Shown one piece after another: positions 1 through 64,000 of a DNA stretch of 64,000 nt (its first letter is position 1; each line of letters begins with the position of its first letter). A program made the position numbers and the translations under genes. This stretch comes from a virus: IMG/VR virus record IMGVR_UViG_3300025941_000016, positions 1 through 64,000 of that record. One strand, written 5' to 3'. Below the pieces are notes generated by a model that was given only the letters and a program-made list of their open reading frames with translations, was not told the origin of the DNA and made no database searches.

Positions 1-126
1 GTCGTCTGTTTGACGGCCGTCCGAGTCGAACACGATCACCGCATCTGGGCTGGCCCCGGCGTCAAGCAGACGACCCGACCAGACATGCAGGTCGTACAGC
101 GAGACCATGCGTCGTTCATCAGCCAT
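1..126 (-). CDS. Hypothetical protein, 3' part cut by window edge
   Basis: The ATG at 126 overlaps the TGA of the nucleotidyltransferase gene upstream, the coupling style used throughout this operon. The 42 visible codons begin MADERRMVSLYDLHVWSGRL and run off the left end of the window, so total length is unknown. The visible part is soluble and shows no motif I recognise. It is the last gene seen in the leftward replication operon. Confidence 0.6.
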   Translation of the reverse strand, partial: MADERRMVSLYDLHVWSGRLLDAGASPDAVIVFDSDGRQTDD

Positions 127-949
127 CAGTCGCCTCACCCTTCGCCCATGCGCGTTGGTGCGCCTCCACGAGGTACCGGTCGACCGCCTGCCTGTCCGGG
201 CGGTCCCGCACCGGTAGCGACATCGGGCCATCCAACAACTCGACCAGCCGTGCCCGAGCCTCGTCGATTAGCCGCCGGGCTTCCTTCTGGGATACCTCGC
301 CGCGGCGCACGGCCAGAACCGTGGACCGGTCTGGCTCGGCCATCGGTAGGGCGAGACGCCCCGTCGTCAGCAGCTCGACCCCTTGCAAGCCCAGTCGCAG
401 GGCATGCGAGCCATATTTCACGTCCCACCCATGGGCGGCGATCAGCTCGGGGCGCTTCGGCAACCGGTTCTGCTTGCCGCCGCCGTCCATCCTGATTCGC
501 TGCTGCGTCAGGTAGCCGAGAAATTTCACCCCAGCGGCACGGGACACTACGAGTGGTGCGAGCGCCCGGAGCAGGTCTCCTTCACCCGTTCGGACAACCA
601 GCGACTCATCGGGAGCGAAGAACAGGGCGAGGATCGTCGGGTTCCCCTGCGTCGCCAGCGACAGGAACCGGCGCAGCGTGTAGATCGTCCGGTCAATGTC
701 GCCCGGTCCGGAGCGCACGCCCTCCGGTTGAGTCCGCCACGTGAAAGTGTCCGCCTCCGAAAGGCCGAGTACATGTGCGGCACCGGGGATGTAGACGCCC
801 ATCTCATCTGTATCGTCTTGGCCGCCCACTGCGAGGCCGTGCAGCTTCGACCCAACGACTGCACGCACAATCTCGCCGTGGTAGGCCAGATCACCCGGGC
901 CGTAGTTCACGTTCCCCGGCTTCACCTCAGTCGTCTCGATCAGTCCCAT
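119..949 (-). CDS. RlaP-like nucleotidyltransferase (DNA polymerase beta superfamily)
   Basis: 276 residues. The N-terminal part has the fold signature GSKLHGLAVGGQDDTDEMGV (residues 33-52), matching the G-S-x3-G...D-x-D nucleotidyltransferase motif of the RlaP family (RNA repair pathway polymerase beta-like, PF10127). Acidic residues in DDTDEMGV are the likely metal ligands. Proteins of this family are common in large phages and are thought to act on RNA or tRNA ends, but the substrate here is unknown. The C-terminal third is helical and basic. The stop overlaps the next start (TGATG). Family assignment is fairly secure; the function is inferred. Confidence 0.75.
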   Translation of the reverse strand: MGLIETTEVKPGNVNYGPGDLAYHGEIVRAVVGSKLHGLAVGGQDDTDEMGVYIPGAAHVLGLSEADTFTWRTQPEGVRSGPGDIDRTIYTLRRFLSLATQGNPTILALFFAPDESLVVRTGEGDLLRALAPLVVSRAAGVKFLGYLTQQRIRMDGGGKQNRLPKRPELIAAHGWDVKYGSHALRLGLQGVELLTTGRLALPMAEPDRSTVLAVRRGEVSQKEARRLIDEARARLVELLDGPMSLPVRDRPDRQAVDRYLVEAHQRAWAKGEATDG

Positions 950-1299
950 GCCCGTACCTTCCTCAGCCGGTAGGCGGCCTGCGCCAGCGCATCAGCCAGC
1001 CAATCGTTGGTCCCTGGGATCTCGTCGTTGAGGGCTCGTTCCCAGTCCTTGAGCAGCCGGTAGAGCGCCCGCAAGTTCTCCGGCGTGCCTGCGGCCGTCT
1101 CCGCGGCGAGGTCAGGTGGTTCGCCGGTCTCCCAGCCGGAAACGCGGCGCCAAACGTGCTCAACCTCGGCGCCGTGCTCGTACTTGCAGGTACCGTTGGC
1201 GTTGACCGGCGCAGCCGCGATCCCACCGTTGCCTGTCAGCTCCTGAAAGTCGGCATCGGCCCAGCGGTGCGCCCACTCGATCCGCGACGTCTCAGCCAT
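940..1299 (-). CDS. Hypothetical protein (119 aa)
   Basis: 119 residues, predicted soluble. The middle GCAAPVN-like stretch is followed by a helical C-terminus (ENLRALYRLLKDWERALNDE). It overlaps its neighbours on both sides (10 and 8 bases), so it is translationally coupled within the replication operon. I recognise no family. Confidence 0.65.
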   Translation of the reverse strand: MAETSRIEWAHRWADADFQELTGNGGIAAAPVNANGTCKYEHGAEVEHVWRRVSGWETGEPPDLAAETAAGTPENLRALYRLLKDWERALNDEIPGTNDWLADALAQAAYRLRKVRAWD

Positions 1300-1585
1300 C
1301 CTGGACTCCGTTCAGATTGTCCGGCGGGTCCAGGCCGACCAGCTCCCAGCCTGCCTCGGTTGCGATCTCCGCCATGACCGCCACCGGTCGGGATGTCAGG
1401 TCAAGGCCGTAGAGGATCGTCTCCGCATGGCGGGTCGACGTGGTCAAGGTCAGGCCAGTGACTGTCGAGCCCAGCTCGGTCCGCCACGCCAGGCGGACGG
1501 CTGCACATGCCAGCAGACCAACCCGCCGGCCCACCTCGAACACGGTGTGGGCGCGGCGGACCGACGCAGATAGAAGGTCAGGCAT
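1292..1585 (-). CDS. Hypothetical protein (97 aa)
   Basis: 97 residues. The alanine-rich N-terminal helix (VGLLACAAVRLAW) is not long enough to be a convincing membrane span. It overlaps the genes before and after it by 8 bases. No family recognised. The coding call rests on operon continuity and the high-GC third codon positions. Confidence 0.6.
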   Translation of the reverse strand: MPDLLSASVRRAHTVFEVGRRVGLLACAAVRLAWRTELGSTVTGLTLTTSTRHAETILYGLDLTSRPVAVMAEIATEAGWELVGLDPPDNLNGVQDG

Positions 1586-1853
1586 CGGAAAGCCCCTCGC
1601 GGTAGCCGGCGAAGAACGCCGACGCCTCCGGCGGCAAAGTGACCAGCGGGGCGTCCAGTCGGCAGGCCGGACACGTGACCAGGCTTGGCAGGTTCGGGCC
1701 AGCCGGGTCGGGAAACTCCCAGCCGAACCGTCCCAGATGTTCCACCGCAGCCGCCCGGGAGGTGAACTGTCCGTCGTCCAAGTCGAAGTCCGAGGGGGTC
1801 TGGCCGCAGTTGTCGCAGACTGGCAGCAAGTAGGTGACCGTCTCGAAGGGCAT
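1578..1853 (-). CDS. Small zinc-ribbon-like protein
   Basis: 91 residues with two Cys pairs, CDNC (residues 13-16) and CPAC (about 60-63), the spacing of a treble-clef or zinc-ribbon fold. The pairs flank an acidic region (DFDLDDGQF). Such small zinc-ribbon proteins are common in actinophages and often of unknown role. The start sits at the end of the DUF5131 gene (one-base overlap), so coupling is likely. Confidence 0.65.
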   Translation of the reverse strand: MPFETVTYLLPVCDNCGQTPSDFDLDDGQFTSRAAAVEHLGRFGWEFPDPAGPNLPSLVTCPACRLDAPLVTLPPEASAFFAGYREGLSDA

Positions 1854-2644
1854 CAGACCACCGCCTCAACCCGGAGGTCTGGCAACTGCTGGATGCGCAG
1901 ATCAGCAGGCCACAGTGACGGCTTCTGGCCGGCGCTCACGCCCTTACCTCGGTGGCCTGATGACCGGGCCCAGCGGGTGCCGAGCTGCTTCACCCACAGC
2001 AGCACGTCGGCCTCGGCACACTGGTCCCGCACCGACCGCATCCAATCCACCTCACACAGCCGGGCCCGCGCGCCGGACTCGCCGCCCGTTATGGCCCAGT
2101 CGATGCCGTCAAGATCCAGCCGAACCGGCTCCAGCAACGGCTCCACCGACAGGAACCGCACCGCCGCCGGCAGCATCCGCAGGACGGGAATCCGCTCGTC
2201 GGCGCGACGCTGATCCTCGACACTCGCGCCGATCCACACATTCGACGGCCAGACGTCCACCCACGGGACCATGGCGGCCGCGTTCTCGGGCCGCTTGGTC
2301 AGAAGCTGCCAGACCAGCCACGGCGTCTCGTCGATCAGGCTCCATAGGCGATCACGGGAGGCGTCCAGGTCGCGGCGATCCTCGAAGACATCGGCCATCG
2401 AGGCACAGAAGACCAGCGCCGGGCGACCCGCGGCATCCGCCTCCCGGTTCCAGCGGACCGGGTTCCGCCACGTCGCATCCGACATCGGACGCCGCTCCCC
2501 ATGCCGGCGCCACAGCCGCTCGTTGCCCCAGCGGGACGCCACACTGTCCGCGTAACACATCCTGCACCCCGGGGAAATGCGGGCACAGCCCCACCAGGGC
2601 GAAAACGTGTGGTCCGTCCAACTGATCGCCGAGTTCGCGGTCAT
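1853..2644 (-). CDS. Phage Gp37/Gp68 family protein (DUF5131)
   Basis: 263 residues. It opens with the family hallmark SAISWTDHTFSPWWGC and a Cys cluster C20-x6-C27-x2-C30 (GCARISPGCRMCYA), then the conserved LLTKRPENA, NVWIGASVEDQ, FLSVEPLLEP and AITGGESG blocks. This is the Gp37/Gp68 family, found in many phages and plasmids; the three-Cys cluster suggests an iron-sulfur or metal site, but the reaction is not established. I chose ATG 2644, which has a strong GGAGGTGAT upstream and overlaps the previous stop by four bases (ATGA), over the longer GTG start at 2650. Confidence 0.85.
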   Translation of the reverse strand: MTANSAISWTDHTFSPWWGCARISPGCRMCYADSVASRWGNERLWRRHGERRPMSDATWRNPVRWNREADAAGRPALVFCASMADVFEDRRDLDASRDRLWSLIDETPWLVWQLLTKRPENAAAMVPWVDVWPSNVWIGASVEDQRRADERIPVLRMLPAAVRFLSVEPLLEPVRLDLDGIDWAITGGESGARARLCEVDWMRSVRDQCAEADVLLWVKQLGTRWARSSGHRGKGVSAGQKPSLWPADLRIQQLPDLRVEAVV

Positions 2645-3108
2645 TCGCACATCACCTCCGGCACGGGCAGCGCTTCGCCATAGACGGCCCGGACCATCTC
2701 GGCAAGAGCGTCCACCAGCCCAGTCGGCAGATCACTACGACATTCAGGTCCCACGCCGTACGTCTTGCTGCGATCGTCCGTAAGACAACGACCGCAGCAC
2801 GCACAGCGGATCGCCAGCGCGGCGAATCGCCCTGCCGCGCGGTTCGGATCGGCGACAATCACTTCATTCGCGGTCCGAGCCGCCGCGGCCACCCGGGCGT
2901 AGTGGGCGTTGACAAACGCCCGACGCTCCGGCGTGCCCTTCCGCAGACCGGACGGAACATCCTTCGACCAGAGCACGCCCCACTTCGAGCGGCGCGGCGG
3001 CCACGGCTTCACCGTGGCGCTGTTCTTCGGTCGGTACCAGTAGGACATCTTCGACTCGTCGAGCGGGTCCGGGATCGCGAAGTAGTCCGGAGCGGTCTTG
3101 GCGGCCAT
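2641..3108 (-). CDS. DUF6011-type zinc-finger protein
   Basis: 155 residues. The C-terminal motif CACCGRCLTDDRSKTYGVGP followed by EC (residues 102-123) matches the C-x2-C-G-R-x-L-T-D...G-x-G-P-x-C zinc finger of DUF6011 proteins, widespread in actinophages and their hosts. The N-terminal 95 residues are basic with a WYRPKNSATVKPWPPRRSKW stretch that may bind nucleic acid (inference). It overlaps the DUF5131 start by four bases. Confidence 0.75.
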   Translation of the reverse strand: MAAKTAPDYFAIPDPLDESKMSYWYRPKNSATVKPWPPRRSKWGVLWSKDVPSGLRKGTPERRAFVNAHYARVAAAARTANEVIVADPNRAAGRFAALAIRCACCGRCLTDDRSKTYGVGPECRSDLPTGLVDALAEMVRAVYGEALPVPEVMCE

Positions 3109-3491
3109 CAGACGTCGCCCCCAGCATCGGGAAGAACCACCCGAACCGTCATCTCAAGGCGGGTACCCGGAGGGAAGTCGGCGGCCACCGCATACCAACC
3201 CTCACCAGAGACACGGACATGACCGACATCCTCGCTGTTGGGCAGAACGAACCGCATCGGGCCGACCTTGCCCACAAAGCCAGGCAGGAGTTCCGAGACA
3301 ACCAGCGTCGTCGTATGCGCAGGAAGATCCGGAGACACGCGGGCACGTCTGTGGTCTTGGCACAGCCAGGTATCCCGATCGGCCAGCATCTTCGCGTTAT
3401 CCCCACCGAGCGCCGCAGGCCACCGGAAGGTCTCAGAACATCCGGGGAAGGTGCAGCGGTACACGATGTAGTGCGGGGAACGGCTACCCAT
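3108..3491 (-). CDS. Hypothetical Cys-containing protein
   Basis: 127 residues from ATG 3491, which overlaps the upstream stop (TGATG) and is preceded by AGAGGG. The N-terminus has CTFPGC and later C-x2-H (TWLCQDHRRAR), a possible CCCH zinc site. The C-terminal half is beta-rich (TTLVVSELLPGFVGKVG, RLEMTVRVVLP). A longer in-frame start at 3509 is possible but less likely. No family recognised. Confidence 0.6.
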   Translation of the reverse strand: MGSRSPHYIVYRCTFPGCSETFRWPAALGGDNAKMLADRDTWLCQDHRRARVSPDLPAHTTTLVVSELLPGFVGKVGPMRFVLPNSEDVGHVRVSGEGWYAVAADFPPGTRLEMTVRVVLPDAGGDV

Positions 3492-3916
3492 CAGCCGGCC
3501 CTCTGCCATTCGTCGCCGTCGAGCAGCACCGGCGAGCCCGGAAGCGACGCCACCTCACCCCACGGCTCGGGCTCGGCGGCCGGCTCCGGCTGGGCCTCGA
3601 CCATCGGGGCCACGTACTCCCAGATCGGCCGCTCCATCTCCTTGCCGATACTGAAACGCCACAGGCGAAGCTGCTGGATCACAGCCGTCTTCGACGGGGT
3701 AAGCCCGGCGCCGAGCATCTGGGCGACAGCCTTCCGCGCAGCCTCCAACATGATGTCCGGGATGGGAACACCATCCGGGGTCTTTGGGATCGACGCCTCA
3801 ACCAGCTTCACCAGATCGGCGAGGTCAACGCGGATCGCCTTGCCTTCGGCCACGTGGGCGTCATAGCGGGCAGCCAGACGGCGCACAGCGGCGAGAACAT
3901 CGGGTGTGTCAGCCAT
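3491..3916 (-). CDS. Hypothetical protein upstream of zinc protein
   Basis: 141 residues. The N-terminal 60 residues are helical (DVLAAVRRLAARYDAHVAEG), followed by a Pro/Glu-rich acidic linker (EAQPEPAAEPEPWGEVASLP). It lies directly after SSB in transcription order. It could be a replication accessory factor by position only; no motif is recognised. Confidence 0.6.
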   Translation of the reverse strand: MADTPDVLAAVRRLAARYDAHVAEGKAIRVDLADLVKLVEASIPKTPDGVPIPDIMLEAARKAVAQMLGAGLTPSKTAVIQQLRLWRFSIGKEMERPIWEYVAPMVEAQPEPAAEPEPWGEVASLPGSPVLLDGDEWQRAG

Positions 3917-3931
3917 CGTCGTCCCCCCGAT

Positions 3932-4468
3932 CTAGAAAGGTGGCTCATTCGAGTACGACCCCGCGCCGGCTGGTGCCGGCTGCGACCACGGATCGTCCGC
4001 GGGTGCCTGGCCCTGACCGCCATAGCCCTGCGGCGCCTGCTGCTGGCCGTAGCCCTGCTGGGGAGCCTGCTGGCCATAACCAGAGCCCTGACCCGGGCCG
4101 CCACGGTCCGCCTTCTGCACCTTCGCCGTCGCGAACCGAAGCTCAGGACCGATCGCCTGCACATCCAACTCAGTCGAAGTCCGCTTCTCGCCTTCCCGCG
4201 TCTCATACGGCCGCATCTTTAGATTCCCCTGGGCGATGACCCGCGTGCCCTTCTGAAGCGACTCGGCGCAGTGCTCCGCAAGGTCCCGCCACACGCTGCA
4301 CCGGAGGAACAGCGGAGGCTCGTCCTTCCACTGGTTCGCCTGCCGGTCGAACGTCCGCGCGTTCGACGCGATGGTGAAGTTACACACGGCGTTTCCGTTC
4401 GGCAGGAATTTGACCTCCGGATCGGCGGTCAGCGTGCCGACCACGGTGATGCTCGTTTCTCCGGCCAT
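3932..4468 (-). CDS. ssb: Single-stranded DNA-binding protein
   Basis: 178 residues. Residues 1-115 form the OB fold ([67 protein letters not shown]). A long Gly/Gln/Pro-rich tail (QGYGQQ repeats) leads to the C-terminal tip NEPPF, a weakly acidic version of the DDDIPF protein-interaction tip. SSB coats single-stranded DNA during phage replication, consistent with the adjacent helicase and primase genes. Confidence 0.95.
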
Positions 4469-4510
4469 CGTCCACTACCCTTCTCGTCCACTCACCTGGC
4501 CAACGCAGCC

Positions 4511-6172
4511 CTACGCTGCGCGTGTTCTGAAATAGCCGTCAACTCGCGACGAGGCGAGCTTTACCGTGATCAGATCCGAAACCTGACCGGCTGTCGCCCC
4601 ACGCGGAACCCTGATCCGCATCTTCGCCGCCGTCTCCAACTGCCTGTTCGACGGCGCCAACTCGCCCCGCCACCGCGCATCCCGCATCGACGACCGGAAC
4701 TGACCCGACATCCGATCCGCTTCCTCCGCCGCCGACTCGCCGCGGGCCATCGCATAGCCCAGATCGTTGACCTTCTGGATCAGCTTCGGCTGGTCGTCAT
4801 ACCGGCCGAACCAGCCCACCGAGTAACCCGCCCCGTTCGGCCACGGCCGCAGGAACACGAAGCCGCCGCCGGCCGGGATGAACCAGTGGCCGCCCTTCGT
4901 CCGCAGCCAGAGTCGGGTCGATTCCTCGAACAGGGACACCTCTTCGACCGCGCCATGGGTCAGCGTCTCGACCTCTTCGGGCTCCCCGCCGCCGTCGGTA
5001 CGTTCGGCTGCGTTGCCGAACTCGCGCGCGGGCCGCAGCGACAGATCCTTCAAAGTGCGGATCTTGAGGTTCTTCGCTGTTCCCACGATGTCGATGACAA
5101 GCGCGTCGGTCTTCCCCGCCCACTTGGCGGGACGCAGCACACGGCCCACCATCTGGATGTACAGCGGCTCAGACTTCGTCGGCCTGGCAATCACACAGCA
5201 CGACGCCTGCGGCGCGTCGAAGCCCTCGGTGAGGCACATGCAGTTCACAAGCACCTGCACGTCGCCCGCCTTGAACGACGCGATAACCTGCTTCCGCGAC
5301 TCGCTATCCATCTCACCCCACACCGACTCGGCGTGGATACCTGCCGCGTTCAGCGCAGCCGCAGCCTCATGCGCTGTCGCCACCGTCGGCGTGAACACGA
5401 TCCCCTGACGGTCCGACGCATGGGCGGCATAGGCAGCCGCAACATGCTTCGCGAATCCGGCGGCGGTGAGCTGTTCGCCGAGCGTCGACGCCGTGTAGTC
5501 ACCGTGGGAAGTGGCGACCTTCGAGAAGTCCAACCCTTCCAGTGGAACGACCTTGCCGCGGGGCTCAACGAGCCAGCCCCCGCGGATCATCTCCTTGATG
5601 GACCGTTCATACGCGACTTCCTGCCACACTTCGCCAAGGCCCGCGCCGTCGCCCCGAGCGAGCGTGGCCGTGAAGCCGACAGCACGAGTCGCGGCGAAGC
5701 AACCGAAGTGGTCGAGGATCGTGCGGTAGGTGTCCGCGGTCGCGTGGTGCGCTTCGTCCACGATCACCTGGGCGAAGGCGTCCCGCTCCCACGCCGTCCG
5801 GCGTCGCTCGGAAGCCAATGTCTGCACTGAGGCGACAACCGCATGGGCATCGTGGGCTCGGCGTTCCGCCATCTCGATACCGACGTGCATGTGAGGGGCG
5901 ACGTCGAGAATCTTGCTTGCGGCCTGTTCCACCAACTCCTGGCGGTGAGCGAGAATCAGCGTTCGTCCTGGCTCGCCGACTGTCAGGTGCGAGAAGCAGA
6001 CCGTCTTACCCCCACCTGTGGGCAGGATTACCGCCGGCCGCAACACGCCCCGCGCCCACGATCCACGCACCGCCTCCACAGTCTCCTGCTGGTAGGGGCG
6101 CAGCGGAAGGAGACTCGAAGACTCACCCCAGCCTTCGGAACCGAAAAGCGTGGTCCCCATGCCTGAAATCAT
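4511..6172 (-). CDS. DEAD/DEAH-box superfamily 2 helicase
   Basis: 553 residues. Motifs seen in order: Q-like LRPYQQETVEAV (24-35), Walker A PTGGGKT (51-57), motif II VDEAH (138-142), motif III GFTATLARGDG, motif V CLTEGFDAPQ and motif VI QMVGRVLRPA. This is a type III restriction/RecG-like SF2 DNA helicase as found in many phage replication modules, where it probably unwinds DNA or remodels forks. The C-terminal ~170 residues are family-variable. ATG 6172 is just after the primase stop; ATG 6160 is an alternative. Confidence 0.92.
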   Translation of the reverse strand: MISGMGTTLFGSEGWGESSSLLPLRPYQQETVEAVRGSWARGVLRPAVILPTGGGKTVCFSHLTVGEPGRTLILAHRQELVEQAASKILDVAPHMHVGIEMAERRAHDAHAVVASVQTLASERRRTAWERDAFAQVIVDEAHHATADTYRTILDHFGCFAATRAVGFTATLARGDGAGLGEVWQEVAYERSIKEMIRGGWLVEPRGKVVPLEGLDFSKVATSHGDYTASTLGEQLTAAGFAKHVAAAYAAHASDRQGIVFTPTVATAHEAAAALNAAGIHAESVWGEMDSESRKQVIASFKAGDVQVLVNCMCLTEGFDAPQASCCVIARPTKSEPLYIQMVGRVLRPAKWAGKTDALVIDIVGTAKNLKIRTLKDLSLRPAREFGNAAERTDGGGEPEEVETLTHGAVEEVSLFEESTRLWLRTKGGHWFIPAGGGFVFLRPWPNGAGYSVGWFGRYDDQPKLIQKVNDLGYAMARGESAAEEADRMSGQFRSSMRDARWRGELAPSNRQLETAAKMRIRVPRGATAGQVSDLITVKLASSRVDGYFRTRAA

Positions 6173-6174
6173 AT

Positions 6175-7953
6175 CTAACCAACCTCATCCCAGGCGGGGT
6201 CTGACGGAGGATAGATGTCATAATCCTGCGGCGGTTCGTTGTTCGGGTCGGCCCTGAAAGCCTCGGCGGCAGCGTTGACCTCTAGTTCGGACCACAGCGG
6301 TTGCCACGGCCAGCGGGAACCCCACTGCATAGCCACCGGCCAACCGGACCGCTCATCGCGGTCCCCGCGGAACCGGCCGAGGGTGACCAGCTTCGCCGAG
6401 TCCGGGTGAGGCATTAGCTTGATACCGAACTCGGGCCAGCGCATCCACACGCCCGAGTTCATCGGCCGGAGGTTCCGGCCGTGATTGCCGGACTCCATCG
6501 GCGCATGGGTCTCCAACCACAGGCCGACGTCGAACCGCGAGCGAATCCCATCCAAAATTCGGGCGGTCTCCCCATTGACGGTCTCCGCCTTGCCGCCATC
6601 CTCCAAGTACGCCTTGTACAGCGGCCCGAGGCAGATCAGATCCGGTTCGGTCATCTCGCAGACCTGGTGAAGGCTTTTGAGCCCGGTCGCGGTCCGTAGG
6701 TCGATGCCGCCCGGCTGAGTCCACAGCCAGCAACGTCCGGCCTCGTAGGCACTGTCGAACTCGACCGCTTGAACGATGGACTTGGTTTTGCGGCGGATGT
6801 TGCGGGGCGGGTTCTCCAGGTCGACGATCAACGTCCTGATGGGCGGGATCTTCTCGAAGGTGAACGGGTGGACCCCTTGCGCGGCCATGATCGCGACCTG
6901 GCGGGCCATCTGCGTCTTCCCAGCTCCTTCTGGGGCGACGACGATCACGCGGTCCATCCGCTCCATCAGGTTGGGAATCAGCCAGTCGTACTCGGCCTCT
7001 GGGCTGTTCACGAACTCGTGCAGCTCGAACAGGTCTGAGATCTCCCCGTCCGGCACATCCAGGCCGCCGACCAGTTCCCGGACGAAGGTGACAGCCTGGG
7101 TGCTGTTCTTCTTCGGGTCGTTTGCCACCGCGGCGATCTGCCCGGCGAGGGCCATCAGTGCGGCCCCCATGAGCTGCCGTTCCGTCGGCATCTCGCCGGG
7201 GGGCTCTTCGGTGACCAACGGAATCAGGTCCCGAACACCGAGGCCAGCGCTGACGTGATCATGGAGGTCTTTGTGGTTCGGCGCCACCCACAGGCTCACC
7301 GAGGCGGCATGCTGAGCCACCTGTTCGGCCACCGCATGTGCGTGGATCTTGCCTGGGTCGTCGTTGTCGGCCACGACATGAACCACCGCGCCCGTGAAGA
7401 TCGACGAGTAGTCCCGACGCCACTTGCCGGCGCCCTGGGCGTTGGTCGTGGCGACGTAGCCGATCTTCTCGGCGGCGTGGACGTCCTTCTCGCCTTCGCA
7501 GATCACCACCGGGCGTCCCGCGGCGACAGCTGCGAGGACTTGGGGAAGCTTGTAGATCGGTGGCGTGACCCCACCGAGCCCCCAGACCCACTGATGGCCG
7601 TTCCAATGCTGCTGACGGAAGGTCTTCGGCAGGTAGCGAAGTACCCGGATCGCCGGATTGCCGGCCTCGTCCTCGTAGACGTAGGTCGCTACCGGTGTTC
7701 CGAGACCCTTCGTCTCGCGGGGCGGGAACAAGTCGGCCATCGTCAGCCCAACCGCGGCGACGACCGTTTCGGGTGCGCACCCCCGATGGCAGTTGATCAG
7801 GACATTGCCGTCGGGATTCTTGGAGATCGACAGGGACGGATCGCGGTCACCGTGGGCGTGGGCGTCGGTGGGGCAACGGGCAGCCCAGCCCTGCCCCGAC
7901 GCCCGTACGCCTGTGAAGCGGTCGAGGACACGGCGGGTCAGGTCGTCGGTCAC
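6175..7953 (-). CDS. Bifunctional Toprim primase / RepA-like ATPase
   Basis: 592 residues. An N-terminal CHC2-like zinc finger (C27, H32 or H34, C55, C59) is followed by LTMADLF. Then comes a Toprim domain (ICEGEKD at 151-157; ADNDDPG at 195-201) and a RecA-like AAA_25 domain with Walker A APEGAGKT (340-347) and Walker B LIVDLE (375-380). It would prime DNA synthesis and unwind or load at forks. I chose GTG 7953, which overlaps the upstream stop as GTGA; the frame stays open to 8199 but that extension is low-complexity read-through of the initiator gene. Confidence 0.88.
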   Translation of the reverse strand: MTDDLTRRVLDRFTGVRASGQGWAARCPTDAHAHGDRDPSLSISKNPDGNVLINCHRGCAPETVVAAVGLTMADLFPPRETKGLGTPVATYVYEDEAGNPAIRVLRYLPKTFRQQHWNGHQWVWGLGGVTPPIYKLPQVLAAVAAGRPVVICEGEKDVHAAEKIGYVATTNAQGAGKWRRDYSSIFTGAVVHVVADNDDPGKIHAHAVAEQVAQHAASVSLWVAPNHKDLHDHVSAGLGVRDLIPLVTEEPPGEMPTERQLMGAALMALAGQIAAVANDPKKNSTQAVTFVRELVGGLDVPDGEISDLFELHEFVNSPEAEYDWLIPNLMERMDRVIVVAPEGAGKTQMARQVAIMAAQGVHPFTFEKIPPIRTLIVDLENPPRNIRRKTKSIVQAVEFDSAYEAGRCWLWTQPGGIDLRTATGLKSLHQVCEMTEPDLICLGPLYKAYLEDGGKAETVNGETARILDGIRSRFDVGLWLETHAPMESGNHGRNLRPMNSGVWMRWPEFGIKLMPHPDSAKLVTLGRFRGDRDERSGWPVAMQWGSRWPWQPLWSELEVNAAAEAFRADPNNEPPQDYDIYPPSDPAWDEVG

Positions 7954-8906
7954 CGGTACACCGTCCCGGCGTCCCAACGCTGCCCGACGGCCTTCTGGGC
8001 GGGCTGGGTGCGGCCCCTGGCGTTCGGACCGACCTTGCCTTCGCGGATTTCCTTGAGCACCCAGTTCTGCCAGGTGCGGTTCCAACCCGTCGGCTCGGTC
8101 TTGGTGGCGTCCTTGCCGGTCTTGGCAATCCAGTAGTTCCGGAAGATCGTGAGCGTGAAGCGGATCTCGTCGGTGGTCAGACCCTGCTTGCGTGTCCACT
8201 CGCGGTGGCGCTCATCGGGCGTCCAGTCGGCTGGGAGGCGGATGCCCCGAGTCCGAGCGGACGTGGGGAGATGGATGACCTTGGCCTGAGAACCCTGACC
8301 ACTCCCTCCCGCGTCCTTCTTCGAGAAGCCCAGATCGTCGGGGGCGGGGGCGTTCGCGTCAGCGGCGCCCGGACGGTTTACCTCCGTAGGAGGTACTGGG
8401 TGGTTTAGCTCCGTAGGAGCTATGGATGGTTTGGGTGCCACTTTCGGCACCCCGCTCTGGCCAGAACCGGCACCCCGCTTCGCCAAAACTGGCACCCCGC
8501 TTGGGTGATCAACGGCCACTTCTGGCACCTCGTTGTGGCCACTTTCGGCACCCCGCTTGGCCACTTTCGGCACCCCGCTCTGGCCAGAACCGGCACCCCG
8601 CTTCTGGCGCTTCTGGCGCTTCTTCCGGAGATCTAGATCCCACACCACGGGTCGCTTGTCGGCCGGGTAGTCCTCCACCAATCCTTGATCGCCGCGAACG
8701 GTGATCCCGGCGTCTTCGAGGTACGCCAGCCAGCGCCTCACCGTCCGCTCGCCCATCTGCAAGTGCTCGCCGATCGTGTCCGCCGACGGGTAGGTCCCAC
8801 GCCCGCGTTCGTCGGCCCGCTCGGCGAGGTAGACCAGCACCAGACGTGCGGGCGTGCTGACACAAGGCGCCTGCTGGAGAGCCCACTCAACTGCCTCGAT
8901 GCTCAC
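7950..8906 (-). CDS. Helix-turn-helix replication initiator-like protein
   Basis: 318 residues. Residues 1-90 form a winged helix typical of phage replisome organisers (TYPSADTIGEHLQMGERTVR, RWLAYLEDAGI). The middle (about 95-175) is a low-complexity linker in which KRGA and SGVP alternate; it is encoded by regularly spaced DNA repeats (see 8446-8603) that resemble iterons. The C-terminal domain (DWTPDERHREW...WNRTWQNWVLKE) is typical of replisome-loader proteins. I chose GTG 8906, which overlaps the upstream TGA as GTGA; the longer open frame to 9104 has Arg-rich non-conserved sequence. By analogy with lambda O it could bind its own gene as origin (inference). Confidence 0.8.
   Translation of the reverse strand: MSIEAVEWALQQAPCVSTPARLVLVYLAERADERGRGTYPSADTIGEHLQMGERTVRRWLAYLEDAGITVRGDQGLVEDYPADKRPVVWDLDLRKKRQKRQKRGAGSGQSGVPKVAKRGAESGHNEVPEVAVDHPSGVPVLAKRGAGSGQSGVPKVAPKPSIAPTELNHPVPPTEVNRPGAADANAPAPDDLGFSKKDAGGSGQGSQAKVIHLPTSARTRGIRLPADWTPDERHREWTRKQGLTTDEIRFTLTIFRNYWIAKTGKDATKTEPTGWNRTWQNWVLKEIREGKVGPNARGRTQPAQKAVGQRWDAGTVYR
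8379..8422. repeat. Two adjacent 17-bp palindromes
   Basis: TACCTCCGTAGGAGGTA (8379-8395) and TAGCTCCGTAGGAGCTA (8406-8422) are both perfect 7-bp inverted repeats around GTA, 27 bp start to start, each preceded by GGTT. They differ by one compensated base pair (C/G), which keeps symmetry. They lie inside the initiator gene next to the iteron-like array. They could be binding sites for a dimeric protein or hairpins used at an origin. Confidence 0.75.
8446..8603. repeat. Seven iteron-like repeats; candidate replication origin
   Basis: Core GGCACCCCGCTT recurs at 8446, 8469, 8491, 8524 (variant GGCACCTCGTTG), 8547, 8569 and 8592. Spacings are 23, 22, 33, 23, 22 and 23 bp, about two helical turns. 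Because these steps are not multiples of three, the same DNA word is read in two different frames as KRGA or SGVP. Conservation of the DNA word across frames points to selection on DNA, as for iterons. The array lies in the initiator gene itself. Confidence 0.75.
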
Positions 8907-9169
8907 GCGGCCTCGCTCGCCTCGTCGCCGTAGAGAATCGCCACGGCCTGCCGAGCTGGCTCGCTGGTCTCGCCAGCGAGAACGGCGATCGCAAGGCCGA
9001 TTCGCGTCGTGAGGGATTCCGCGATACAGAAGGCAGCCATGACTTGGCTGGCCTGGTCGGCGAGGTCTGACCGCGTTTCCCGGCAGTGCTCGGGCCGAAG
9101 GCACTCGGCCCTCATCGTGGGTTCGCCATAAAAGTCTGGCGCTTCGTCGCCAAAATTTGGGTCAGGCAT
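8903..9169 (-). CDS. Hypothetical protein before initiator
   Basis: 88 residues from ATG 9169, which has GGAAAGG upstream; an in-frame TTG/ATG further upstream (9202) is less likely. It contains C-x5-C (ECLRPEHC) and an Ala-rich helical C-terminus (RIGLAIAVLAGETSEPARQA). It ends in a GTGA overlap with the initiator gene, so the two are co-translated. No family recognised. Confidence 0.6.
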   Translation of the reverse strand: MPDPNFGDEAPDFYGEPTMRAECLRPEHCRETRSDLADQASQVMAAFCIAESLTTRIGLAIAVLAGETSEPARQAVAILYGDEASEAA

Positions 9170-9228
9170 GGTAGCCTTTCCATTGAGCGTCCAGTGGGAC
9201 ACCTGAGTTCCAGCTCAGGACTAACGCG

Positions 9229-9262
9229 GAAGCCCGGCCACACCCCCCGGTGGCCGGGCTTC
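9229..9262 (-). terminator. GC-rich hairpin between HNH gene and replication operon
   Basis: A 13-bp perfect stem (GAAGCCCGGCCAC / GTGGCCGGGCTTC) with a C-rich loop lies between the HNH gene end (9270) and the next start (9169). It lacks a clear T-run on the minus side, so it may be a weak terminator, attenuator or RNA processing site. A second small hairpin (CCTGAG...CTCAGG, 9202-9219) follows it. Confidence 0.55.
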
Positions 9263-9269
9263 TTGCTGT

Positions 9270-9791
9270 TCACGGCGGCATTGGCGCCGCCTCGTATCCG
9301 CCGTCCGCGGTCAGCAGCACCCACCTGCGATCGGCCAGCAGAACCGGCACCACAGCCGGGTCGAACTCGCGGGCGACCTGCCAACCCATGGAGTGCCGAC
9401 CCATCCCGGCATCGGCACGGAAGTGGCAGCCTGCCGAGGCGTTGGGTCCGCAGACGTCTAGCAAGTTCGTGACGTCGTGGGGTCCGCCTTGGGAGCGGCG
9501 TTTCCGGTGCTGGATTGACCGCCAGCCGGCCTGTAGCGGGATGCCGCAGATTTCGCAGCGGCCACCTGAACGGGCGTGGACGGCGGTGCGAACCTCGCGC
9601 GGTACCGGGTCGGCTGTGGGACGTCGTGGACGTTCGCGGGCGAGCTGTGTGCCTGCCGTTCTAGCGGCTGTGGTGAACGGGACGTGGGTGAGCGTCGACC
9701 ACAGCGGGCCGTCCGACTGGGCGGCTTTCTTCGCGGAGATCTGCCGCAGCGGTCCGCCGCGAGGCATGGGGGTGCGGCGTTGTAGTCCCAT
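9270..9791 (-). CDS. HNH endonuclease
   Basis: 173 residues. Zinc ligands C79-x2-C82 (RCEICG), catalytic-type H95 (SIQHRKRRSQGG), N109 in DVTNLL, and C114...C122-H123 (GCH). This is the classic HNH fold seen in phage nucleases; the broken spacing near NASAGCH is normal for the actinophage sub-group. It is the first gene of the leftward operon. ATG 9791 is preceded by AGGGGGTGGG; the upstream in-frame start at 9845 lies in the promoter region. It might act in packaging, recombination or host DNA degradation; sequence alone does not say. Confidence 0.82.
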   Translation of the reverse strand: MGLQRRTPMPRGGPLRQISAKKAAQSDGPLWSTLTHVPFTTAARTAGTQLARERPRRPTADPVPREVRTAVHARSGGRCEICGIPLQAGWRSIQHRKRRSQGGPHDVTNLLDVCGPNASAGCHFRADAGMGRHSMGWQVAREFDPAVVPVLLADRRWVLLTADGGYEAAPMPP

Positions 9792-9868
9792 CCCACCCCC
9801 TGGCCTGTGGCTGCTGTCGACCGTGTGGGGTCCAGCATGGCACATGCCGTCCTAAACGACTAGTCGCC

Positions 9869-9898
9869 CTTGACGGATCAAGGACAGTCTAGGACAAT
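9869..9898 (+). promoter_or_regulatory. Sigma70-like rightward promoter with dyad over -35
   Basis: TTGACG (9870-9875), 17-bp spacer, GACAAT (9893-9898), followed 46 bp later by the first gene of the rightward operon. The -35 box is inside an inverted repeat CTTGACGGATCAAG (9869-9882), so a repressor dimer could cover it. The region lies between the divergent leftward and rightward operons. Confidence 0.55.
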
Positions 9899-9944
9899 GG
9901 TTGTGGCGCCCGCACCGCACGGGCTCTGAGCAGGGGGGCTTCTG

Positions 9945-10271
9945 TTGACCATCACCACCGACCAGCCAGCACTCGCCGGCCTGGCCGCCATAGACCCGCA
10001 CGACGCGGCGCTGATCGCCGTCATCTCGGGCGGGGTCGACCCGTTCGAGCCCTACGCCAAGGCGACCTGTCCAGACGGCGAGGACTTGGACGGCTACCGC
10101 TGGGATCTGCTGGAGGAAGCCCAGAACCTGGCCATCGGCAACGCCAGGCTGGCGGACGCCGTCCAGAAGTTGATCGACGTGTTCTGGCCACCGGTCGACG
10201 TCGAGGACGTGTTCCCGATCGCCCCGTACGGGGTCACCGAGGACTACGAGCCCGTCGAGGTGGCCCGGTGA
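9945..10271 (+). CDS. Hypothetical protein, first gene of rightward operon
   Basis: 108 residues, TTG start at 9945 behind a CAGGGGGGC ribosome-binding site. Acidic and soluble (LDGYRWDLLEEAQNLAIGN). It ends in a GTGA overlap with the next gene. No family recognised. As the first gene after the promoter near 9870 it is probably an early-expressed product. Confidence 0.65.
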   Translation: MTITTDQPALAGLAAIDPHDAALIAVISGGVDPFEPYAKATCPDGEDLDGYRWDLLEEAQNLAIGNARLADAVQKLIDVFWPPVDVEDVFPIAPYGVTEDYEPVEVAR

Positions 10272-10612
10272 GCCTCGCCGACTTCCAGGCGTCGAAGGCG
10301 TTGCGTAACGAATCCTTCGCCAGTCTGATCATCGCCGCTCACCAGCGTTCCCACGCCGACGACGCGGACCGCATCGACGAGACGTGGCACCGCTTCTTCG
10401 AGTTCCCAGACGATTACGGGTTCGACCACCGGGAGGCCGCGTCGATGCCCGAGGCGACGGCCAGCGCGCTGCTGATGGCTGCCTACTGGAAAGCGGACAG
10501 CATCAACATGCTGGGGCTCGCGCACAACTGGCCGCTGCTGTGCGCAGAGACCGAGGCCCGGAATGCTGCGCCCGGCGGGCGGCTCGACAGCGACCCGGCG
10601 GGGGTGGCCTGA
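10268..10612 (+). CDS. Hypothetical protein (114 aa)
   Basis: GTG start overlaps the previous TGA. 114 residues, mostly helical (ALRNESFASLIIAAHQRSHA; EATASALLMAAYWKADSINM). No Cys cluster and no membrane span. Coupled at both ends. No family recognised. Confidence 0.6.
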   Translation: MSLADFQASKALRNESFASLIIAAHQRSHADDADRIDETWHRFFEFPDDYGFDHREAASMPEATASALLMAAYWKADSINMLGLAHNWPLLCAETEARNAAPGGRLDSDPAGVA

Positions 10613-11031
10613 TGGGCGCCACCGTCGTCGCCCCCACACCAGACGAGGTTCGCCGCGCCCACCGGTTTCACTACTGGCCGCTGGAAGCAGCCCCCGTCAA
10701 GGTCGGCGTCGAGATCGACCCGGCCTCGGGCCGAATCATCGACGTGTACGAACAGCCGTCATCTCTGTGGCAGGCGCGCTGTGCCTGCGGCGTGCTGACC
10801 CCAGTCGCCTCCGACCGTTCGGAGGTTGAGGCGTGGGGCCGTGGCCACCGGTACGAACGGGTCATCACCGAGGCCACTGGCGGTGTGCTTCGCGACGGCG
10901 ACAACCAGTGGGGCTTCGTCTGCCCGTGCGGCGCGTTCTCGCGCGGATGGACCCGGAGCAAGGCTGACCTCGTGTGGCGGTGGCATCTGGAGGACTCCTG
11001 CCTGCTGCACCGTGGGGAGGTGGCGGCGTGA
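10612..11031 (+). CDS. Hypothetical protein with two CxC motifs
   Basis: 139 residues. ATG 10612 overlaps the preceding stop (TGATG). Two CxC pairs, ARCACG (about 55) and FVCPCGAF (about 104), each begin a similar segment, suggesting two small metal-binding or disulfide units. Tryptophan-rich C-terminus (SRGWTRSKADLVWRWHLED). Unrecognised. Confidence 0.62.
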   Translation: MGATVVAPTPDEVRRAHRFHYWPLEAAPVKVGVEIDPASGRIIDVYEQPSSLWQARCACGVLTPVASDRSEVEAWGRGHRYERVITEATGGVLRDGDNQWGFVCPCGAFSRGWTRSKADLVWRWHLEDSCLLHRGEVAA

Positions 11032-11219
11032 GCGCGTTCCTGGAGCGGCTGTCCGATGAGGCGATCGTCGCCGCGCTGGCCGTCGACTTCGCGGCGATGA
11101 GCCCCGGCACACTGCGCGACGACCTGTGTGATGCCCTGTTCGACGAGGCCGGCGGCGACCGGGCCACAGCCCTGTGGGTCAGGGCCTGCGAACTCGACGA
11201 CGCCCGGCGGAGTGCCTGA
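11028..11219 (+). CDS. Hypothetical small acidic protein
   Basis: 63 residues from GTG 11028 (GTGA overlap). Helical and acidic: FLERLSDEAIVAALAVDFAA, then LCDALFDEAGGD. Upstream extension in the same frame is not supported. Unrecognised. Confidence 0.6.
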   Translation: MSAFLERLSDEAIVAALAVDFAAMSPGTLRDDLCDALFDEAGGDRATALWVRACELDDARRSA

Positions 11220-11455
11220 TGGGCGCCTACCCCGCGATGGTGACGTTCACCGGTTCCCGCCGTCCGATCCTCCCGCTGATGGTCTCGATTGGAGACAGCC
11301 CGCGCGAGATTGAGGACGCGATCCGCAACCACGTCTGGCCGTCGGTGCTCGGCGACATTGAGGTGCTACTCGACCCCGTCACCGGCACAGGCCGGGTGGT
11401 CTCCGGTTCGCGGACCGTCGCCCACTTCGTCATCGAGACGGCGGTGGCCGCATGA
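11219..11455 (+). CDS. Hypothetical protein (78 aa)
   Basis: 78 residues; ATG 11219 overlaps the stop before it. Beta-rich (MVTFTGSRRPILPLMVSIGD, GDIEVLLDPVTGTGRVVSGS). Ends in ATGA overlap. Unrecognised. Confidence 0.6.
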   Translation: MGAYPAMVTFTGSRRPILPLMVSIGDSPREIEDAIRNHVWPSVLGDIEVLLDPVTGTGRVVSGSRTVAHFVIETAVAA

Positions 11456-11817
11456 GGACTACCGATCTGTTCGCCTGGCAGTTCGACGGTCACAGGGTCC
11501 TTGTCGCCGAGGACCCGCACGGCGACCTGGAGATCACCCCGTACTGCCCGGGACTTGCCGACGGGGCAACACCGTGGTGCCGGGTGCCACAGACCTACGG
11601 CGGACTGTTGCGTTCCACGTTGGACCCGGCGTCATGGTGCGCGTTCGACCACTGGTGGTCCGATCCGCCGGGTGACTGGCTAGCCGACGGTTACACGGCC
11701 GATGCCTTGGCGCCGGGTTTGTGGGAGATCGCCTGGAAGGTCGACGAGGCCCGCCAGGAACCGATCTGGATGCCGTGGGTGCAGGTCGCCACGATCCGAG
11801 AGCCGGTGGCGGCGTGA
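11452..11817 (+). CDS. Hypothetical tryptophan-rich protein
   Basis: 121 residues with 10 or more tryptophans (WCAFDHWWSDPPGDWLADG; LWEIAWKVDEA; WMPWVQV). ATGA overlap upstream and GTGA overlap downstream. The Trp-rich composition is unusual but no family is recognised. Confidence 0.6.
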   Translation: MRTTDLFAWQFDGHRVLVAEDPHGDLEITPYCPGLADGATPWCRVPQTYGGLLRSTLDPASWCAFDHWWSDPPGDWLADGYTADALAPGLWEIAWKVDEARQEPIWMPWVQVATIREPVAA

Positions 11818-12164
11818 ACGTCATCGAAACGATGCCCGAGACGCTGGCCCGTGAGATCGCCGAGGCCACCCATCCCGCCGAACGCGGCGGCTATGTGATC
11901 TGCGCCGATGGCGGCCCGCCCGATGTTCTCGGCGCTGCCGCGTGGACCCGCCACACCTTGGACCGGGTTCAGCTTCCCGCTGGTGCTGTCCGCTGCCGCT
12001 GCGCCATCTGGGGTGACCAGCTCGTCGACGAACCGGTGGCGGATCTGGTCTACGAGGTCCACCGGTGTGTGCTGCCCGCTGACGCCGAAGACCTGTTTTG
12101 TACTGCCTGCCGGATCGCCTGCACAGGCCGTGAATCGAACGCTGACCAGGAGATCTCAGCATGA
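11814..12164 (+). CDS. Hypothetical zinc-binding-like protein
   Basis: 116 residues from GTG 11814. C-terminal half carries RCRCAIWG and FCTACRIAC, probable metal-binding Cys pairs. Coupled to its neighbours by 4-base overlaps. Unrecognised. Confidence 0.6.
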   Translation: MNVIETMPETLAREIAEATHPAERGGYVICADGGPPDVLGAAAWTRHTLDRVQLPAGAVRCRCAIWGDQLVDEPVADLVYEVHRCVLPADAEDLFCTACRIACTGRESNADQEISA

Positions 12165-12538
12165 CCGTCTTCGACCACCGCCTGACCAGACCTGGCGCCT
12201 TCAACGCTGCCGAAACGACCGGCGCCCACCGGATGCCCCGACAGCCCGGCCCTGACCGCACCCAAGGCGTTCTGGCAGCCGGTGTGCTGACTGCCGGTTT
12301 TCTGGCGGTCGGCGCCCTCGGCTGGTCCCGGTGGGACGCGCTGCAAACCCCGCCGTCGACGCCCACGGCGCCAGTCGTCCAGCCGTCGGATACACGAGCC
12401 GCCCCGGTCGCCGAGTCCGGTTGCACCTTCAACGGCCAGCCCTGTGGTGAGGCCGTGCCGGCTGTCCTTGTAGGACGTTCGCCGACGTCGCTCGCCGTGT
12501 CGGTGGCCATGGCCGCGGTTGGCCAGGTGGCGCCGTGA
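12161..12538 (+). CDS. Single-pass membrane protein
   Basis: 125 residues. One hydrophobic helix at about residues 36-54 (GVLAAGVLTAGFLAVGALGW) after a basic N-terminus, followed by a Pro/Ala/Thr-rich outside-type stretch with two Cys (SGCTFNGQPCGE). A type II-like membrane topology is likely. Role unknown. Confidence 0.6.
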   Translation: MTVFDHRLTRPGAFNAAETTGAHRMPRQPGPDRTQGVLAAGVLTAGFLAVGALGWSRWDALQTPPSTPTAPVVQPSDTRAAPVAESGCTFNGQPCGEAVPAVLVGRSPTSLAVSVAMAAVGQVAP

Positions 12539-12672
12539 CCAACGACCCGCAGGTCCACGACTTCGACCCCGACTGGACGCCACCCAACCCTTGGGAGCCG
12601 GTGTTCAACGCCCCGGCGGGCAAATGTGCGCAGTGCGGGGCGACCGAACGTTCAGGGGTTTGCCGTGGCTGA
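12535..12672 (+). CDS. Very small zinc-ribbon protein (45 aa)
   Basis: GTG 12535 overlaps the preceding TGA. 45 residues ending GKCAQCGATERSGVCRG, with three Cys (C-x2-C...C). Size and Cys pair match the short zinc-knuckle proteins seen repeatedly in this operon. Confidence 0.5.
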   Translation: MTNDPQVHDFDPDWTPPNPWEPVFNAPAGKCAQCGATERSGVCRG

Positions 12673-12814
12673 CGACGTCCCCGAGGTGGTGCGTCTCGCC
12701 CGGCAGATCGCCGCCGACGGGCTGACCGACGCCGCACCCCACGTCGGCCAGCTTGCCGCCGCCCTACACCACGCGGCGAACGAGCTTTCCCATCTGGGGG
12801 TCCGCAATGGCTGA
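12665..12814 (+). CDS. Hypothetical small helical protein (49 aa)
   Basis: GTG 12665 lies inside the end of the previous gene. 49 residues, amphipathic helix (VVRLARQIAADGL; GQLAAALHHAANELSHLG). Overlaps the reductase-like gene by eight bases. Could serve as a coupling or leader peptide. Confidence 0.5.
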   Translation: MADDVPEVVRLARQIAADGLTDAAPHVGQLAAALHHAANELSHLGVRNG

Positions 12815-13814
12815 CCCCACTCTCCAGCTCCCGTCGGCGGCGGTCCCCCCTTCCGTCGTCGGCGGGGTCAACCTCCGTCCCGGGCCGGTGATCGGCTCCC
12901 GGTCCGGGACGGAGCCCCTCGTTGGCGAGCTGGCGCCGATAATCACGGTTCTGTCACTGGGGGCCGGTGTCCAGTCGACGACCTTGGCGCTGCTCGCCGT
13001 CGAAGGTTGGCTGCCAAAGCCGGATGCGGCGATCTTCTCCGACACCGGCTGGGAGCCGCGCGTTGTCTACGACCACCTGGACCGGCTGGAAGGTGTTATG
13101 GCCGGCGCAGGCATCCCGCTGTACCGGGTGAGCGCGGGCAACATTCGCCGCGACGCGCTTGACCCATCCCACCGGTTCGCCTCCATGCCGCCGTTCATCC
13201 GCAACCGCGACGGCGGGGACGGCATGGCCCGCAGGCAGTGCACCTCCGAATACAAGCTGAAGCCGATCAAGGCGAAGGTCCGCGAACTGCTGGGCTACCC
13301 CTATCCAGCTCCCATCCCGCGGAACGTGTTCGCCGAACAGTGGATCGGCTTTTCAACCGACGAGATCCACCGGGTCCGCGACACCCTAGACGTCCGGTAC
13401 ACCCGACCGCGGCATCCACTGCTGGAACTGGGCATGTCCCGGGCTGACTGCCGGCGCTGGCTGGCAGCCCGCGGCTGGGGTTCGACATCCAAGAGTGCGT
13501 GCATCGGCTGCCCGTTCCACGGCAACGCCCAGTGGCGCGACATGCGGGACAACCGGCCCGACGAGTGGGCCGATGCTGTCGAGTTCGACAAGGCGATCCG
13601 GCACGGTCACGCTTCGGCCAACGACGACGGCCAACCCCTGCTCGGTACCGCTTTTCTGCACCGGTCGCGGGTTCCTCTCGACCAAGCGCCGATCGACCGG
13701 GTAACCCGCCGGGAATGGGCCGACGCCCAGGGCGACATCTTCGATGTCCTCGCCGAGGAAGGCGACTCGGATGGCTGCTCGCCGTACGGCTGCCGGTCTG
13801 GGGCCGCCGCATGA
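12807..13814 (+). CDS. PAPS reductase-like ATP pyrophosphatase
   Basis: 335 residues. PP-loop LSLGAGVQSTT (49-59) plus AAIFSDTGWEPR, the RRQCTSEYK motif (C145) and a CIGC cluster (C232, C235; ACIGCPFHGN). These are typical of the phage/host adenine nucleotide alpha-hydrolase superfamily annotated as phosphoadenosine phosphosulfate reductase. Such genes occur in many actinophages; sulfur assimilation, DNA sulfur modification or tRNA modification are all possible substrates. No dnd partner genes are seen. The first 45 residues are variable. Confidence 0.85.
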   Translation: MADPTLQLPSAAVPPSVVGGVNLRPGPVIGSRSGTEPLVGELAPIITVLSLGAGVQSTTLALLAVEGWLPKPDAAIFSDTGWEPRVVYDHLDRLEGVMAGAGIPLYRVSAGNIRRDALDPSHRFASMPPFIRNRDGGDGMARRQCTSEYKLKPIKAKVRELLGYPYPAPIPRNVFAEQWIGFSTDEIHRVRDTLDVRYTRPRHPLLELGMSRADCRRWLAARGWGSTSKSACIGCPFHGNAQWRDMRDNRPDEWADAVEFDKAIRHGHASANDDGQPLLGTAFLHRSRVPLDQAPIDRVTRREWADAQGDIFDVLAEEGDSDGCSPYGCRSGAAA

Positions 13815-14095
13815 GCCGTCACGCTGCCCGCCGGTTCGAGACGACCACGGACCTGCACCGCATCGAACCGGACACGCTGGCACTCCGCCGGCTCACCTCG
13901 GTCCCCGAGCCGGAGACGGAGCCCGTCGTCCTGGCGCCCACCCGTTCACGTCTACGCCGGACGTTCGGAGCTGTCTGCCTCACCCTGTCGGCAGTCGTGT
14001 TCCTTGCCGCTTTGGTGTCTGCGGGCGCCTGGCTGGGCTACGCCTACGGGCTCGGCCGGTCGGCGGTTGTCGTCTGCCCGATCGACCAGCGGTAG
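13811..14095 (+). CDS. Single-pass membrane protein (94 aa)
   Basis: 94 residues. Hydrophobic span at about residues 53-79 (TFGAVCLTLSAVVFLAALVS). The N-terminal half is polar. Coupled to the reductase-like gene by an ATGA overlap. The 145 bases after it hold no convincing gene. Confidence 0.6.
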   Translation: MSRHAARRFETTTDLHRIEPDTLALRRLTSVPEPETEPVVLAPTRSRLRRTFGAVCLTLSAVVFLAALVSAGAWLGYAYGLGRSAVVVCPIDQR

Positions 14096-14239
14096 CCCCT
14101 TGAACCCCCGCCGCCCCGGCCTGCGGACACGGCCACCGATCGGTGCAGCGCCACGCACGCCCTGGCCAACCCCCGAGATGTCTGCCCCGCCACGTGCCGG
14201 GGCGGCGGGTCTGACCACCACGACCACTGATGGAGAGAG

Positions 14240-14518
14240 ATGGCCTTCACGATCACGCACGCCACCGACGCCGACGGCTACGGCGAGAACCTTTATGTCC
14301 GCCACGACGGTGTCATGGTCGGCAGCCTGAACATTCAGCACGACTGCCCCGAAGACCACACTGTCCGCCGACTCGGACTGATCGCCTTCGTTCAGCGCCT
14401 TCTGCGGGCTGCCGGCGTCGACGACGTGACCGTGCAGACGGTGACGTCGTCCGCCGACGATGTCGAGGACATCGCAGATGCCATCGCGCTTGAGATCGCC
14501 GATCGGACTGGCGCCTGA
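14240..14518 (+). CDS. Hypothetical protein (92 aa)
   Basis: 92 residues; ATG 14240 follows GGAGAGAG at good spacing. Predicted alpha/beta: ITHATDADGYGENLYVRHDG, then RRLGLIAFVQRLLRAAGVDD. Ends in TGATG overlap. Unrecognised. Confidence 0.6.
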   Translation: MAFTITHATDADGYGENLYVRHDGVMVGSLNIQHDCPEDHTVRRLGLIAFVQRLLRAAGVDDVTVQTVTSSADDVEDIADAIALEIADRTGA

Positions 14519-15012
14519 TGGCCATCTTCACTGCCCGTAAGAAGCCGGGAGGAGAACGAGCACCAGGGCGAGCCCATCACGATCCGACCCCCGACGCATC
14601 GAGAAGGTGTCCTGACATGACCCTGACGGAAACTCCGCTCCCCGACATGCCCGCCGGGCCGGCTCCCTACGTGGAAGGTAGACCGCTCTACCACGTCGAA
14701 CATGTCACCGCGGACCGACTGTGCCGCCTTCTCGTCGAGCACGCGAACCGCTGGATTCGCGAAGGCGACGGCCCGATCATGGCTAGCTTGAAAGACAAGA
14801 GCGACCCTCAGACCCGGCTCTACTTCGCCGCCCAGGGAACCGTGCTCTACTCGTTCGGCTTGGTCCGTCTGCTCCGCTCGCTGCCGCCGAAGCAGGCCGA
14901 CGAGTTGGCGAAGGACATCTGGGAGTGCTGGGACGACGGCGGCACCGTCCACGAGCTGCTGTGGGAGTGGGCCGACGAGTACGGCCAGCATGGCGACGAG
15001 GCTGCGGCATGA
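14518..15012 (+). CDS. Hypothetical protein (164 aa, or 131 from second start)
   Basis: ATG 14518 overlaps the preceding stop, but ATG 14617 has the better ribosome-binding site (GAGAAGG, nine bases upstream) and everything before it is low-complexity. So the working protein may be 131 residues. The C-terminal part is helical and acidic (SLPPKQADELAKDIWECWDD). Unrecognised. Confidence 0.6.
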   Translation: MAIFTARKKPGGERAPGRAHHDPTPDASRRCPDMTLTETPLPDMPAGPAPYVEGRPLYHVEHVTADRLCRLLVEHANRWIREGDGPIMASLKDKSDPQTRLYFAAQGTVLYSFGLVRLLRSLPPKQADELAKDIWECWDDGGTVHELLWEWADEYGQHGDEAAA

Positions 15013-15167
15013 GCAACTGGGTGATCGTCGCCATCGCCTTCTTCGGCTGCATCACCGTCGCGGTGATCGCCGACGCCTGGAAGTCCACCCGCAGGCCGCC
15101 CCAGGTTGGTCAGACAGAGATCTGCCGCACCTGCACCTGCCGCGACGAGACTGGCGACGGCACATGA
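15009..15167 (+). CDS. Short membrane protein with Cys motif
   Basis: 52 residues. N-terminal membrane span (NWVIVAIAFFGCITVAVIAD), then CRTCTC. ATGA overlaps on both sides. Too short to assign. Confidence 0.5.
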   Translation: MSNWVIVAIAFFGCITVAVIADAWKSTRRPPQVGQTEICRTCTCRDETGDGT

Positions 15168-15883
15168 CGCGGCACTGGAGCCCGGCGGGTCATCCCTTGT
15201 ACTCCCGCCTCGACTCCGACCCTCCTACCCCTGGGACGCTTCTCGCCAACGACCGGACCCTGTACCGGGTGATCGCCGTCCACGAGTTGAACCCGGCCAA
15301 CTGGGATGAGCGGGACCGCAACCGCATGGTGCAGGCCCTGCGTGCTCGGGACCGTTGGCGCCAGCCACCTGCCCGCGGCGAGATCCGCGTAGACGAACAG
15401 AACCGGCTCGCCTGCTGGGACGGCAAACCCGAAACGTGGCCCCGACGCCCCCGCGCGGTCGAGATCCAACCTGTTTCCGGCGGGAAGCGGGTCCACTATC
15501 CGTGGCCCCACTCCGGGTGGGCGCACTGGTATCCCCTCGACGAACACCATCCCGTCTGCGCCTCATGCGGCGAGCTGTACCCCTGCCGCGAGGTCGAAGC
15601 GGCGAAGGAAGCCGCGCATGAGATGCGCGACGTCGAGAAGCTGATGGCGATCGGTCCTGGCTGCTGCTGGCACTGCGGCGAGCCGATCACCTCACGGCAG
15701 GCGGCGCGGACCTTCCCTGGCGAGAACCTACTTCTGCCCGGTGGCCCGTCGGTGCAGTTCCACCAGCGCAAAACCGGCGGCTGCCTCGACGCAGCGACGT
15801 CGTACGAGAAGAAGTGGCAAGCCGCCAACCCAAGCGAGACGCCCGCAGCAGCTCTGTTCACCGATACCGAAGGAGACAACTGA
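15164..15883 (+). CDS. Hypothetical protein with zinc-binding Cys pairs
   Basis: 239 residues. N-terminal beta-rich domain (GTLLANDRTLYRVIAVHELN), a Trp/Arg-rich middle, then CASCGELYPC (about 130-139) and CCWHCGEPI (about 165-173). The last zinc motif is followed by VQFHQRKTGGCLDAA, a possible ligand set. No nuclease motif is visible. Role unknown. Confidence 0.65.
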   Translation: MTRHWSPAGHPLYSRLDSDPPTPGTLLANDRTLYRVIAVHELNPANWDERDRNRMVQALRARDRWRQPPARGEIRVDEQNRLACWDGKPETWPRRPRAVEIQPVSGGKRVHYPWPHSGWAHWYPLDEHHPVCASCGELYPCREVEAAKEAAHEMRDVEKLMAIGPGCCWHCGEPITSRQAARTFPGENLLLPGGPSVQFHQRKTGGCLDAATSYEKKWQAANPSETPAAALFTDTEGDN

Positions 15884-16203
15884 TGGGCTGGGCATCTGCC
15901 GGCGACATCTTCGACCCGATTGCACAGGCGCTCATCGACTGCGACGCGCCGGACGAGATGAAGCGGACGGTGCTCGGCGGTCTGATCGGTCGGCTGCTCG
16001 AAGAGGACTGGGACACCGCCCGCGACTCGCTCGACCAGTTCAAAGGCGACCCGGCGATCGTCGCCGCGTTCGCTGACCGCGGGGTCAAGTTGTGTGGCTG
16101 CTGCTCCCGGCCCTCGTACTACGAGGTCCCGGAAGACGGCCAGCCGGGCGACGACTGTGCGGGCTGTGACCACCCGGCTGGGGAGCATGATGACGGCCGC
16201 TGA
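15883..16203 (+). CDS. Hypothetical protein with CGCC motif
   Basis: 106 residues from ATG 15883 (overlaps stop). Helical N-terminus (FDPIAQALIDCDAPDEMKRT), then LCGCCSRP and CAGCDHPAGEH, likely zinc ligands. Coupled to the DUF4326 gene. Unrecognised. Confidence 0.62.
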   Translation: MGWASAGDIFDPIAQALIDCDAPDEMKRTVLGGLIGRLLEEDWDTARDSLDQFKGDPAIVAAFADRGVKLCGCCSRPSYYEVPEDGQPGDDCAGCDHPAGEHDDGR

Positions 16204-16558
16204 CGGGGTGCTGAACGAGGTCGAGATTCTGGCCCAGCTCGACTCCGGCCTGGCCGTCGTGGTCCGCCTGCCCCCATTCCGGAAGCCCTACAGCGCGTTC
16301 CTCAAGCGGCTGTCCACGGAGGGCCGGCTGGTACGAATCTCCCGGCCCGGCCCGTGGGGCAACCCGTACAGGCTGGCCCCGGGTGCCGGTGAGGTGGAGC
16401 GGGCGCGGGCCATCGCCACCTACGAACACCACCTTGACAGCCGTCCCGACCTGCCGGCAGCGCTCCCCGAACTGCGCGGCAAGGCACTCGGGTGTTACTG
16501 CGCCCCGCTCGCCTGCCACGGAGACGTCCTGGCGGCGCGGGTCAACGCCCTCAGCTAG
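16187..16558 (+). CDS. DUF4326 domain protein
   Basis: 123 residues from ATG 16187 (ATG 16190 equally possible). Residues about 50-120 match DUF4326: VRISRPGPWGNPYRL, an AIATYEHHL helix, LPELRGKALGCYCAPLACHG. This small domain is common in phages and accessory regions; the conserved Cys/His in CYCAPLACHGD suggest metal binding or catalysis, function unknown. Confidence 0.8.
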   Translation: MMTAADGVLNEVEILAQLDSGLAVVVRLPPFRKPYSAFLKRLSTEGRLVRISRPGPWGNPYRLAPGAGEVERARAIATYEHHLDSRPDLPAALPELRGKALGCYCAPLACHGDVLAARVNALS

Positions 16559-16791
16559 TTCTGGGCGCGCTGGAGCCGAACCAGCTTGGCCCGGTCGCGG
16601 AACTTCTGAACGGTCGACAGGGAAGTTTCCAGGCGGCGGGCCGTGTCGGTGGGGCCGATGGCGTCGGCGAGGTCTGCGATGGCAAGTGCACGGTCGTCGG
16701 CTGCGCGGGCTCGTTCCTGTTCGGCTGCGGCGATGCGGTCCCGGGCCATCTTCTCGGCGGCTAGCAGGTTGTCGATGGTCGTACCGGTCAT
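16555..16791 (-). CDS. Small HTH-like regulator on opposite strand
   Basis: 78 residues from ATG 16791 (an upstream start at 16815 is possible). A helical charged N-terminus (AAAEQERARAADDRALAIAD) is followed by a helix-turn-helix-like ADAIGPTDTARRLETSLSTV. It is transcribed away from the SWIM gene across a region with dyad symmetry (16838-16868), so it may regulate that gene and itself. It ends four bases inside the DUF4326 gene. Confidence 0.6.
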   Translation of the reverse strand: MTGTTIDNLLAAEKMARDRIAAAEQERARAADDRALAIADLADAIGPTDTARRLETSLSTVQKFRDRAKLVRLQRAQN

Positions 16792-16837
16792 GGACCGATG
16801 GTAGCCGGTTCGCATGAACCTTAGATACCCCTAGCCA

Positions 16838-16868
16838 CATGTCACCCATGGGTATATGGTGGACATGT
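16838..16868. promoter_or_regulatory. Dyad operator in divergent promoter region
   Basis: ACATGT occurs at 16838-16843 and 16863-16868; arms CATGTCACC and GGTGGACATG flank CATGGG and TATATGGT, a possible -10 for the rightward SWIM gene. The symmetry fits a repressor site between the small minus-strand HTH-like gene and the plus-strand operon. Confidence 0.5.
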
Positions 16869-16890
16869 AACCAACCGGCGGGGGGAACCG

Positions 16891-17637
16891 ATGAGCACCG
16901 CAACCACCACCAGCACCAAGGCCCGGACCATCCCCGGCATCACCCTCGACCACGGCCACGGCATCGCCCGCGTCTACCGGATCATCGGCTCCACCGGCAC
17001 GACCTACACCACCACCGAAGCCACCTGCGACTGCACAGCCGGACTCAACGGCCGCGACTGCAAGCACTGCCGCCAGATCCGCGACCTGCACGCCACCGAG
17101 ACCGCGACCCCCACCGTCACGCCGGCCCGCGACCCGTTCGACCTGCTGCCGGCCCCCGCGCCGGACTTCGACGAGCCGGCCGACCACGCCGTGTCCGTCG
17201 AGACCGCCGCCCAGACCCTCGGCGGCATTCAGATCAAGACCGTCCGCCGCTACCTCGCACAGGGAAAGCTGGCGCCCCTCGACGGAGGGGTCTCCGCGAA
17301 CTCGGTCGACACCTACGCGAAGCTCCGCGACGCCAACATCACCCGCACCCGCTTCAAGAAGGCCGCCCCCGCCGTCGAGCTGACCGAATTCCAGGAAGCA
17401 GCCGCCGGATGGGAAGAAGCCCAGCGCCTCGACCGGCTCGTCCGCGCCCTCAAGGACAAGTACGGCCCCGTCCTCGACCGCTACGGCGTCGGTGTCCACG
17501 ACGGCATCCGCTACGAGGAGACCGCCGGCCGGCTCTGCGACGACGTCGCGCAGATCAAGGCCGACTACGAGGCGTGGGGCAAGCCGGTGCCGAAGCGGCG
17601 CGCCAAGGGCTCCCGCCGGTTCACCCCGGTCGCCTGA
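16891..17637 (+). CDS. SWIM zinc-finger protein with MerR-like HTH
   Basis: 248 residues. SWIM motif C46-x-C48-x8-C57-x-H59 (TCDCTAGLNGRDCKHC) after a beta-hairpin (VYRIIGSTGTTYTTTEATCD). Residues about 102-150 look like an excisionase/MerR-type helix-turn-helix (VSVETAAQTLGGIQIKTVRR, YLAQGKLAPL). The C-terminal half is helical and basic. A DNA-binding or partner-recruiting role is likely. RBS GGCGGGGGGAA precedes ATG 16891; it starts a new transcription unit. Confidence 0.7.
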   Translation: MSTATTTSTKARTIPGITLDHGHGIARVYRIIGSTGTTYTTTEATCDCTAGLNGRDCKHCRQIRDLHATETATPTVTPARDPFDLLPAPAPDFDEPADHAVSVETAAQTLGGIQIKTVRRYLAQGKLAPLDGGVSANSVDTYAKLRDANITRTRFKKAAPAVELTEFQEAAAGWEEAQRLDRLVRALKDKYGPVLDRYGVGVHDGIRYEETAGRLCDDVAQIKADYEAWGKPVPKRRAKGSRRFTPVA

Positions 17638-17646
17638 TCCCCTCAC

Positions 17647-17673
17647 CGCTCCGGCCCGCATGGGGCCGGAGCG
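17647..17673 (+). terminator. GC hairpin after SWIM gene
   Basis: Stem CGCTCCGGCCC / GGGCCGGAGCG with a 4-5-base loop, directly after the stop at 17637 and before the next gene. No T-run follows, so it may be an attenuator or a transcript-stabilising hairpin rather than a full terminator. Confidence 0.5.
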
Positions 17674-17696
17674 GTTCAACCCCGAAGGAGAACCCC

Positions 17697-18035
17697 ATGC
17701 AACTCGTCGGATTCCTGACCAACGTCAACTACCAGCTACTCCGAGAAAAGCTCGGCGAACCGACCAGCACCTTCGGCGACAAGACGATCGTCGAATGGGA
17801 CATGACCACCGACGGGACTTTGCTGCCCTGCGGCGGTTCCAACCTCGCCGCCGTCTCCGTCTACGACTGGAAGACCGACAGGTACAGCGTCGGTCACGAG
17901 CCTGGCGAGGACGACATCCCCGAACTTCTCGACGACCCGTTCGTCTCATGGAACGTCGCCGCCGACGACGCGACAACGGCCCGCCGGGCGCTCGTCGAGG
18001 TCGGGTTGGGCCGGTACTTCCGCGCCGACCAGTGA
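17697..18035 (+). CDS. Hypothetical protein (112 aa)
   Basis: 112 residues; ATG 17697 follows GAAGGAGA. Mixed alpha/beta, acidic: REKLGEPTSTFGDKTIVEWD, then GHEPGEDDIPELLDDPF. Unrecognised. Its gene sits between two similar hairpins. Confidence 0.62.
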   Translation: MQLVGFLTNVNYQLLREKLGEPTSTFGDKTIVEWDMTTDGTLLPCGGSNLAAVSVYDWKTDRYSVGHEPGEDDIPELLDDPFVSWNVAADDATTARRALVEVGLGRYFRADQ

Positions 18036-18043
18036 CCCTTGCT

Positions 18044-18068
18044 GCTCCCGCCCAGACCGGGCGGGAGC
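18044..18068 (+). terminator. GC hairpin before next gene
   Basis: Perfect stem GCTCCCGCCC / GGGCGGGAGC with five-base loop AGACC, followed after 25 bases by ATG 18094. Like the hairpin at 17647 it lacks a T-run. Confidence 0.5.
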
Positions 18069-18093
18069 GGCCCCAGCCGAAAGGACCGACACC

Positions 18094-18411
18094 ATGCGTG
18101 ACCTGATCGCCGAGACCGTTCTGACCGACGGGCCGATCCGCTGGCACCACGAGCACCGGCACAGCCTCGACGACGTCGCCGACTACGTCGTCGTCGCAAC
18201 CCGCCGGACCGGTGAGGCGATCTACCGCCGTGACCTGGCCATCGTCGAGGACGCCGGCCAGGCGGTGGAGATCGCGCACGCCAAGCGCACCCGGGTGGAC
18301 ATCTCCGACGGCTACGCGATCGTCGAGTCGGTTTTCACCTGCGGCTGCCGCTCCGATGCCCTGCTGTACCAACAGTCCCGCCGAACCGAAGAAAACACCC
18401 ATGAGCAGTGA
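18094..18411 (+). CDS. Hypothetical protein (105 aa)
   Basis: 105 residues; RBS GAAAGGA precedes ATG 18094. Beta-rich (DYVVVATRRTGEAIYRRDLA) with C-G-C near the C-terminus (FTCGCRSDALL). Overlaps the next gene by 11 bases. Unrecognised. Confidence 0.6.
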   Translation: MRDLIAETVLTDGPIRWHHEHRHSLDDVADYVVVATRRTGEAIYRRDLAIVEDAGQAVEIAHAKRTRVDISDGYAIVESVFTCGCRSDALLYQQSRRTEENTHEQ

Positions 18412-18595
18412 ACTCCCCGACCGGCACGCCGCGGAGCCCCGCCACCTGGTCACCGTCGGCGTTGACGTGACGGCCTGCGGCCTCACCCGCCCGTGGGATC
18501 GAGGGCTGGACTACACATCCGCTCTGCGCCTTGTGACCTGCGCCCGGTGCCGGGCAACAGGTGCAGCCGCTAACCCCGAAAGGACCCTGCGATGA
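18401..18595 (+). CDS. Small zinc-ribbon-like protein (64 aa)
   Basis: 64 residues; ATG 18401. VTACGL...VTCARCRATG gives a C-x(n)-C-x2-C arrangement typical of short actinophage zinc ribbons. Coupled to the next gene by an ATGA overlap. Confidence 0.58.
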   Translation: MSSELPDRHAAEPRHLVTVGVDVTACGLTRPWDRGLDYTSALRLVTCARCRATGAAANPERTLR

Positions 18596-18894
18596 CCAGC
18601 GCCAACGTCGAGGCCGCGAAGGCGATCCGCGCCGAGGTTCGCGCACTCGCGAAGACCGATGAGCGGCTGGCCGGCACGAAGGTCAGCGTCACCGCCGGCT
18701 CCGCCTCCCTCATGTCCGAGGTGAAGGTGAGGGTCAGCGGCTACGGCGATGGGAACCAGCCTGCCCGATACGACAAGGCGGCTATCGCTCTTGCCCACGA
18801 CCTGTGGGCGATCGTCAACAAGCACTGGCAGGCGGACAGCCGGATGCGCTTCTCCGACGTCTGCATCAACGACATCAGCTTCTGGGGCATCTGA
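18592..18894 (+). CDS. Hypothetical protein, LPD29-like N-terminus
   Basis: 100 residues. The N-terminal pattern AAKAIRAEVRAL...GTKVSVTAGSASLM...VKVRVSGYG resembles the LPD29 domain (helix then FSV-type strand) seen in mobile-element proteins, a moderate match judged by eye. The rest is helical. Coupled both ways (ATGA, TGATG). Confidence 0.58.
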   Translation: MTSANVEAAKAIRAEVRALAKTDERLAGTKVSVTAGSASLMSEVKVRVSGYGDGNQPARYDKAAIALAHDLWAIVNKHWQADSRMRFSDVCINDISFWGI

Positions 18895-19286
18895 TGGCCG
18901 CCGACCCGCGCCGTAACCCGCCGCCCGGCTGGACCGTGCGCAAGTCCGGCTCCCTGCCGTCGATGTCTGGCTGGAGGGCGTACAACCCGGACGGCAAGTG
19001 GTCGACCCTGTTCCGGACTCGCCGTGAGGCCGTCGCCGACGCTTGGCAGACCGCCGACAGCGCCCTACACGCCCAGCTCGTCGCAGCGCTGCACGCGGCC
19101 GGCTGGAACCCGGACCACGACGACCTGATTGGGCCGCCCCGGATGGGTGTCTTCGAGATCAACACGATCCGAGTCATGGTCAGCGCGGACCATAGCCGCT
19201 GGGTTGTCCAAGGCAAGGACGGGAGTTTCCTCTACGACGGGTCGTCGCTCGACGAGGCGTCCAAGGCGGTCGTCGAAGCGTTCTGA
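18894..19286 (+). CDS. Hypothetical protein (130 aa)
   Basis: 130 residues. Small beta units (GWRAYNPDGKWSTLFRTRRE; INTIRVMVSADHSRWVVQGK; DGSFLYDGSSLDEASKAVVE) resemble DUF-type fold repeats but no family is recognised. Its 3' end overlaps the convergent RHH gene by 55 bases. Confidence 0.6.
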   Translation: MAADPRRNPPPGWTVRKSGSLPSMSGWRAYNPDGKWSTLFRTRREAVADAWQTADSALHAQLVAALHAAGWNPDHDDLIGPPRMGVFEINTIRVMVSADHSRWVVQGKDGSFLYDGSSLDEASKAVVEAF

Positions 19287-19618
19287 CCGACCTCTGACGG
19301 CTCGATGCCCCCGCCCTCCGCTGAAGATGTGGGGGCGTCGTCATTCCCGGGCCTGACCTTGGACGCTTCCCGCGGCATCGGACCGTCCAGGTAGTGGCGG
19401 ATCGCATCCCGGACCAGCAACTCCACCGGGCGGTCTTCGAGCACAGCCCGCGCTTCCAGCCGGCGCTCATCCCGCGGCGACACAGCCCGGTAGACCCGGA
19501 GAAGCCGGCGGATCGCTTCGGTCAGGTTCCCCGCCGGGCCGCGTTGCGCCCGGCGCATCGCCGCACGGAAGTCGCGTTCACCCATGCGGAACGTGCGGTT
19601 CGGCTCCCAACCGGCCAT
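19232..19618 (-). CDS. Ribbon-helix-helix-like transcription regulator
   Basis: 128 residues from ATG 19618 (RBS GCGGGGGTGGC). Two helical segments: NLTEAIRRLLRVYRAVSPRD and ELLVRDAIRHYLDG, the second like the RHH core. The C-terminal 35 residues are Ser/Asp-rich and probably disordered. A strong dyad sits 10-40 bases upstream of the start (19628-19657), consistent with autoregulation. An antitoxin is possible but no toxin partner is visible. Confidence 0.6.
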   Translation of the reverse strand: MAGWEPNRTFRMGERDFRAAMRRAQRGPAGNLTEAIRRLLRVYRAVSPRDERRLEARAVLEDRPVELLVRDAIRHYLDGPMPREASKVRPGNDDAPTSSAEGGGIEPSEVGQNASTTALDASSSDDPS

Positions 19619-19627
19619 GCCACCCCC

Positions 19628-19657
19628 GCCATGTCGGCGCCATGTCGGCGACATGGC
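19628..19657. promoter_or_regulatory. Operator: dyad plus direct repeat upstream of RHH gene
   Basis: GCCATGTCGGC (19628-19638) is followed by GCCATGTCGGCGACATGGC (19639-19657), a perfect 8-bp inverted repeat. Three half sites of the same word CCATGTC lie just before the minus-strand start at 19618, as expected for repeated RHH dimer binding. Confidence 0.6.
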
Positions 19658-19661
19658 GGAT

Positions 19662-19896
19662 GACCAAGGAGTCTAGCTGGGAAAACGTAGAAACTACGGG
19701 GCTGCGGCGATTCGGACTTCCACCGAGGTGATTTCCCGGCTATTGTTGGGCGCGACAACCACATAGGTCAGGTCGGCGTGCCCGCTCCACCGGGTGCGCC
19801 CCGGACGCGGCAGCTCCCCTCGACGACTCCACTCGTCTACGGGCGCCACGTCCGGGACGGCTTGGTCAACCCCCTGAGCTAGCAGGAGGTCCACCC
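19662..19896. other. Intergenic region upstream of HNH-WhiB gene
   Basis: No convincing gene. It holds two short dyads, CGTAGAAACTACG (19686-19698) and a GTTG...CAAC repeat near 19745-19760, and near its end AGGAGGT (19884-19890), the ribosome-binding site for GTG 19897. A minus-strand open frame (19694-19939) covers part of it but runs through this ribosome-binding site. Confidence 0.45.
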
Positions 19897-20586
19897 GTGC
19901 CGACAATGGCACAGGGCGTGCTCGAACGCGCGCCGACACATGATGTTGCGCCCGGAGTGGGCGGCAGGCGATCGGCCAGAGTGCCGCTCACCTACAGCAC
20001 GCTCGCGCCCCACGCCGACAAGTTCCACTCGAAGATCGATCGGACGTCGGAGCCCGGCCACTGGATCTGGACCGGCGGCTACACCTACCGGCGCCGCGCC
20101 GGATTCTGGTACGGCAGACGTGACGTCTGCCTAGCCGCACACGCCTCACTTGTCCTCGCAACCAAGCGGGATCGGCCAGCGGGCACACTCGCCCGCCACC
20201 TGTGCGAGATGACAGACTGCGTCCACCCCGAGCACTGGGCCTGGGCATGCGACGAACCCGCCGCGGGCCCAGAGCCAAGCGGACTGGTCCGGCAGGGCGG
20301 CGACCTCGACTGGCAGAACGACGCCGCCTGCCGGGACGCCCCCGACCCGAACATCTTCTACCCGGACCCGCTTCCTCAGCGCGCCTCCCACGAACAGCGT
20401 GTGGCCTTCCGCAAGCGCCAGGAAGAGGCGCTGTCCTACTGCGCCCGATGCGCTGTGCGGGAGAAGTGCGGGCCGTACGCCCTTGAGGTTTCCGGCGGCT
20501 ACGGCATCTGGGCGTCGATGCCAGAGAAGACGCTGGCAACGGTCGTCGAGCAGCGCACCGCAGTCCGACGGGCGGTAGTCGCGTGA
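19897..20586 (+). CDS. HNH_3 domain fused to a WhiB-type Fe-S domain
   Basis: 229 residues; GTG 19897 has AGGAGGT six bases upstream. N-terminal half is HNH_3-like: HWIWTGGYTYRRRAGFWYG (55-73), AAHASLVLA, then RHLCEMTDCVHPEHW (100-114). C-terminal half is WhiB-like with the four Cys C145, C182-x2-C185, C191 (AAC, YCARCAVREKC) and a G-turn GGYGIWAS. WhiB proteins bind a 4Fe-4S cluster and control transcription in actinobacteria; the HNH half may be a nuclease or a structural DNA-binding unit. The fusion is unusual. It opens the transfer-like block. Confidence 0.78.
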   Translation: MPTMAQGVLERAPTHDVAPGVGGRRSARVPLTYSTLAPHADKFHSKIDRTSEPGHWIWTGGYTYRRRAGFWYGRRDVCLAAHASLVLATKRDRPAGTLARHLCEMTDCVHPEHWAWACDEPAAGPEPSGLVRQGGDLDWQNDAACRDAPDPNIFYPDPLPQRASHEQRVAFRKRQEEALSYCARCAVREKCGPYALEVSGGYGIWASMPEKTLATVVEQRTAVRRAVVA

Positions 20587-20684
20587 CCACCACAAGCAGC
20601 CTCGTCTGTGACCACTGCGGGTCGATTCAACACCCAACCGGTGCCTGTCCGCTTCCCCGTAGCCCGGAGGACCGGCGCCGATGA
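20583..20684 (+). CDS. Tiny zinc-ribbon peptide (33 aa)
   Basis: GTG 20583 overlaps the WhiB stop, and the stop overlaps ATG 20681. 33 residues: LVCDHCGSIQHPTGACPL, a C-x2-C...C set. Its exact fit between two genes by 4-base overlaps supports it as a real gene. Confidence 0.5.
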   Translation: MTTTSSLVCDHCGSIQHPTGACPLPRSPEDRRR

Positions 20685-20923
20685 GAACCAGCCTCCCGGT
20701 CACCTTCGTGCGGAGGCCGCTGATCCCGATCGGTGTGGGCGTCTTCGTTCTCATCGGCTTCGGCTGGCACGCCGCCTGTCTGACATTCGCCGCCGCTCAG
20801 GCCACCCTTGCGGCCATCGAACTGATCCTCAACGCCACAGGCCGGCTCGCCCCGCAGTGGGCTTGGCCTACATGGGCCCTCACCGTGTCGATCTACATTC
20901 TGATTTCTCCACTGTGGAGCTGA
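20681..20923 (+). CDS. Small membrane protein (two spans)
   Basis: 80 residues with two hydrophobic segments (IPIGVGVFVLIGFGWHAACL; WALTVSIYILISPLW). In actinomycete conjugative elements small membrane proteins cluster with spread (Spd) genes; here it is directly upstream of a DUF2637 spread-like gene, so a similar role is inferred. Confidence 0.6.
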   Translation: MRTSLPVTFVRRPLIPIGVGVFVLIGFGWHAACLTFAAAQATLAAIELILNATGRLAPQWAWPTWALTVSIYILISPLWS

Positions 20924-20928
20924 CCATC

Positions 20929-21441
20929 ATGCATCCCGTCCTCGCCGCCACCGAGGCGGCAGCAACCCCCATTCACATCACCGGTGCCGACACGGCAACT
21001 GGCACCGCCGCGCTGGTCCTCGCTGGCATCCTGATCTGGCGGACCTGGACCCCCCGATTCCGGCACCTTCTGTTTCTCGTCGCCGGGGCCGCGCTCGCCG
21101 GACCACTACTCGGCTCCTACGTGTCCAAGCTAACCGGAACGGCCCCCGACTGGCTGCCAGTCTGGACGTTCGGCCTGGTCGCAACCGTGTTCCTGCTGGT
21201 CGAACTATTCCCCCACCAGCAGCATCGGTCCAGCCTGATGTCGAAGGTGAAAACACTGCACCACGGCCACTGGGTTCGCCGCGGTCAGGCCGAAGGGCTG
21301 ACGACCCACGCGGTCGCGTTCGTCTGGCCGCTGCTTGCGGCAACACTGCCGGGCGCGCTTGGCCGGGGAGCGCCGAAGGTCGCGAACACGCTCGCAGTCA
21401 TGCCGCTGACGCTGATCCACTCCCTGCTGGGGGTGTCCTGA
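20929..21441 (+). CDS. Integral membrane protein of transfer-like block
   Basis: 170 residues, about four hydrophobic segments (GTAALVLAGILIWRTW; LLFLVAGAALAGPLLG; VWTFGLVATVFLLVELF; VAFVWPLLAATLPGAL). One-base overlap with the next gene (TGATG). It resembles the multi-span membrane proteins between spdB and traB genes in actinomycete plasmids by context and topology only. Confidence 0.6.
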   Translation: MHPVLAATEAAATPIHITGADTATGTAALVLAGILIWRTWTPRFRHLLFLVAGAALAGPLLGSYVSKLTGTAPDWLPVWTFGLVATVFLLVELFPHQQHRSSLMSKVKTLHHGHWVRRGQAEGLTTHAVAFVWPLLAATLPGALGRGAPKVANTLAVMPLTLIHSLLGVS

Positions 21442-22763
21442 TGCCCCGCATCCCGTGGCCCGTCCGCCGCGAGGGCCGGAGTTTGGCCGAGGTCCGCGCC
21501 GACCTGGAAACCCGCCAGGTTGTGCTCGACGCGGCGCTCGAACGGGACATCACCGCGCTGAAGGCGCAGGGACGCCGCGAGGCGGTCCTCGCCGAGGTCC
21601 ACGAGGCAGAGGACATTGCCCGCTGGGCGCGCCACGACCGCCGGTCGGCCCGCAGGTACGCCCGACGGTCCGCCCGCGTTGCCCCAACAGTGTCGGGTGC
21701 GGTCTACGCGATGGCCGTGGGGACCGCGGTCGGCGGCCAGGTCTCAACGGCGATCGACGTGCTCCACTGGCCGGTGTACGGCGGCGTCGGCATGTCCGTG
21801 TTCGTTGAAGGGTTCACCCTGTCGATGGCGCTGACCGCCCGGGATCAGCGGCTGGCCGGTGAGCGGGCGGTCGCCCCCCGGATGTTGACGTGGATCGGTG
21901 CCGGGTTCGCGTCGGCGGTCAACGCCTACGCCCACTCGAACGACCCGCTGGCCGCGGTTCTGCTCGGCGCCGCCTCACTGGTCGGCATCACCGTGTGGGA
22001 AATCCGCTCGGGTCTCCCGCTGCGGAAGGCGCTGCGGGAGAAGGGGCTGATTTCCGAAACCCGCCCCCGTCTGGGGGTGGCCTATTCGGCGCGCTTCCCG
22101 GTTCGCGCTTTCGACGCTTTCTCGGCGTCGATTGCCGACCCGGCGGTGTCGACCCGGGACGAGGCGATCGACGCGGGTGGGATCCGCCGGGCTCGTCGCC
22201 GTCCGATCCGCCTGCGCGGACGGTGGACGGTGTGGGGCTGGTGGCGGACGGACGGACCTGCGGACGGACGGACGGACGATCAACGGGCGGCGGACGGTGA
22301 GACGGTGGCGGCTGGCATGCAACCGACCCTCGGATCACGGACGGACGGACCGCAGCAGCCCCCATGGGCGGACGAAGCCGCAACCGCGGACGGTCCGGTG
22401 GACGCCAGAGTGGACGGCGTGGGCCAGGTGGACGGACCGGCCGGTGGGGCTGGGGACGGACGGACCGCCGACAGCGGTGGACAGACGGACCGTCCAGTCG
22501 GCGGGGACCGTCCGTCCGCGGGCAGGACGGTGGACCGGTCCAAGCCGCGGGACTACCTCGCCGAGGTTCGCCCGGTGTACCGGCACATGGTTGTCAGCGG
22601 CGCGCGGATCACCCGGGATGCGCTGGGAGGCGAACTTCGGGCCCGGGGTATCTCGGTGCCGAACGCGCAGATAGGCGAGGTGATGCGAACCCTGCGGGCC
22701 GAGATGCCACCTGGTTCGGTGCAGCCAGAGACGTCCCCCGAGGCCGCCGAGGTGACCTCGTGA
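21441..22763 (+). CDS. DUF2637 spread-like (SpdB2-type) membrane protein
   Basis: 440 residues. Coiled-coil N-terminus (LETRQVVLDAALERDITALK), then about four hydrophobic segments including GFASAVNAYAHSNDP and VLLGAASLVGITVWEIRSGL, the DUF2637 signature of Spd proteins that spread conjugative plasmids through mycelium. Residues about 265-370 are low-complexity Asp/Gly/Thr encoded by tandem GGAC repeats. The C-terminus (YLAEVRPVYRHMVVSGARIT...LGGELRARGIS) is a winged-helix-like unit found in such proteins. Probably assists DNA transfer with the translocase at 24649. Confidence 0.68.
   Translation: MPRIPWPVRREGRSLAEVRADLETRQVVLDAALERDITALKAQGRREAVLAEVHEAEDIARWARHDRRSARRYARRSARVAPTVSGAVYAMAVGTAVGGQVSTAIDVLHWPVYGGVGMSVFVEGFTLSMALTARDQRLAGERAVAPRMLTWIGAGFASAVNAYAHSNDPLAAVLLGAASLVGITVWEIRSGLPLRKALREKGLISETRPRLGVAYSARFPVRAFDAFSASIADPAVSTRDEAIDAGGIRRARRRPIRLRGRWTVWGWWRTDGPADGRTDDQRAADGETVAAGMQPTLGSRTDGPQQPPWADEAATADGPVDARVDGVGQVDGPAGGAGDGRTADSGGQTDRPVGGDRPSAGRTVDRSKPRDYLAEVRPVYRHMVVSGARITRDALGGELRARGISVPNAQIGEVMRTLRAEMPPGSVQPETSPEAAEVTS
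22218..22520. repeat. Tandem GGAC repeats within spread-like gene
   Basis: Runs of GGAC: three units at 22246-22257, four at 22262-22277, three at 22339-22350, two at 22430-22437, three at 22454-22465, and reverse-orientation GTCC runs at about 22509-22517, with single GGACGG words between. Encoded protein is low-complexity DG/TD. TraB translocases of Streptomyces plasmids bind clustered 8-bp direct repeats (TRS) in the clt locus; this array is a candidate. Confidence 0.65.
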
Positions 22764-23026
22764 CCGGGACTGTGGGTCGCGGTGCGCAGCGTCGTACCGC
22801 TGCCCACAGGACCCGTCAGACCCGGCTCAAAGCGCGGGCGAAGGCGGCGCGGAGATCACCCCTCGCTCAGATGTCGGCTGGCTTCGACTTTGTCCGAGCG
22901 GTCGTGGCCCGGTTGCCGGCCAACGAGGCTCAGGGGGCCGCCAACGAGTTCATGCAGTTCGCTGTTCCGTTCGCCGAACGACTCGCGCAGGGGGTGGAAA
23001 TCCACGATGACGATCACAGCCAGTGA
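22760..23026 (+). CDS. Hypothetical basic protein (88 aa)
   Basis: 88 residues from GTG 22760 (GTGA overlap). Strongly basic N-terminus (RGAQRRTAAHRTRQTRLKAR) then a helical amphipathic part. Could bind nucleic acid. Overlaps the next gene by 20 bases. Confidence 0.58.
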   Translation: MTGTVGRGAQRRTAAHRTRQTRLKARAKAARRSPLAQMSAGFDFVRAVVARLPANEAQGAANEFMQFAVPFAERLAQGVEIHDDDHSQ

Positions 23027-23633
23027 CGAAACGGGGAAGATCGAGATCCCCTCTCGGGGGGCCTCCCCTGCGGCGCCGCCAGCCGAGGAAACGGACCAAA
23101 TGCGCGCCCGCGCGCATGCGAGGACCGCAGCCTACCCCATCCGGTGGGGGAGGGGGGCGGCCAGACTGATCGCCATCACGGTCAGTGACTACCGGCCGGT
23201 GTGGGAGGCCACCCCCATCCCTCTCGGAGAGGTCTGGGGATGGGCCCGCGCGGGCATGTGGACCGGCCACGAATCCAAAGCCCTGCGGGGGGTGTACGCC
23301 GCCTACGCGGCCGTCATCGCCGTGCCCGCCTCCGCGGTCGCCTACTGGGCGACCGGCGAACTGATGAAGGTCAGCGGCCTGGACGAACCCGACGACCCGG
23401 AAGGGTCGGGATGGAGCCCGGCACCCCCGCCGCCGGTCGCCGAACTGTGGTGGCGGATGCGCGCCGACGTCGAAGCGGCCGAGGTTCGCCCCTGGGCGGT
23501 GGCTCTCACGGAAGGCTCCGCGGTGATCGCATCCGGGGTGCTGCTGGCCGGCGCGTGGATGGCCCAGCGACTCGGACGGGTCGCAACAGTCCTCGCGATT
23601 GTCGGGACTGTTGCCCTATGCCGGTGGCGGTGA
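23007..23633 (+). CDS. Membrane protein (208 aa) upstream of translocase
   Basis: 208 residues from ATG 23007. Two hydrophobic segments (VYAAYAAVIAVPASAVAYWA and AVIASGVLLAGAWMAQRL) flank a polar loop. This two-span topology with a cytoplasmic N-terminus is common for partners of TraB-type translocases in actinomycete elements; no family recognised. Confidence 0.6.
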   Translation: MTITASDETGKIEIPSRGASPAAPPAEETDQMRARAHARTAAYPIRWGRGAARLIAITVSDYRPVWEATPIPLGEVWGWARAGMWTGHESKALRGVYAAYAAVIAVPASAVAYWATGELMKVSGLDEPDDPEGSGWSPAPPPPVAELWWRMRADVEAAEVRPWAVALTEGSAVIASGVLLAGAWMAQRLGRVATVLAIVGTVALCRWR

Positions 23634-23636
23634 CCC

Positions 23637-24569
23637 ATGGAACTTCTGATCATCCTGTGGCTCACCCACGCGATCATCGTCTCGGTTCGCGAAGGCGTCA
23701 TCACCACCACCGCCCTGATCCGTAAGCAGCCGGTGCCCGCGCGCCGTGCGGAAGATGGCTGGCTGCGGACGATCGGACGGACGATGGCCCGCGGGTTTGT
23801 GGACGACTTGGCCGCCAAGCGGGCTGCGGGCGCCGAACTGCGGACGAAGAAGCGGACCGCCCGCCAGAGGCGGCGGACGGACCGGTGGGAGGCGCGGCAG
23901 GCGAAGCGCCGTCCGTCCGGTGCGGTCGATCTTGACGAGCGGATTCCGGACTGGGCCCGCGGACGGACGGACGATCGGCGGCCGGACGGACTGGCCACTC
24001 CCCCCACCGAAGATCGTCCGTCAGTGGCACAGGACGAAGATCGTCTGTCCGGGCCTACGGCGAACATCGACCCGGCCGCGCCCGACAAAGATCGTCCTCC
24101 CACTGGTCCGGATGCACCCCCGCCGGACCAGCCGTCCACCAGCGAACCCGGCCGCCCGTCGCTCCGGCTCGTTCCACCACTCCCCGACATTCTGGAGGCA
24201 ATGCCCGACATGACCACACCGACAATGCCGACCGGGGAAATCCCCACCATTCCCCAGCTCGCCGGTTTTCTCACCGACCTGGAAACCCATTTGATGTCGC
24301 TACGCGGCGCCGCCGTCAACGCGCTGCGTGTGCTGACATCGCCAGCCGAAAGCGGCGGCCACGGTGTCACCGACACGACACTGACAGGTCTGCTCAACCA
24401 GATCGTCCAAAGCCTCGACGGCGCGAAGGCGACCTGCCCCACAGCCCGCACGGCCCTCCAACCCCACATCGCCGCCGCGAACGCCCTGCACGGCGCCCGC
24501 GGTGCCGGTACCCGTACCGCGTCCTACACGGGCGTTCCCGCCCCCGCCCCCGAGCCGGCTGGAGTCTGA
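23637..24569 (+). CDS. Membrane-anchored low-complexity protein
   Basis: 310 residues. N-terminal span (MELLIILWLTHAIIVSVREG), an Arg-rich stretch (AELRTKKRTARQRRRTDRWE), then a disordered Pro/Asp-rich region encoded by GGAC/GTCC repeats (23775-24010), and a C-terminal helical part (TIPQLAGFLTDLETHLMSLR). It may link membrane and DNA in the transfer-like block. The last 79 bases before the translocase gene hold an imperfect GC hairpin and its RBS. Confidence 0.6.
   Translation: MELLIILWLTHAIIVSVREGVITTTALIRKQPVPARRAEDGWLRTIGRTMARGFVDDLAAKRAAGAELRTKKRTARQRRRTDRWEARQAKRRPSGAVDLDERIPDWARGRTDDRRPDGLATPPTEDRPSVAQDEDRLSGPTANIDPAAPDKDRPPTGPDAPPPDQPSTSEPGRPSLRLVPPLPDILEAMPDMTTPTMPTGEIPTIPQLAGFLTDLETHLMSLRGAAVNALRVLTSPAESGGHGVTDTTLTGLLNQIVQSLDGAKATCPTARTALQPHIAAANALHGARGAGTRTASYTGVPAPAPEPAGV
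23775..24020. repeat. Second cluster of GGAC/GTCC repeats
   Basis: GGACGGAC at 23775-23782, 23875-23882, 23961-23972 (three units) and 23984-23991; GTCCGTCC at 23911-23918 in the other orientation. Several copies are followed or preceded by GATC. It lies about 650-870 bases before the translocase start, inside the preceding gene. Confidence 0.6.
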
Positions 24570-24648
24570 CCGCCGCCGTGCATCCCCGTGCACCGCGCCC
24601 GGGGGTGTGCGGCGGCAGCCAGATTGCAGGAAGAACGAGGAGACTCCG

Positions 24649-26604
24649 ATGCCGAAGAGCGTCAAGCCGGCGGACATCGACCATCTGCTGGCCGAGACCA
24701 GTCGGCCGGCTGCGGCGAGCAGCACGACCGGCGACAGCGCCGAGGTCGACGCCGGGGTGGCGGACAGCGCTGTCCGAGAGGGAACTGTCCTGCTTCGCCG
24801 CCAGCTTGTGCCGTTCGAGGTTGCGGCCTGTCTGGCGACCGCGGGCGCCGCTGCCCACCACGGCCTCGAAGAGCAGGCCGTCGGCTGCTGGTTCGCGCTT
24901 GGCGCCTTCTGCTGGATCGTGGCGTCGTGGCGTGCAGAGGAACCGGCGGACCGGTCGTGGCGGCGACGCTGGACGACGATCGTCACCGCCTGCGGCACAG
25001 CTTGGCTTGGCCTTGCCGGCCAGGTCGGCCTGTCCGATGTGACGATGGCCGGGCTGGCGGCCGGCACAGTGGTACTGGCCATCCCGTTCTGGACTCGCCG
25101 CAACGGCGACACGGAGCCAGAAGTCGCCGTGGAGCCCGAGCCCGTCGCCGAACCTGAGCCTGCACCCGCCGTCACAGCCGCGACGGACCCGATCGTCGAG
25201 AAGTGGAAGCGGACCGTTGCCGCCGACGGTGGTCCGCTGGCCGGCTCCTACCTCGCTGACCGGGAAGATCTGCCGGGCGGTGTCCGCCGGTACACGATCT
25301 ACCTAATCCCCGGGAGGCAGGTAACGGCGGATGCGACCCACGCCGTGGTGGCTGTTGCCTCCGCGTTCGGCGCGTCGCTCGCCAATCTCACGATCCGCCC
25401 GCCGGACGACGGGGCGCAGGACCGTGCGGTGCTTGTCATCGCCCCACCAAAGGCAAACCCGCTGGCGAAAATCCAGGCCCATGCCGGCTGGGGGAAGTCC
25501 TTCGACCCGCAAACCGGGACGATCGAAGCTGGACGCTACGCCGACGGGGCGGTCGGCCGGTGGGCTGTGCACCGGCCGGGAGACGGTGCTGTCTCTGGGT
25601 TTGTCTGCGGGGAAACACGGATCGGCAAGTCAACGTTCGTCAAGATGATCGGGTTGGAGGCGGCGCATCTCGGCTGGGCTTCTGTCTGGCCAGGCTGCCC
25701 CCGCGGGGGCGCTTCGTTCCCACAGCTTCTCGACGGATCTCCGTTCCCGGCCCGCTCGCGGGCGCGAATACTCGCCCAGGCGCGGGCCGTGTTGCGACTC
25801 ATGGATGTGCGCGCCGCGATGATGGGCCTGCGTGGCGAAGAGGTCCACACGCCCACATCGACGTCGCCGATGGTGTTGCTCATCTGGGACGAGGTCCACC
25901 GTCTCTTTCAACTCCCATGGGATGGCCCATCTGGCCAGTCCGGACAGTTGGAGATCCTCGCCGCTGCCGCGCAGATCGTCCAGGAAGGCGCCAAGTTCTC
26001 GGTCGGCCTGATCGCCGTCGACCAGCAGGCCGGCGCCGAGGTGTTCGCAGGCAACGATGCGCTGGCATCGAACCTGATGCGGCAGATCATGGCGTTCCGC
26101 ACCGCATCGAGCCGTTCGACGACGTCGCTACCCGGCGTGGGCATCGATCTGCGGTCCCTGCCGGAAAAGTGGTCCGACGGGTCGCTGGCCAAGGGACTCG
26201 GGATCTTGACCTCCGGCCAGGTTGGCGGTCAGTTGCGCACCGTGCTTCCCGACTTCACCTCGGTGTCGATGGCCGACCTGTCGCATCCGACGTTCGAACC
26301 GTGGGAGGTCGCGGCGATGGACGGCGACGACGGGCTGTGGACGAAACGCCATGTGGCGGCCGAGGCCGAGAGGGTTGGCAACGCGGCGAGGTCGCTGGAG
26401 GGCCTGTCCGACTCGGTGCTGGACGCGATGGCCGCATCCGACCCGGAAGTGGCACGGGCGGTCGAGGTGGCCAAGGCTCGGCGCGGGCGGGCTACTGCCC
26501 CGGCTGCTGCGTCGGATTCGGTGTCTGCCCGCTGGTGGGATCTGGGTATGCCCCCCGCGGGGCTTCTGGTTCCCGCTCCGATCCCGGCGAGGCAGTCGGC
26601 ATGA
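24649..26604 (+). CDS. FtsK/TraB-type DNA translocase
   Basis: 651 residues from ATG 24649 (RBS GAGGAG). Two membrane hairpins at about 55-95 and 108-148, an acidic Pro/Glu linker, then a RecA-like motor: Walker A GETRIGKST (321-329), Walker B VLLIWDE (409-415), and later FSVGLIAVDQQ. This matches the TraB/FtsK family that pumps double-stranded DNA; in actinomycete conjugative elements one such protein plus Spd proteins suffices for transfer. In a phage it might also serve lysogen or plasmid-state partition. No separate gamma-like domain is obvious at the C-terminus. Confidence 0.85.
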   Translation: MPKSVKPADIDHLLAETSRPAAASSTTGDSAEVDAGVADSAVREGTVLLRRQLVPFEVAACLATAGAAAHHGLEEQAVGCWFALGAFCWIVASWRAEEPADRSWRRRWTTIVTACGTAWLGLAGQVGLSDVTMAGLAAGTVVLAIPFWTRRNGDTEPEVAVEPEPVAEPEPAPAVTAATDPIVEKWKRTVAADGGPLAGSYLADREDLPGGVRRYTIYLIPGRQVTADATHAVVAVASAFGASLANLTIRPPDDGAQDRAVLVIAPPKANPLAKIQAHAGWGKSFDPQTGTIEAGRYADGAVGRWAVHRPGDGAVSGFVCGETRIGKSTFVKMIGLEAAHLGWASVWPGCPRGGASFPQLLDGSPFPARSRARILAQARAVLRLMDVRAAMMGLRGEEVHTPTSTSPMVLLIWDEVHRLFQLPWDGPSGQSGQLEILAAAAQIVQEGAKFSVGLIAVDQQAGAEVFAGNDALASNLMRQIMAFRTASSRSTTSLPGVGIDLRSLPEKWSDGSLAKGLGILTSGQVGGQLRTVLPDFTSVSMADLSHPTFEPWEVAAMDGDDGLWTKRHVAAEAERVGNAARSLEGLSDSVLDAMAASDPEVARAVEVAKARRGRATAPAAASDSVSARWWDLGMPPAGLLVPAPIPARQSA

Positions 26605-26609
26605 GCCGG

Positions 26610-26810
26610 TCAGGGTTCGTCGGCGGTCTCGGTCGTCTCTGGCATTGGGTCGAGCCGGCCGGCGGCGTATGCGGCGAGCCAGCCCGTGATGACGCTGTTC
26701 AGGGAGCCGTGGCTGTCTGCTTCGGCGCGGAGCTGGGCGGCTTCCCAGATGTGGACCGGGGGTCGGATGGTGCGGCCTCGCTGCCGATGGTAGTCGTCGC
26801 CTCTGACCAT
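26610..26810 (-). CDS. Small ribbon-helix-helix-like regulator
   Basis: 66 residues from ATG 26810. VHIWEAAQLRAEADSHGSLN followed by SVITGWLAAYAAGRL matches an RHH pattern. Its 3' end is six bases from the translocase stop (convergent). A repeated dyad (26826-26845 and 26898-26917) lies between it and the next rightward gene, so it probably represses both. A longer start to 26870 would run through the operator and is rejected. Confidence 0.65.
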   Translation of the reverse strand: MVRGDDYHRQRGRTIRPPVHIWEAAQLRAEADSHGSLNSVITGWLAAYAAGRLDPMPETTETADEP

Positions 26811-26825
26811 GAGTCGAGCATACCG

Positions 26826-26917
26826 GTGTGGATGTCCATGCCGGTAGGTGGTGTCTCTACCTGGCCTCAAAGTGGTGGAACAAAAAAATGGCGTTGCGTG
26901 TGGACGTCCATACCGGT
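26826..26917. promoter_or_regulatory. Two 20-bp operator copies and rightward promoter
   Basis: GTGTGGATGTCCATGCCGGT (26826-26845) and GTGTGGACGTCCATACCGGT (26898-26917) differ at two positions; each has the inner dyad GGAyrTCC. The second copy fills the spacer of a promoter TTGCGT (26894-26899), 18 bp, TAGTAT (26918-26923). The first lies 16 bases upstream of the RHH start. Consistent with a shared repressor. Confidence 0.65.
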
Positions 26918-26956
26918 TAGTATGGTGACACTGAAAAGCGAACGTTAGGCGTAGCG

Positions 26957-27133
26957 ATGCAGACGACAGACCGCACCACCGACCAGATCGCCGCCGACAT
27001 CACCGACTGGGGCGCCCTCAACATCGACGCCGAAGAGATGGGCAAACTTCTGATCCTGGTCCTTCGAGCGATCGACCGGGGTGCGAGCCTCGCCGAGATC
27101 CGCGCCATCATCGACGACGGAACGTCGGCCTGA
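26957..27133 (+). CDS. Hypothetical small protein (58 aa)
   Basis: 58 residues; first gene after the operator region. Helical and acidic (NIDAEEMGKLLILVLRAIDR; SLAEIRAIIDDGT). Weak ribosome-binding site. Unrecognised. Confidence 0.58.
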   Translation: MQTTDRTTDQIAADITDWGALNIDAEEMGKLLILVLRAIDRGASLAEIRAIIDDGTSA

Positions 27134-27146
27134 ACGGGAGAGCTGA

Positions 27147-27422
27147 ATGGCACGCAAAGGTCCGGTGACGATCCGGGAGTTCGCCGCAGCGCTGGCCGCG
27201 CTGCCGGCCGAAATCCAGGACGAGCCGCTGGTGGTCTTCGCGGATGTGGACGACGGGGAAGGGTTCACCCTTGCCCGCGCCGAAAAGGGCACGGGTCCGG
27301 TCGACCTGGTCCGCGGTGCGCTGACGTTGACGACGTTGCGGGGCTCCAGGGGCGAGTTTCGGGAGAACGCCACACCGGGGGACGGCGAGCGTTGGGGCGC
27401 CGCAGTCTGGGCGGCTTCCTGA
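27147..27422 (+). CDS. Hypothetical protein (91 aa)
   Basis: 91 residues; RBS GGGAGAG before ATG 27147. VTIREFAAALAALPAEIQDE then strand-rich LVVFADVDDGEGFTLAR, a pattern common in small phage proteins of unknown role. TGATG overlap downstream. Confidence 0.62.
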   Translation: MARKGPVTIREFAAALAALPAEIQDEPLVVFADVDDGEGFTLARAEKGTGPVDLVRGALTLTTLRGSRGEFRENATPGDGERWGAAVWAAS

Positions 27423-27811
27423 TGGCCGACACGGACTGGGTTCAGGTAGGCGCGACTGTCGCCGAGTACGACCACCGCTACCGCATGAACCCTCGGGTGG
27501 CCTTTGTGACCGTGGAACGAATCACCCCGGCGCAGATCGTCTGCGTGAACGGGAATCGGTACCGACGAGACAACGGCACGCGCGTCGGCGAACGCGGCGT
27601 CGAGATCCGCCCGGTCGACGACCGGGAGGTTCGCGGTGTTGTGGCGAAGCGGACGGCGGAACGCCTGTGCTTCGACGTCGACCGGATGCGGCTGGCCATG
27701 GGGCGCGGCGAGACTGACGCGCTCGCCCTTCTGGATCAGGTTGAGGCGGCTGTTGCCGCCGCCCGCGCAATGATCGACGACCCGGTTGGTTCCGGGTGGA
27801 CTTCCTACTGA
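27422..27811 (+). CDS. Hypothetical protein (129 aa)
   Basis: 129 residues; ATG 27422. Small N-terminal beta domain (WVQVGATVAEYDHRYRMNPR; ITPAQIVCVNGNRYRRDN), then helical tail (LALLDQVEAAVAAARAMI). Unrecognised. Confidence 0.62.
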   Translation: MADTDWVQVGATVAEYDHRYRMNPRVAFVTVERITPAQIVCVNGNRYRRDNGTRVGERGVEIRPVDDREVRGVVAKRTAERLCFDVDRMRLAMGRGETDALALLDQVEAAVAAARAMIDDPVGSGWTSY

Positions 27812-27826
27812 GTGAGGGGAGGTCTG

Positions 27827-28108
27827 ATGCAGCGCGGCGGCCGTATCGCAGATGTGTCGGACTGGTCTGCCGGCCGGATACGAGGACGGTCGGCCAGCCG
27901 TGCCGCACAGAAACGGCAGGCGGTCGACAACCAGATTGGAGAGGGCATGTTCTTCGCCGGGGACGAGTACGCGGGCGACGAGGTCACCTCGGGGCCGTAC
28001 AGCGGTCTGGATGACCCGGACGCCGGCGACTACGAGTGCGACGACCTGGCCGACGTGGCTGACGGCTGGGACTACGACCGGAGCTATGACGACGAAGGGG
28101 AGGGCTGA
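27827..28108 (+). CDS. Very acidic small protein (93 aa)
   Basis: 93 residues from ATG 27827, which has AGGGGAGGT a few bases upstream (GTG 27812 is weaker). The basic N-terminus (RIRGRSASRAAQKRQ) precedes a strongly acidic tail with about 20 Asp/Glu in 50 residues (AGDEYAGDEVTSGPYSGLDD; YECDDLADVADGWDYD). The tail could mimic DNA, as some anti-restriction proteins do, but this is speculation from composition. Confidence 0.6.
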   Translation: MQRGGRIADVSDWSAGRIRGRSASRAAQKRQAVDNQIGEGMFFAGDEYAGDEVTSGPYSGLDDPDAGDYECDDLADVADGWDYDRSYDDEGEG

Positions 28109-28320
28109 TGGTCGACGACCCGTTCTACGACGTCGAGTTCACCTCCGGTCCGGGAATCGACGAGCCACCGGTTGGCACACCCGGATGGGATGAGGGCTGC
28201 GGGATCTCCTACGACCACACCCTTCGCCTTATCGGCGAGAAGGATGGCATCCAGACCTTCGAGTGCGAGGAATGTGGCGCCGAGGTTGTCGAGGACCCGA
28301 ACGCCGAGGCCCCGTTCTGA
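28108..28320 (+). CDS. Small zinc-ribbon-like protein (70 aa)
   Basis: 70 residues. C-terminal FECEECGAEVVEDPN with C-x2-C; an earlier Cys (EGCGISY). Overlaps the previous stop (TGATG) and the next start. Likely zinc binding; role unknown. Confidence 0.6.
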   Translation: MVDDPFYDVEFTSGPGIDEPPVGTPGWDEGCGISYDHTLRLIGEKDGIQTFECEECGAEVVEDPNAEAPF

Positions 28321-28667
28321 TGGCCGACCTCGCTGCCGGCCTTGGCTTCGACCCGTTCACGCCGGGCGATGTGGCCACCTGGCGGAAGGTGCTCCGCGAG
28401 AACGCCATCGAGCCCGAGCCGGACTGTGAGGGCTGCGACGGTGTCGGGGTCGTTCTCAACGACAGCCCGTTCTCGCTGAGCATCTGGGACTTCTGCGAAT
28501 GCGTCGTCGATGCGGTTGACGACCTGTCGCGCTGCCCGAACGACCCGGACGACTGCGCCGAACCCGGCTGCACCTGCGGCTACGAGGCGGGTGAGATCCC
28601 GGGTGGCGGCTACCTAGCCATCCCGGGCGTGAACTACCCGGGGATCGACTTCCCGGCTGGCAGGTAG
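28320..28667 (+). CDS. Cys-rich hypothetical protein (115 aa)
   Basis: 115 residues. CEGCDGVGVV (about 36-45), then FCECVVDAV, CPNDPDDCAEPGCTCGY. The first motif looks like a DnaJ-type CxxCxGxG unit, though only one full copy is present. Gly/Pro-rich C-terminus. Unrecognised. Confidence 0.6.
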   Translation: MADLAAGLGFDPFTPGDVATWRKVLRENAIEPEPDCEGCDGVGVVLNDSPFSLSIWDFCECVVDAVDDLSRCPNDPDDCAEPGCTCGYEAGEIPGGGYLAIPGVNYPGIDFPAGR

Positions 28668-28760
28668 CACCGTCCAGTCTCTGCCGCGTCGAGTGGAGGC
28701 GCCGCCGGGTGGACCCGGGGCAGAGGCACGTAGACAACAGACACGATCGAAGGGGGACCG

Positions 28761-28844
28761 GTGAAGATCCGAGACATCGACTGGCGGAAGGGTCGTTGGG
28801 CCGCGGCCGAAGGCTTCATCGGCGACATCAAGTTCTTGGGCTGA
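28761..28844 (+). CDS. Possible short peptide (27 aa)
   Basis: GTG 28761 follows AAGGGGG at good spacing and ends three bases before the next gene. 27 residues, basic then hydrophobic (IRDIDWRKGRWAAAEGFIGD). Might be a leader peptide; evidence is only RBS and position. Confidence 0.4.
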   Translation: MKIRDIDWRKGRWAAAEGFIGDIKFLG

Positions 28845-28847
28845 CCG

Positions 28848-29222
28848 GTGGCCGATTCGATGCTCGACATCCTGACCGGCGCCCGGGCCGGTGTCGGCGA
28901 CCCGGACATGGTCGGCGACGAACTAGCAAAGGCCCGTGCCGAACTGCGTGTCCTGTACGCCACTTGGGCTGAGGCGGCGAAGGACGGCCCGATCGTCCCG
29001 CCTTCAGGACCGGAGTTCGACTGGCTGGCGCTGCGTTCCGCTGCGACCATGCCCGCGCTGCTCGACACGATCACCTTCCTGCGGCATGCGCTCGCCCGGA
29101 TTGCCCGTGGCGAGCAGGCGATGCCCGCCGAGTTGGAGTCGTCTCCGTGGGATGACACGAGCGAGTTCGGCCAGGCGGCGGCGATCGCGTCGATGGCCCG
29201 ACGACTCACCGGAGGGGAGTGA
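28848..29222 (+). CDS. Hypothetical protein (124 aa)
   Basis: 124 residues from GTG 28848. Helical throughout (DELAKARAELRVLYATWAEA; ATMPALLDTITFLRHALARI), as in small coiled-coil phage proteins. Three bases separate it from the next gene. Unrecognised. Confidence 0.6.
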   Translation: MADSMLDILTGARAGVGDPDMVGDELAKARAELRVLYATWAEAAKDGPIVPPSGPEFDWLALRSAATMPALLDTITFLRHALARIARGEQAMPAELESSPWDDTSEFGQAAAIASMARRLTGGE

Positions 29223-29225
29223 CCG

Positions 29226-29459
29226 ATGGCAGGCAGCTTCCACGCGCCGTCGATCGAGGCTCTGACCGCAGCCCCGTCTCGTGACGCCGCCGCCGACATG
29301 CTGTCCGGTCTGACCGTCGCCCAGCTCCGCGACGTTGCCGCCTCCTGCCGGGTTACGTTGCTGAGCCGGGACGTCAAGGCCGAGATCGTCCGCCGGATCG
29401 TCGACGGCACTGTTGGCGTTCGGCTCACCGCCGAGGCGTTCAGAGGGGCACTGCGGTGA
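29226..29459 (+). CDS. Hypothetical protein (77 aa), SAP-like
   Basis: 77 residues. LSGLTVAQLRDVAASCRVTL followed by SRDVKAEIVRRIVDGTVG resembles a SAP-type helix-extended-helix that binds DNA. Judged by eye; moderate. Confidence 0.58.
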   Translation: MAGSFHAPSIEALTAAPSRDAAADMLSGLTVAQLRDVAASCRVTLLSRDVKAEIVRRIVDGTVGVRLTAEAFRGALR

Positions 29460-29908
29460 AAGCCTCACAGGTCCGCCCCGGCTGGCTGCTCCGCGTCGAC
29501 GGCGTCTGGCGGTTGGTCACATGCAAGACCACCGCCCGTACCCGCCCACCGCGTGTCCTGTTCGACCTCGCCGAAACGCCTCCCGGGATCATCGGCCGGC
29601 CAACTGTCGCGGGTCTGGACACCCGTGCCGAAGTGGAGGCAACCCATCTGACCGGACCACAGGTCGAGGCGGTCCGCGTCGTTGCCGCGGGCGGCGTGTT
29701 CCGGTCCTGCGACTCGGAGGGGCAGAACCACTGCTGGGGTCACGACGATGGTGTGTCGCGCCGCTGGGAGCCGTTCGACCGCGCCTGGGAGGTCGATCTG
29801 ATCCGGCCCGTCGACATCAACCGGCTGTGGCGTGTGGGGTTCGAGCCGACCGACCTTGGGCTTGGCGTTCTCGCCATGCACGGAACGGCGGTGTCCCGTG
29901 CGCGCTGA
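29456..29908 (+). CDS. Hypothetical protein, first of a paralogous pair
   Basis: 150 residues from GTG 29456. N-terminus SQVRPGWLLRVDGVWRLVTC has the same layout as the next gene's (DRVRPGVLVRVGDGWYPVLE), and both continue with H-rich then LT-x2-QVEA-x-R-V/I. So the two arose by duplication. Unrecognised function. Confidence 0.6.
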   Translation: MKASQVRPGWLLRVDGVWRLVTCKTTARTRPPRVLFDLAETPPGIIGRPTVAGLDTRAEVEATHLTGPQVEAVRVVAAGGVFRSCDSEGQNHCWGHDDGVSRRWEPFDRAWEVDLIRPVDINRLWRVGFEPTDLGLGVLAMHGTAVSRAR

Positions 29909-30365
29909 CCGAGTGAGGCCTGGAGTGCTGGTTCGCGTGGGTGACGGCTGGTATCCGGTCCTTGAGACCACTCCGGTCGTGGGTGTAGCAGACATGGTCC
30001 GCATCCGCCTCGCCGCCACTTCACCCGTTATGTCAGTCAACCGCACCCACAGTGAGGACGTCGAGACTGTCCGGCTGACCACTCTCCAGGTTGAGGCGCT
30101 GCGGATCGTCTCGGCGGGCAACCTGCGTCGGATCACGGCCTATCCCCATCCAGACCTCGCGCGCCCTGGCGCGACGGAACGGAAGTCGTGGGATCGGTCA
30201 GGCATGCCGACCGGTGGGGCAAAGCAGTTCGAGCGTGTCGCCGAACTCGGCTTGATCGCGATCGCGGAGACGAAGCCGATGGGCAGGGTTCGGTACGACT
30301 ACTTCGCCGTCACTCCGTCTGGCCGTGCCCTTCTCGACCTGCTCGACAAGGAGAAGACACCATGA
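29898..30365 (+). CDS. Hypothetical protein, second of paralogous pair
   Basis: 155 residues from GTG 29898. Shares the N-terminal R-P-G-x-L-x-R-V and LTTLQVEALRIVSAGN segments with the preceding gene. The C-terminal half (FERVAELGLIAIAETKPMGR; YFAVTPSGRALLDLLDKE) looks like a winged-helix fold. Possibly DNA-binding. Confidence 0.6.
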   Translation: MRADRVRPGVLVRVGDGWYPVLETTPVVGVADMVRIRLAATSPVMSVNRTHSEDVETVRLTTLQVEALRIVSAGNLRRITAYPHPDLARPGATERKSWDRSGMPTGGAKQFERVAELGLIAIAETKPMGRVRYDYFAVTPSGRALLDLLDKEKTP

Positions 30366-30481
30366 CCATCCGACGCATCCTGTCTGCCACCACCTACCAC
30401 GCGATCGCCGTTGCGCTTGCTACCCTGGCGCTCGCCGCAATCGCGTCCGAGGCCGAACGTGCGATCGGAAACCGAGCCTGA
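30362..30481 (+). CDS. Short membrane peptide (39 aa)
   Basis: 39 residues, ATGA overlap with preceding gene. One hydrophobic helix (YHAIAVALATLALAAIASEA). The last convincing gene of the long rightward operon. Confidence 0.5.
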   Translation: MTIRRILSATTYHAIAVALATLALAAIASEAERAIGNRA

Positions 30482-30491
30482 TGGCCCACCA

Positions 30492-30734
30492 CTACTTCGT
30501 CGCCTTCCAGGCAGCCCCGAGACCGGGCGTCTTCATGTTCGGTAACTGCGAGGTCGTGATGCGACTGCCGCCGAACAGCGGTTCTACATCGACGAAGACG
30601 TCAACCGGCACATCAGGCGGGGAGGCTCCCGGCCCGCGGTTCGGGTCGGCTGCCATCTCGACGAGGGTACGGCGAACATCGGCTTCGATCTGGGCGCGAA
30701 CCTCGGGCGGTACGTCAGCAGTGTTGTCAGACAT
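30492..30734 (-). CDS. Hypothetical protein (80 aa) at operon boundary
   Basis: 80 residues from ATG 30734 (MSDNTADVPPEVRAQIEADV). Good high-GC codon pattern and typical soluble acidic N-terminus with a Pro-rich centre. It converges with the rightward operon, 10 bases from its end. A plus-strand frame over the same bases is a shadow. Confidence 0.6.
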   Translation of the reverse strand: MSDNTADVPPEVRAQIEADVRRTLVEMAADPNRGPGASPPDVPVDVFVDVEPLFGGSRITTSQLPNMKTPGLGAAWKATK

Positions 30735-30790
30735 GGTCCGGCAGTCTGGACCAAGATTGCTGCCCAGACCAGCAGGGTAGATCACCCAGC

Positions 30791-30934
30791 ATGTTCGCTG
30801 TTTTCGCTGCTGTCTGCTTCCTACTCGCCGCCCTCAACGTCCACGCCGGGGATGTGAACCTGGTCTGGCTGGGTCTGGCCTTCTGGGCCGCCGACTTCGC
30901 CTTCCCATACCGGCCCGGCATGCTGAACCGTTGA
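30791..30934 (+). CDS. Short membrane peptide (47 aa)
   Basis: 47 residues from ATG 30791. Two hydrophobic segments (MFAVFAAVCFLLAALNVHAG; LVWLGLAFWAADFAFPY). No strong ribosome-binding site; GGTAGAT upstream may be a -10 for a leaderless message. It is divergent from the gene at 30492. Confidence 0.45.
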   Translation: MFAVFAAVCFLLAALNVHAGDVNLVWLGLAFWAADFAFPYRPGMLNR

Positions 30935-30958
30935 CACCTGTTTCCAGGCATGCCGAAG

Positions 30959-30997
30959 ACGGCCCGGCTGCCTCCACCAGGGAGACAGCCGGGCCGT
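30959..30997. terminator. Bidirectional-type hairpin between converging units
   Basis: 12-bp perfect stem ACGGCCCGGCTG / CAGCCGGGCCGT with a 15-base loop between plus-strand 30934 and the minus-strand holin-like gene end at 31025. It is placed to end late leftward transcription and/or rightward read-through. Confidence 0.65.
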
Positions 30998-31024
30998 TGT
31001 GTGAGTTGATCCGCGAGGCGGAGC

Positions 31025-31378
31025 TTACGGGATCGACGCCGTGTTCGGGTTGCCGACCTTCTTCGCCACAGCACCCTTCGCCAACGCCAGAACGGCGGCG
31101 ATCAGGGGTACGTAGGCGTCGGGCACGCCCCACAGGGTGACAGGCAGAGCAGCCAGTGCGACCTGCAACGCCGTCCACCCAGCTTTCTCGACTGCGGCGG
31201 CGAGCGAACCGAACCCGGTGACGCTCGTCAGTAGCCCGCCGAGCAGCGACAGGACGGCGGCGATCGGCAAAGCCCACCACACATGTGAGCCGTTGAATGC
31301 GGTGACGGCCACGCCGATCGCGGAGAACAGGGCGGTTGCGAACACCCGCCAGGACAGATCCTTGCCGAACGCGGACAT
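31025..31378 (-). CDS. Holin-like membrane protein
   Basis: 117 residues with three hydrophobic segments (ATALFSAIGVAVTAF; WWALPIAAVLSLLGGLLTSV; LPVTLWGVPDAYVPLIAAVL) and a short polar C-terminus KKVGNPNTASIP. Size, topology and position at the end of the late operon beside lysis enzymes fit an actinophage holin that permeabilises the host membrane. No experimental-type signature exists to prove it. Confidence 0.68.
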   Translation of the reverse strand: MSAFGKDLSWRVFATALFSAIGVAVTAFNGSHVWWALPIAAVLSLLGGLLTSVTGFGSLAAAVEKAGWTALQVALAALPVTLWGVPDAYVPLIAAVLALAKGAVAKKVGNPNTASIP

Positions 31379-31408
31379 GCGCGGTCTTCTTTCCGGGGTG
31401 GGGTCGGG

Positions 31409-31687
31409 TCAGCCGGCGGGCGGCGGGTTGACTGCCCCGTCGGCTTCGGTGGTGAGGTCTTCGAGCGCCGACGTGTCAACACCGACCGCGGTGTGGACGT
31501 CGGCGAGGCCGGAGACGGCGGCGTCGATCGCAGCCTGCGCGGCGGGCGGGATCGACTGGCCGGCGGCCTGGAGGGCTGCGACGAGGGCTTGGACGGCGGC
31601 GGTGAGCTGGCCGATGACCGCGGCTTCGGCGGATTCGTCGGCGGCGGCTTGGGTCACGGCGGCGGTCAGGTCGTCGATGGTGGCCAT
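31409..31687 (-). CDS. Helical hypothetical protein in lysis region
   Basis: 92 residues from ATG 31687 (GAAAGGA upstream; the longer start at 31774 is less likely). Ala/Thr-rich heptad-like helices (ATIDDLTAAVTQAAADESAE; LTAAVQALVAALQAAGQSIP), probable coiled coil, Pro-rich tail. Its position between holin-like and protease genes suggests a lysis or virion accessory role. Confidence 0.58.
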   Translation of the reverse strand: MATIDDLTAAVTQAAADESAEAAVIGQLTAAVQALVAALQAAGQSIPPAAQAAIDAAVSGLADVHTAVGVDTSALEDLTTEADGAVNPPPAG

Positions 31688-31798
31688 GAGCGGACCGATC
31701 CTTTCGGAGAGGGTGTGAACCGCCTCGGCGAGGACGGCGACTGGAGATCGGCGGCGGCAGAGGCGCATCCGCACCTCCCGGATTGAGGGCGAGACGGG

Positions 31799-33046
31799 CT
31801 AGGAGGCGGCGCGGAACGTCCACACCGCCGGGTTGCTGGACGTGCCGACCTGCGGCAGGTTGGCGCCGCCAATCGAGATCCCCTTGGCGCCCATCCATGT
31901 GGCGAACGCCCCCTGGTAGACGGCGAACGCCTTCGCCAACTCCACGTCGGCCGGGTCGGGCTGCGCCGGCGGCACAGGAGTCGGCGGCGGGGTCGGAGTC
32001 GGCGCGCCGAGAAGGCCGGCGAGGACGGTTCCGACGGGCACGCCAAGCCCCGAGTCGGCATCCCAGCCGACAGACGGCGGGTAGACGTCCCTGCCCCCAC
32101 CGGAGACGATGTCGACGAACGCCTTCGGGTTGGCGTACAGCAACTCGGCCGCGTTCCGAATCGGCCCGCCGTTGAGCTGGCACAGCCGGGCCCAAAGCCC
32201 GGCCATCAGCGGTGCGACCGCGGAAGTTCCGCCGACCGTGGCCCACTGGCCGCCGGTCACCATCTGATAGCCCGAGTTCGGATCGGCGTTCCCTGCCAGG
32301 TCGGGCAGGCCGCGGTGTGAGCCGACGGTGGACGGCTGCCAGGTGGGCCGGGCGAACAAGCTGGAATAGCCGCCGCCCGTCGCCGAGCTCGCCGAGTCAT
32401 CCCACGGCGTCTCCGACAGTCGCGCCCCCGACGAGTCGAGGACAAGCCGGGTACCGCCGCAGGCAAACACGTTCGGCGACGAGGCTGGGAAGTCTGCGAC
32501 CTTCCGGCCCGTGCCGTCCAGGTCGCCGCTGTCCCCGGCCGCGCAGAACACGGCCACCCCCGCGGCGGCGGCCTTCGCGAACACCGCGTCGTAGGCGCGC
32601 ATTGTCGACGCCGACCATGACGACTCCGGGCCGCCCCACGAGCAGGACACCGCACAGGGACCCGACGCGATCGCAGCCTCGAACGCGTCCAGGAAGCCGG
32701 CGTCGCTGTTCTCGCCGAAGAAGACGAGCTGCTTGGCGCCCGGCGCTGCGGCGGCAACGATCTCGATGTCGAGCATCACTTCGACGTCCGCCCCGCCCGG
32801 GTCCGGGGTGATCGAAGCCCCGCCAACCGCCGTGCCCGACACGAACGGTGTCGGGATGCCGGAGCCGTCGCAGAAGGTGTGCAGGTCTACCGGGTCGAAA
32901 GCGCCGCCGAGTTCGACGATCGCGACCGTCTGGCCGGTGCCATCGACACCGGACGGAAACTGGTAGGCGTTGACGATCTGGGCGACGGTGAGGGCCTTCG
33001 GGGCGCTGCCGACGCGGGGACGGCGAAGGTACGGGGACGCGGTCAC
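31799..33046 (-). CDS. S53 sedolisin serine-carboxyl protease
   Basis: 415 residues from GTG 33046 (AAAGGG upstream; ATG 33061 also possible). S53 hallmarks: E89-x3-D93 (DVEVMLDIEI), oxyanion Asp D172 (CAAGDSGD), catalytic S275 in VGGTSAVAP, and the C-terminal Ca site region DIVSGGGRD...GWDADSGLGVP (312-336). All catalytic residues are present. There is no signal peptide and no pro-domain before the catalytic unit, unlike most sedolisins. A Pro/Thr linker and a ~55-residue C-terminal tail follow. Located between holin-like and endolysin genes; it may aid lysis or virion processing. Confidence 0.85.
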   Translation of the reverse strand: MTASPYLRRPRVGSAPKALTVAQIVNAYQFPSGVDGTGQTVAIVELGGAFDPVDLHTFCDGSGIPTPFVSGTAVGGASITPDPGGADVEVMLDIEIVAAAAPGAKQLVFFGENSDAGFLDAFEAAIASGPCAVSCSWGGPESSWSASTMRAYDAVFAKAAAAGVAVFCAAGDSGDLDGTGRKVADFPASSPNVFACGGTRLVLDSSGARLSETPWDDSASSATGGGYSSLFARPTWQPSTVGSHRGLPDLAGNADPNSGYQMVTGGQWATVGGTSAVAPLMAGLWARLCQLNGGPIRNAAELLYANPKAFVDIVSGGGRDVYPPSVGWDADSGLGVPVGTVLAGLLGAPTPTPPPTPVPPAQPDPADVELAKAFAVYQGAFATWMGAKGISIGGANLPQVGTSSNPAVWTFRAAS

Positions 33047-33128
33047 GAGGTGCCCTTTCATCGCGACGAAAGGCCCCCGAGCGGATAGCAGGGGGCGAGG
33101 GGGACTAGCGATACATACCAGTGGTGTG

Positions 33129-33134
33129 TATAGT
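33129..33134 (+). promoter_or_regulatory. Possible promoter of first plus-strand insert
   Basis: TATAGT at 33129-33134 lies 39 bases before ATG 33173, within an imperfect dyad TACATACCAGTGGTGTGTA (33113-33131). No good -35 is seen, so an activator or extended -10 element may be used. Confidence 0.4.
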
Positions 33135-33172
33135 GGTGGTGTACGCAAGTGCGAAGCCCGAGAGGACACCTC

Positions 33173-33484
33173 ATGGACATGCTCTGGAGCGAGATCGACG
33201 GCCCGGCTTCGGGCTTCGTAGCAGGCCCCACGCTGGTTCACATCGAGGTCGCAGCCCCAGAGACGGACATCTGGCACGCGGTTAGCGACATCGACGACAA
33301 CGTCATCGACACCGGCTACACCGGCACCTGGGACGAGATCGCCGAAGCGGCAGCCGCCGACTACGCCGACAGTCAGGCGCACGACGGCGCCCAGGTCGGA
33401 ATGCAGGTCCGCGCGACCGTGTACTCGGACTACGTGAGCGCAGGGCAGGTCTCGCAGGTCCACACCGTGAAGGCCATCGCCTAA
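33173..33484 (+). CDS. Hypothetical moron-like protein (103 aa)
   Basis: 103 residues; GAGAGGA precedes ATG 33173. Strand-rich acidic sequence (TLVHIEVAAPETDIWHAVSD; TGTWDEIAEAAAADYADSQA). It is read against the surrounding late operon and coupled to the next gene (TAATGG). No family recognised. Confidence 0.6.
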   Translation: MDMLWSEIDGPASGFVAGPTLVHIEVAAPETDIWHAVSDIDDNVIDTGYTGTWDEIAEAAAADYADSQAHDGAQVGMQVRATVYSDYVSAGQVSQVHTVKAIA

Positions 33485-34107
33485 TGGCCGACACCAACTC
33501 CGCCGAGCTGGCCGCCCTCATCGCCGGTCAGCTCAGCGGCATGCCCGACGACCCGATCGACCAGATCCGCTACCTTCGCGCCAGATCCGTCCTTCTCGAC
33601 GAGGTCAAGGCAGCATTGGCGGTCCAGCGGGACGCCATCACCGCTGGACTCAACGAACACGACCACCTGTCCTACGCGAAGATCGCCGCAAAGGTCGGCG
33701 ACCTCACCCCGTCCGGCGTCCAGAAGTTCGTCGACGCCCACAAGGCCCGCACCACTGTCACTGTGGACGTCGAGATGGAGACCGAAAATGGAGGCGAATG
33801 GGAGCTGGTCGCGGGCCATGTGTTCCCGCTGACCAGCAACGCACGGGAGGTGGCAGAGTTCGCGATCCGGGTAACGCTCGGACTGCTGCCCGAGACCCGC
33901 GACGCCTCAAATGCACCCAGCCGTGCCATACGGGCAACTGTGTGTCAGGACGGCGAGGTACTGGATGAGATCGAAGTGGGCGACTTCGTGTGCGACGCGG
34001 ACAGCGACAAGTCAATCCGCCGTGCCACTTGGTGGGAACAGGCGGTCTCTCTCGAAGCACCCGATGGTGTGTTCGAGGTCGATGGGCGGAGGGTCTACGT
34101 CGGCTGA
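33484..34107 (+). CDS. Hypothetical moron-like protein (207 aa)
   Basis: 207 residues. Residues 1-90 are helical with an HTH-like part (HDHLSYAKIAAKVGDLTPSG, VQKFVDAHKA), suggesting DNA binding; the rest is acidic and strand-rich. Its 3' end overlaps the end of the convergent endolysin gene by 13 bases. Possibly a lysogenic or regulatory cargo gene. Confidence 0.6.
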   Translation: MADTNSAELAALIAGQLSGMPDDPIDQIRYLRARSVLLDEVKAALAVQRDAITAGLNEHDHLSYAKIAAKVGDLTPSGVQKFVDAHKARTTVTVDVEMETENGGEWELVAGHVFPLTSNAREVAEFAIRVTLGLLPETRDASNAPSRAIRATVCQDGEVLDEIEVGDFVCDADSDKSIRRATWWEQAVSLEAPDGVFEVDGRRVYVG

Positions 34108-35195
34108 CGCACCAGAACATTCGCCGTCGACGCCGGCAGCACCGCCCGCAACGTCAGCCCGGTCAGAGCGGCCGTCAGCGCATCCAGACGTGACAGCACC
34201 GGTGTCAGATCAGCCCCACCGGCGGTCGACACGGGCAACGCTTTGATGGCGGTGAGAACGGCGACAAGCTGCTGGGAGAGCGCGTTCAGCGCGGCTACGA
34301 CTTCGCCAGTCGGCCCGAGGTAGTTGACGATCTGCCCGACCTCGGACGAAATCGCATCTGAACGGGCGGCGAGAGACAGGTCGCCCTTGTTCCAGCCGAG
34401 CGCGGCAATGATCGCGTTGACACCGTTGTAGACGGTCTGCTCCAGCGACAGGATCGCCTTCTCGGTGGCCGCCCATGCGGGCTGGCCTGCGCCTGTGCCC
34501 TCGTTGAGGACGGCGCGGACGATGCCTGCCATCTGCTGGGCCGTGGGGTCGTCGAGCACGAGACCTCCAAGAGTGGGGAGCCATTCGCGCAGGACGCGGG
34601 AACTGTCCGACTTGCCGGGGATACCGGGCTGGACGGCCTGGTTGGTGTACTGGCGGGCGACGACCTGTGTCCGGTCCCAGCCGGCGGGCAGGGGCATCGC
34701 CGAGTCGGCGACGGCCGTGTTGTAGGTCGCGAGGTGCAGACGGCGCCAGCCCGGCGGCAGGATGCCCGCGGTCAGGCCGACTGGTGTGGCGTACCAGGTG
34801 CCGCTGTAGATCACGCCGGTTGGGTAGCCGTGCTGGACGAGCCGGTTGGCGAAGTCGGCGGCATGCCGGCCGCCAAGGTTGGCATGGTCGTTGGGGTCTT
34901 CCGCGTCGAGGCACACCCAGTCGCGGGGACCTGCACCGCCGGCCCCTTCGACGGCGGCAACGAAGTGATCCGCTTCTGCGGTGCCGCTCGACTGACTGGG
35001 CCTCGCAAAGTGGTAGGCGCCGCGGGCCAGACCCAGCGTCTTGGCGCGCTGCCACCAGATCGCGAACAGGGGGTTCGTGTAGCCGGTGCCCTCGCTGGCC
35101 TTGACCAGCAGCCGGTCGCGGCCCGAGCGGGTATAGGTGTCCAGGTCGAGGCCGGCTTGGTAGGGGTAGGACACGTCACTGAACTCGGGAGACAT
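34095..35195 (-). CDS. GH25-type endolysin
   Basis: 366 residues; ATG 35195 has GGGAGG upstream. N-terminal ~200 residues match glycoside hydrolase family 25 muramidases: EFSDVSYPYQAG with D7, LLVKASEGTGYTNP, RGAYHFARP, VCLDAED (D97/E99), GVIYSGTWY. It would cleave peptidoglycan glycan strands at lysis. The remaining ~165 residues are helical (QQMAGIVRAVLNEGTGAGQP; ALTGLTLRAVLPAST) and may be a cell-wall or oligomerisation region. Confidence 0.85.
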   Translation of the reverse strand: MSPEFSDVSYPYQAGLDLDTYTRSGRDRLLVKASEGTGYTNPLFAIWWQRAKTLGLARGAYHFARPSQSSGTAEADHFVAAVEGAGGAGPRDWVCLDAEDPNDHANLGGRHAADFANRLVQHGYPTGVIYSGTWYATPVGLTAGILPPGWRRLHLATYNTAVADSAMPLPAGWDRTQVVARQYTNQAVQPGIPGKSDSSRVLREWLPTLGGLVLDDPTAQQMAGIVRAVLNEGTGAGQPAWAATEKAILSLEQTVYNGVNAIIAALGWNKGDLSLAARSDAISSEVGQIVNYLGPTGEVVAALNALSQQLVAVLTAIKALPVSTAGGADLTPVLSRLDALTAALTGLTLRAVLPASTANVLVRQPT

Positions 35196-35210
35196 GGAGC
35201 CTCCCTGGAC

Positions 35211-35239
35211 TTGCCTAGCAATGTAGATGTTGCTATCCT
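35211..35239 (+). promoter_or_regulatory. Promoter with overlapping dyad operator
   Basis: TTGCCT (35211-35216), 17-bp spacer, TATCCT (35234-35239), 52 bases before ATG 35291. A 20-bp dyad TAGCAA...TTGCTA (35216-35235) fills the spacer, so a repressor would block polymerase. It reads against the late operon. Confidence 0.62.
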
Positions 35240-35290
35240 GGGTTCACGCCCCGGACGGACAGCCCGGGACCTGCCCCAGGGGGAAATCGA

Positions 35291-35905
35291 ATGGCCGCGA
35301 CTGTCGTCGTTGACGAACTGGAAGACCTCACGATCTCCGGCGCACTCGCCAGCCTCAACCCGGAGGCCGACGACTACAACACCCAGCGGGACGCAATGGT
35401 CTCGACGTGGTACGGCCACCTGCGTGCCGCCGCCAACCTGATCGGCATGGAGCGCGGCATCCGTATCAACCTGGTCGGCCCGACCTCGATCTACGAGGAC
35501 GAGGAAACGGAAAACAGCACCGACGAGGCCCTCTGGCAGGAAATCCAGAACCGGGCCCGCGACCTCCTAGAAGCCGCTACCGTTCCCGGCACAGACGGCG
35601 ACGTGGAGTGGGTTGCCACCGTTGGAGCCGACAACGCCGCGTTCCTCGCCAGCCTCGGAACCGACGTCATGGGCAGCACCGGGCAGATCCGCGACCTCGG
35701 AGACGGCCGGATCGCGCTGTCGCACGCGCAGGTGCTGCACCTCGCTAACGGGAACAGCGAGCACGTCACGGAAGGGGTCGACGGCGTGTTCTTCGCGATC
35801 AACACTGACTCGATCGAGATTTGCCGGGGCGACGCGGAGGACTTCACCCGGTACGTCATGTCGAAGGCCGTGTTCGCAGGCCGTTGGATTCGGCGGCCAG
35901 CGTGA
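35291..35905 (+). CDS. Hypothetical moron-like protein (204 aa)
   Basis: 204 residues, controlled by the promoter/operator at 35211. Helical first half (MVSTWYGHLRAAANLIGMER) and strand-rich, acidic second half (GDVEWVATVGADNAAFLASL; ALSHAQVLHLANGNSEHVTE). GTGA overlap with next gene. Unrecognised. Confidence 0.62.
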   Translation: MAATVVVDELEDLTISGALASLNPEADDYNTQRDAMVSTWYGHLRAAANLIGMERGIRINLVGPTSIYEDEETENSTDEALWQEIQNRARDLLEAATVPGTDGDVEWVATVGADNAAFLASLGTDVMGSTGQIRDLGDGRIALSHAQVLHLANGNSEHVTEGVDGVFFAINTDSIEICRGDAEDFTRYVMSKAVFAGRWIRRPA

Positions 35906-36600
35906 CGCTCGTCGACGAGTTGGTTGCCGCGTTCGCCGCCGCCTCCGACAAGGCGCTAGCGGACCGGCGGGCACTCATCGCCGCCGAACTCGCCGCCGAA
36001 CTCGACTCCGACGAGAAGGCGGGCGCCGCCCTCGACCCGCCCAAGTTCAGGCAGGCGATCCAGCGCCTACGGGCCACAGCCGCCGAGGTACGCGCCAATC
36101 CTGACCGTCTCGCCGCCGCGCTCGCACTCGGCGGCCCCATCCCCACCGTTAGCGGAAAGGACAGCGACGACATGACCCTCTACGGCGACGATGGCGAGCC
36201 TATGGCTAATCGGCGATGGTCATACGACCACATCGGCCACGGCCTACCAGCCGACCTACCATCGACCATCGACGGCGTGCCCGTCTCGTTCGGCCACAGT
36301 GTCGACGCCTTCACTGCCGACGGCCGTGCCCTGTCGATCGCAGGCCCGGTCGTCGAGCCCGCCTTCGCCCATGGTGAAGGCAGCAACGCGACCCACACCC
36401 GTGTCAGCTACTGGACGATGCCCAACCTGCGGGAGCATGGCTTCGAGGCTGTCTCGGCGGGTCTCCATGAGATCAATGTCTGCACCCCGGAGGGTGTGAC
36501 ACCTTCGGCCGATGTGCTGGCCGCGGTGTGCAGGCTAGCGATGACTCAGCCGGCGGCGGACAGGGAGCGCCGGCAGTCGAAGTACGACGTCCACGCCTGA
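35902..36600 (+). CDS. Hypothetical moron-like protein (232 aa)
   Basis: 232 residues from GTG 35902. N-terminal helical half (LVDELVAAFAAASDKALADR; LRATAAEVRANPDRLAAALA), C-terminal strand-rich half with HGLPADLPSTIDGVPVSFGH and SYWTMPNLREHGFEAVSAGL. Ends six bases from the convergent fibre gene. Unrecognised; possible lysogenic cargo. Confidence 0.6.
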   Translation: MTLVDELVAAFAAASDKALADRRALIAAELAAELDSDEKAGAALDPPKFRQAIQRLRATAAEVRANPDRLAAALALGGPIPTVSGKDSDDMTLYGDDGEPMANRRWSYDHIGHGLPADLPSTIDGVPVSFGHSVDAFTADGRALSIAGPVVEPAFAHGEGSNATHTRVSYWTMPNLREHGFEAVSAGLHEINVCTPEGVTPSADVLAAVCRLAMTQPAADRERRQSKYDVHA

Positions 36601-36606
36601 CGTGAC

Positions 36607-38082
36607 TCAGGCGGCGAGCATCTGGGGTCCGGCCTTCACCTTCGGCACGGTCACCCCGGCGAGCCCAGCGGCCACCGTGTTGCCGGAGATCGTGTTGCCG
36701 CCAGCCCCACCAGACCATGTGCCGGTGAGCTGTCCGGGCGCCACGTCACAGTAGTTGCCGCTCACCGTGTTGTACATCGACCGTCGGGCGTCAGCCCTGT
36801 CGCCGCCGTTCTGGTCCAGGTAGATCGTGATGCTGGCCGGGTTGCCCCAGAGGTAGTTGCCCGTCGCACTGTCGTGGTTGCTGGACTGGATGACGAGCCC
36901 GGCCGCGCGCCACGGGTCGAGCCTCGCGCCCTTGCCGTTACCGGCGATCAGGTTGCCGGAGAACGTGTTGTTCCCGCCGGTCTCGTCACACAGGCCCGAG
37001 CCGTAGTTGCTGTAGATCAGGTTGCCGACGAACGCGTTTCCGCTGCTCGGGCTGGCCGACACATGGTCGCCGGTCAGTCCGCAGCTCACGTCCATCCACA
37101 GCCCCGGGCCGCCGATACCGCCATAGGAGATACCGGCCGGGTTCGCCTTGTGGATCAGATTGCCGGTCCACGTCGCACCGGTCATCAGCGCCATTTTGAT
37201 CCCGCCATTGTCACCAGGTCCGGTGTCGACCGCGGCGGAAGTGAAGTTGGCGTAGAACTGGTTGTAGCGAACCGTCGACCCTGCGCCGCCGCCCATGATC
37301 CCGTGCGCCTGGTTGTGGTGCACCGTGCAGTTCTCGATCAGCGACCGGTCGCCCAGCCCGAAACCGGTGTAGGAGCCGGCCAGCTCGCAGTTCGCCACAT
37401 GCCAACCGGCCGCGCCCGGACGGGCACCCCGGCCGTTCGACTCGATCGCCGAGTAGTAGTAGCCGACCGGGGACTTGCCGCTACACCCCTGGACGGTCAT
37501 GTTGAAGATCCCGACACCTGTGGCCGACGAGTCTGGGTTCGTCCACCACACGTTGTTCGTGATCGTGAGGCCCGCGCCCTGGCCGTAGAACTGCTGCCCC
37601 GCCTTCGGGTACACGACAGACGGGCCCGTGTAGGTCCCTGCGGCCAAGGCGAACACAGTCCCCGCAGGGTTGGCCTGCGCAAAGCTGTTGATGTTCGCCC
37701 CGGCGGGGATCGGCACAGCCCCCGACGGGATCGCCAGCGGGGCAGGCATCAGCACCCGGTCCGGCCATGCCGACGTGTCCGCCAGGTTCGTCGTGCCACC
37801 CCAGTAGACGCCATCCGCCGGAGGCGGAGTCGAGCCGCCCCCGGAACCGCCTGAGCCGCCCGAACCGCCGGTACCGCCCGAACCCGAACCGCCAGGCTGC
37901 GGCGGCGCCACCATCTGCGGCAGCCACAGCACCGACGACCCCTCGGCCACCACCCACACCGAGTCGCCCACCGACGGAGGCGTAGAGCCGGGCGCCGCGG
38001 ACACGGCGGGCTGCGGGGCGATCTGCACCGACGGACGGCCCTGCGAATCGACCGACACCACGATGCCCTGAAAGACGCTCAT
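36607..38082 (-). CDS. Right-handed beta-helix fibre protein
   Basis: 491 residues from ATG 38082 (GGAGGTGCGCG upstream). Short N-terminal anchor domain, Gly/Ser linker (GGSGGSGGSGGGSTPPP), then a right-handed parallel beta-helix: GVGIFNMTVQGCSG, SLIENCTVHHNQAHGIMGGG, STVRYNQFYANF, NAFVGNLIYSNYGSGLCDET, NNTFSGNLIAGNGKG. Such helices are typical of carbohydrate-binding or -degrading phage spikes. The domain is closely similar to one inside the large protein at 39220. Placed in the lysis region. Confidence 0.82.
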   Translation of the reverse strand: MSVFQGIVVSVDSQGRPSVQIAPQPAVSAAPGSTPPSVGDSVWVVAEGSSVLWLPQMVAPPQPGGSGSGGTGGSGGSGGSGGGSTPPPADGVYWGGTTNLADTSAWPDRVLMPAPLAIPSGAVPIPAGANINSFAQANPAGTVFALAAGTYTGPSVVYPKAGQQFYGQGAGLTITNNVWWTNPDSSATGVGIFNMTVQGCSGKSPVGYYYSAIESNGRGARPGAAGWHVANCELAGSYTGFGLGDRSLIENCTVHHNQAHGIMGGGAGSTVRYNQFYANFTSAAVDTGPGDNGGIKMALMTGATWTGNLIHKANPAGISYGGIGGPGLWMDVSCGLTGDHVSASPSSGNAFVGNLIYSNYGSGLCDETGGNNTFSGNLIAGNGKGARLDPWRAAGLVIQSSNHDSATGNYLWGNPASITIYLDQNGGDRADARRSMYNTVSGNYCDVAPGQLTGTWSGGAGGNTISGNTVAAGLAGVTVPKVKAGPQMLAA

Positions 38083-38109
38083 CGCGCACCTCCGGCGGCG
38101 AACACAGAA

Positions 38110-38140
38110 AAGCCGGATGCCTACGAAAGGCAACCGGCTT
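38110..38140 (-). terminator. Hairpin terminator on late strand
   Basis: On the minus strand the stem AAGCCGG / CCGGCTT encloses a second small stem (TGCCT...AGGCA) and is followed by TTCTG. It sits between the gene ending at 38184 and the fibre gene starting at 38082; a rho-independent terminator or attenuator. Confidence 0.55.
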
Positions 38141-38183
38141 GAAGAAAGGGGTTAGCGTTGCCGCGCCGACTCTCGCCCGGCAT

Positions 38184-38651
38184 TCATTTCTCGCAGCCGA
38201 GCTTCCGCGCCGCGTCAGCGTGGGTTGTCACAACCCGTCGCGCCAACGGGCTGGACGTCGGCGACAGCGTCACATGGCCAACCGCGTCAAACGCGACACA
38301 ACTCGCATCCCGCTGCTGCTGAAGTTGTGCGATCGACTGCCGGGTGCTGTGCACATACAGCCCCACAAGAGCAGCCAGCAGCGCCGCGAGGACAAGACCG
38401 GCGATCCTGAACCGGCGGCGCACTGCGACCCGGTCAGCTTCCACCTCGGTCAGCGGCGCCGACTCGTCCCCTACCCGCTTCACCTCGGCTGCCTGCTCGG
38501 CGAGACGCCGCTCATATTCGGCCCGGTCGCGTTCGGACTGCTCCCGGGCATGGTCGATAGCCCGCTGCAAGGCGCTCGTATCACCGGCGAGCCGGTCTAT
38601 CGACGCACGCAGCTCAGCGAGTTCGGGGGCGAGGTCACGCGGCGCCGTCAT
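38184..38651 (-). CDS. Coiled-coil membrane protein
   Basis: 155 residues; RBS GGAAGGGGG before ATG 38651. Long N-terminal coiled coil (LRASIDRLAGDTSALQRAID; EYERRLAEQAAEVKRV), one membrane span at about 81-101 (FRIAGLVLAALLAALVGLYV) and an outer domain with two Cys. Layout recalls phage lysis accessory proteins but is not diagnostic. Confidence 0.62.
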   Translation of the reverse strand: MTAPRDLAPELAELRASIDRLAGDTSALQRAIDHAREQSERDRAEYERRLAEQAAEVKRVGDESAPLTEVEADRVAVRRRFRIAGLVLAALLAALVGLYVHSTRQSIAQLQQQRDASCVAFDAVGHVTLSPTSSPLARRVVTTHADAARKLGCEK

Positions 38652-38820
38652 CCCGACCCCCTTCCGGTTCGTCGTCGAGCGCGCCGAGCAACTGCCGCAA
38701 CTCGGCGATCCCGTCGTCTATCCGCTGCCGCATTTCGTGGGCCTGCCGTAGGAGATCCCTCATAGCCCGCAGCCGGTTCACGGTGGCTGGTGGGAGCAGT
38801 GGGCGGTCGGCGAGGGCCAT
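38635..38820 (-). CDS. Small helical protein (61 aa)
   Basis: 61 residues from ATG 38820, which overlaps the previous stop (TGATG). Amphipathic helix (TVNRLRAMRDLLRQAHEMRQ) followed by an acidic tail. Overlaps the next gene by 17 bases. Unrecognised. Confidence 0.58.
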   Translation of the reverse strand: MALADRPLLPPATVNRLRAMRDLLRQAHEMRQRIDDGIAELRQLLGALDDEPEGGRDDGAA

Positions 38821-39200
38821 CACGATGTGCCCGCCCTCCGGTTGAGCGCTGCGACATATTCGCGCGAAATCTCAGCGGTACGGGTGAGCGCTGGAACAAC
38901 CTCGTCCCGCACAAACGCATTCGACGCGTCAACACCTGCGCGTAGCGCGGCGATTTCCCGCTCGTGGGCCGCGATCGTCTGATCTTTGGCGCTAATTTCC
39001 CGCCGGTGGGCCGCATCCCGGGCGTCAAGCTCCGCCTGGTGGGCGGAGTCCTGCCGGGACACCACCCACCCGGGAACCAGCATCCTTGTCAGCAGCAGAA
39101 CGACGACAATCCCGAGCACCCCGTAGCCGAGGACTTGGGACAGCACATCCGCCGGAGGGCTGTCTGCGGCGACAGCGGCAGCGGCGAGGACGGCGAACAT
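38820..39200 (-). CDS. Membrane-anchored coiled-coil protein
   Basis: 126 residues from ATG 39200. One N-terminal membrane span (LGYGVLGIVVVLLLTRMLVP) then a long charged helix (HQAELDARDAAHRREISAKD). This topology is common for proteins following minor tail genes in actinophages, some of which are holin or lysis factors. Upstream low-complexity read-through is excluded. Confidence 0.6.
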   Translation of the reverse strand: MFAVLAAAAVAADSPPADVLSQVLGYGVLGIVVVLLLTRMLVPGWVVSRQDSAHQAELDARDAAHRREISAKDQTIAAHEREIAALRAGVDASNAFVRDEVVPALTRTAEISREYVAALNRRAGTS

Positions 39201-39219
39201 AGGCGTCCGTTCCGAATGG

Positions 39220-42200
39220 TCAGTCGGGTAGGACAGGGGACAGTTGGCAGGTGACCTTCCACGACTGGCCGTCCGGCTCCACGCTGATGGAATGCGAAAG
39301 CGCGTCCACATAGCCGTTGAACGTCCACGAAGGCGCACCCACGGGCCGCAGCACAACCTGGTTCAGATCGGAAATGTCCATCGACAGCGCCACGGTGAAC
39401 AGGTCGTCCGGGTTCGCCGACGGCTCGAATCTGAACGCGGACAGCCGAGTCCGCGGCGACGAATACTGGCGGAGCAGCAGTTGGGCACGTTGCGCCGCGT
39501 CCTCATCAAAACCGGTTCTGATCGTCTGCGTGAAGGTCCGCGGAAAGTATTTCGTCATCGACGCCGAGTCGGAAACACTCGCCAACGCCCCACCATCGCG
39601 GGTCACCGAAACCTGGTTGTACACATAGGTCGGGTCGGTGTCCGTTTCCAACCCGTCCAGCTCGTAGGGCAGACCAGTAGCCGGGTCGAACACGTTCACC
39701 GGAGTGGCCTGCGACGGCCGGTAGGAACGGTCCTCGAAGCAGGGCGCCCCGTCGGCCAGACTGTACACTTGGCCTTTGTCGGCATCGCCCTGGTCTTGGA
39801 TCGAATCCAGCGCAGACTGGCCGCCCAGCCCGGACAGGCCGAAGGTCCCCGCCGAACCGGCATAGGTCCGGCCAGGCATGACCGACCTGAGGTTCTTCGG
39901 CCATCCCCAATAGTTCAGAACCCGGTCGACACGTTCCCCGGTAGTTTCAGGAACATAGCCGGCCGCCGGGCCATAGCCGCCGTACACACCGACGACCCAG
40001 TGAGCGTTGACCCGCGTTTCGGTGAGTTCCTTGTTGTAGAATGCGACATGGGAGACGAATCCGTTGTACTGGTTGGCGGTCGCTGTCGTCCCGATCCAGT
40101 CGCCGCCGATAACCGTGTGGGCCACCGGGTTGCCGAAACTCGCCGTCCCCTGCCACAGATACTCGTGGGTCCCATCGGTCAGCCAACCGGCATAGTTGCC
40201 CGCATACAAGGTGATCACACCCGTGTAGCTGACGGTCACAGCCGCATAGTTGCCAAAGCCGCCTCCCAACAGAATGCCGCCCGACGACTCGTAGACCTTC
40301 GTCCCGCCGACATACAGGGTGAGCTGCTGGGCGACAGTCCGACCCACCATGATCTCGATGCCTGTTTTGTTACCGGAGCCGTCGAGATGGCAGAAAATCG
40401 GCGCCGAGGTTGGGGTCGTCGTTCCGTCCTGGCCGAAGAACAGGTCCATCGACCACGGGCCGCCCATAAAGTTCGCGTCGTTCCCCGCAGACAGGTCCAA
40501 CACATCTGCCTGATAGGGGAAGCTCGTCGACGCGGACGGGTTGAGCCGCAGCGCAGCCCCCCCGTCGAAAATGATCGTCTGGCCGCCGAACGTCGACTTG
40601 CCGCCGCCCGCCGACGCGGACACCAGCTTCGCCAGCGACCCGGCGGCCGCCACATCCCCAGCGCCACCGGCCGACGCCGATTCGGCCAGCGGGTAGAACG
40701 CCACCGGCCCGTCGAGCAGCACTTCCTGCTCGTAGGTGGTCCGCATCGTGCCCTGGCTGAGTGCGGCCAGGGAATCCACACAGGTGATCTCCGGAAGGGA
40801 CAGTGATGGTGTGACCCAGGTCTGCGGCCACCGCTCGACAAACCCGGCCCACAGCGGGTAACGCAAACCCCGCCAGATCGCAGTCACTCGGATCGGGACC
40901 AGCGGCACAAGATCCGGCGAATACGGCCCGGCAGTGTTGGTCGGGTCGAACCGGCCGCCCGAGTTGTCGACAATGATCGACGCGGTGCCAGCCTCGAACC
41001 TGTCCAACTCGTACTGTCGGGACGCCCGGTTCAACTCCAAGCCGCGGACATAGCGGGAGATGTCCGTCCACGGGACCGCCGACGTACATTCGATGCCAGC
41101 GATGACGTGCTGCTCACCTGCGGCGAGCCCCACCCAGCCGACGACCAGGTTCAGCCGGGACGCCCCAGCTGCGGGTGTCGAGGTGATGGTGACGGTTGTC
41201 CACCCGGTCGCCGAGTCGGCGAACGTCTCCACATCCTGGTTGGTGGAGGTCGCATTGGCTGCGTCTGCCCACTCGGCGGTCACACCACCGAACCGCGGCG
41301 ACAGCCCGGCGCGAACCCGCAGGGTGATCGTGTACTCGACGCCGGGGATGATGGTCCCCGCGTCGGTGATCAGTAGCACCCCCGCAGCACCGTCGGTCAG
41401 GGCGGTGACCAGCAGGCAGTTACGCCACGGCGCCGGGGCGAAGTTCTGCCCCCACAGCAGGCTGGAGTTACCCGAAGTGCCCCACCGTCCGATCGACCGT
41501 GAGAACGTCGCCGAGTCGCCAACGATCGGCGGGTAGGCCAACGGCGACGCCGGATCCAACCCGAATCCAGCCTCGACAACCACCTGGGGCCACAGCGTTG
41601 ACCCGACGGTGCCGATCCCGCCGCCGCCAACACCCCCACCTCCGCCACCGCCACCGCCACCACCTCCGCCGCCACCTGTGGGGGCTGCGGGGACGATCTC
41701 GAAGACGATCCACGACAGATCCCCGAAGGGCGCCGTGGTCGCGATCTCCATCGTCGTCCCGGCGGACACCGGTGAGGTGTAGGACAAGACGGCGCCGGTC
41801 ATCGACCCGGTGATCGACGAATAGCGGCTGCCAGGTGAGACGGTGGGTGCGCCGGAGCCCGACAGGTCGGCGTAGATCGCCCACAGTTGGGAGCCGGTGC
41901 GGGTGCAGGTCATCGACTGGGCCATGAGCGACGACGGACCCGACGGGGTGCCACCCCCACCGCCGGTACCTGTGCCGGTGGTTGCCTGCGGACCGGCGAG
42001 CAGGGTCGGAACGGTGACTCCGGAGAATCCGCCGACGACCGTGTTCCCGGAGATCGTGTTGTTTCCCGAGCCGCCGGACCAGTTACCGGTGATCTGCGCG
42101 GGGGCAACGTCTAGATGGTTACCGATGACAGAGTTGTTCTTCGACCGGTTGGCGTCGGCCCGGTCGCCACCCGTCTGATCCATGTAGATGATGACGGAAC

Positions 42201-43617
42201 TTCCGCCGTTGTTCCAAATGTAGTTGTTCTGGACCGTGTCATGGTTGGACGACTGGACGGCGATTCCACATCTGCGGAAGCCGTCAAGGCCGCTGCCGTA
42301 CGCATTGCCGACGATCAGGTTGTTCTTGAAGACGTTGTTTCCGCCGGTTTCGTCGCAGATGCCACCCGAATAGTTCGAGTAGATGATGTTACTATCGTAG
42401 ACGTTCCCGAACGCCGGATAGTTCCCAGTCCTGTCGGCCAGGTTGATACCGCAGGAGACATCCTGCCAGACACCGTGGCCGCCAATGCCACCGTAAGACC
42501 CGCCGTTTCCATTGCCCTTGTGGATCAGATTGCCGATCCACGTGGCACCGGTCTGCAACGCCATTTTGACGTTCGAGTCGTCCGCGCCCGAATCGTAATA
42601 ATTATTCTGGCCGGGGGTCAGGTTGAAAAAGAACTGGTTGTACCGGATGATCGAGCCCTGCTCGCCGTCACCGATAGCCTTGCCACCGTTGTGATGCAGC
42701 GTGCAGTTCTCCAGGATGAAGTTCGGCCCGAGCTGAATGCCAATGTAACAGTTGGTGATCTCGCAGTTGGCCACATGCCAACCGCTGGCAGTCTGGTTCT
42801 CCGAGAAACACGAGTCGATCGCACCGCGCTGCGAGGTGTTCGGACCCACATCGCGCAACGTCAGATTGAAAATGCCAATGTTCGTGGTGGCCGAGCTTCC
42901 CCGGTGAATCTGAATGTTCGACAGGATCGTTTTACCGGCGCCCTGGCCGTAGAACTGCTGACCTGGGTTAGGAACGATCGTGTAGCCGCCGCTGTAGGTT
43001 CCAGCGTCGAGGACGAACACAGTCCCCGCGCCGTGGCTCGACGCGGCCGACGCGATATTCGATCCGAGCGGAATACGCACCGCACCCGACGGGATCGGCA
43101 GCGCCGATGGCATGATGACCGAGTTAGGGTAGGCGGTCGTGTCATTGACGTTCGTCGACCCGCCGTAGTAGTTGCCGGTGCTGCTACTTCCGCCGCCCGA
43201 CGAGCCGCTGGAGCCCGACCCCGAACCGGACGATGGGTTCCCAACACCAGTCACATGCTGCGGGAACGTCGCCGCCAGATCAGCGCCTGTAAACACCAGC
43301 ACTTGGACAAACTTCGCACGACTGTTATCCGATGCGCCGACAACTGTCACCGTCCGCGGCGCCGCCGCCGTCGCGATCGTCGCCCAAAAATCGACCTCGG
43401 CGGTTGTCGACGTCGGCGCCCGCCAATCCCAGCGGGGCCAGTCCAACCTGCCCGAGTCGAACGCGAACGCGCCAACCGTCGTCCCATCGGCGCGGGGCGC
43501 CATCGCCGCGAGAATGACAACAACCGACCCAGCCGGAGCGGTAAACGTGGCTGTCGTCGCGTTGCCTGTCGCCACGTAGACCGCGGGCGGGGACGACGGG
43601 TCGACAGCGAGAGTCAT
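39220..43617 (-). CDS. Large multidomain minor tail protein with beta-helix
   Basis: 1465 residues from ATG 43617. In order: small beta-sandwich N-terminus; Gly/Ser linker; right-handed beta-helix (about 145-555) nearly colinear with the fibre at 36607; Gly-rich linker; jelly-roll-type segment (GNSSLLWGQNFAPAPWRNCL; DVETFADSATGWTTVTITST); the actinophage minor-tail signature WTDISRYVRGLELNRASRQY; a LamG-like unit (LDGPVAFYPLAESASAGGAG...VAFYNKELTETRVNAHWVVG); and a C-terminal baseplate-type domain. It follows the tape measure gene, as expected for the tail tip. Confidence 0.85.
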   Translation of the reverse strand: MTLAVDPSSPPAVYVATGNATTATFTAPAGSVVVILAAMAPRADGTTVGAFAFDSGRLDWPRWDWRAPTSTTAEVDFWATIATAAAPRTVTVVGASDNSRAKFVQVLVFTGADLAATFPQHVTGVGNPSSGSGSGSSGSSGGGSSSTGNYYGGSTNVNDTTAYPNSVIMPSALPIPSGAVRIPLGSNIASAASSHGAGTVFVLDAGTYSGGYTIVPNPGQQFYGQGAGKTILSNIQIHRGSSATTNIGIFNLTLRDVGPNTSQRGAIDSCFSENQTASGWHVANCEITNCYIGIQLGPNFILENCTLHHNGGKAIGDGEQGSIIRYNQFFFNLTPGQNNYYDSGADDSNVKMALQTGATWIGNLIHKGNGNGGSYGGIGGHGVWQDVSCGINLADRTGNYPAFGNVYDSNIIYSNYSGGICDETGGNNVFKNNLIVGNAYGSGLDGFRRCGIAVQSSNHDTVQNNYIWNNGGSSVIIYMDQTGGDRADANRSKNNSVIGNHLDVAPAQITGNWSGGSGNNTISGNTVVGGFSGVTVPTLLAGPQATTGTGTGGGGGTPSGPSSLMAQSMTCTRTGSQLWAIYADLSGSGAPTVSPGSRYSSITGSMTGAVLSYTSPVSAGTTMEIATTAPFGDLSWIVFEIVPAAPTGGGGGGGGGGGGGGGVGGGGIGTVGSTLWPQVVVEAGFGLDPASPLAYPPIVGDSATFSRSIGRWGTSGNSSLLWGQNFAPAPWRNCLLVTALTDGAAGVLLITDAGTIIPGVEYTITLRVRAGLSPRFGGVTAEWADAANATSTNQDVETFADSATGWTTVTITSTPAAGASRLNLVVGWVGLAAGEQHVIAGIECTSAVPWTDISRYVRGLELNRASRQYELDRFEAGTASIIVDNSGGRFDPTNTAGPYSPDLVPLVPIRVTAIWRGLRYPLWAGFVERWPQTWVTPSLSLPEITCVDSLAALSQGTMRTTYEQEVLLDGPVAFYPLAESASAGGAGDVAAAGSLAKLVSASAGGGKSTFGGQTIIFDGGAALRLNPSASTSFPYQADVLDLSAGNDANFMGGPWSMDLFFGQDGTTTPTSAPIFCHLDGSGNKTGIEIMVGRTVAQQLTLYVGGTKVYESSGGILLGGGFGNYAAVTVSYTGVITLYAGNYAGWLTDGTHEYLWQGTASFGNPVAHTVIGGDWIGTTATANQYNGFVSHVAFYNKELTETRVNAHWVVGVYGGYGPAAGYVPETTGERVDRVLNYWGWPKNLRSVMPGRTYAGSAGTFGLSGLGGQSALDSIQDQGDADKGQVYSLADGAPCFEDRSYRPSQATPVNVFDPATGLPYELDGLETDTDPTYVYNQVSVTRDGGALASVSDSASMTKYFPRTFTQTIRTGFDEDAAQRAQLLLRQYSSPRTRLSAFRFEPSANPDDLFTVALSMDISDLNQVVLRPVGAPSWTFNGYVDALSHSISVEPDGQSWKVTCQLSPVLPD

Positions 43618-43650
43618 CACATGCTCCCGCTGTCGACGCCGACGTTCAGA

Positions 43651-46600
43651 TCAGACCCCTGCGATACGGGCCAGACCGTTGCTGGGGTTACGGCGGTTGT
43701 ACCGGAGGGATTGCTTCTGGGTGGACTTGAAAACCTTCTGGCCGTCGATGACGACATCGGACGCCTGCACCGTCAGGTTGATCGTGATGCCGCCTCCGCC
43801 GCCCGACGGCTGCATCCCCACCCAGCCGCCGGACGCCTTCCCGCCGGCCAGAATCGACTTGGTCTCGTTGGCCGGATGGATGTAGGCGGGTGCGCCGAAC
43901 ACGGCCAGCTCCGGGCCACGCTCACCGACAAGCACCGCCTGGCCGACGGGCGGGGAACCACCCTCGGCAAACGGGGCAATCTTGTTCAGGGTGCCGACGA
44001 ACCCGCCGACCGCCTTGGCGACACCACCGATACCTCCGGTGATGGTGCTGATCGCATGACCGATCGAGTCGAAGATCGGTTTGAGGACACCCCAGATCGT
44101 GGTAACCGTGGTCTTGATCCCACCCCAGATCGTGTCCCAGGTGATTTTGAGGGCGCGGAGCGCGGCACCGATCGCCGTGTCAAGCGCCCCGCCAATCGCG
44201 TTGAACGTCGGCGACAGGAACGACGTCCACACCGTGGACACGGCAGTGTGGATCGCCCCCCAGATCGTATTCCACGTGGTCTGCAAAGCACGCAGCCCAA
44301 ACCCGATCACAGCGTCGAACGCCGAAGCGATCGCATGGAACGTTGGCGACAGGAAACCATTCCAGATCGCGGAGAGGGCTGTTTGAATAGCACCCCACAC
44401 GGCGTTCCATGTCGCCTGGAGCAGACGCAGCCCGAAGCCGATGACCGCGTCGAACGCTGTTGCGATCGCGTGGAACGTGGGCAGCAGTACCGAGTTCCAC
44501 ACAAACGACACGGCGGTGCCAAGCGCCGACCAGATCCCGTTCCAGATCGCCTGAGCTAGGCGAAGGTTACCGATGATGAACGTTTCGACGCCTGAGGCAA
44601 TCGCATGGAAGGCGGGCAGCAGCACCGAGTTCCACACCCAGTTGACTGCGGTTCCGAGCGCATTCCAAACGGTTCGCCAGGCAGTTTCCAGCCAGCGGAT
44701 CGCCGTTCCAATCGTGCCGGTGACGACCGAGGCAACACCCTTGCCGAACGGTTCGAGCACGTTGTGCCAGAACCAGAGGACCGCCTTGCCGATCGCCCGG
44801 TAGGCGATCTCCCAGGCCAGAATCTGCAACCGGATCGGCAGCAGCAGAAGGTTGATCGCCTTCGCGATGGCCTTGAGGATCGGCTCCAGGAAATGCCAGG
44901 TGGCGAGCGCTGCTGTTCTGATCGCACCCCACGTGACCCGGGCCGCGGTCGTCAAAGCGCCTGTAACGGCCCGCCAGGCGGTTTCAACCCCACCCACGGT
45001 CGCCCGAAATGCTGAGACGAACGGGCGAGCGACGGCCGACAGGAATGAGATTGTGGCCCGCCACGCTGTCGACAGTGCCGATCCGACCGCGCGCCAGGCG
45101 GTGACGATCCCACCCCATGCCGCCTTGAGGCCGCCGATCATGCCGTTCCAGCCGGCGACGAAAAACCCGGAGACGGCACGCCACGCGGTTACCAGCGCGC
45201 CGATGGTCGCCGACCAGGCGATTTTGAGTGCGTCCCAGACCGCCAGTGCGGCGGTTTTCATCGCACCCCAGACGGTCGACCAGTGCTTGACGAGTTCGTA
45301 GATGGCGAAACCGAGCAGCGCCAGAGCCGCGACGATGAGAATCACGATCGCTGTGATCGGTGCGGCGGCGACCTCTGCGCCGACCAGGGCAATCCCGAGC
45401 GCAACAACAGCCTCAATCACACCGTAGATCCACATGGCGACGGAAAGTGCCATGAGGGCCGCGAACGCTATAACAATGCCCTTCGTAAGGTTCTGGTGGC
45501 TCGCGAAGAACTTGGCGATCGCTTCTAGCTTCGGAATCAGCCAGTTGCCAAGCTGGATCATCAGCGCCTTGGCGGACATCTCCAGTTGCTTCAACTGCTG
45601 GGAAAACGAGTTCGCCTGCGTGGACGCGAACGCCTTGTTGATGTCGCCGGTCGCGGAGCCGGCAGCCTTGACCTTCTCCGTGTAGACCCCGTAGGCGCCG
45701 ATCATGTCGGAGATCGAGTTGCCGCCCTTGGTCCCGAACATGCTGGTCAGGGCGATCTGCTTCTTCAGATCGGCTTCCTTGCCCGAGCCGTACAGCTTGT
45801 CGAGCGACATCTTGATGTCACCGATAGCCTTCGGCAGGCCGCCTGTCGTAATGTCTTTCGACAGCTTGTCTACGGACAGGCCCATCTCGTTGAAGTATTT
45901 CGGTGCCGTCGCCGCGGGATGCAGCAGATACTTCATAGTGTTCGTCATCGCCGTGCCGGCAGCGGCGCCGCGAAGGTTCATGTCACCGAACAGGGCGAGA
46001 GACGCCGTCACATCGGTGATCGACAGGCCATAGTTCTTCCAGATCGCGACATTGCCCTTGCCGAAGGCGTCGGACATGTCCTGCATCGACATGTCGCCCT
46101 CACCGACAGCAGCAACGAGCTGACCGGCCGCCTTGGAAAGGTTTTCCATCCCGGGCAGGCCGGAGACCATCGCCGCGTCGAGGGCGTTGGTTACGTCGAC
46201 CAGGTTCGCCCCGGAGACCGCGGCGGCCTTACCGGCGATCGTCAGGACATCCATCGCCTTCGGGGCGCTGCTCCCCATCGACTTCGTGGCGGCCTCGACG
46301 TGGAGCAGCGCTTCGGCAAGCGAATCCGGGTCTTGGCCGATTTTGCCGGCCAGGGCGAGCACCTGACCCTTGAGTGCGTTGACCTGTGGCATGGTCATGC
46401 CCAACTGGGAGTTGAGCTTGACCATCTCCTTGTCAAAGTCGGCGGCCATTTTGACCGACTCGGCTCCGACGGCAATGAACGCGACGGCAGACGCTTTACC
46501 GAAGGCGGTGACGGCCTTGCCCATGGCGGCGACGGCCTTCTCCCGCGACGCGGCAATCTTCGCGTCCGCGGCAGCCTGCGCGGCTACCTGGGCGTCGAGA

Positions 46601-46908
46601 GCGGCCTTCCACTCGATCGTGCCTACGGTGGCCGCCCGAGTCTGGGCAACCTGCATCGCCAGCGCGTTGCGGTCTGCGGCAACAGCCTGCTTCGCCCATT
46701 CGGCATCCCAGGCCGCACCCCATTTGGCTGCACCCTCAGCCCCGGACAGGGCCATCGCGTCGTCGGCAGCTTTGACCGCGGCGGCGCTCCGTTCCGCCAT
46801 CTCCCCGACGGCGACGCCGGCTTCCTTCATGGAGGCGGCGAACTCGGCCGCATTCGCGACGAGTTCGATCATCACCGGGGGGAGAAGACCCTTGAGGGCG
46901 GAGGCCAC
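43651..46908 (-). CDS. Tape measure protein
   Basis: 1085 residues; GTG 46908 has GGGAGGT five bases upstream (upstream read-through of the open frame is not conserved-looking). N-terminal helical coiled region, TP901-like core (GMENLSKAAGQLVAAVGEGD; FGDMNLRGAAAGTAMTNTMK), two to three hydrophobic spans (GIVIAFAALMALSVAMWIYG; AIVILIVAALALLGFAIYEL), then about five Trp-rich ~46-residue repeats (NTIWGAIHTAVSTVWTSFLS; FHAIASAFDAVIGFGLRALQ). Sets tail length; at ~0.15 nm per residue it suggests a tail near 160 nm. Confidence 0.95.
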   Translation of the reverse strand: MASALKGLLPPVMIELVANAAEFAASMKEAGVAVGEMAERSAAAVKAADDAMALSGAEGAAKWGAAWDAEWAKQAVAADRNALAMQVAQTRAATVGTIEWKAALDAQVAAQAAADAKIAASREKAVAAMGKAVTAFGKASAVAFIAVGAESVKMAADFDKEMVKLNSQLGMTMPQVNALKGQVLALAGKIGQDPDSLAEALLHVEAATKSMGSSAPKAMDVLTIAGKAAAVSGANLVDVTNALDAAMVSGLPGMENLSKAAGQLVAAVGEGDMSMQDMSDAFGKGNVAIWKNYGLSITDVTASLALFGDMNLRGAAAGTAMTNTMKYLLHPAATAPKYFNEMGLSVDKLSKDITTGGLPKAIGDIKMSLDKLYGSGKEADLKKQIALTSMFGTKGGNSISDMIGAYGVYTEKVKAAGSATGDINKAFASTQANSFSQQLKQLEMSAKALMIQLGNWLIPKLEAIAKFFASHQNLTKGIVIAFAALMALSVAMWIYGVIEAVVALGIALVGAEVAAAPITAIVILIVAALALLGFAIYELVKHWSTVWGAMKTAALAVWDALKIAWSATIGALVTAWRAVSGFFVAGWNGMIGGLKAAWGGIVTAWRAVGSALSTAWRATISFLSAVARPFVSAFRATVGGVETAWRAVTGALTTAARVTWGAIRTAALATWHFLEPILKAIAKAINLLLLPIRLQILAWEIAYRAIGKAVLWFWHNVLEPFGKGVASVVTGTIGTAIRWLETAWRTVWNALGTAVNWVWNSVLLPAFHAIASGVETFIIGNLRLAQAIWNGIWSALGTAVSFVWNSVLLPTFHAIATAFDAVIGFGLRLLQATWNAVWGAIQTALSAIWNGFLSPTFHAIASAFDAVIGFGLRALQTTWNTIWGAIHTAVSTVWTSFLSPTFNAIGGALDTAIGAALRALKITWDTIWGGIKTTVTTIWGVLKPIFDSIGHAISTITGGIGGVAKAVGGFVGTLNKIAPFAEGGSPPVGQAVLVGERGPELAVFGAPAYIHPANETKSILAGGKASGGWVGMQPSGGGGGITINLTVQASDVVIDGQKVFKSTQKQSLRYNRRNPSNGLARIAGV

Positions 46909-46927
46909 GGCGGACCTCCCGAGAACG

Positions 46928-47353
46928 TCAGAACAAAGTCCGCCGGATCGCCGCCAGCGCGGCTGTCTGCATTTCGCCGTACGCCGTGCTGTAAGCCGGC
47001 TGCACGTAAGGCCGAGGTGGCAGTGTTGTGCGATGGTGCCGACCGGTGGCCCCACCCAGTTCCTGGATGCGGGCGTAGACGACTGACGGGCCGACGGCGA
47101 CATAGCCGGGGCGGGTTTCGACCATCACGGAGCGGCGAAGGGTGCCGCTGATGACCGCTGGTGGCGCGCCGGGCGGGGACGGGGTGGGTGTGCCTCTGCG
47201 ATGGGAGTAGACCGACAGCTGCCGTTTGATCGACGCCTCGGCGACCGCCGCGCCAGCCTTCGCGCCTGCCATCGCGGCAAGGTCAGCCTTGGCGCCGAGC
47301 GCGTTCAGTCCGGCGAGCAACGCCTCCACGTCGACCCGGAGGGCCATCACCAT
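46928..47353 (-). CDS. HK97 gp10-like structural protein
   Basis: 141 residues. Basic N-terminal helix, SVYSHRRGTPTPSPPGAPPA (about 47-66), SGTLRRSVMVE and YARIQELGG, then TTLPPRPYVQPAY, the pattern of gp10-type head-tail/tail-completion proteins. It is between the tape measure and chaperone genes rather than in the usual head-tail position, so the exact role is uncertain. Overlaps previous stop (TGATG). Confidence 0.72.
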   Translation of the reverse strand: MVMALRVDVEALLAGLNALGAKADLAAMAGAKAGAAVAEASIKRQLSVYSHRRGTPTPSPPGAPPAVISGTLRRSVMVETRPGYVAVGPSVVYARIQELGGATGRHHRTTLPPRPYVQPAYSTAYGEMQTAALAAIRRTLF

Positions 47354-47628
47354 CAGCGCGACCTCGCGTCCATCTCGGCGCGGCGCACATCCCGGTCGTG
47401 TTTACGCTGCCGGCCCTCGTCGATCGCTCGCATCATCAGCGGCCAGTCGTCGACCAGCGGCAGCGGCAACGCGTCAACCTGGTCGGGTGTCCAATGCCAC
47501 CGTTCCGCGTACCAGGAGTAGAGCTGGGCGTCGTCGATCCAGTCGGGTAGCGGCGCTTGGTTGGGTCGGAGTTCTTCGCCCTCGGCGAGTTGGCTCAGTC
47601 GCGCGAGGGCACGGAAGGGGACTGGGGG
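47353..47628 (-). CDS. Tail assembly chaperone, -1 frameshift extension
   Basis: Downstream part of the chaperone pair. The -1 frame after the slip site gives about 90 residues (ARLSQLAEGEELRPNQAPLP; IDDAQLYSWYAERWHWTPDQ), conserved in actinophage T-type chaperones and with no good start of its own. Together with the upstream ORF it makes a ~226-residue fusion that scaffolds tape measure assembly. The open frame extends to 47808 but that part is out of frame shadow. Confidence 0.75.
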   Translation of the reverse strand, partial: PPVPFRALARLSQLAEGEELRPNQAPLPDWIDDAQLYSWYAERWHWTPDQVDALPLPLVDDWPLMMRAIDEGRQRKHDRDVRRAEMDARSR

Positions 47629-48032
47629 TCTGTGCTGGGCTTGGTGTCCCGCCGTCCGTTGATCTTGTCGAGGACGGGCTTCAGCTCGTCTTCCAGGACG
47701 TCGATGATGTCCAGGTCGATGGCAGCAAGCGCCTCGTCGTCGAGATCGAGGGGGATCGGAACCGGCTCGCCGCTCTCCGGGTCCTTCAGCGACCAGGCGA
47801 CGACCCAATGCCGGAGCAACGCATCGAACGACGCGACCGACGCCGCCCCGACATTGGTGACCTTGCCGTCATCGTCGAGTTCCACAACGCTGAACGAGGC
47901 GACCCGCAGATCATCCCGGTCGCCCTTCGTGACCCGCTTGGGGTTGCGGATCTCGGCCCACTGGCCGGTGCCGTAGTCCTCGGTGGCTGGCAGGTCGACG
48001 CGCACGGTCTGCGCGCGAGGGTTGTTGGACAA
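47595..48032 (-). CDS. Tail assembly chaperone (G-type)
   Basis: 145 residues from TTG 48032 (CAGGAGACTCCC upstream). Sequence features typical of actinophage tail assembly chaperones: WAEIRNPKRVTKGDRDDLRV, LRHWVVAWSLKDPESGEPVP and DIIDVLEDELKPVLDKINGR. Precedes the tape measure and overlaps the second chaperone frame, as in most siphoviruses. Confidence 0.85.
   Translation of the reverse strand: MSNNPRAQTVRVDLPATEDYGTGQWAEIRNPKRVTKGDRDDLRVASFSVVELDDDGKVTNVGAASVASFDALLRHWVVAWSLKDPESGEPVPIPLDLDDEALAAIDLDIIDVLEDELKPVLDKINGRRDTKPSTDPQSPSVPSRD
47620..47632 (-). promoter_or_regulatory. Probable -1 ribosomal frameshift site
   Basis: In the message the G-type frame reads GAC CCC CAG near its end; the run of five C (47624-47628) allows the P-site tRNA to re-pair at CCC in the -1 frame, joining the T-type frame (PVPFRALARLS). 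A-site re-pairing (CAG to CCA) is weak, so the exact slip position is not certain. Confidence 0.5.
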
Positions 48033-48109
48033 GGGAGTCTCCTGCGGTCTGCGCGGTCGAGCCCACCCCCGGTGCGACCGCCTGCACCGGGGGTGGGAGA
48101 ACGGGGGAT

Positions 48110-49333
48110 CTACTGGAAAGTCGAACTGGAGATCGCCGATTTGGTGACGATCGTGCAGGCCCCGAAGCCGCCGGAGGCGCCCACGTTGGTCGTGTTCCCG
48201 ATCGCCGAAAAGTCGGTTTCGACGGTCGTGTAGTCCTGGCCGCGGCCGACCTTCGCACCCCGATAGGACACCGACTGCATGGCAATGTCGATGCCTACCA
48301 GCGACGCCCCGCTACCGGCTTCGAAGTTGACCGTCAGGGCCGGGTTGGTGGCGTTCAGATAGCGAAGGAACTCGGTTTCGTCCGCGGCGATGAACGTCAA
48401 CTTGCCAGTGGCGGCGAGCGGCCCGAGCCACACGGCATAGGGGCCCTGAACGCCGTCAACGGTGTTCAGCACCTTCACGTCGCGTTTGAGCTGCAACTCG
48501 CCGGACTGGACGTAGAGAACCGGGCTGCCGCCGATCGACGTCACACCCCGCCACGCGGGAAGCGGCGGACTGATACCCGACCACGACGAGGTCGGCTTGG
48601 GGATGACACCGGACGGCCAGCCGGTGAGCTTCGCCGACCAAGTCAGCAGAGCTTCCGACGACCAGGTGATCGTCAGTTCGGATACGACGCTTCCCGGGTA
48701 GGCGCGGGCCTTGTTCGACGAGGCACCGGTCAGACCAGAGAAGTCCGCGATGGTCAGCGATTCGGGCTGGCCGCCGCCGTACACACCAATGTTGTTCTTG
48801 ATGTTGAAGGTGTGGCTGTACGGGGCCGACCCTCCGGTGACGGCATAGTCGCCGAGCAGGGCGCCGAGAAAATAGCCGATGCTCTCCGGGTACACGTCAC
48901 CGGAGGTGCTGTACTCCGAATGGATTACACCGGGAATCGCCCCGAACAGGCCCACCTCGGAGCCGCGGTAGCCCATGTCCTCAAGAATGGTCAAGTTGTC
49001 GACGGGTTCAAACGTCTTGACCGGGATGTACGCGGTCGGGGCGGCGTTCGCGGCGGTGACGACGACAAGGTTACCGGCGCTGTGCGCTGCGGCGGTCGCC
49101 GCGCAGGTCACCGTGGTCCCCGACACCGACGTGTAGGCGACCGTCTCAACGGTTGTGCCACCAGACGTCGGATCGTAGATGGTGAGGTTGCCGGAGTTCG
49201 GCCAGTTGGTGGTGTCCGAAACCGACAGGGACGTCGCCGACTGGTTCGCGCTCGCGGTCAGGAACGCCCGGTACTTGTCGAGGGACACGCCTAGGTAGGA
49301 GAGATTGGTTGCCTGTGCCGGAGCCGCGCTCAC
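48110..49333 (-). CDS. Major tail protein (tail tube)
   Basis: 407 residues from GTG 49333 (GTGA overlap). N-terminal tube domain (LGVSLDKYRAFLTASANQSA; YIPVKTFEPVDNLTILEDMG; GYFLGALLGDYAV), Ig-like repeats and C-terminal GNTTNVGASGGFGACTIVTK. Position directly before the tail chaperones and large size fit the tail tube protein of actinophages. Confidence 0.85.
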   Translation of the reverse strand: MSAAPAQATNLSYLGVSLDKYRAFLTASANQSATSLSVSDTTNWPNSGNLTIYDPTSGGTTVETVAYTSVSGTTVTCAATAAAHSAGNLVVVTAANAAPTAYIPVKTFEPVDNLTILEDMGYRGSEVGLFGAIPGVIHSEYSTSGDVYPESIGYFLGALLGDYAVTGGSAPYSHTFNIKNNIGVYGGGQPESLTIADFSGLTGASSNKARAYPGSVVSELTITWSSEALLTWSAKLTGWPSGVIPKPTSSWSGISPPLPAWRGVTSIGGSPVLYVQSGELQLKRDVKVLNTVDGVQGPYAVWLGPLAATGKLTFIAADETEFLRYLNATNPALTVNFEAGSGASLVGIDIAMQSVSYRGAKVGRGQDYTTVETDFSAIGNTTNVGASGGFGACTIVTKSAISSSTFQ

Positions 49334-49515
49334 TTCCCACCGCCTTTCTTGGGCGTCGAGGCCGGCTCGACGGCGATGGGAGAGGTATCGGGCGCCGACC
49401 AGTGGGGGTCGGGTGGTTCGGGCCAGTCGGCTATCTCGCCGGGCTGAAACCAGCTACCCCGGTCGGAGTAGTAGCGGGCCTGCCCATCGGCCGGGGCGAA
49501 CGTGAATGCGGGCAT
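49330..49515 (-). CDS. Small structural-region protein (61 aa)
   Basis: 61 residues; GGGGG precedes ATG 49515. Aromatic and Pro-rich (ARYYSDRGSWFQPGEIADWP), Lys/Gly tail. GTGA overlap with the major tail gene. Short proteins here are common in actinophage head-tail regions; function unknown. Confidence 0.6.
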   Translation of the reverse strand: MPAFTFAPADGQARYYSDRGSWFQPGEIADWPEPPDPHWSAPDTSPIAVEPASTPKKGGGK

Positions 49516-49545
49516 GCGAAAACCCCCAGCCGAAAGGCGGGTAGA

Positions 49546-50088
49546 CTATGAAATGATGAATTCGGTGACGGTCGTGATGACGGCGACTTCAACGTGAAGC
49601 CGGTTGTCTTTCAGTTCCGGCTCGCCCGGGTTGATTTCAATGTCTTCGCCGGCCTGCCAGATGACGCCGAAGTCTCGACCACCGGTTCCCCAGGTGCGGT
49701 CTGCGCGCGCTCGTTCGGCGAGTGCGTCGAGGAATGCGTCGAAGTCATCGATCGCGTCCTCAACACGCGGCTGCCGGGACCGGAAGTAGGTTTCGAGGTA
49801 GACCGTGCGGTCGATCCGCTTTTCGCCGGCTGGCGTGATGCCGTTGGTGCCGCCTCCGCCGATCGACTCTCGCTTCTCCAGGTGGTTGACGAGGTGAACC
49901 GTGCAGACAGCGCCGGAAACCTGGCCGGGCAGGGGGCAATAGTCGTCGTCCTGTGCCTCGCGCGGGCCGCTGGTCCAAAGGGTGCCCAAGAACTTGACGG
50001 GGCCATCGCGGTACATCGACGGTCGGGAGGGTTGCGGTCTTCCCCCGAACCAGGCTGCGGTGGCGGCGCGGATTGTGGCCCGAGACAT
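49546..50088 (-). CDS. Tail completion/terminator-like protein
   Basis: 180 residues; GGAGGCG precedes ATG 50088. N-terminal FGGRPQPSRPSMYRDGPVKF and GTLWTSGPREAQDD, middle TVYLETYFRS, C-terminal strands (NRLHVEVAVITTVTEFIIS). Fold pattern resembles phage tail terminators that cap the tail tube. Position before the tail tube gene agrees. Confidence 0.65.
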   Translation of the reverse strand: MSRATIRAATAAWFGGRPQPSRPSMYRDGPVKFLGTLWTSGPREAQDDDYCPLPGQVSGAVCTVHLVNHLEKRESIGGGGTNGITPAGEKRIDRTVYLETYFRSRQPRVEDAIDDFDAFLDALAERARADRTWGTGGRDFGVIWQAGEDIEINPGEPELKDNRLHVEVAVITTVTEFIIS

Positions 50089-50106
50089 GACGCCTCCGGG
50101 CTGGGT

Positions 50107-51261
50107 TCAGACTGCGATCCGCTTGTACCGGTCGAGGATCATCCGTGCGGCTTTTTGGAAGACGTCCATGTCGGTGCCCACCGACTTGTCTACCGACGGC
50201 GCCCCGGTGTCCGACGACCGGCGGATGAGCACCACGGCCATCTGGCCGACCGCGGTCTTGATGTCTTCGGGCATCGCGCCGATGGAGGTACCTGCCGGGT
50301 GGGCGTAGGCCGCCGTGCCGACGAGGGGAAGGGTTGCCGGGCCGGTTGTCGGGGTCCACGAGGTGGCGACGCTGACAGCTTCTTCCGAGCCTGGGTGGTG
50401 GATGTTGAGCGTCTGGCCGGGTTGGATGCCGGTCGCGTCCTGGACTGTCAGCGTTGCGGCGGCAGCAGCGGTGGCCGTGGTCAGGATGCTGATCGGGAAG
50501 CCGGCGACGTAGTCGTAATCAACCCACATCCGCTGGCCCGGTGGAGGTCCGCCGAACTGCAACGGTACCGTTCCACCGCCGCCCGTGAACGGGACGACGA
50601 TCAGCCCATCCGCGGGCCAGTAGACGGCCGGGGTGGAGTCAGTCATCTGCCCAGGGCTGCCGTAGGCCAACCTGGACAGCGACACTGCGGGTACGGCGCC
50701 GGAGGTGTGCCGGGGCGACAGGGTGATGGTGCCGTCGCCCGCGACCCGCACCGACTGCCGCTCCGACAGCACTCGGTGCGCGCCGAGTTGCACAGCGCAG
50801 TAGTTGTCGCACCATCTGGACGCCCTCAACAAAATGTTGCCCAGCTCGGCATCGTTCGCCGCCAGCGACCCGTTGGCAATCAGGTCGTCGACGTTGGTGC
50901 CGGTCGGCATCGCGCGGAATTCGGCGATCGTCACATAGCTGCCGGGCCAGCCGAACACCTGCCCGGCATCGGCGAACGCCCCGGTGGTGGAGGCTGTGAA
51001 CTCGCCGTCCAGCCCGCCGTTGGGTGCGGTCGCCCGAAACCAGTAGGCATACCGCCCCGGCAGCGTCGGGGTGTAGACGTATTCGTAGGAGCCGACGCCG
51101 AGCCGGGTCAGATCGGCGATCGTGAACGAGGCCGTCGAACCATCGGGCAAACGGATCGTCAGGGTCAGCGTCTCCGGATCGACCGGCGTACCGCTGACCG
51201 GGTCGACGAGCTGCACAGGCAGCCGGATCGCCTGACCTGCCGGATAGGGAGTCGTCGACAT
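50107..51261 (-). CDS. Head-tail connector-like protein with Ig-type N-terminus
   Basis: 384 residues from ATG 51261 (GGGGGG upstream). N-terminal ~100 residues are an Ig-like domain (LTLTIRLPDGSTASFTIADL; GRYAYWFRATAPNGG), then a helical connector-type unit (FADAGQVFGWPGSYVTIAEF; NDAELGNILLRASRWCDNYC) as in gp6-like adaptors, and a C-terminal helical part. Assigned from order and pattern, not from a family match. Confidence 0.65.
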   Translation of the reverse strand: MSTTPYPAGQAIRLPVQLVDPVSGTPVDPETLTLTIRLPDGSTASFTIADLTRLGVGSYEYVYTPTLPGRYAYWFRATAPNGGLDGEFTASTTGAFADAGQVFGWPGSYVTIAEFRAMPTGTNVDDLIANGSLAANDAELGNILLRASRWCDNYCAVQLGAHRVLSERQSVRVAGDGTITLSPRHTSGAVPAVSLSRLAYGSPGQMTDSTPAVYWPADGLIVVPFTGGGGTVPLQFGGPPPGQRMWVDYDYVAGFPISILTTATAAAAATLTVQDATGIQPGQTLNIHHPGSEEAVSVATSWTPTTGPATLPLVGTAAYAHPAGTSIGAMPEDIKTAVGQMAVVLIRRSSDTGAPSVDKSVGTDMDVFQKAARMILDRYKRIAV

Positions 51262-51280
51262 CGACACCCCCCAAGGAAAG

Positions 51281-53896
51281 TCAGATCATTGGAGCCCCAG
51301 TGAGGACAACCGCGGGTTCGTCGTCGCCAGCCGGCGCCGTCGCCGGACTTGGGGTGCCGGTGAGGATCGCCCCGCCAGCCGTCCCGCCGTAGGAGCCGCC
51401 GCCGTAGCCGACATCCCCGTAGCCGACCGCATCACCCGGCCCGGCGCTGTCGTCGAGGCCGGTGAGGATCGCGGTCACGATCCGGGCGAGCGCGTCGGAG
51501 TCATCGAGCACGACCGTGTCGACGCCGCCGTTGACCGCCGCGTCGATGTGCGCCTGGTCGACTGCCCGTGAGGATTCGGAGGCGGTAGCCGTGGCCGACA
51601 TCGGGCCGACAGTGTCGGCGCCTGTAACCCCGTCGACGCCGAACGCGGTGACGGCGAGTCCGGTCTGGTCGGCCGCAGAACCAGCGTCCGTGCTGGCCAT
51701 GCCGATTGTCGGGGCCTGCTCGCCGACGGCGGCCTGGTCGAGTCCGGTGACGTTGGCGGACAGCGATCCGATCGCCTCAGCCAGCCCACCTTGGTCGGGT
51801 GTGGCCGCGGTGACCCCGATCGTGACTGCCACACCGCCGTAGGGGTCGACACCGTAGCCGGCCTCGCCGTAGCCGTCGCCGGCCATCAGCGCGGACACGG
51901 TGTCAACGTCGGCGACCTGTGCAGACAGGGCTGTGAGGGTGTCGATGGCGACATGGTTATCACGCGAGGTCAGCGTGACCTGCGGGGCACCCTCAGCGAC
52001 CGAAGCTGTATCTGTGTCGGACAGGCCGACGAGCGCCACCTCGGCTACCGCACCGCTGTCACTGGCGGTCAGGCTGGCTGCGACTACCGGGGTTTCGCCC
52101 GCAGTCGCCCCATCCCCCCCGGCCACCGTGGCATTCAGCGACACCACCGAGTCGGCCCCGGTGATGCTGTCCATGCCGAACACAGTTGGGGACAGAACAG
52201 TCGCATCGGCGGCGGTAGCACTGTCCGAGCTGACCAGCAGGTAGGTCAGCGCACTACTGTCCGCCGCCGTGGCCGCATCAACACCGGCAACGCCGATGGT
52301 CGGTGTCGCCTCGACGAACACCGCCGTGTCCGAGCTGGACACCGACGGGGCGAGTGCCGCGCCGTCGATGGCCGTGATGCCATCAACGGCGGCCAGTGAG
52401 ATGAGGGGAACATCGCCGCCGTAGGAGCCGCCGCCGTAGCCGACATCCCCGTAGCCATCGCCGGACCCGGTCGCGGCGACCACATCAACATCGGCAACCG
52501 AGGCGGTCAACGAAACCAGCACATCGGTTGCGGTGACCGTGTCGCTGTCCGATTTGACAACTACGGTGGCCGTCGTTTCGGAGGCGGTCGCACTATCCGA
52601 ACTCGTAGCCGTGGCGGTAACCGTTGCCAGGTCGACCGCGGTGCTGCTGTCCGTATCGCCCAGCGCGGCCGTGATGGCCGCAGCGTCGGTAGCTGTCACC
52701 GTGTCTGTCGACGTCGGGCCGACGACAGGGATGCTTCCCGTGTCGGCGGCGCTGCCGGCGTCCACCGAGGTCAGCGAGGCGGCGACCTGGCCAACATCAG
52801 CCAACGTCGCGGAATCGACAGGACCAGTCAGGGAGATCGCCGGGCCAGCCTCGCCGAACGTCGCCAAGTCGACGATCGAGGTCAGGCTGATCGCCAGTGC
52901 GGCCCCGTCGGCGAGGCTGGCCGTGTCCGAACCGGTGAACGTGGCGGTGAGCGCTGTCAGGTCCGCCGCGGAGGCCGCATCCGACCCGGCCACAGACGCC
53001 AACAGGGCGGTGACATCGGCAGCCGTAGCGGTGTCCGCCGAGGACAACACGGTGGTGATGCCCGCGGTTTCAGTACCAGTCGCAGTGTCCGCCGCCGCCG
53101 GAGTGACAGCGATCGAGACGGGGCTTCCTATCCCGCCGCCGTAGCCACCCTCGCCGTACAGGCCCGCCCCGTAGCCACCCGAGCTGGCGTCCATCTGCGC
53201 CGTATCCGACGCGGTCACCGTCGCCGTGATGCTGGCGGTCGCTGTGGCGGTCGCACTGTCCGAGGCGAGCAGCGTGACCGTCGCCGTCTCGGAGGCAGTA
53301 CCACTGTCCGTCGACGTTTTGGCAACAAGCGCCTGGACTGCGGACGCCACGGTAAACGGCGTAGCGAACACGACGTCGCCGGACGAGTTGTACGTGTCCA
53401 ACCCGGCCCGGTTGCCGCCGGTGATCGACGAGTCCGAACCCGACCAGATCGCCGACCCGTTCAGATCAACCTCAAGGGCGGTGCCATACACCGAAAGAGT
53501 GATCGTGCAGGGAAACGACGGTGCGGTGAACGCGACCGACGTCAACACGCTGACCGTGCCGGACACGCATTTCAACACATACATGGTGCCCGTGTCGAAA
53601 TGAAAATCAGCCGCGTAGAAGCTCTGCGACGACAGCAGGGTTCCACTGTTCGACATGCGGGCCGCGACCCCGGCGCTGCGGCCCGACGGGGCAGCGTTGA
53701 CCGTGGCCGTGACCGCCATGTCCGCTGACGGCACCGACGTGTTGTCACACCGGGCGTAGGCCACCGCGCTGCCCAGCGTCACCGTCGCAGTGTTACTGCC
53801 AGCATTAACCCAGTTGCCGGTGATCTCCGTCCACGACTGGTCGCCACCAAACGCCGGGCTCGCCGACGGAAACGTCTCGGTGTAGTAGGTGGTCAC
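51281..53896 (-). CDS. Repeat-rich structural protein (871 aa)
   Basis: GTG 53896 with GGGGGCG upstream. N-terminal ~190 residues are a LamG-like jelly roll (DQSWTEITGNWVNAGSNTAT; DVVFATPFTVASAVQ). The rest is an array of ~18-19-residue repeats of the type SDTATAADVTALLASVAG, roughly 30 degenerate copies, broken by four Gly/Tyr inserts (GYGAGLYGEGGYGG; GYGDVGYGGGSYGG; GYGEAGYGVDPYGG; GYGDVGYGGGSYGG). Likely a long beta-rich virion appendage or surface fibre. Confidence 0.75.
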   Translation of the reverse strand: MTTYYTETFPSASPAFGGDQSWTEITGNWVNAGSNTATVTLGSAVAYARCDNTSVPSADMAVTATVNAAPSGRSAGVAARMSNSGTLLSSQSFYAADFHFDTGTMYVLKCVSGTVSVLTSVAFTAPSFPCTITLSVYGTALEVDLNGSAIWSGSDSSITGGNRAGLDTYNSSGDVVFATPFTVASAVQALVAKTSTDSGTASETATVTLLASDSATATATASITATVTASDTAQMDASSGGYGAGLYGEGGYGGGIGSPVSIAVTPAAADTATGTETAGITTVLSSADTATAADVTALLASVAGSDAASAADLTALTATFTGSDTASLADGAALAISLTSIVDLATFGEAGPAISLTGPVDSATLADVGQVAASLTSVDAGSAADTGSIPVVGPTSTDTVTATDAAAITAALGDTDSSTAVDLATVTATATSSDSATASETTATVVVKSDSDTVTATDVLVSLTASVADVDVVAATGSGDGYGDVGYGGGSYGGDVPLISLAAVDGITAIDGAALAPSVSSSDTAVFVEATPTIGVAGVDAATAADSSALTYLLVSSDSATAADATVLSPTVFGMDSITGADSVVSLNATVAGGDGATAGETPVVAASLTASDSGAVAEVALVGLSDTDTASVAEGAPQVTLTSRDNHVAIDTLTALSAQVADVDTVSALMAGDGYGEAGYGVDPYGGVAVTIGVTAATPDQGGLAEAIGSLSANVTGLDQAAVGEQAPTIGMASTDAGSAADQTGLAVTAFGVDGVTGADTVGPMSATATASESSRAVDQAHIDAAVNGGVDTVVLDDSDALARIVTAILTGLDDSAGPGDAVGYGDVGYGGGSYGGTAGGAILTGTPSPATAPAGDDEPAVVLTGAPMI

Positions 53897-53928
53897 CGAC
53901 GCCCCCGCTCACCATCACCGTCCGCCGT

Positions 53929-55476
53929 TTAGATCGCCTGCCAAGAGGTCCCATCCCAGACGAACGTGATACCGGTGGTCGCAGAGGCGGTAGTCGAAAA
54001 CGACTTGCCGTTCAGCTTGAACACGCCGTTCAGAGTGATCGTCCGGCCGCCGGTACCGTCCTGGGTGAAAATCAGCGTCAGTTTCATGCCGACCACCAGA
54101 AAAATGCCGGCGCCCGTGTTCGTGCCGCTCAGGGCGGGGGCGCCGACCGTCGTGTTCCCGGTCAACGTCATCGCGAACGTGTCACCCAAGAACGGGTCCG
54201 GTGTCCACGACGAGTTGTAGGAGAGGGCGTTGAATCCGCCGCCCATCGCCCCCAGTTGCACCCGATTTGACCCGATGACACTCGACGCCAACAATGGCGG
54301 CATGTTCGTGCCGTCGTTCAGCGAGCCGTGGAACTCCAGCTCAACCCGGTTCGAGGCCGCCGACGAGGTGATGTTCAACCCGGCGGCTTGATGGTTCAAG
54401 TTCGCCGACCGATCCCAGGTCAGACCGGTGACGATGCATTTACTCGCCGAGCCCAGATCAATGCCCGCGTAGGAGCCGACCGGCGTTCCGGAGGAAGTGC
54501 CGTCCGACGTCCCGTTGTGACTGTTGCTGTCCGCCTCGATACCAACAAGCGTCTGTCTGCCGCCGCGTATGTAGAAACCGGCCCTCGCACTGTCTTGGGC
54601 GCAGCAGCCCGTGGTTTCGCCGCCGTTGAAGTTTCCAGCCGCAGAGCTGCCACCGATGTTGTAGTACAAGAACCCGTTGCCGAACCCATTGGCCAGGCTG
54701 TAGGTCAGACCGCCGGTGATGTTGCCGCCGTCCCACGAGTTGGCAGGAGCGGAAACGCTCACCGCCGTACTCGACCCGAAACGGTTCGTCATCAGCGAGT
54801 AGCCCGAATACCACGCCTTGCAATTGGCCAACATGTTGTTGCCCTGGATCAGGAATCCGTCCAACCCGCAGGCGCCGGCATCGCAGTTGGTGTACATGGA
54901 GTCGATCGCCAGGTTGAATCCAAAGCCATTACAGGTCCATACCTGGATGTTCGCGCCCTGGACAACCCCGCGCCCCGTCTGCACAAAGCCGTCGCCCGAG
55001 AAGTTCTGTATCAGCACGTTGCTGACCTGATGCCGGGCGTCGGTGTACTCAAAGCTGCCCGACGGCGTTGAGTTCTGGAACACGATGCCGCAGTTCCAGT
55101 TGCTGCCGGAAACGGAGCCCTTGTTGCCCTCCAAGCGCATCTTGTGAACACCACAGGCCTGCGCATCGTTGACGCCCGAGTAGTTCTGGACGTTCATGAT
55201 CAGGTTTTCGAGGGTGGTCGCCGACGCCCGCAACGTCAACTGGGTGGCGAGCCCAACACCCTCCAGAGTGACCCGTTCCGGCAGGTTGATCTGGCCGGTG
55301 ATGTAGTTCCCCGCCGGGAAAAACACGGTCCCCGACTGGGCGTAGATCGACACCGGAGCGACCGACGCAACCGCAGCGGCAATCGCATTCGTATCGTCGG
55401 TGCTGCCGTCACCCTTGGCGCCGAAGTCCTTGACGTTGACGTAGATTCCACGCGGGGGGTAGAAGACGTCGCTCAC
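53929..55476 (-). CDS. Pectate lyase-like tail spike / depolymerase
   Basis: 515 residues; GTG 55476 overlaps the previous stop. YVNVKDFGAKGDGSTDDTNA at the N-terminus and GTVFFPAGNYITGQ are the hallmarks of Pectate_lyase_3 (PF12708) beta-helix spikes. Then helix rungs (NVLIQNFSGDGFVQTGRGVV) and a C-terminal jelly-roll (TGAGIFLVVGMKLTLIFTQD). Probably binds or degrades host surface polysaccharide. Catalytic residues cannot be named from sequence alone. Confidence 0.85.
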   Translation of the reverse strand: MSDVFYPPRGIYVNVKDFGAKGDGSTDDTNAIAAAVASVAPVSIYAQSGTVFFPAGNYITGQINLPERVTLEGVGLATQLTLRASATTLENLIMNVQNYSGVNDAQACGVHKMRLEGNKGSVSGSNWNCGIVFQNSTPSGSFEYTDARHQVSNVLIQNFSGDGFVQTGRGVVQGANIQVWTCNGFGFNLAIDSMYTNCDAGACGLDGFLIQGNNMLANCKAWYSGYSLMTNRFGSSTAVSVSAPANSWDGGNITGGLTYSLANGFGNGFLYYNIGGSSAAGNFNGGETTGCCAQDSARAGFYIRGGRQTLVGIEADSNSHNGTSDGTSSGTPVGSYAGIDLGSASKCIVTGLTWDRSANLNHQAAGLNITSSAASNRVELEFHGSLNDGTNMPPLLASSVIGSNRVQLGAMGGGFNALSYNSSWTPDPFLGDTFAMTLTGNTTVGAPALSGTNTGAGIFLVVGMKLTLIFTQDGTGGRTITLNGVFKLNGKSFSTTASATTGITFVWDGTSWQAI

Positions 55477-57092
55477 AGTGCGCTCCAGGTGAGGCGACCC
55501 AGCCGAAGCGCGCGGGCAGAAGAGGCAAGAGTTCGCAGCCGGGCCGTGTAGCCAAGCGCCGCCGACGAAGACGGAAGATTGGTCGTATGCGTCGCGGCCA
55601 ACGTCCCGTTGACCCAGAACCGGACCTGCGACACGGCGCTGTTGATCTCAATCAGCAGCTCGTACGCGGTATCCAGCACAATCGCCGACGTCGTGGTTGT
55701 GACTGTCGCCGTCGTCCCCGAGCTGGTGACCGTGCGCCAGACCGCCGTCCCGTCAACCCCGGTGTCGTATCTGAGCCATGCACCCTGCGCGGTGCTGTAC
55801 GAGCCGGTCGTCGCCGGACCGGCGTTGCCCGCAATGTCGGCGGAGACGAGGCCGACCGCGAGCCGCGTCGACGTGATCGCCGAAGCGTCGGTACGAATCC
55901 GGGCGTAGACGTAGGGCGCCCACCTGGGTTGGATCACCCCGAACGGGGAAATCAGCCCGGCGTCAACCGACGAAGCCGCTGTGGTCGTGTACCGGACCAG
56001 CGGCCCTTCCGCCTGGTCGTCGGAGGTCGGCGTGATGTTGACGGTCGCGACGGTTGGTGGCGAGACCCCGTCGAGGATCAGCGTTGTATCGGCGCCCGGT
56101 GCGGCAACAGACGCGACCCGCCGGTTCACAGGGGCCAGCAGCTCATCCTCATGCCCCGCCGACACGCGCGCCCGAGGGCGGCCGTTCCGAACCCAGATGA
56201 CCGAACCCTCGGCAGTGGTGAACGCCCCTTCGCCCTGATGCGACCCGTCCGGGTTGCCCGTCGGCGGGGTCGACGAGTTGCCGAGCGCGAGCACGTCCAC
56301 GCCGCCGGCGGGGTCACCGGCCGCACCCCGGATACCGCCGCCAGCGGTGATGACAGATGCCCGGGTGGTGACTGTCGGCGCGGTACCGATCGCATCGGAG
56401 GGCTGCCCCGAATACATGGTCGCTCCGCCGACCTGGCCGACGCCGAAGACCGGGGCGCCGGCATAGTCGCGGGCGAGGATCAGGTTTTTCGTCGACGATT
56501 CTCTGCCGCGTACGACCAGCCCGTCATGGGAGGCGTCGGGTAGGAGGAGATTCCAAACGCCTTCGTTGGTGGAGCCGGTGCCACCGAAGTTCCGCTGAAC
56601 GGTGCCACCGGACGTGTAGCTACCAGAGCCGGTCGTCGATTGGAGAGTGAACTGGGTGGGCGCAACCTTGGTGATCGTCTTGACGCCGTTGACGCCTGTG
56701 ATGCCGCCGACGTTCGCGATCGTCACCACGTCGCCCGTGCCGTAGCCATGGGATGCGCTGGTGGTGACCGTGACCGTTGTCGTACCGGTCACGTTGGAGA
56801 TCGTCAGCGGCGCGTCACCGGTTTGGATCGTCCCGTCGGCGAGCAGACCCACCCGGGCCAACAGGTCTGCGGCCTGCTTGACCGCGAGCACCACCGCGGA
56901 CGTGGAAGCGGCCGCGGTCTGGGTGGCTACAGCGCCGATGTCGGAGGGGGCGATCGCGTCGCCACCACCTGTGACGTGCTGATCGGCATGGGTGTTGACC
57001 CGGTTGACGATGGTCGTCAGGGCCGTGTTGAGGGTGGTGTCCCAGGCGGCCTGGTCGTGTGCTGGCAGTGTGGGGTTGATAGGTCCAGTCAC
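55473..57092 (-). CDS. Tail/appendage fibre protein
   Basis: 539 residues from GTG 57092. N-terminus with TTIVNRVNTHADQHVTGGGD shared with the fibre at 59176, beta-repeat segments (HGYGTGDVVTIANVGGITGV) and a C-terminal jelly roll (RLAVGLVSADIAGNAGPATT; YELLIEINSAVSQVRFWVNG). Typical actinophage receptor-binding fibre architecture. Coupled to the spike gene. Confidence 0.78.
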   Translation of the reverse strand: MTGPINPTLPAHDQAAWDTTLNTALTTIVNRVNTHADQHVTGGGDAIAPSDIGAVATQTAAASTSAVVLAVKQAADLLARVGLLADGTIQTGDAPLTISNVTGTTTVTVTTSASHGYGTGDVVTIANVGGITGVNGVKTITKVAPTQFTLQSTTGSGSYTSGGTVQRNFGGTGSTNEGVWNLLLPDASHDGLVVRGRESSTKNLILARDYAGAPVFGVGQVGGATMYSGQPSDAIGTAPTVTTRASVITAGGGIRGAAGDPAGGVDVLALGNSSTPPTGNPDGSHQGEGAFTTAEGSVIWVRNGRPRARVSAGHEDELLAPVNRRVASVAAPGADTTLILDGVSPPTVATVNITPTSDDQAEGPLVRYTTTAASSVDAGLISPFGVIQPRWAPYVYARIRTDASAITSTRLAVGLVSADIAGNAGPATTGSYSTAQGAWLRYDTGVDGTAVWRTVTSSGTTATVTTTTSAIVLDTAYELLIEINSAVSQVRFWVNGTLAATHTTNLPSSSAALGYTARLRTLASSARALRLGRLTWSAL

Positions 57093-57112
57093 GGGGGCTC
57101 GTCACCCCCGTG
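57090..57112 (-). promoter_or_regulatory. Hairpin covering start of fibre gene
   Basis: CACGGGGG / CCCCCGTG inverted repeat with seven-base loop. On the minus strand the Shine-Dalgarno-like GGGGG is in the 5' arm and the GTG start is the end of the 3' arm, so folding would block initiation; translation may need upstream ribosomes or unfolding. Confidence 0.5.
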
Positions 57113-57145
57113 ACTCGACTAGATCAAGTTATGAAGCCTCAGGCC

Positions 57146-58387
57146 TCAAACGACATGGCCCCGGGCAGCCATCGCCGCAGCAACACGCTGGCCGGCACCC
57201 TTCGGCGGTTGGTCTTCGTCCAGAAGTTCTGGCACATAGAAGGCGATGATCTCAGCGGCGTAGGTGACCAGGTCCGACACGCGAAACTCCGAGGCCCAGT
57301 CGGGCGCCTCAGGTCGGACACCTTCGATCGGATCGAACGCCCAGCCTTCTTGACGGTCGTATCTGATGTGGCACTTTTGGCAGAGCAAAAGCAGGTTCGC
57401 CGGATTGTGGATCATCGACTCCGACCAGCCCATAGCCAGCCCGACATCGAACGGGATGACGTGCGCTACGGCGTGCTGCTTGCCCGCCTCCGGTATGCCG
57501 CACGACCGGCAAAGTCCGCGGTCGCGCTCACGGACAACCTTGCGAGCCGCCTGCCACGTCTTGCCGTAGTAGTTACGGTGCGGCTTTCGACCCTTGGTGC
57601 GACAGTCGGAGCAGATCACGTAGATGTTCGAGTGGAGCCGCTCGACAGGCTTGTGGCACAGCCGACAGTTCCGCGTATGACGTGGGAGCGGGACGCGTCC
57701 AGGAGGACCGATAGGTCCCGTCACCACACTCCCGGTGAGCCACCGCATGTAGTGGGCAGCGCAGAGACCTCGCGCCTGCACGGGTTCGGGACAGTCGCCG
57801 TCCGTGCAGCGATCCGGTCGCGCATTGCGGACGTTGAGAGGTCCTCCGCGAATGCCCTTTAGCCGGAGCCGCTCGGCATGACCCGAGCAAAGATCGCTGG
57901 ACTGCTTCCTCGACCGCCCACAGTCCTCGATAGCGCAGAACGGACCGAGGTCTGTTAGCCGACGCTGTCGTGTAGGCGCGTCAGGACGCTCGTCGACGGG
58001 CCGAAGCCGTCGTGTGACCGCGTTCGGGTCGCCGTGCTTGTGCCACCGGCCGTAATGAGTACCGCAAAGCCCTCGGGCCCATGCTGGGAAGGGGCAATCC
58101 TTCTGCGAGCAAGACTTCGGCGCGGCTTTGGGAGGCTTGCCGGCCGGACCAGGATCGCCGGTCTTCTTCCAGCGCTTGTAGTGCTTGACGCACCATCCAC
58201 GCGCCACGCGGTCACTTGTGCAACCTGGGACCGTGCACTCGCGGTCCGCGGCTGGGTCGCGGTAACGGAGATCTCGCGGGACGCCGGGGTCGATGCCCCG
58301 CCGGGCGCGATCGTAGTGCCGTTGACACCAACCCCGCGCATAGTGAGGCCGCCCGCATTCGTCCTCTGAGCAGGTACTCTGACCCAC
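57146..58387 (-). CDS. HNH endonuclease with five tandem zinc fingers
   Basis: 413 residues from GTG 58387 (GGAGGT upstream). Five repeats of C-x4-C-x9/10-C-x2-H (C6-C11-C21-H24; C51-C56-C66-H69; C93-C98-C108-H111; C151-C156-C167-H170; C194-C199-C209-H212), most with the word ARGWC or ARGLC. A sixth treble-clef (C241, C244, C259, C262) and a C-terminal HNH domain follow (GLCRSCGIPE; HAVAHVIPF; NPANLLLLCQKCH). Likely a free-standing homing endonuclease inserted between fibre genes. Confidence 0.85.
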   Translation of the reverse strand: MGQSTCSEDECGRPHYARGWCQRHYDRARRGIDPGVPRDLRYRDPAADRECTVPGCTSDRVARGWCVKHYKRWKKTGDPGPAGKPPKAAPKSCSQKDCPFPAWARGLCGTHYGRWHKHGDPNAVTRRLRPVDERPDAPTRQRRLTDLGPFCAIEDCGRSRKQSSDLCSGHAERLRLKGIRGGPLNVRNARPDRCTDGDCPEPVQARGLCAAHYMRWLTGSVVTGPIGPPGRVPLPRHTRNCRLCHKPVERLHSNIYVICSDCRTKGRKPHRNYYGKTWQAARKVVRERDRGLCRSCGIPEAGKQHAVAHVIPFDVGLAMGWSESMIHNPANLLLLCQKCHIRYDRQEGWAFDPIEGVRPEAPDWASEFRVSDLVTYAAEIIAFYVPELLDEDQPPKGAGQRVAAAMAARGHVV

Positions 58388-58527
58388 GTCGGGCCACCTC
58401 CGAGATAGGTGTTTCCGGCACGCGGGCGGAGAGCTGTAACTCTTCGCCCGCACCTAGTCTAAAGGACAGACCGCCTTCCGAGATAACCGGCCGAACAACT
58501 GTTCAGCCTCTGGGTTCAAAGACGAAA

Positions 58528-59094
58528 TCAGCTCAGACTAATTGACACTTGTAGCTGCCAACTCGCGGCTGACGTCTTGGTGCCGAGAGCCACGACCTTC
58601 CTATTCAGGATTCGTCCAGTGCCGCCCGTAGTCGAGTTCCCGACGATCCACTCGCTCCATTGGTAGTTCGCGTCGGAGGTCCCGAACGTGGCCGTGAAGG
58701 TGACGGTCGCCGATCCGGACGAGGTCCCATCGGTGTGCGATACGGTAGCGGACTTGCGGGTCTTGTTGGACGATGCCTGAAGGTCGGTTTGAGTGGCGGC
58801 TTCCGCCGTCGAACTGTCCCCAACGCCGAGCGCCGCGTTCGCCGACGAGAAATACGTCAGGTTCTGCCCGCTGGAGCTGGTCCCGTTTCCGATCAGGCAC
58901 TCCCAGATACAGCTCGCCCCGCCGTACATCAGCAAGTTGCCCGCACCCTCAACCACCTCGTACGGCTCTACGGACAGGTCGTCACCCCACCGCTTCGTCA
59001 CCGTCCACGTGCAGCGCCACCGGGCCGGTTCGTGGTCGGCCACGGCCGCACCCACATGGGCAGTGTCGACCGCTTGGGACATGTCGTCTCGCAT
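58528..59094 (-). CDS. Structural protein of fibre locus (188 aa)
   Basis: 188 residues from ATG 59094 (GAGAGGG upstream). The core GASCIWECLIGNGTSSSGQN, TYFSSANAALGVGDSSTAEA and SATVTFTATFGTSDANYQWS recurs in phage minor structural proteins, often next to fibres. Precise role unknown. Confidence 0.68.
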   Translation of the reverse strand: MRDDMSQAVDTAHVGAAVADHEPARWRCTWTVTKRWGDDLSVEPYEVVEGAGNLLMYGGASCIWECLIGNGTSSSGQNLTYFSSANAALGVGDSSTAEAATQTDLQASSNKTRKSATVSHTDGTSSGSATVTFTATFGTSDANYQWSEWIVGNSTTGGTGRILNRKVVALGTKTSAASWQLQVSISLS

Positions 59095-59175
59095 AGTGAA
59101 GCCCTCTCTGCGGGCACATATGAAAAAGGCCCGCACATGGCGGGCAGAGGAAAACGGGCTAAGGTCCGACCGACC

Positions 59176-60657
59176 TCACGGCTCCACGTAGTCGGTCAGC
59201 GTTCCGGGTGCGAGGGCGGCGAGCGCAACATTGAAGATCTCACCGGCGCCCACCGGATCGGTGAGGATCACATTCAATGCGGCCTGCGCAGATGACGACG
59301 GCGCCGTACCCGTCAGGATTACCTTCGTCCAGACTCCCGTCCCGGTGGACACAGTCGATCCCGAGCCGGACGACAGATAGTTGGCCCCGGAGTCAAACCA
59401 GCTGATACCGGCCTGCGCAGTCCGAGCTGTCCCGGCTGCGCGGATGTAATACACGCCCGTCCACGTCTGACCGGGGGCGATGCCCGATGTCACCAGAGGG
59501 TTGATGTAGATCTCGGATATACCGCTCGTCGTCGTGACGATCTTCAATGAGGAGGTTCGTCCGATCGGCGCAACCGTGTCTCGGGTGATCGTCGCATTGA
59601 GAAGCGATGACCATTCCAACGCGTTGATGGTCGCATTTGCCTGGTTCGGCGTCAGCCGATTACCCACAACCGTCGTCGGATTCGCACAGTCTACCCACGC
59701 GCTGCCAGTCGATATCGTCGCTTTACTGCTCGTCGTGTCATACCACGTCGCCCCGGGCCGGCTCGCCGACGGTGGACGTGCATAGATCGCGCCCGCGCCA
59801 ACCTGGCGCGCCTCCACGCTGCGTGGCACCACGATGTGGGGTGCCTGCGGAGCCCGGGAGGACGGTGCGGCGGAATCCGCCCAGATCTCCGTCCAGCCGG
59901 CGATAGCGTCGCCGCTTACCTGGGTGAACATCTCCCAGAACGGATGAGTCGCGGCGATGCTGCCGATCAGCGGGTCCGAGACGACTGCTGTACTACCATC
60001 CGGCAGGAACAGGTAGGCGGTGCTGGTGGCCCGGTCGATCTCGATGTCGACCGTGTAGACGGTTGACCCGTCGGTGGCCAGCGGTGTTGAGAAGTAGACG
60101 CTGCTGGATAGTCGGCCTTTGGGAATCAGGTCAGTGAAGACGCCGCCCGACCAGACGCCGAACTGCCAGTAGGCCGAGCTGATCGCCAAGTGTGCTGACG
60201 ACGAGTTCGGGATTCCCGATGTGCTCGACCAGGCGCCCAGCGCAGGGCCACCACTCGACGAGGCCGTTGATGACAGCACAAATCGGCCGCCGACACGCAG
60301 GACAGGTGATGCCAGCGAGAGCAGCGCATAGCCGGCGCTGCTCGTCGGCGCGCCCAGTGGCAGGGTCAGCAGGCCGCCGCGGATCGTCGGAGTAGCACCG
60401 GTCGTTCCCTGCAAGTTCCAGGTGTGGCCCGAATCCGTCGCTGTCGGCGTGCCGTTGGAGCGCGCTGAACAAAGGTCATAGGCGGTCGGATTGGCTGGCT
60501 GTGCGCCGATCGCTGCCGGGCTGATCGCGTCTGCTCCGCCTGCCGCGTGCTGGTCGGCATGCGTGTTCACACGACTGACGACCTGGCCGAGGCCGGTGTT
60601 CAGATCCGTGTCCCAGCCGATCTCGCCATGTGTCGGCCACGTCGGGTTGAGCGGCAT
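59176..60657 (-). CDS. Tail/appendage fibre protein
   Basis: 493 residues from ATG 60657 (GAAAGAGG upstream). N-terminal anchor MPLNPTWPTHGEIGWDTDLN and VVSRVNTHADQHAAGGADAI match the fibre at 55473; then jelly-roll-like domains with a carbohydrate-binding-module pattern (GISEIYINPLVTSGIAPGQT; TWTGVYYIRAAGTARTAQAG). Probably surface adhesion. Confidence 0.78.
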   Translation of the reverse strand: MPLNPTWPTHGEIGWDTDLNTGLGQVVSRVNTHADQHAAGGADAISPAAIGAQPANPTAYDLCSARSNGTPTATDSGHTWNLQGTTGATPTIRGGLLTLPLGAPTSSAGYALLSLASPVLRVGGRFVLSSTASSSGGPALGAWSSTSGIPNSSSAHLAISSAYWQFGVWSGGVFTDLIPKGRLSSSVYFSTPLATDGSTVYTVDIEIDRATSTAYLFLPDGSTAVVSDPLIGSIAATHPFWEMFTQVSGDAIAGWTEIWADSAAPSSRAPQAPHIVVPRSVEARQVGAGAIYARPPSASRPGATWYDTTSSKATISTGSAWVDCANPTTVVGNRLTPNQANATINALEWSSLLNATITRDTVAPIGRTSSLKIVTTTSGISEIYINPLVTSGIAPGQTWTGVYYIRAAGTARTAQAGISWFDSGANYLSSGSGSTVSTGTGVWTKVILTGTAPSSSAQAALNVILTDPVGAGEIFNVALAALAPGTLTDYVEP

Positions 60658-60668
60658 GGCGGCCTCTT

Positions 60669-60971
60669 TCAGTTCGCGTACAGGCTCACCGTCGCCGTAC
60701 CGGCACAGCTCACCGTGACGGCGACAGGTGGAAGGGTGATCTGGCCGGACCGGGGAAGGATCAGCCCGACCCAGCTGGCGTCGCCGAAGACGACCACCGG
60801 GTCCGGGCCGATGTTGAGCAACAGCCATCGCCGGGCAGCCCGGATCTGAACTGGTGCTGTGACGGCCAGTTGGCCGGTGACCGGCCCGAGCCCGGCGGGA
60901 AGGACCGCGCCGATTGGCGCAGGACCGCCGTAGGGGGTGAGACCGTAGGGGCCGTCACCGTAGCCGGCCAT
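60669..60971 (-). CDS. Small Gly/Tyr-rich structural protein
   Basis: 100 residues. N-terminus GYGDGPYGLTPYGG echoes the inserts of the protein at 51281; the rest is a small beta fold (RRWLLLNIGPDPVVVFGDAS). May assemble with fibre or repeat proteins. No family known to me. Confidence 0.6.
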   Translation of the reverse strand: MAGYGDGPYGLTPYGGPAPIGAVLPAGLGPVTGQLAVTAPVQIRAARRWLLLNIGPDPVVVFGDASWVGLILPRSGQITLPPVAVTVSCAGTATVSLYAN

Positions 60972-60974
60972 GGG

Positions 60975-61268
60975 CTACCCGATTTCGGCGACGATCAGAT
61001 CGGTGTCCGGGTCGACCTCGAACGAGCGGTCGCCGTAGGCGAAACTCGTGTAACCCGAATGGGGGACGAACGCGGAGATCGACTGGCCGGGCTGCGGGTC
61101 GTCTGGGTCGAACGGCGGCGGCTCGACCGGGGTCGAGGCGATCTCGGGCACGGCGGCCGGTTCGGGCTCGGGCGGCGGCAGGGTTTCCGGTGGGACGTCG
61201 ACAACCGGAGGTACCACCCTGACCGGCGGCTGGGCTGGCGGTCGGGGTCTACGTGGCTGCTGGGGCAT
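60975..61268 (-). CDS. Proline-rich small protein
   Basis: 97 residues from ATG 61268 (GGAGGT upstream). N-terminal Pro/Val-rich linker (PPAQPPVRVVPPVVDVPPET) and a C-terminal short acidic beta domain (SISAFVPHSGYTSFAYGDRS). Overlaps the preceding gene. Possibly a flexible virion linker. Confidence 0.58.
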   Translation of the reverse strand: MPQQPRRPRPPAQPPVRVVPPVVDVPPETLPPPEPEPAAVPEIASTPVEPPPFDPDDPQPGQSISAFVPHSGYTSFAYGDRSFEVDPDTDLIVAEIG

Positions 61269-61527
61269 CCTCAGCCACCTCCTGCCGTGCGTTGTACCGG
61301 CCGCAGCGGCTGCAACGCCGAAAAAGGCTCTTGAAGCCACACGGGCAGGGGAAGCCAGCCGACCTGGTCACCCCACCCAGATCCGCCGGGAAGGCGCCTT
61401 CGGCTTTGAGCATGCGGATGTGCCGCGGGTTGTCGACGTCGACGATCCGGCCGTCGTAGCGAGTCTTGCCCCGCTCGGTGTTGACGTCGATTCCCAGGCA
61501 CGCCCCGTCTGGCATGGCGAGTCTCAT
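61249..61527 (-). CDS. Zinc-ribbon small protein (92 aa)
   Basis: 92 residues from ATG 61527 (TGATG overlap). Middle contains RYDGRIVDVDNPRHIRMLKA, then C-terminal zinc ribbon FPCPCGFKSLFRRCSRCGRY. This type is common after phage structural genes; may act in head maturation or regulation, unknown. Confidence 0.62.
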   Translation of the reverse strand: MRLAMPDGACLGIDVNTERGKTRYDGRIVDVDNPRHIRMLKAEGAFPADLGGVTRSAGFPCPCGFKSLFRRCSRCGRYNARQEVAEDAPAAT

Positions 61528-62390
61528 CAGGTGATGATCACCAGGGGAATGGTGCCGACCGTGGTCGGGGTGGCGATCGTCGACGGGGCGGTCGCCGTCA
61601 GGCTGGAGCCCGACGTCTGCGCCAGGACCTTGTTCCCGGTGATGACCGCGGCGGCCGGTCCTGCCCCTGCCCGGCCAACACCAGCCAGCGTCGGCGGGGT
61701 CGTCGCCTTCACCATGATGGCCGCGTAGTAGATACCCGAGGTGGTGATGGTCTGCGGTGCGGACAGCGCGAGCGTCAGCGCGGTCTCCGCCGCCCAGGCC
61801 GTCGACGTCTGGTCCGCGGTCTGGGCCATCAGCGCTGGAGTCGCCGCGTTGGAGTACAGAGCGAACCAATAGTTGGTTGGCGTACCAGCCGCGGTTGCGC
61901 CAGAGGTGAATGTCAGGTTGGTGACGACAGTTCCGGCCTGCAAGAAGACCGCCGTCGACAACATCACCTGTGTGGTCAGCGCGGCCAGGTTGGTGCCGGC
62001 GATCATGCGGGACATGTTCTCGACGTACACGCCCGTCGGGCTGCCATTGAGCGTGTAATTGGCCTGGCCCGAGTAGGCCGACGGGATGCCGCCCGACGAG
62101 TTGAGCGGCGCGGAAACGGGGAAGAACTGGCCGATCGACACGTTCGATTCGATCAGCGTCGACCCGCTGTAGATGTCGACGGTCTGCACACCGTTGGTCG
62201 CCCACTCGGCGAAGCCGTTGCTGTCGGTCGTGAACTGGCCAGACGAGCTGAGCACCGTGGCAAGCGTCGGGTCCGTGTACAGGGTGACAGTCGTCGACGT
62301 TCCCGGCAGCTTCGCCGTGAGCGTCGTGCTGCGGATCGGGTTGACGCCGTCCGGCGCAACAACACGGCCGAACTGGAAGACGGTGGCCAT
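61527..62390 (-). CDS. Structural protein (287 aa)
   Basis: 287 residues; AAGGAG precedes ATG 62390. Strand-rich: TLYTDPTLATVLSSSGQFTT and YWFALYSNAATPALMAQTAD, TTSGIYYAAIMVKATTPPTL. The N-terminal 90 residues resemble a phage baseplate/fibre adaptor type of domain. Precise function unknown. Confidence 0.65.
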   Translation of the reverse strand: MATVFQFGRVVAPDGVNPIRSTTLTAKLPGTSTTVTLYTDPTLATVLSSSGQFTTDSNGFAEWATNGVQTVDIYSGSTLIESNVSIGQFFPVSAPLNSSGGIPSAYSGQANYTLNGSPTGVYVENMSRMIAGTNLAALTTQVMLSTAVFLQAGTVVTNLTFTSGATAAGTPTNYWFALYSNAATPALMAQTADQTSTAWAAETALTLALSAPQTITTSGIYYAAIMVKATTPPTLAGVGRAGAGPAAAVITGNKVLAQTSGSSLTATAPSTIATPTTVGTIPLVIIT

Positions 62391-62464
62391 TGATCAGGCT
62401 CCTTGCGGGCATGCGAAAGGACCCCACACGGGCGGGGTTGACAGGACAATCGGCGTGAAGGGCG

Positions 62465-64000
62465 CTAGGCGGGGATGCCCCACGCTTCCCGAGTGCGGAT
62501 TGTGAACGTTTTCGTCAGGGTGATCTGCGCGGTCGGGGTCGCGTCATAGCCGGAGAACGCGAAGGTGATGGTGCTCCCGCTATCGGTGACGTCCATCCAT
62601 CCCCACTGGTTCGCCGAGCTACCCAGCGACGCCGGATAGGAGCCCTGCGAGTAGGGCCCCCCTTTGAGGCTGGTTGTCTGCGAGAACGGCGCTGCCTGGC
62701 ACACCGGGATACCGCCGGCCGAATTGGTTCCATCGTCGGCGGCAAGACAATGTGTGTCGCCGGAAAGAATGATGACGTTCAACCGGCTGGCGGTGATGTA
62801 GCTGACCAGTTCCTGGCGCTCGGTGTCGAAACCGGACCAGTTATCTTCGCCTGCCGTGGTGGCGCCGACCCAAGGCACCTCGTTGACCCAGACCTTGACC
62901 GGCTCGGAGCGCGCCAATTCCCGTTTGAACCACAGCTTCTGTGCCGAGCCCATCATCGACTTTGATGAGTTGTCGGTCACCGAGTCGTCCGACCGGTAGG
63001 ACCGCAGGTCGGTCACGATGTAACGGACCCGCCCGACGGTGTAGGCATGGTAGACGCCGGCATTGTCCGCGGCGGGCAGCGTGTAGGACGGCACGTAGTC
63101 GCGGAACGCGGTCTGGGCTCCGGACTGGCTGACTCCGCCGAGGCTGCCGGCGTGGTTGTTGCCGCCCACCGAGTCGTGGTCCGACCAGATGTAGTCGGTG
63201 GGAACCTCGCGCAGGAGCTGCGCGACGTTGCTGTGGGACAGCACCGTGTCCCACGAGGTGCGGAAATCGGATGCCAGATTGCTGGTGATGTTGTCGTAGT
63301 GGATGTCGCCGATGTGCTGGAAGAACAGCGGCGCACCATAGCTGCCGGTGTGGGTTCGCATCGTGGAGAACACGGTCGAGTTCGACCCGCTCACCGCGCA
63401 CGAGCCGAACAGGAACGAGTACGACGCCGCGACCCCTGCGACCGGAAAGGTTTTGACCTTGCCCTGCCGGGCCGTGTCCAGCACCGAGTCGACCTCGACG
63501 GCCCAGTAGTACTGGGTGTTCGCCGACAGGCCGGTGATGGCCAGCTTTGCGAGGCCGTTGCTGTCCGGCGTGGCGCTCGACGAGTAGACCACACCCGTCG
63601 TGATACCCGAGTTGGTGCCGACCTTCAGGCGGATCGACGACGCGCCCGCGCATTTCGTCGCCACCACGGCCGATGTCGCGTCGACCGCGCCGACCCAGGC
63701 GGACGTGAGCGTGCCTGGCGTGACCGACGACGTGGTCTTATAGGCGACGACGGCGCACACATTCTCAAATGCGCTGGACAGCGTGCCCGAGTACGTGCCG
63801 TCACCGCTGGCCGATGCGACCGTGTTCTCGGCGGCGGCAAGACAGCGCACCGAAGATCCGACCGCGGAGATGCTGGTCAGATCGGTGAACGAGTTGCCGG
63901 AGGTAAGAGTGGCCGTGTTGGCGCTCGTTCCGCCATAGCCGATCGCGGCGACGACGATTTCATTGGTTGCTCCGGTCGTGACCGCTGCGGAGGCGACTGA
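62465..64000 (-). CDS. PhoD-like metallophosphoesterase, 5' end outside window
   Basis: The frame is open to the right edge, so the true start lies beyond 64000; the part after the edge adds a beta-rich segment (VVAAIGYGGTSANTATLTS). PhoD-type residues: GDIHYDN (near 63310), IWSDHDSVGGNNH (near 63185), ILSGDTHC (near 62760), preceded by a Fn3-like PhoD_N domain. PhoD enzymes are metal-dependent phosphodiesterases. As part of a fibre cluster it may cleave wall teichoic acid or other phosphodiester polymers at the host surface. Confidence 0.82.
   Translation of the reverse strand, partial: SVASAAVTTGATNEIVVAAIGYGGTSANTATLTSGNSFTDLTSISAVGSSVRCLAAAENTVASASGDGTYSGTLSSAFENVCAVVAYKTTSSVTPGTLTSAWVGAVDATSAVVATKCAGASSIRLKVGTNSGITTGVVYSSSATPDSNGLAKLAITGLSANTQYYWAVEVDSVLDTARQGKVKTFPVAGVAASYSFLFGSCAVSGSNSTVFSTMRTHTGSYGAPLFFQHIGDIHYDNITSNLASDFRTSWDTVLSHSNVAQLLREVPTDYIWSDHDSVGGNNHAGSLGGVSQSGAQTAFRDYVPSYTLPAADNAGVYHAYTVGRVRYIVTDLRSYRSDDSVTDNSSKSMMGSAQKLWFKRELARSEPVKVWVNEVPWVGATTAGEDNWSGFDTERQELVSYITASRLNVIILSGDTHCLAADDGTNSAGGIPVCQAAPFSQTTSLKGGPYSQGSYPASLGSSANQWGWMDVTDSGSTITFAFSGYDATPTAQITLTKTFTIRTREAWGIPA

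Follow-up and report, generated by a model that had tools for sequence, protein, structure and literature searches.

The question raised by this locus is why a phage gene for a replication initiator should carry a short DNA word seven times over, in more than one reading frame, and whether that array is kept for the protein or for the DNA. The gene lies in the first 64,000 nucleotides of IMG/VR record IMGVR_UViG_3300025941_000016, and this whole 64,000-nucleotide stretch is referred to below as the window.

The initiator gene and its neighbors

The initiator gene occupies positions 7950–8906 on the minus strand, starts with GTG, overlaps the upstream ORF by 4 bp and, by ORF analysis and translation, encodes a protein of 318 aa. 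Residues 1–294 match phrog_1032 (replication initiation protein; 9.6e-26). An HTH_36 winged-helix domain, the proposed reader of the repeated word, lies at residues 20–68 (8703–8849, minus strand; Pfam HTH_36, 7.2e-12, 45.4 bits against a cut-off of 25), and the winged-helix fold of this N-terminal domain was predicted by AlphaFold2 with a pLDDT of 93. Toward the C-terminus a DnaT-like domain (PF17948; residues 224–288; 8043–8237, minus strand) is proposed to bind single-stranded DNA. It scored 18.3 bits in the window initiator, under the curated cut-off of 25, which was passed by three homologs (L003, 31.5; L004, 31.6; L006, 26.1). Foldseek recovered no DnaT structure with a C-terminal model of moderate quality and nothing useful was found among its matches, so the holding of single-stranded DNA proposed below for this domain is a weak step. 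At E values up to 5, the only Pfam matches of the window initiator were HTH_36, the weak DnaT match, RP-C and other HTH models, with neither Phage_rep_O nor RepA_N among them. Two O-like phrogs (391 and 678) were matched weakly, through the HTH part of the protein, and no plasmid Rep family was matched.

Downstream of the initiator and in the same operon is a primase/helicase gene (6175–7953, minus strand; phrog_6088, phrog_239, AAA_25), followed by a gene for a DEAD-type helicase. The protein was assigned to the HTH_36/phrog_1032 initiators on its N-terminal domain, its profile match and its neighborhood of replication genes. The HTH initiator is absent from the nearest relatives chosen by primase/helicase, its position being held by other small proteins, and for this reason there is no array from a close relative to be compared. 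Those loci inspected among L304–L327 encode, upstream of the primase/helicase, small proteins (VFDYWV...RDAxHIERFA) instead of the HTH initiator, which is a case of module exchange and perhaps of another initiator type.

An array of iterons in two reading frames

The original prediction described seven copies of one word, with one variant, at steps of 22–23 bp and a single step of 33 bp. A base-by-base check placed the seven words, by their starts on the plus strand, at 8446, 8469, 8491, 8524, 8547, 8569 and 8592 within the minus-strand initiator gene, and the steps were measured as 23, 22, 33, 23, 22 and 23 bp, just as described. All seven words are present, while the mention of one variant was slightly generous: four of the 12-mer copies are exact, two, starting at 8446 and 8569, have the last base changed (GGCACCCCGCTC on the plus strand), and the remaining one, which starts at 8524 (GGCACCTCGTTG on the plus strand), has three mismatches. 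In the direction of the gene, on the minus strand, these are iteron 1 (8592–8603; AAGCGGGGTGCC, read as KRGA), iteron 2 (8569–8580; GAGCGGGGTGCC, SGVP), iteron 3 (8547–8558; AAGCGGGGTGCC, KRGA), the degenerate iteron 4 (8524–8535; CAACGAGGTGCC), iteron 5 at the 33-bp step (8491–8502; AAGCGGGGTGCC, SGVP), iteron 6 (8469–8480; AAGCGGGGTGCC, KRGA) and iteron 7 (8446–8457; GAGCGGGGTGCC, SGVP). The claimed alternation of KRGA and SGVP is thus seen except across the 33-bp step, with the degenerate copy reading NEVP.

The 10-mer core GCGGGGTGCC occurs exactly six times, and no seventh copy was found anywhere in the phage record of 99,986 bp. When the codons of the window linker were shuffled, none of 5000 shuffles gave six copies of any 9-mer, the maximum being three. 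The array also contains near-identical segments in a 45-bp register (for example, 8445–8480 and 8568–8603), and part of it appears to have arisen by in-frame duplication in that register. As 45 is a multiple of 3, such a duplication would copy both frames without selection, and identity within the window is therefore by itself no proof of selection on DNA. In view of this duplication, the original prediction moved too fast in concluding DNA-level selection from a word kept in two frames of the window; it is the comparative data that carry the conclusion. Given these duplications and the 22-bp tandem repeats that occur in unrelated genomes (see below), homologs were needed to settle the question. 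A check by cumulative GC skew, also suggested at the outset, gave no support, with no switch at 8.5 kb. Elsewhere in the window, a 135-bp tandem repeat of 2.1 copies was seen within the tape-measure gene (44195–44482).

Conservation of the DNA word among homologous initiators

From 170 initiator genes, clustering at 70% identity left 50 representatives, with the window excluded, by which relatedness was reduced and not removed; host names of the IMG/VR contigs were inferred from similarity. Exact 6-mer repeats were counted in the 360 nt after the HTH of each representative and compared with codon shuffles. At lag 22 there were 193 repeats against 6.4 expected (21 of the 50 genes), at lag 23 there were 186 against 5.9 (19 of 50) and at lag 24 there were 237 against 10.9 (24 of 50), with most of the other lags not divisible by 3 much nearer background. 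GGGGTG repeats in varying frames were found in the same linker in initiators of Arthrobacter, Gordonia and Pseudomonas phages and in those of Thermobispora and Kineococcus plasmids. The words of individual genes include GGGGTGCC (window), GGGGTGAA, GGGGTGAC, GGGGTGCA, GGGGTGCGA, GGGGAGACA, GGGGGGACA and GGCCGGACA. In a proteobacterial group one word is read as RGA, TGC and GVQ, at steps of 30, 19, 22 and 22 bp, and in Arthrobacter-type genes the word occurs in all three frames. The alignment of homologous initiators that had been proposed as a check bore the idea out, with words of the GGGGTG type recurring about every two helical turns, in all three frames and with differing peptides. Diverged homologs keep word and spacing, which is the opposite of a conserved linker lacking the DNA word, the result that the original prediction had named as counting against it.

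Codon choice follows the DNA word, glycine being GGT in RG and GGG in GV. RG was encoded as CGG GGT in 24 of 42 cases (1.65 expected from the same genes) and GV as GGG GTG in 35 of 65 (6.4 expected from the same genes). Judged from these comparisons, what is conserved in the linker across homologs is the DNA and not the encoded peptide. This is not claimed for a marine, low-GC group of homologs with in-frame steps of 18, 21 and 24 bp, in which the repeats could be protein repeats. Mainly in-frame repeats (18, 21 and 24 bp) at the same linker position were seen in L245, L268, L271, L275 and L283. A pairing of the word with a recognition-helix residue (TVR with GTGC; TVQ or TVH with GTGA) was suggestive by eye and was dropped, because it breaks down in those Arthrobacter genes in which both occur.

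A terminal dyad and a second, strand-specific element

The feature was found to be wider than the array first described: its last copy is a dyad, after which follows a second element confined to one strand (8371–8432), neither of them listed in the original prediction. The dyad, GGGTGCC-gaaagt-GGCACCC, is formed by the last iteron (8433–8452, minus strand) with 7 of 8 pairs, while the internal iterons of the window make weak dyads of 3–5 of 8 pairs. Among homologs the last word is often an inverted repeat, the inner bases of which vary between genes and match within each gene (GGGTGACA/TGTCACCC, GGGTGCA/TGCACCC and GGGAGACA/TGTCTCCC). The two halves covary, with 143 of 184 positions paired in 23 genes compared to 119.5 when halves were swapped between genes; none of 5000 swaps reached the observed pairing and the variable inner positions alone agree. 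The last words for this test were picked by hand, a choice which the exchange test holds constant.

The second element is present in three copies on the minus strand, namely AAACCATCC (8424–8432), at an offset of 21 bp from the start of the last GGGGTG, AAACCACCC (8398–8406) and AAACCGTCC (8371–8379). In most high-GC homologs a sequence RAACC(R)(Y)CC starts at an offset of 20–22 bp, counted in the same way, and the first AACC copy was at +22 in 13 of 24 homologs. Strand bias is pronounced, with 29 sense and 0 antisense copies of the element in the 50 genes and, over the 80 nt scored for AACC, counts of 70 and 3 on the two strands, with steps of 11, 12 and 13. The 29 copies are divided 21, 6 and 2 among the reading frames. 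With 21 in one frame, part of this conservation may be that of the peptide EPS; the 11-bp steps and the reading of RTVLEPSLNRP through three frames argue for conservation at the DNA level.

The same region coincides with an A+T-enriched patch (8374–8433, no strand assigned), which is the proposed unwinding region. Its A+T fractions in 20-nt bins are 0.55, 0.45 and 0.40 against 0.33 for the gene, so that it is enriched for its gene and not A+T-rich in absolute terms. In 24 homologs, the stretch from +20 to +60 exceeded the gene mean in A+T by +0.17 and +0.15, with little excess outside it.

Between copies 1 and 2 of the second element lies a 17-nt hairpin, TAGCTCC-TAC-GGAGCTA (8406–8422, minus strand), and between copies 2 and 3 another, TACCTCC-TAC-GGAGGTA (8379–8395, minus strand). 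RAACC copies 26–28 bp apart were found in the window and in L229, L234, L247 and L253 (gene position about 378–433), and between them is a perfect hairpin of 15–17 nt with a stem of at least 7 pairs and the loop TAC. L241 has a stem of 6 and the loop TTC between its RAACC copies. The stem letters differ between genes yet stay paired. With the hairpin removed, the spacing of the RAACC copies becomes 7–12, depending on the stem extent, and is mostly 9–11; elsewhere the direct spacing is 11–13. Six motif pairs have such a stem, and shuffled spacers reached one in 50 of 6000 trials. As L229, L234 and L247 look like close kin, the hairpin spacing is represented in about three lineages. As a lead and not a result, folding of the hairpins would restore a RAACC spacing of about 11 nt on single-stranded DNA. 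The dyad, the second element and the hairpin spacing are new in this analysis.

Scans of DNA without reference to protein

IMG/VR was scanned for three copies of CGGGGTG spaced by exactly 22 bp. Among the matches listed (80 loci), 76 lay inside an HTH-initiator ORF (E values from 1e-10 down to 1e-38); those of the remaining four were within about 120 bp of a sequence end. Five of the 76 listed matches in such ORFs, which form a Burkholderia-like subfamily (L040, L058, L063, L065 and L075), have the word on the other strand as CACCCCG, again at 22/22 and in all three frames; in these loci RAACC is on the coding strand at 11-bp steps.

A composite of dyad and second element (GGTGACA-N4-TGTCACC-NN-AACC) gave 51 matches. 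For 34 of them the match fell within a detected HTH-initiator ORF, in every case on its sense strand. L408 looks like a truncated initiator, L418 is a divergent one of the HTH type and L425 is unrelated. In the 14 further matches the dyad is at or past the end of a short gene, and in 12 of these the gene is an HTH_36 ORF whose stop TGA forms part of the GGTGACA of the dyad (L409, L410, L416, L420, L423, L431, L440, L445, L446, L452, L456 and L458). Most of the dyad and every RAACC copy are then past the stop of the gene, so in these 12 loci the signature persists beyond the HTH reading frame. By the same test, L414 and L449 had no HTH_36 ORF with its stop in the dyad. In most of the stop-in-dyad loci no further ORF opens before +36, and the candidate start of the next one is near +62 to +66; in L416 another frame is open past the stop, its likely start being downstream. 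The proteins of these loci are short and HTH_36-only, with the C-terminal domain seemingly absent. A window-type composite scan gave three matches, among them L459, an open frame which is initiator-like by eye and was left unscored by the family profiles.

Scanning genome contigs for GCGGGGTGC at 22–23 bp gave 23 matches, none of them in an HTH-initiator ORF; those inspected were near-identical tandem repeats and were taken as background. In the Chloroploca loci L211, L215 and L221, GCGGGGTGCC occurs as tandem repeats at 22 bp with more flanking arrays, outside HTH-initiator ORFs. When spacing was allowed to vary (12–40 bp) in newly added loci, 64 arrays were obtained; 14 of them fell within HTH ORFs, and in these the commonest steps were 22, 23 and 33 bp. 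The remaining arrays have steps of mainly 12, 15, 18, 24 and 30 bp and look like coding or simple repeats.

Function of the conserved DNA

The sequence comparisons show, at initiator genes, conserved DNA phased to two helical turns together with a dyad and a one-strand, A+T-enriched element. This DNA is very probably the replication origin of the phage, lying within the very gene that encodes its initiator. The layout is that of a lambda-like origin, with phased repeats inside the initiator gene and an adjoining A+T-enriched region, and we infer from it that the initiator protein binds its own gene.

It should be considered that the site might be an operator, at which the protein binds the iterons in its own gene and represses or blocks the replication operon, the true origin being elsewhere. 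A fold search with the winged-helix model gave generic winged-helix matches, most like transcriptional regulators, the array is inside a co-oriented operon, and the comparative data establish conservation of DNA and not which function that DNA has. However, an A+T patch and one-strand 11-mers at a fixed distance are features of an origin, the partner genes are replicative and no promoter-like site was detected near the array, which makes an operator unlikely.

Far less probable is that the array is simply a low-complexity coding linker in which slippage and in-frame duplication made the repeats, with no role for the DNA. The 45-bp-register duplication in the window, the simple tandem repeats of this core at 22 bp in unrelated genomes and the in-frame repeats of some homologs would all fit this reading, but it is already contradicted by the comparative sequences. 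Of 50 diverged genes, 21 have repeats at lag 22 and 19 at lag 23, the word is used in all three frames, codon choice follows it, the dyad halves covary and the signature runs on past the stop codon of the HTH gene.

There is an equally slight chance that the dyad and hairpins act in mRNA, on translation, stability or termination. The window hairpins are strong (z = −3.85, folded as single-stranded DNA) and both the dyad and the hairpin stems have compensatory changes, whereas the internal repeats are helically phased yet form weak hairpins, no match to Rfam was obtained and no terminator-like site was found inside the array. A partition or centromere-like site can practically be dismissed, as the family is annotated as replication initiator, its neighbors are primase/helicase genes and no ParA-like gene was noticed in passing, although centromere-binding winged-helix proteins (5k5o, 4rs8) were among the weak fold matches.

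For the origin, the following sequence of events is proposed. Initiator molecules, probably paired as dimers, would bind the seven 22–23-bp iterons through their winged-helix N-termini on one face of the helix, and the loaded array, ending at the strong dyad, would destabilize the roughly 40-bp A+T-enriched patch beside it. Once open, the coding strand would expose the RAACC repeats in a register of about 11 nt, where the DnaT-like C-terminus may hold them as single-stranded DNA; the DNA-binding domain of Escherichia coli DnaT binds single-stranded DNA and forms filaments (PMC4132743). The downstream primase/helicase would be loaded next. Reading in several frames would be a by-product of helical phasing: two-turn phasing needs steps of 22 and 23 bp, neither of them divisible by 3, and so the linker peptide has to accommodate whichever frame results. 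A bolder and doubtful extension of this scheme is that one polypeptide might read two codes in its own gene, the 22-bp iterons as double-stranded DNA by the winged helix and the RAACC 11-mers on one strand by the DnaT-like domain, with hairpins restoring the spacing.

If the origin reading is true, the origin would be predictable to the base pair from sequence alone in a large number of phages of Actinobacteria and Proteobacteria, most of them unstudied, and in some plasmids of these bacteria. Cultured phages of Arthrobacter and Gordonia are included, with the initiator encoded by gene 45 in Arthrobacter phage Abidatro and by gene 42 in Galaxy. The locus would also be a clear example from nature of helical phasing taking precedence over the reading frame and would add a second, strand-specific origin element, for which the hairpin spacing suggests action as single-stranded DNA.

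Comparison with known replication systems

A literature search, with most subscription papers outside its reach, turned up no description of the word and its reading in several frames, nor of the covarying dyad or the RAACC element, and an intragenic origin built on a lambda-like plan in a different initiator family is apparently undescribed. In RepA_N plasmids such as pSK41 the iterons lie in the rep coding region and are bound by an N-terminal winged helix. The window initiator differs in having no RepA_N Pfam match and, in fold, no more than a weak and generic resemblance (4pql, rank 20, which we take to be a RepA domain). The iterons of plasmids RK2 and F lie outside the rep gene. The plan of the window resembles that of oriV of RK2 (TrfA) and of the F origin, which combine iterons with short A+T-rich repeats bound on one strand only, TrfA of RK2 binding a single strand of the A+T-rich 13-mers beside its iterons (PMC4081077). 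However, plasmid iterons bind initiator monomers (PMC5043065), and the window initiator belongs to no plasmid Rep family that could be matched.

Among phages, repeats within an O-like initiator gene have been reported for Pseudomonas phage MD8 (PMC8508860), a likeness to the window, with no word, spacing, dyad or second element given for them in the passages concerned. For mycobacteriophage RepA, another initiator, the origin is suspected to lie within or just upstream of repA, where no flanking repeats were identified (PMC7157519). In phage SPP1, oriL is located in gene 38 and has direct repeats bound by gp38 and an A+T-rich unwinding element (PMC6316719). Here too the repeats are within the gene of the origin-binding protein itself, but host group and helicase-loader partners are different, and the likeness drawn here is one of layout.

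A close parallel is lambda, in which 19-bp inverted-repeat iterons inside O are bound by O dimers, beside a 40-bp A+T region (PMC5043065, PMC7466680). The likeness to lambda O/ori-lambda, as originally proposed, holds in layout and extends to the Stx lambdoid phages, which likewise have an origin within the initiator gene, several dyad iterons that bind initiator dimers and an adjoining A+T-rich region of about 40 bp; in the window it is the last iteron that forms a clear dyad, those inside the array pairing weakly. In contrast to lambda, the window initiator combines HTH_36 with a DnaT-like domain and has no Phage_rep_O match, its word is of the GGGGTG type at 22–23-bp steps and not the lambda word, RAACC repeats are present on one strand and the gene stands beside a primase/helicase. 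With this layout and no Phage_rep_O match, the window origin would work like ori-lambda while belonging outside the lambda O family.
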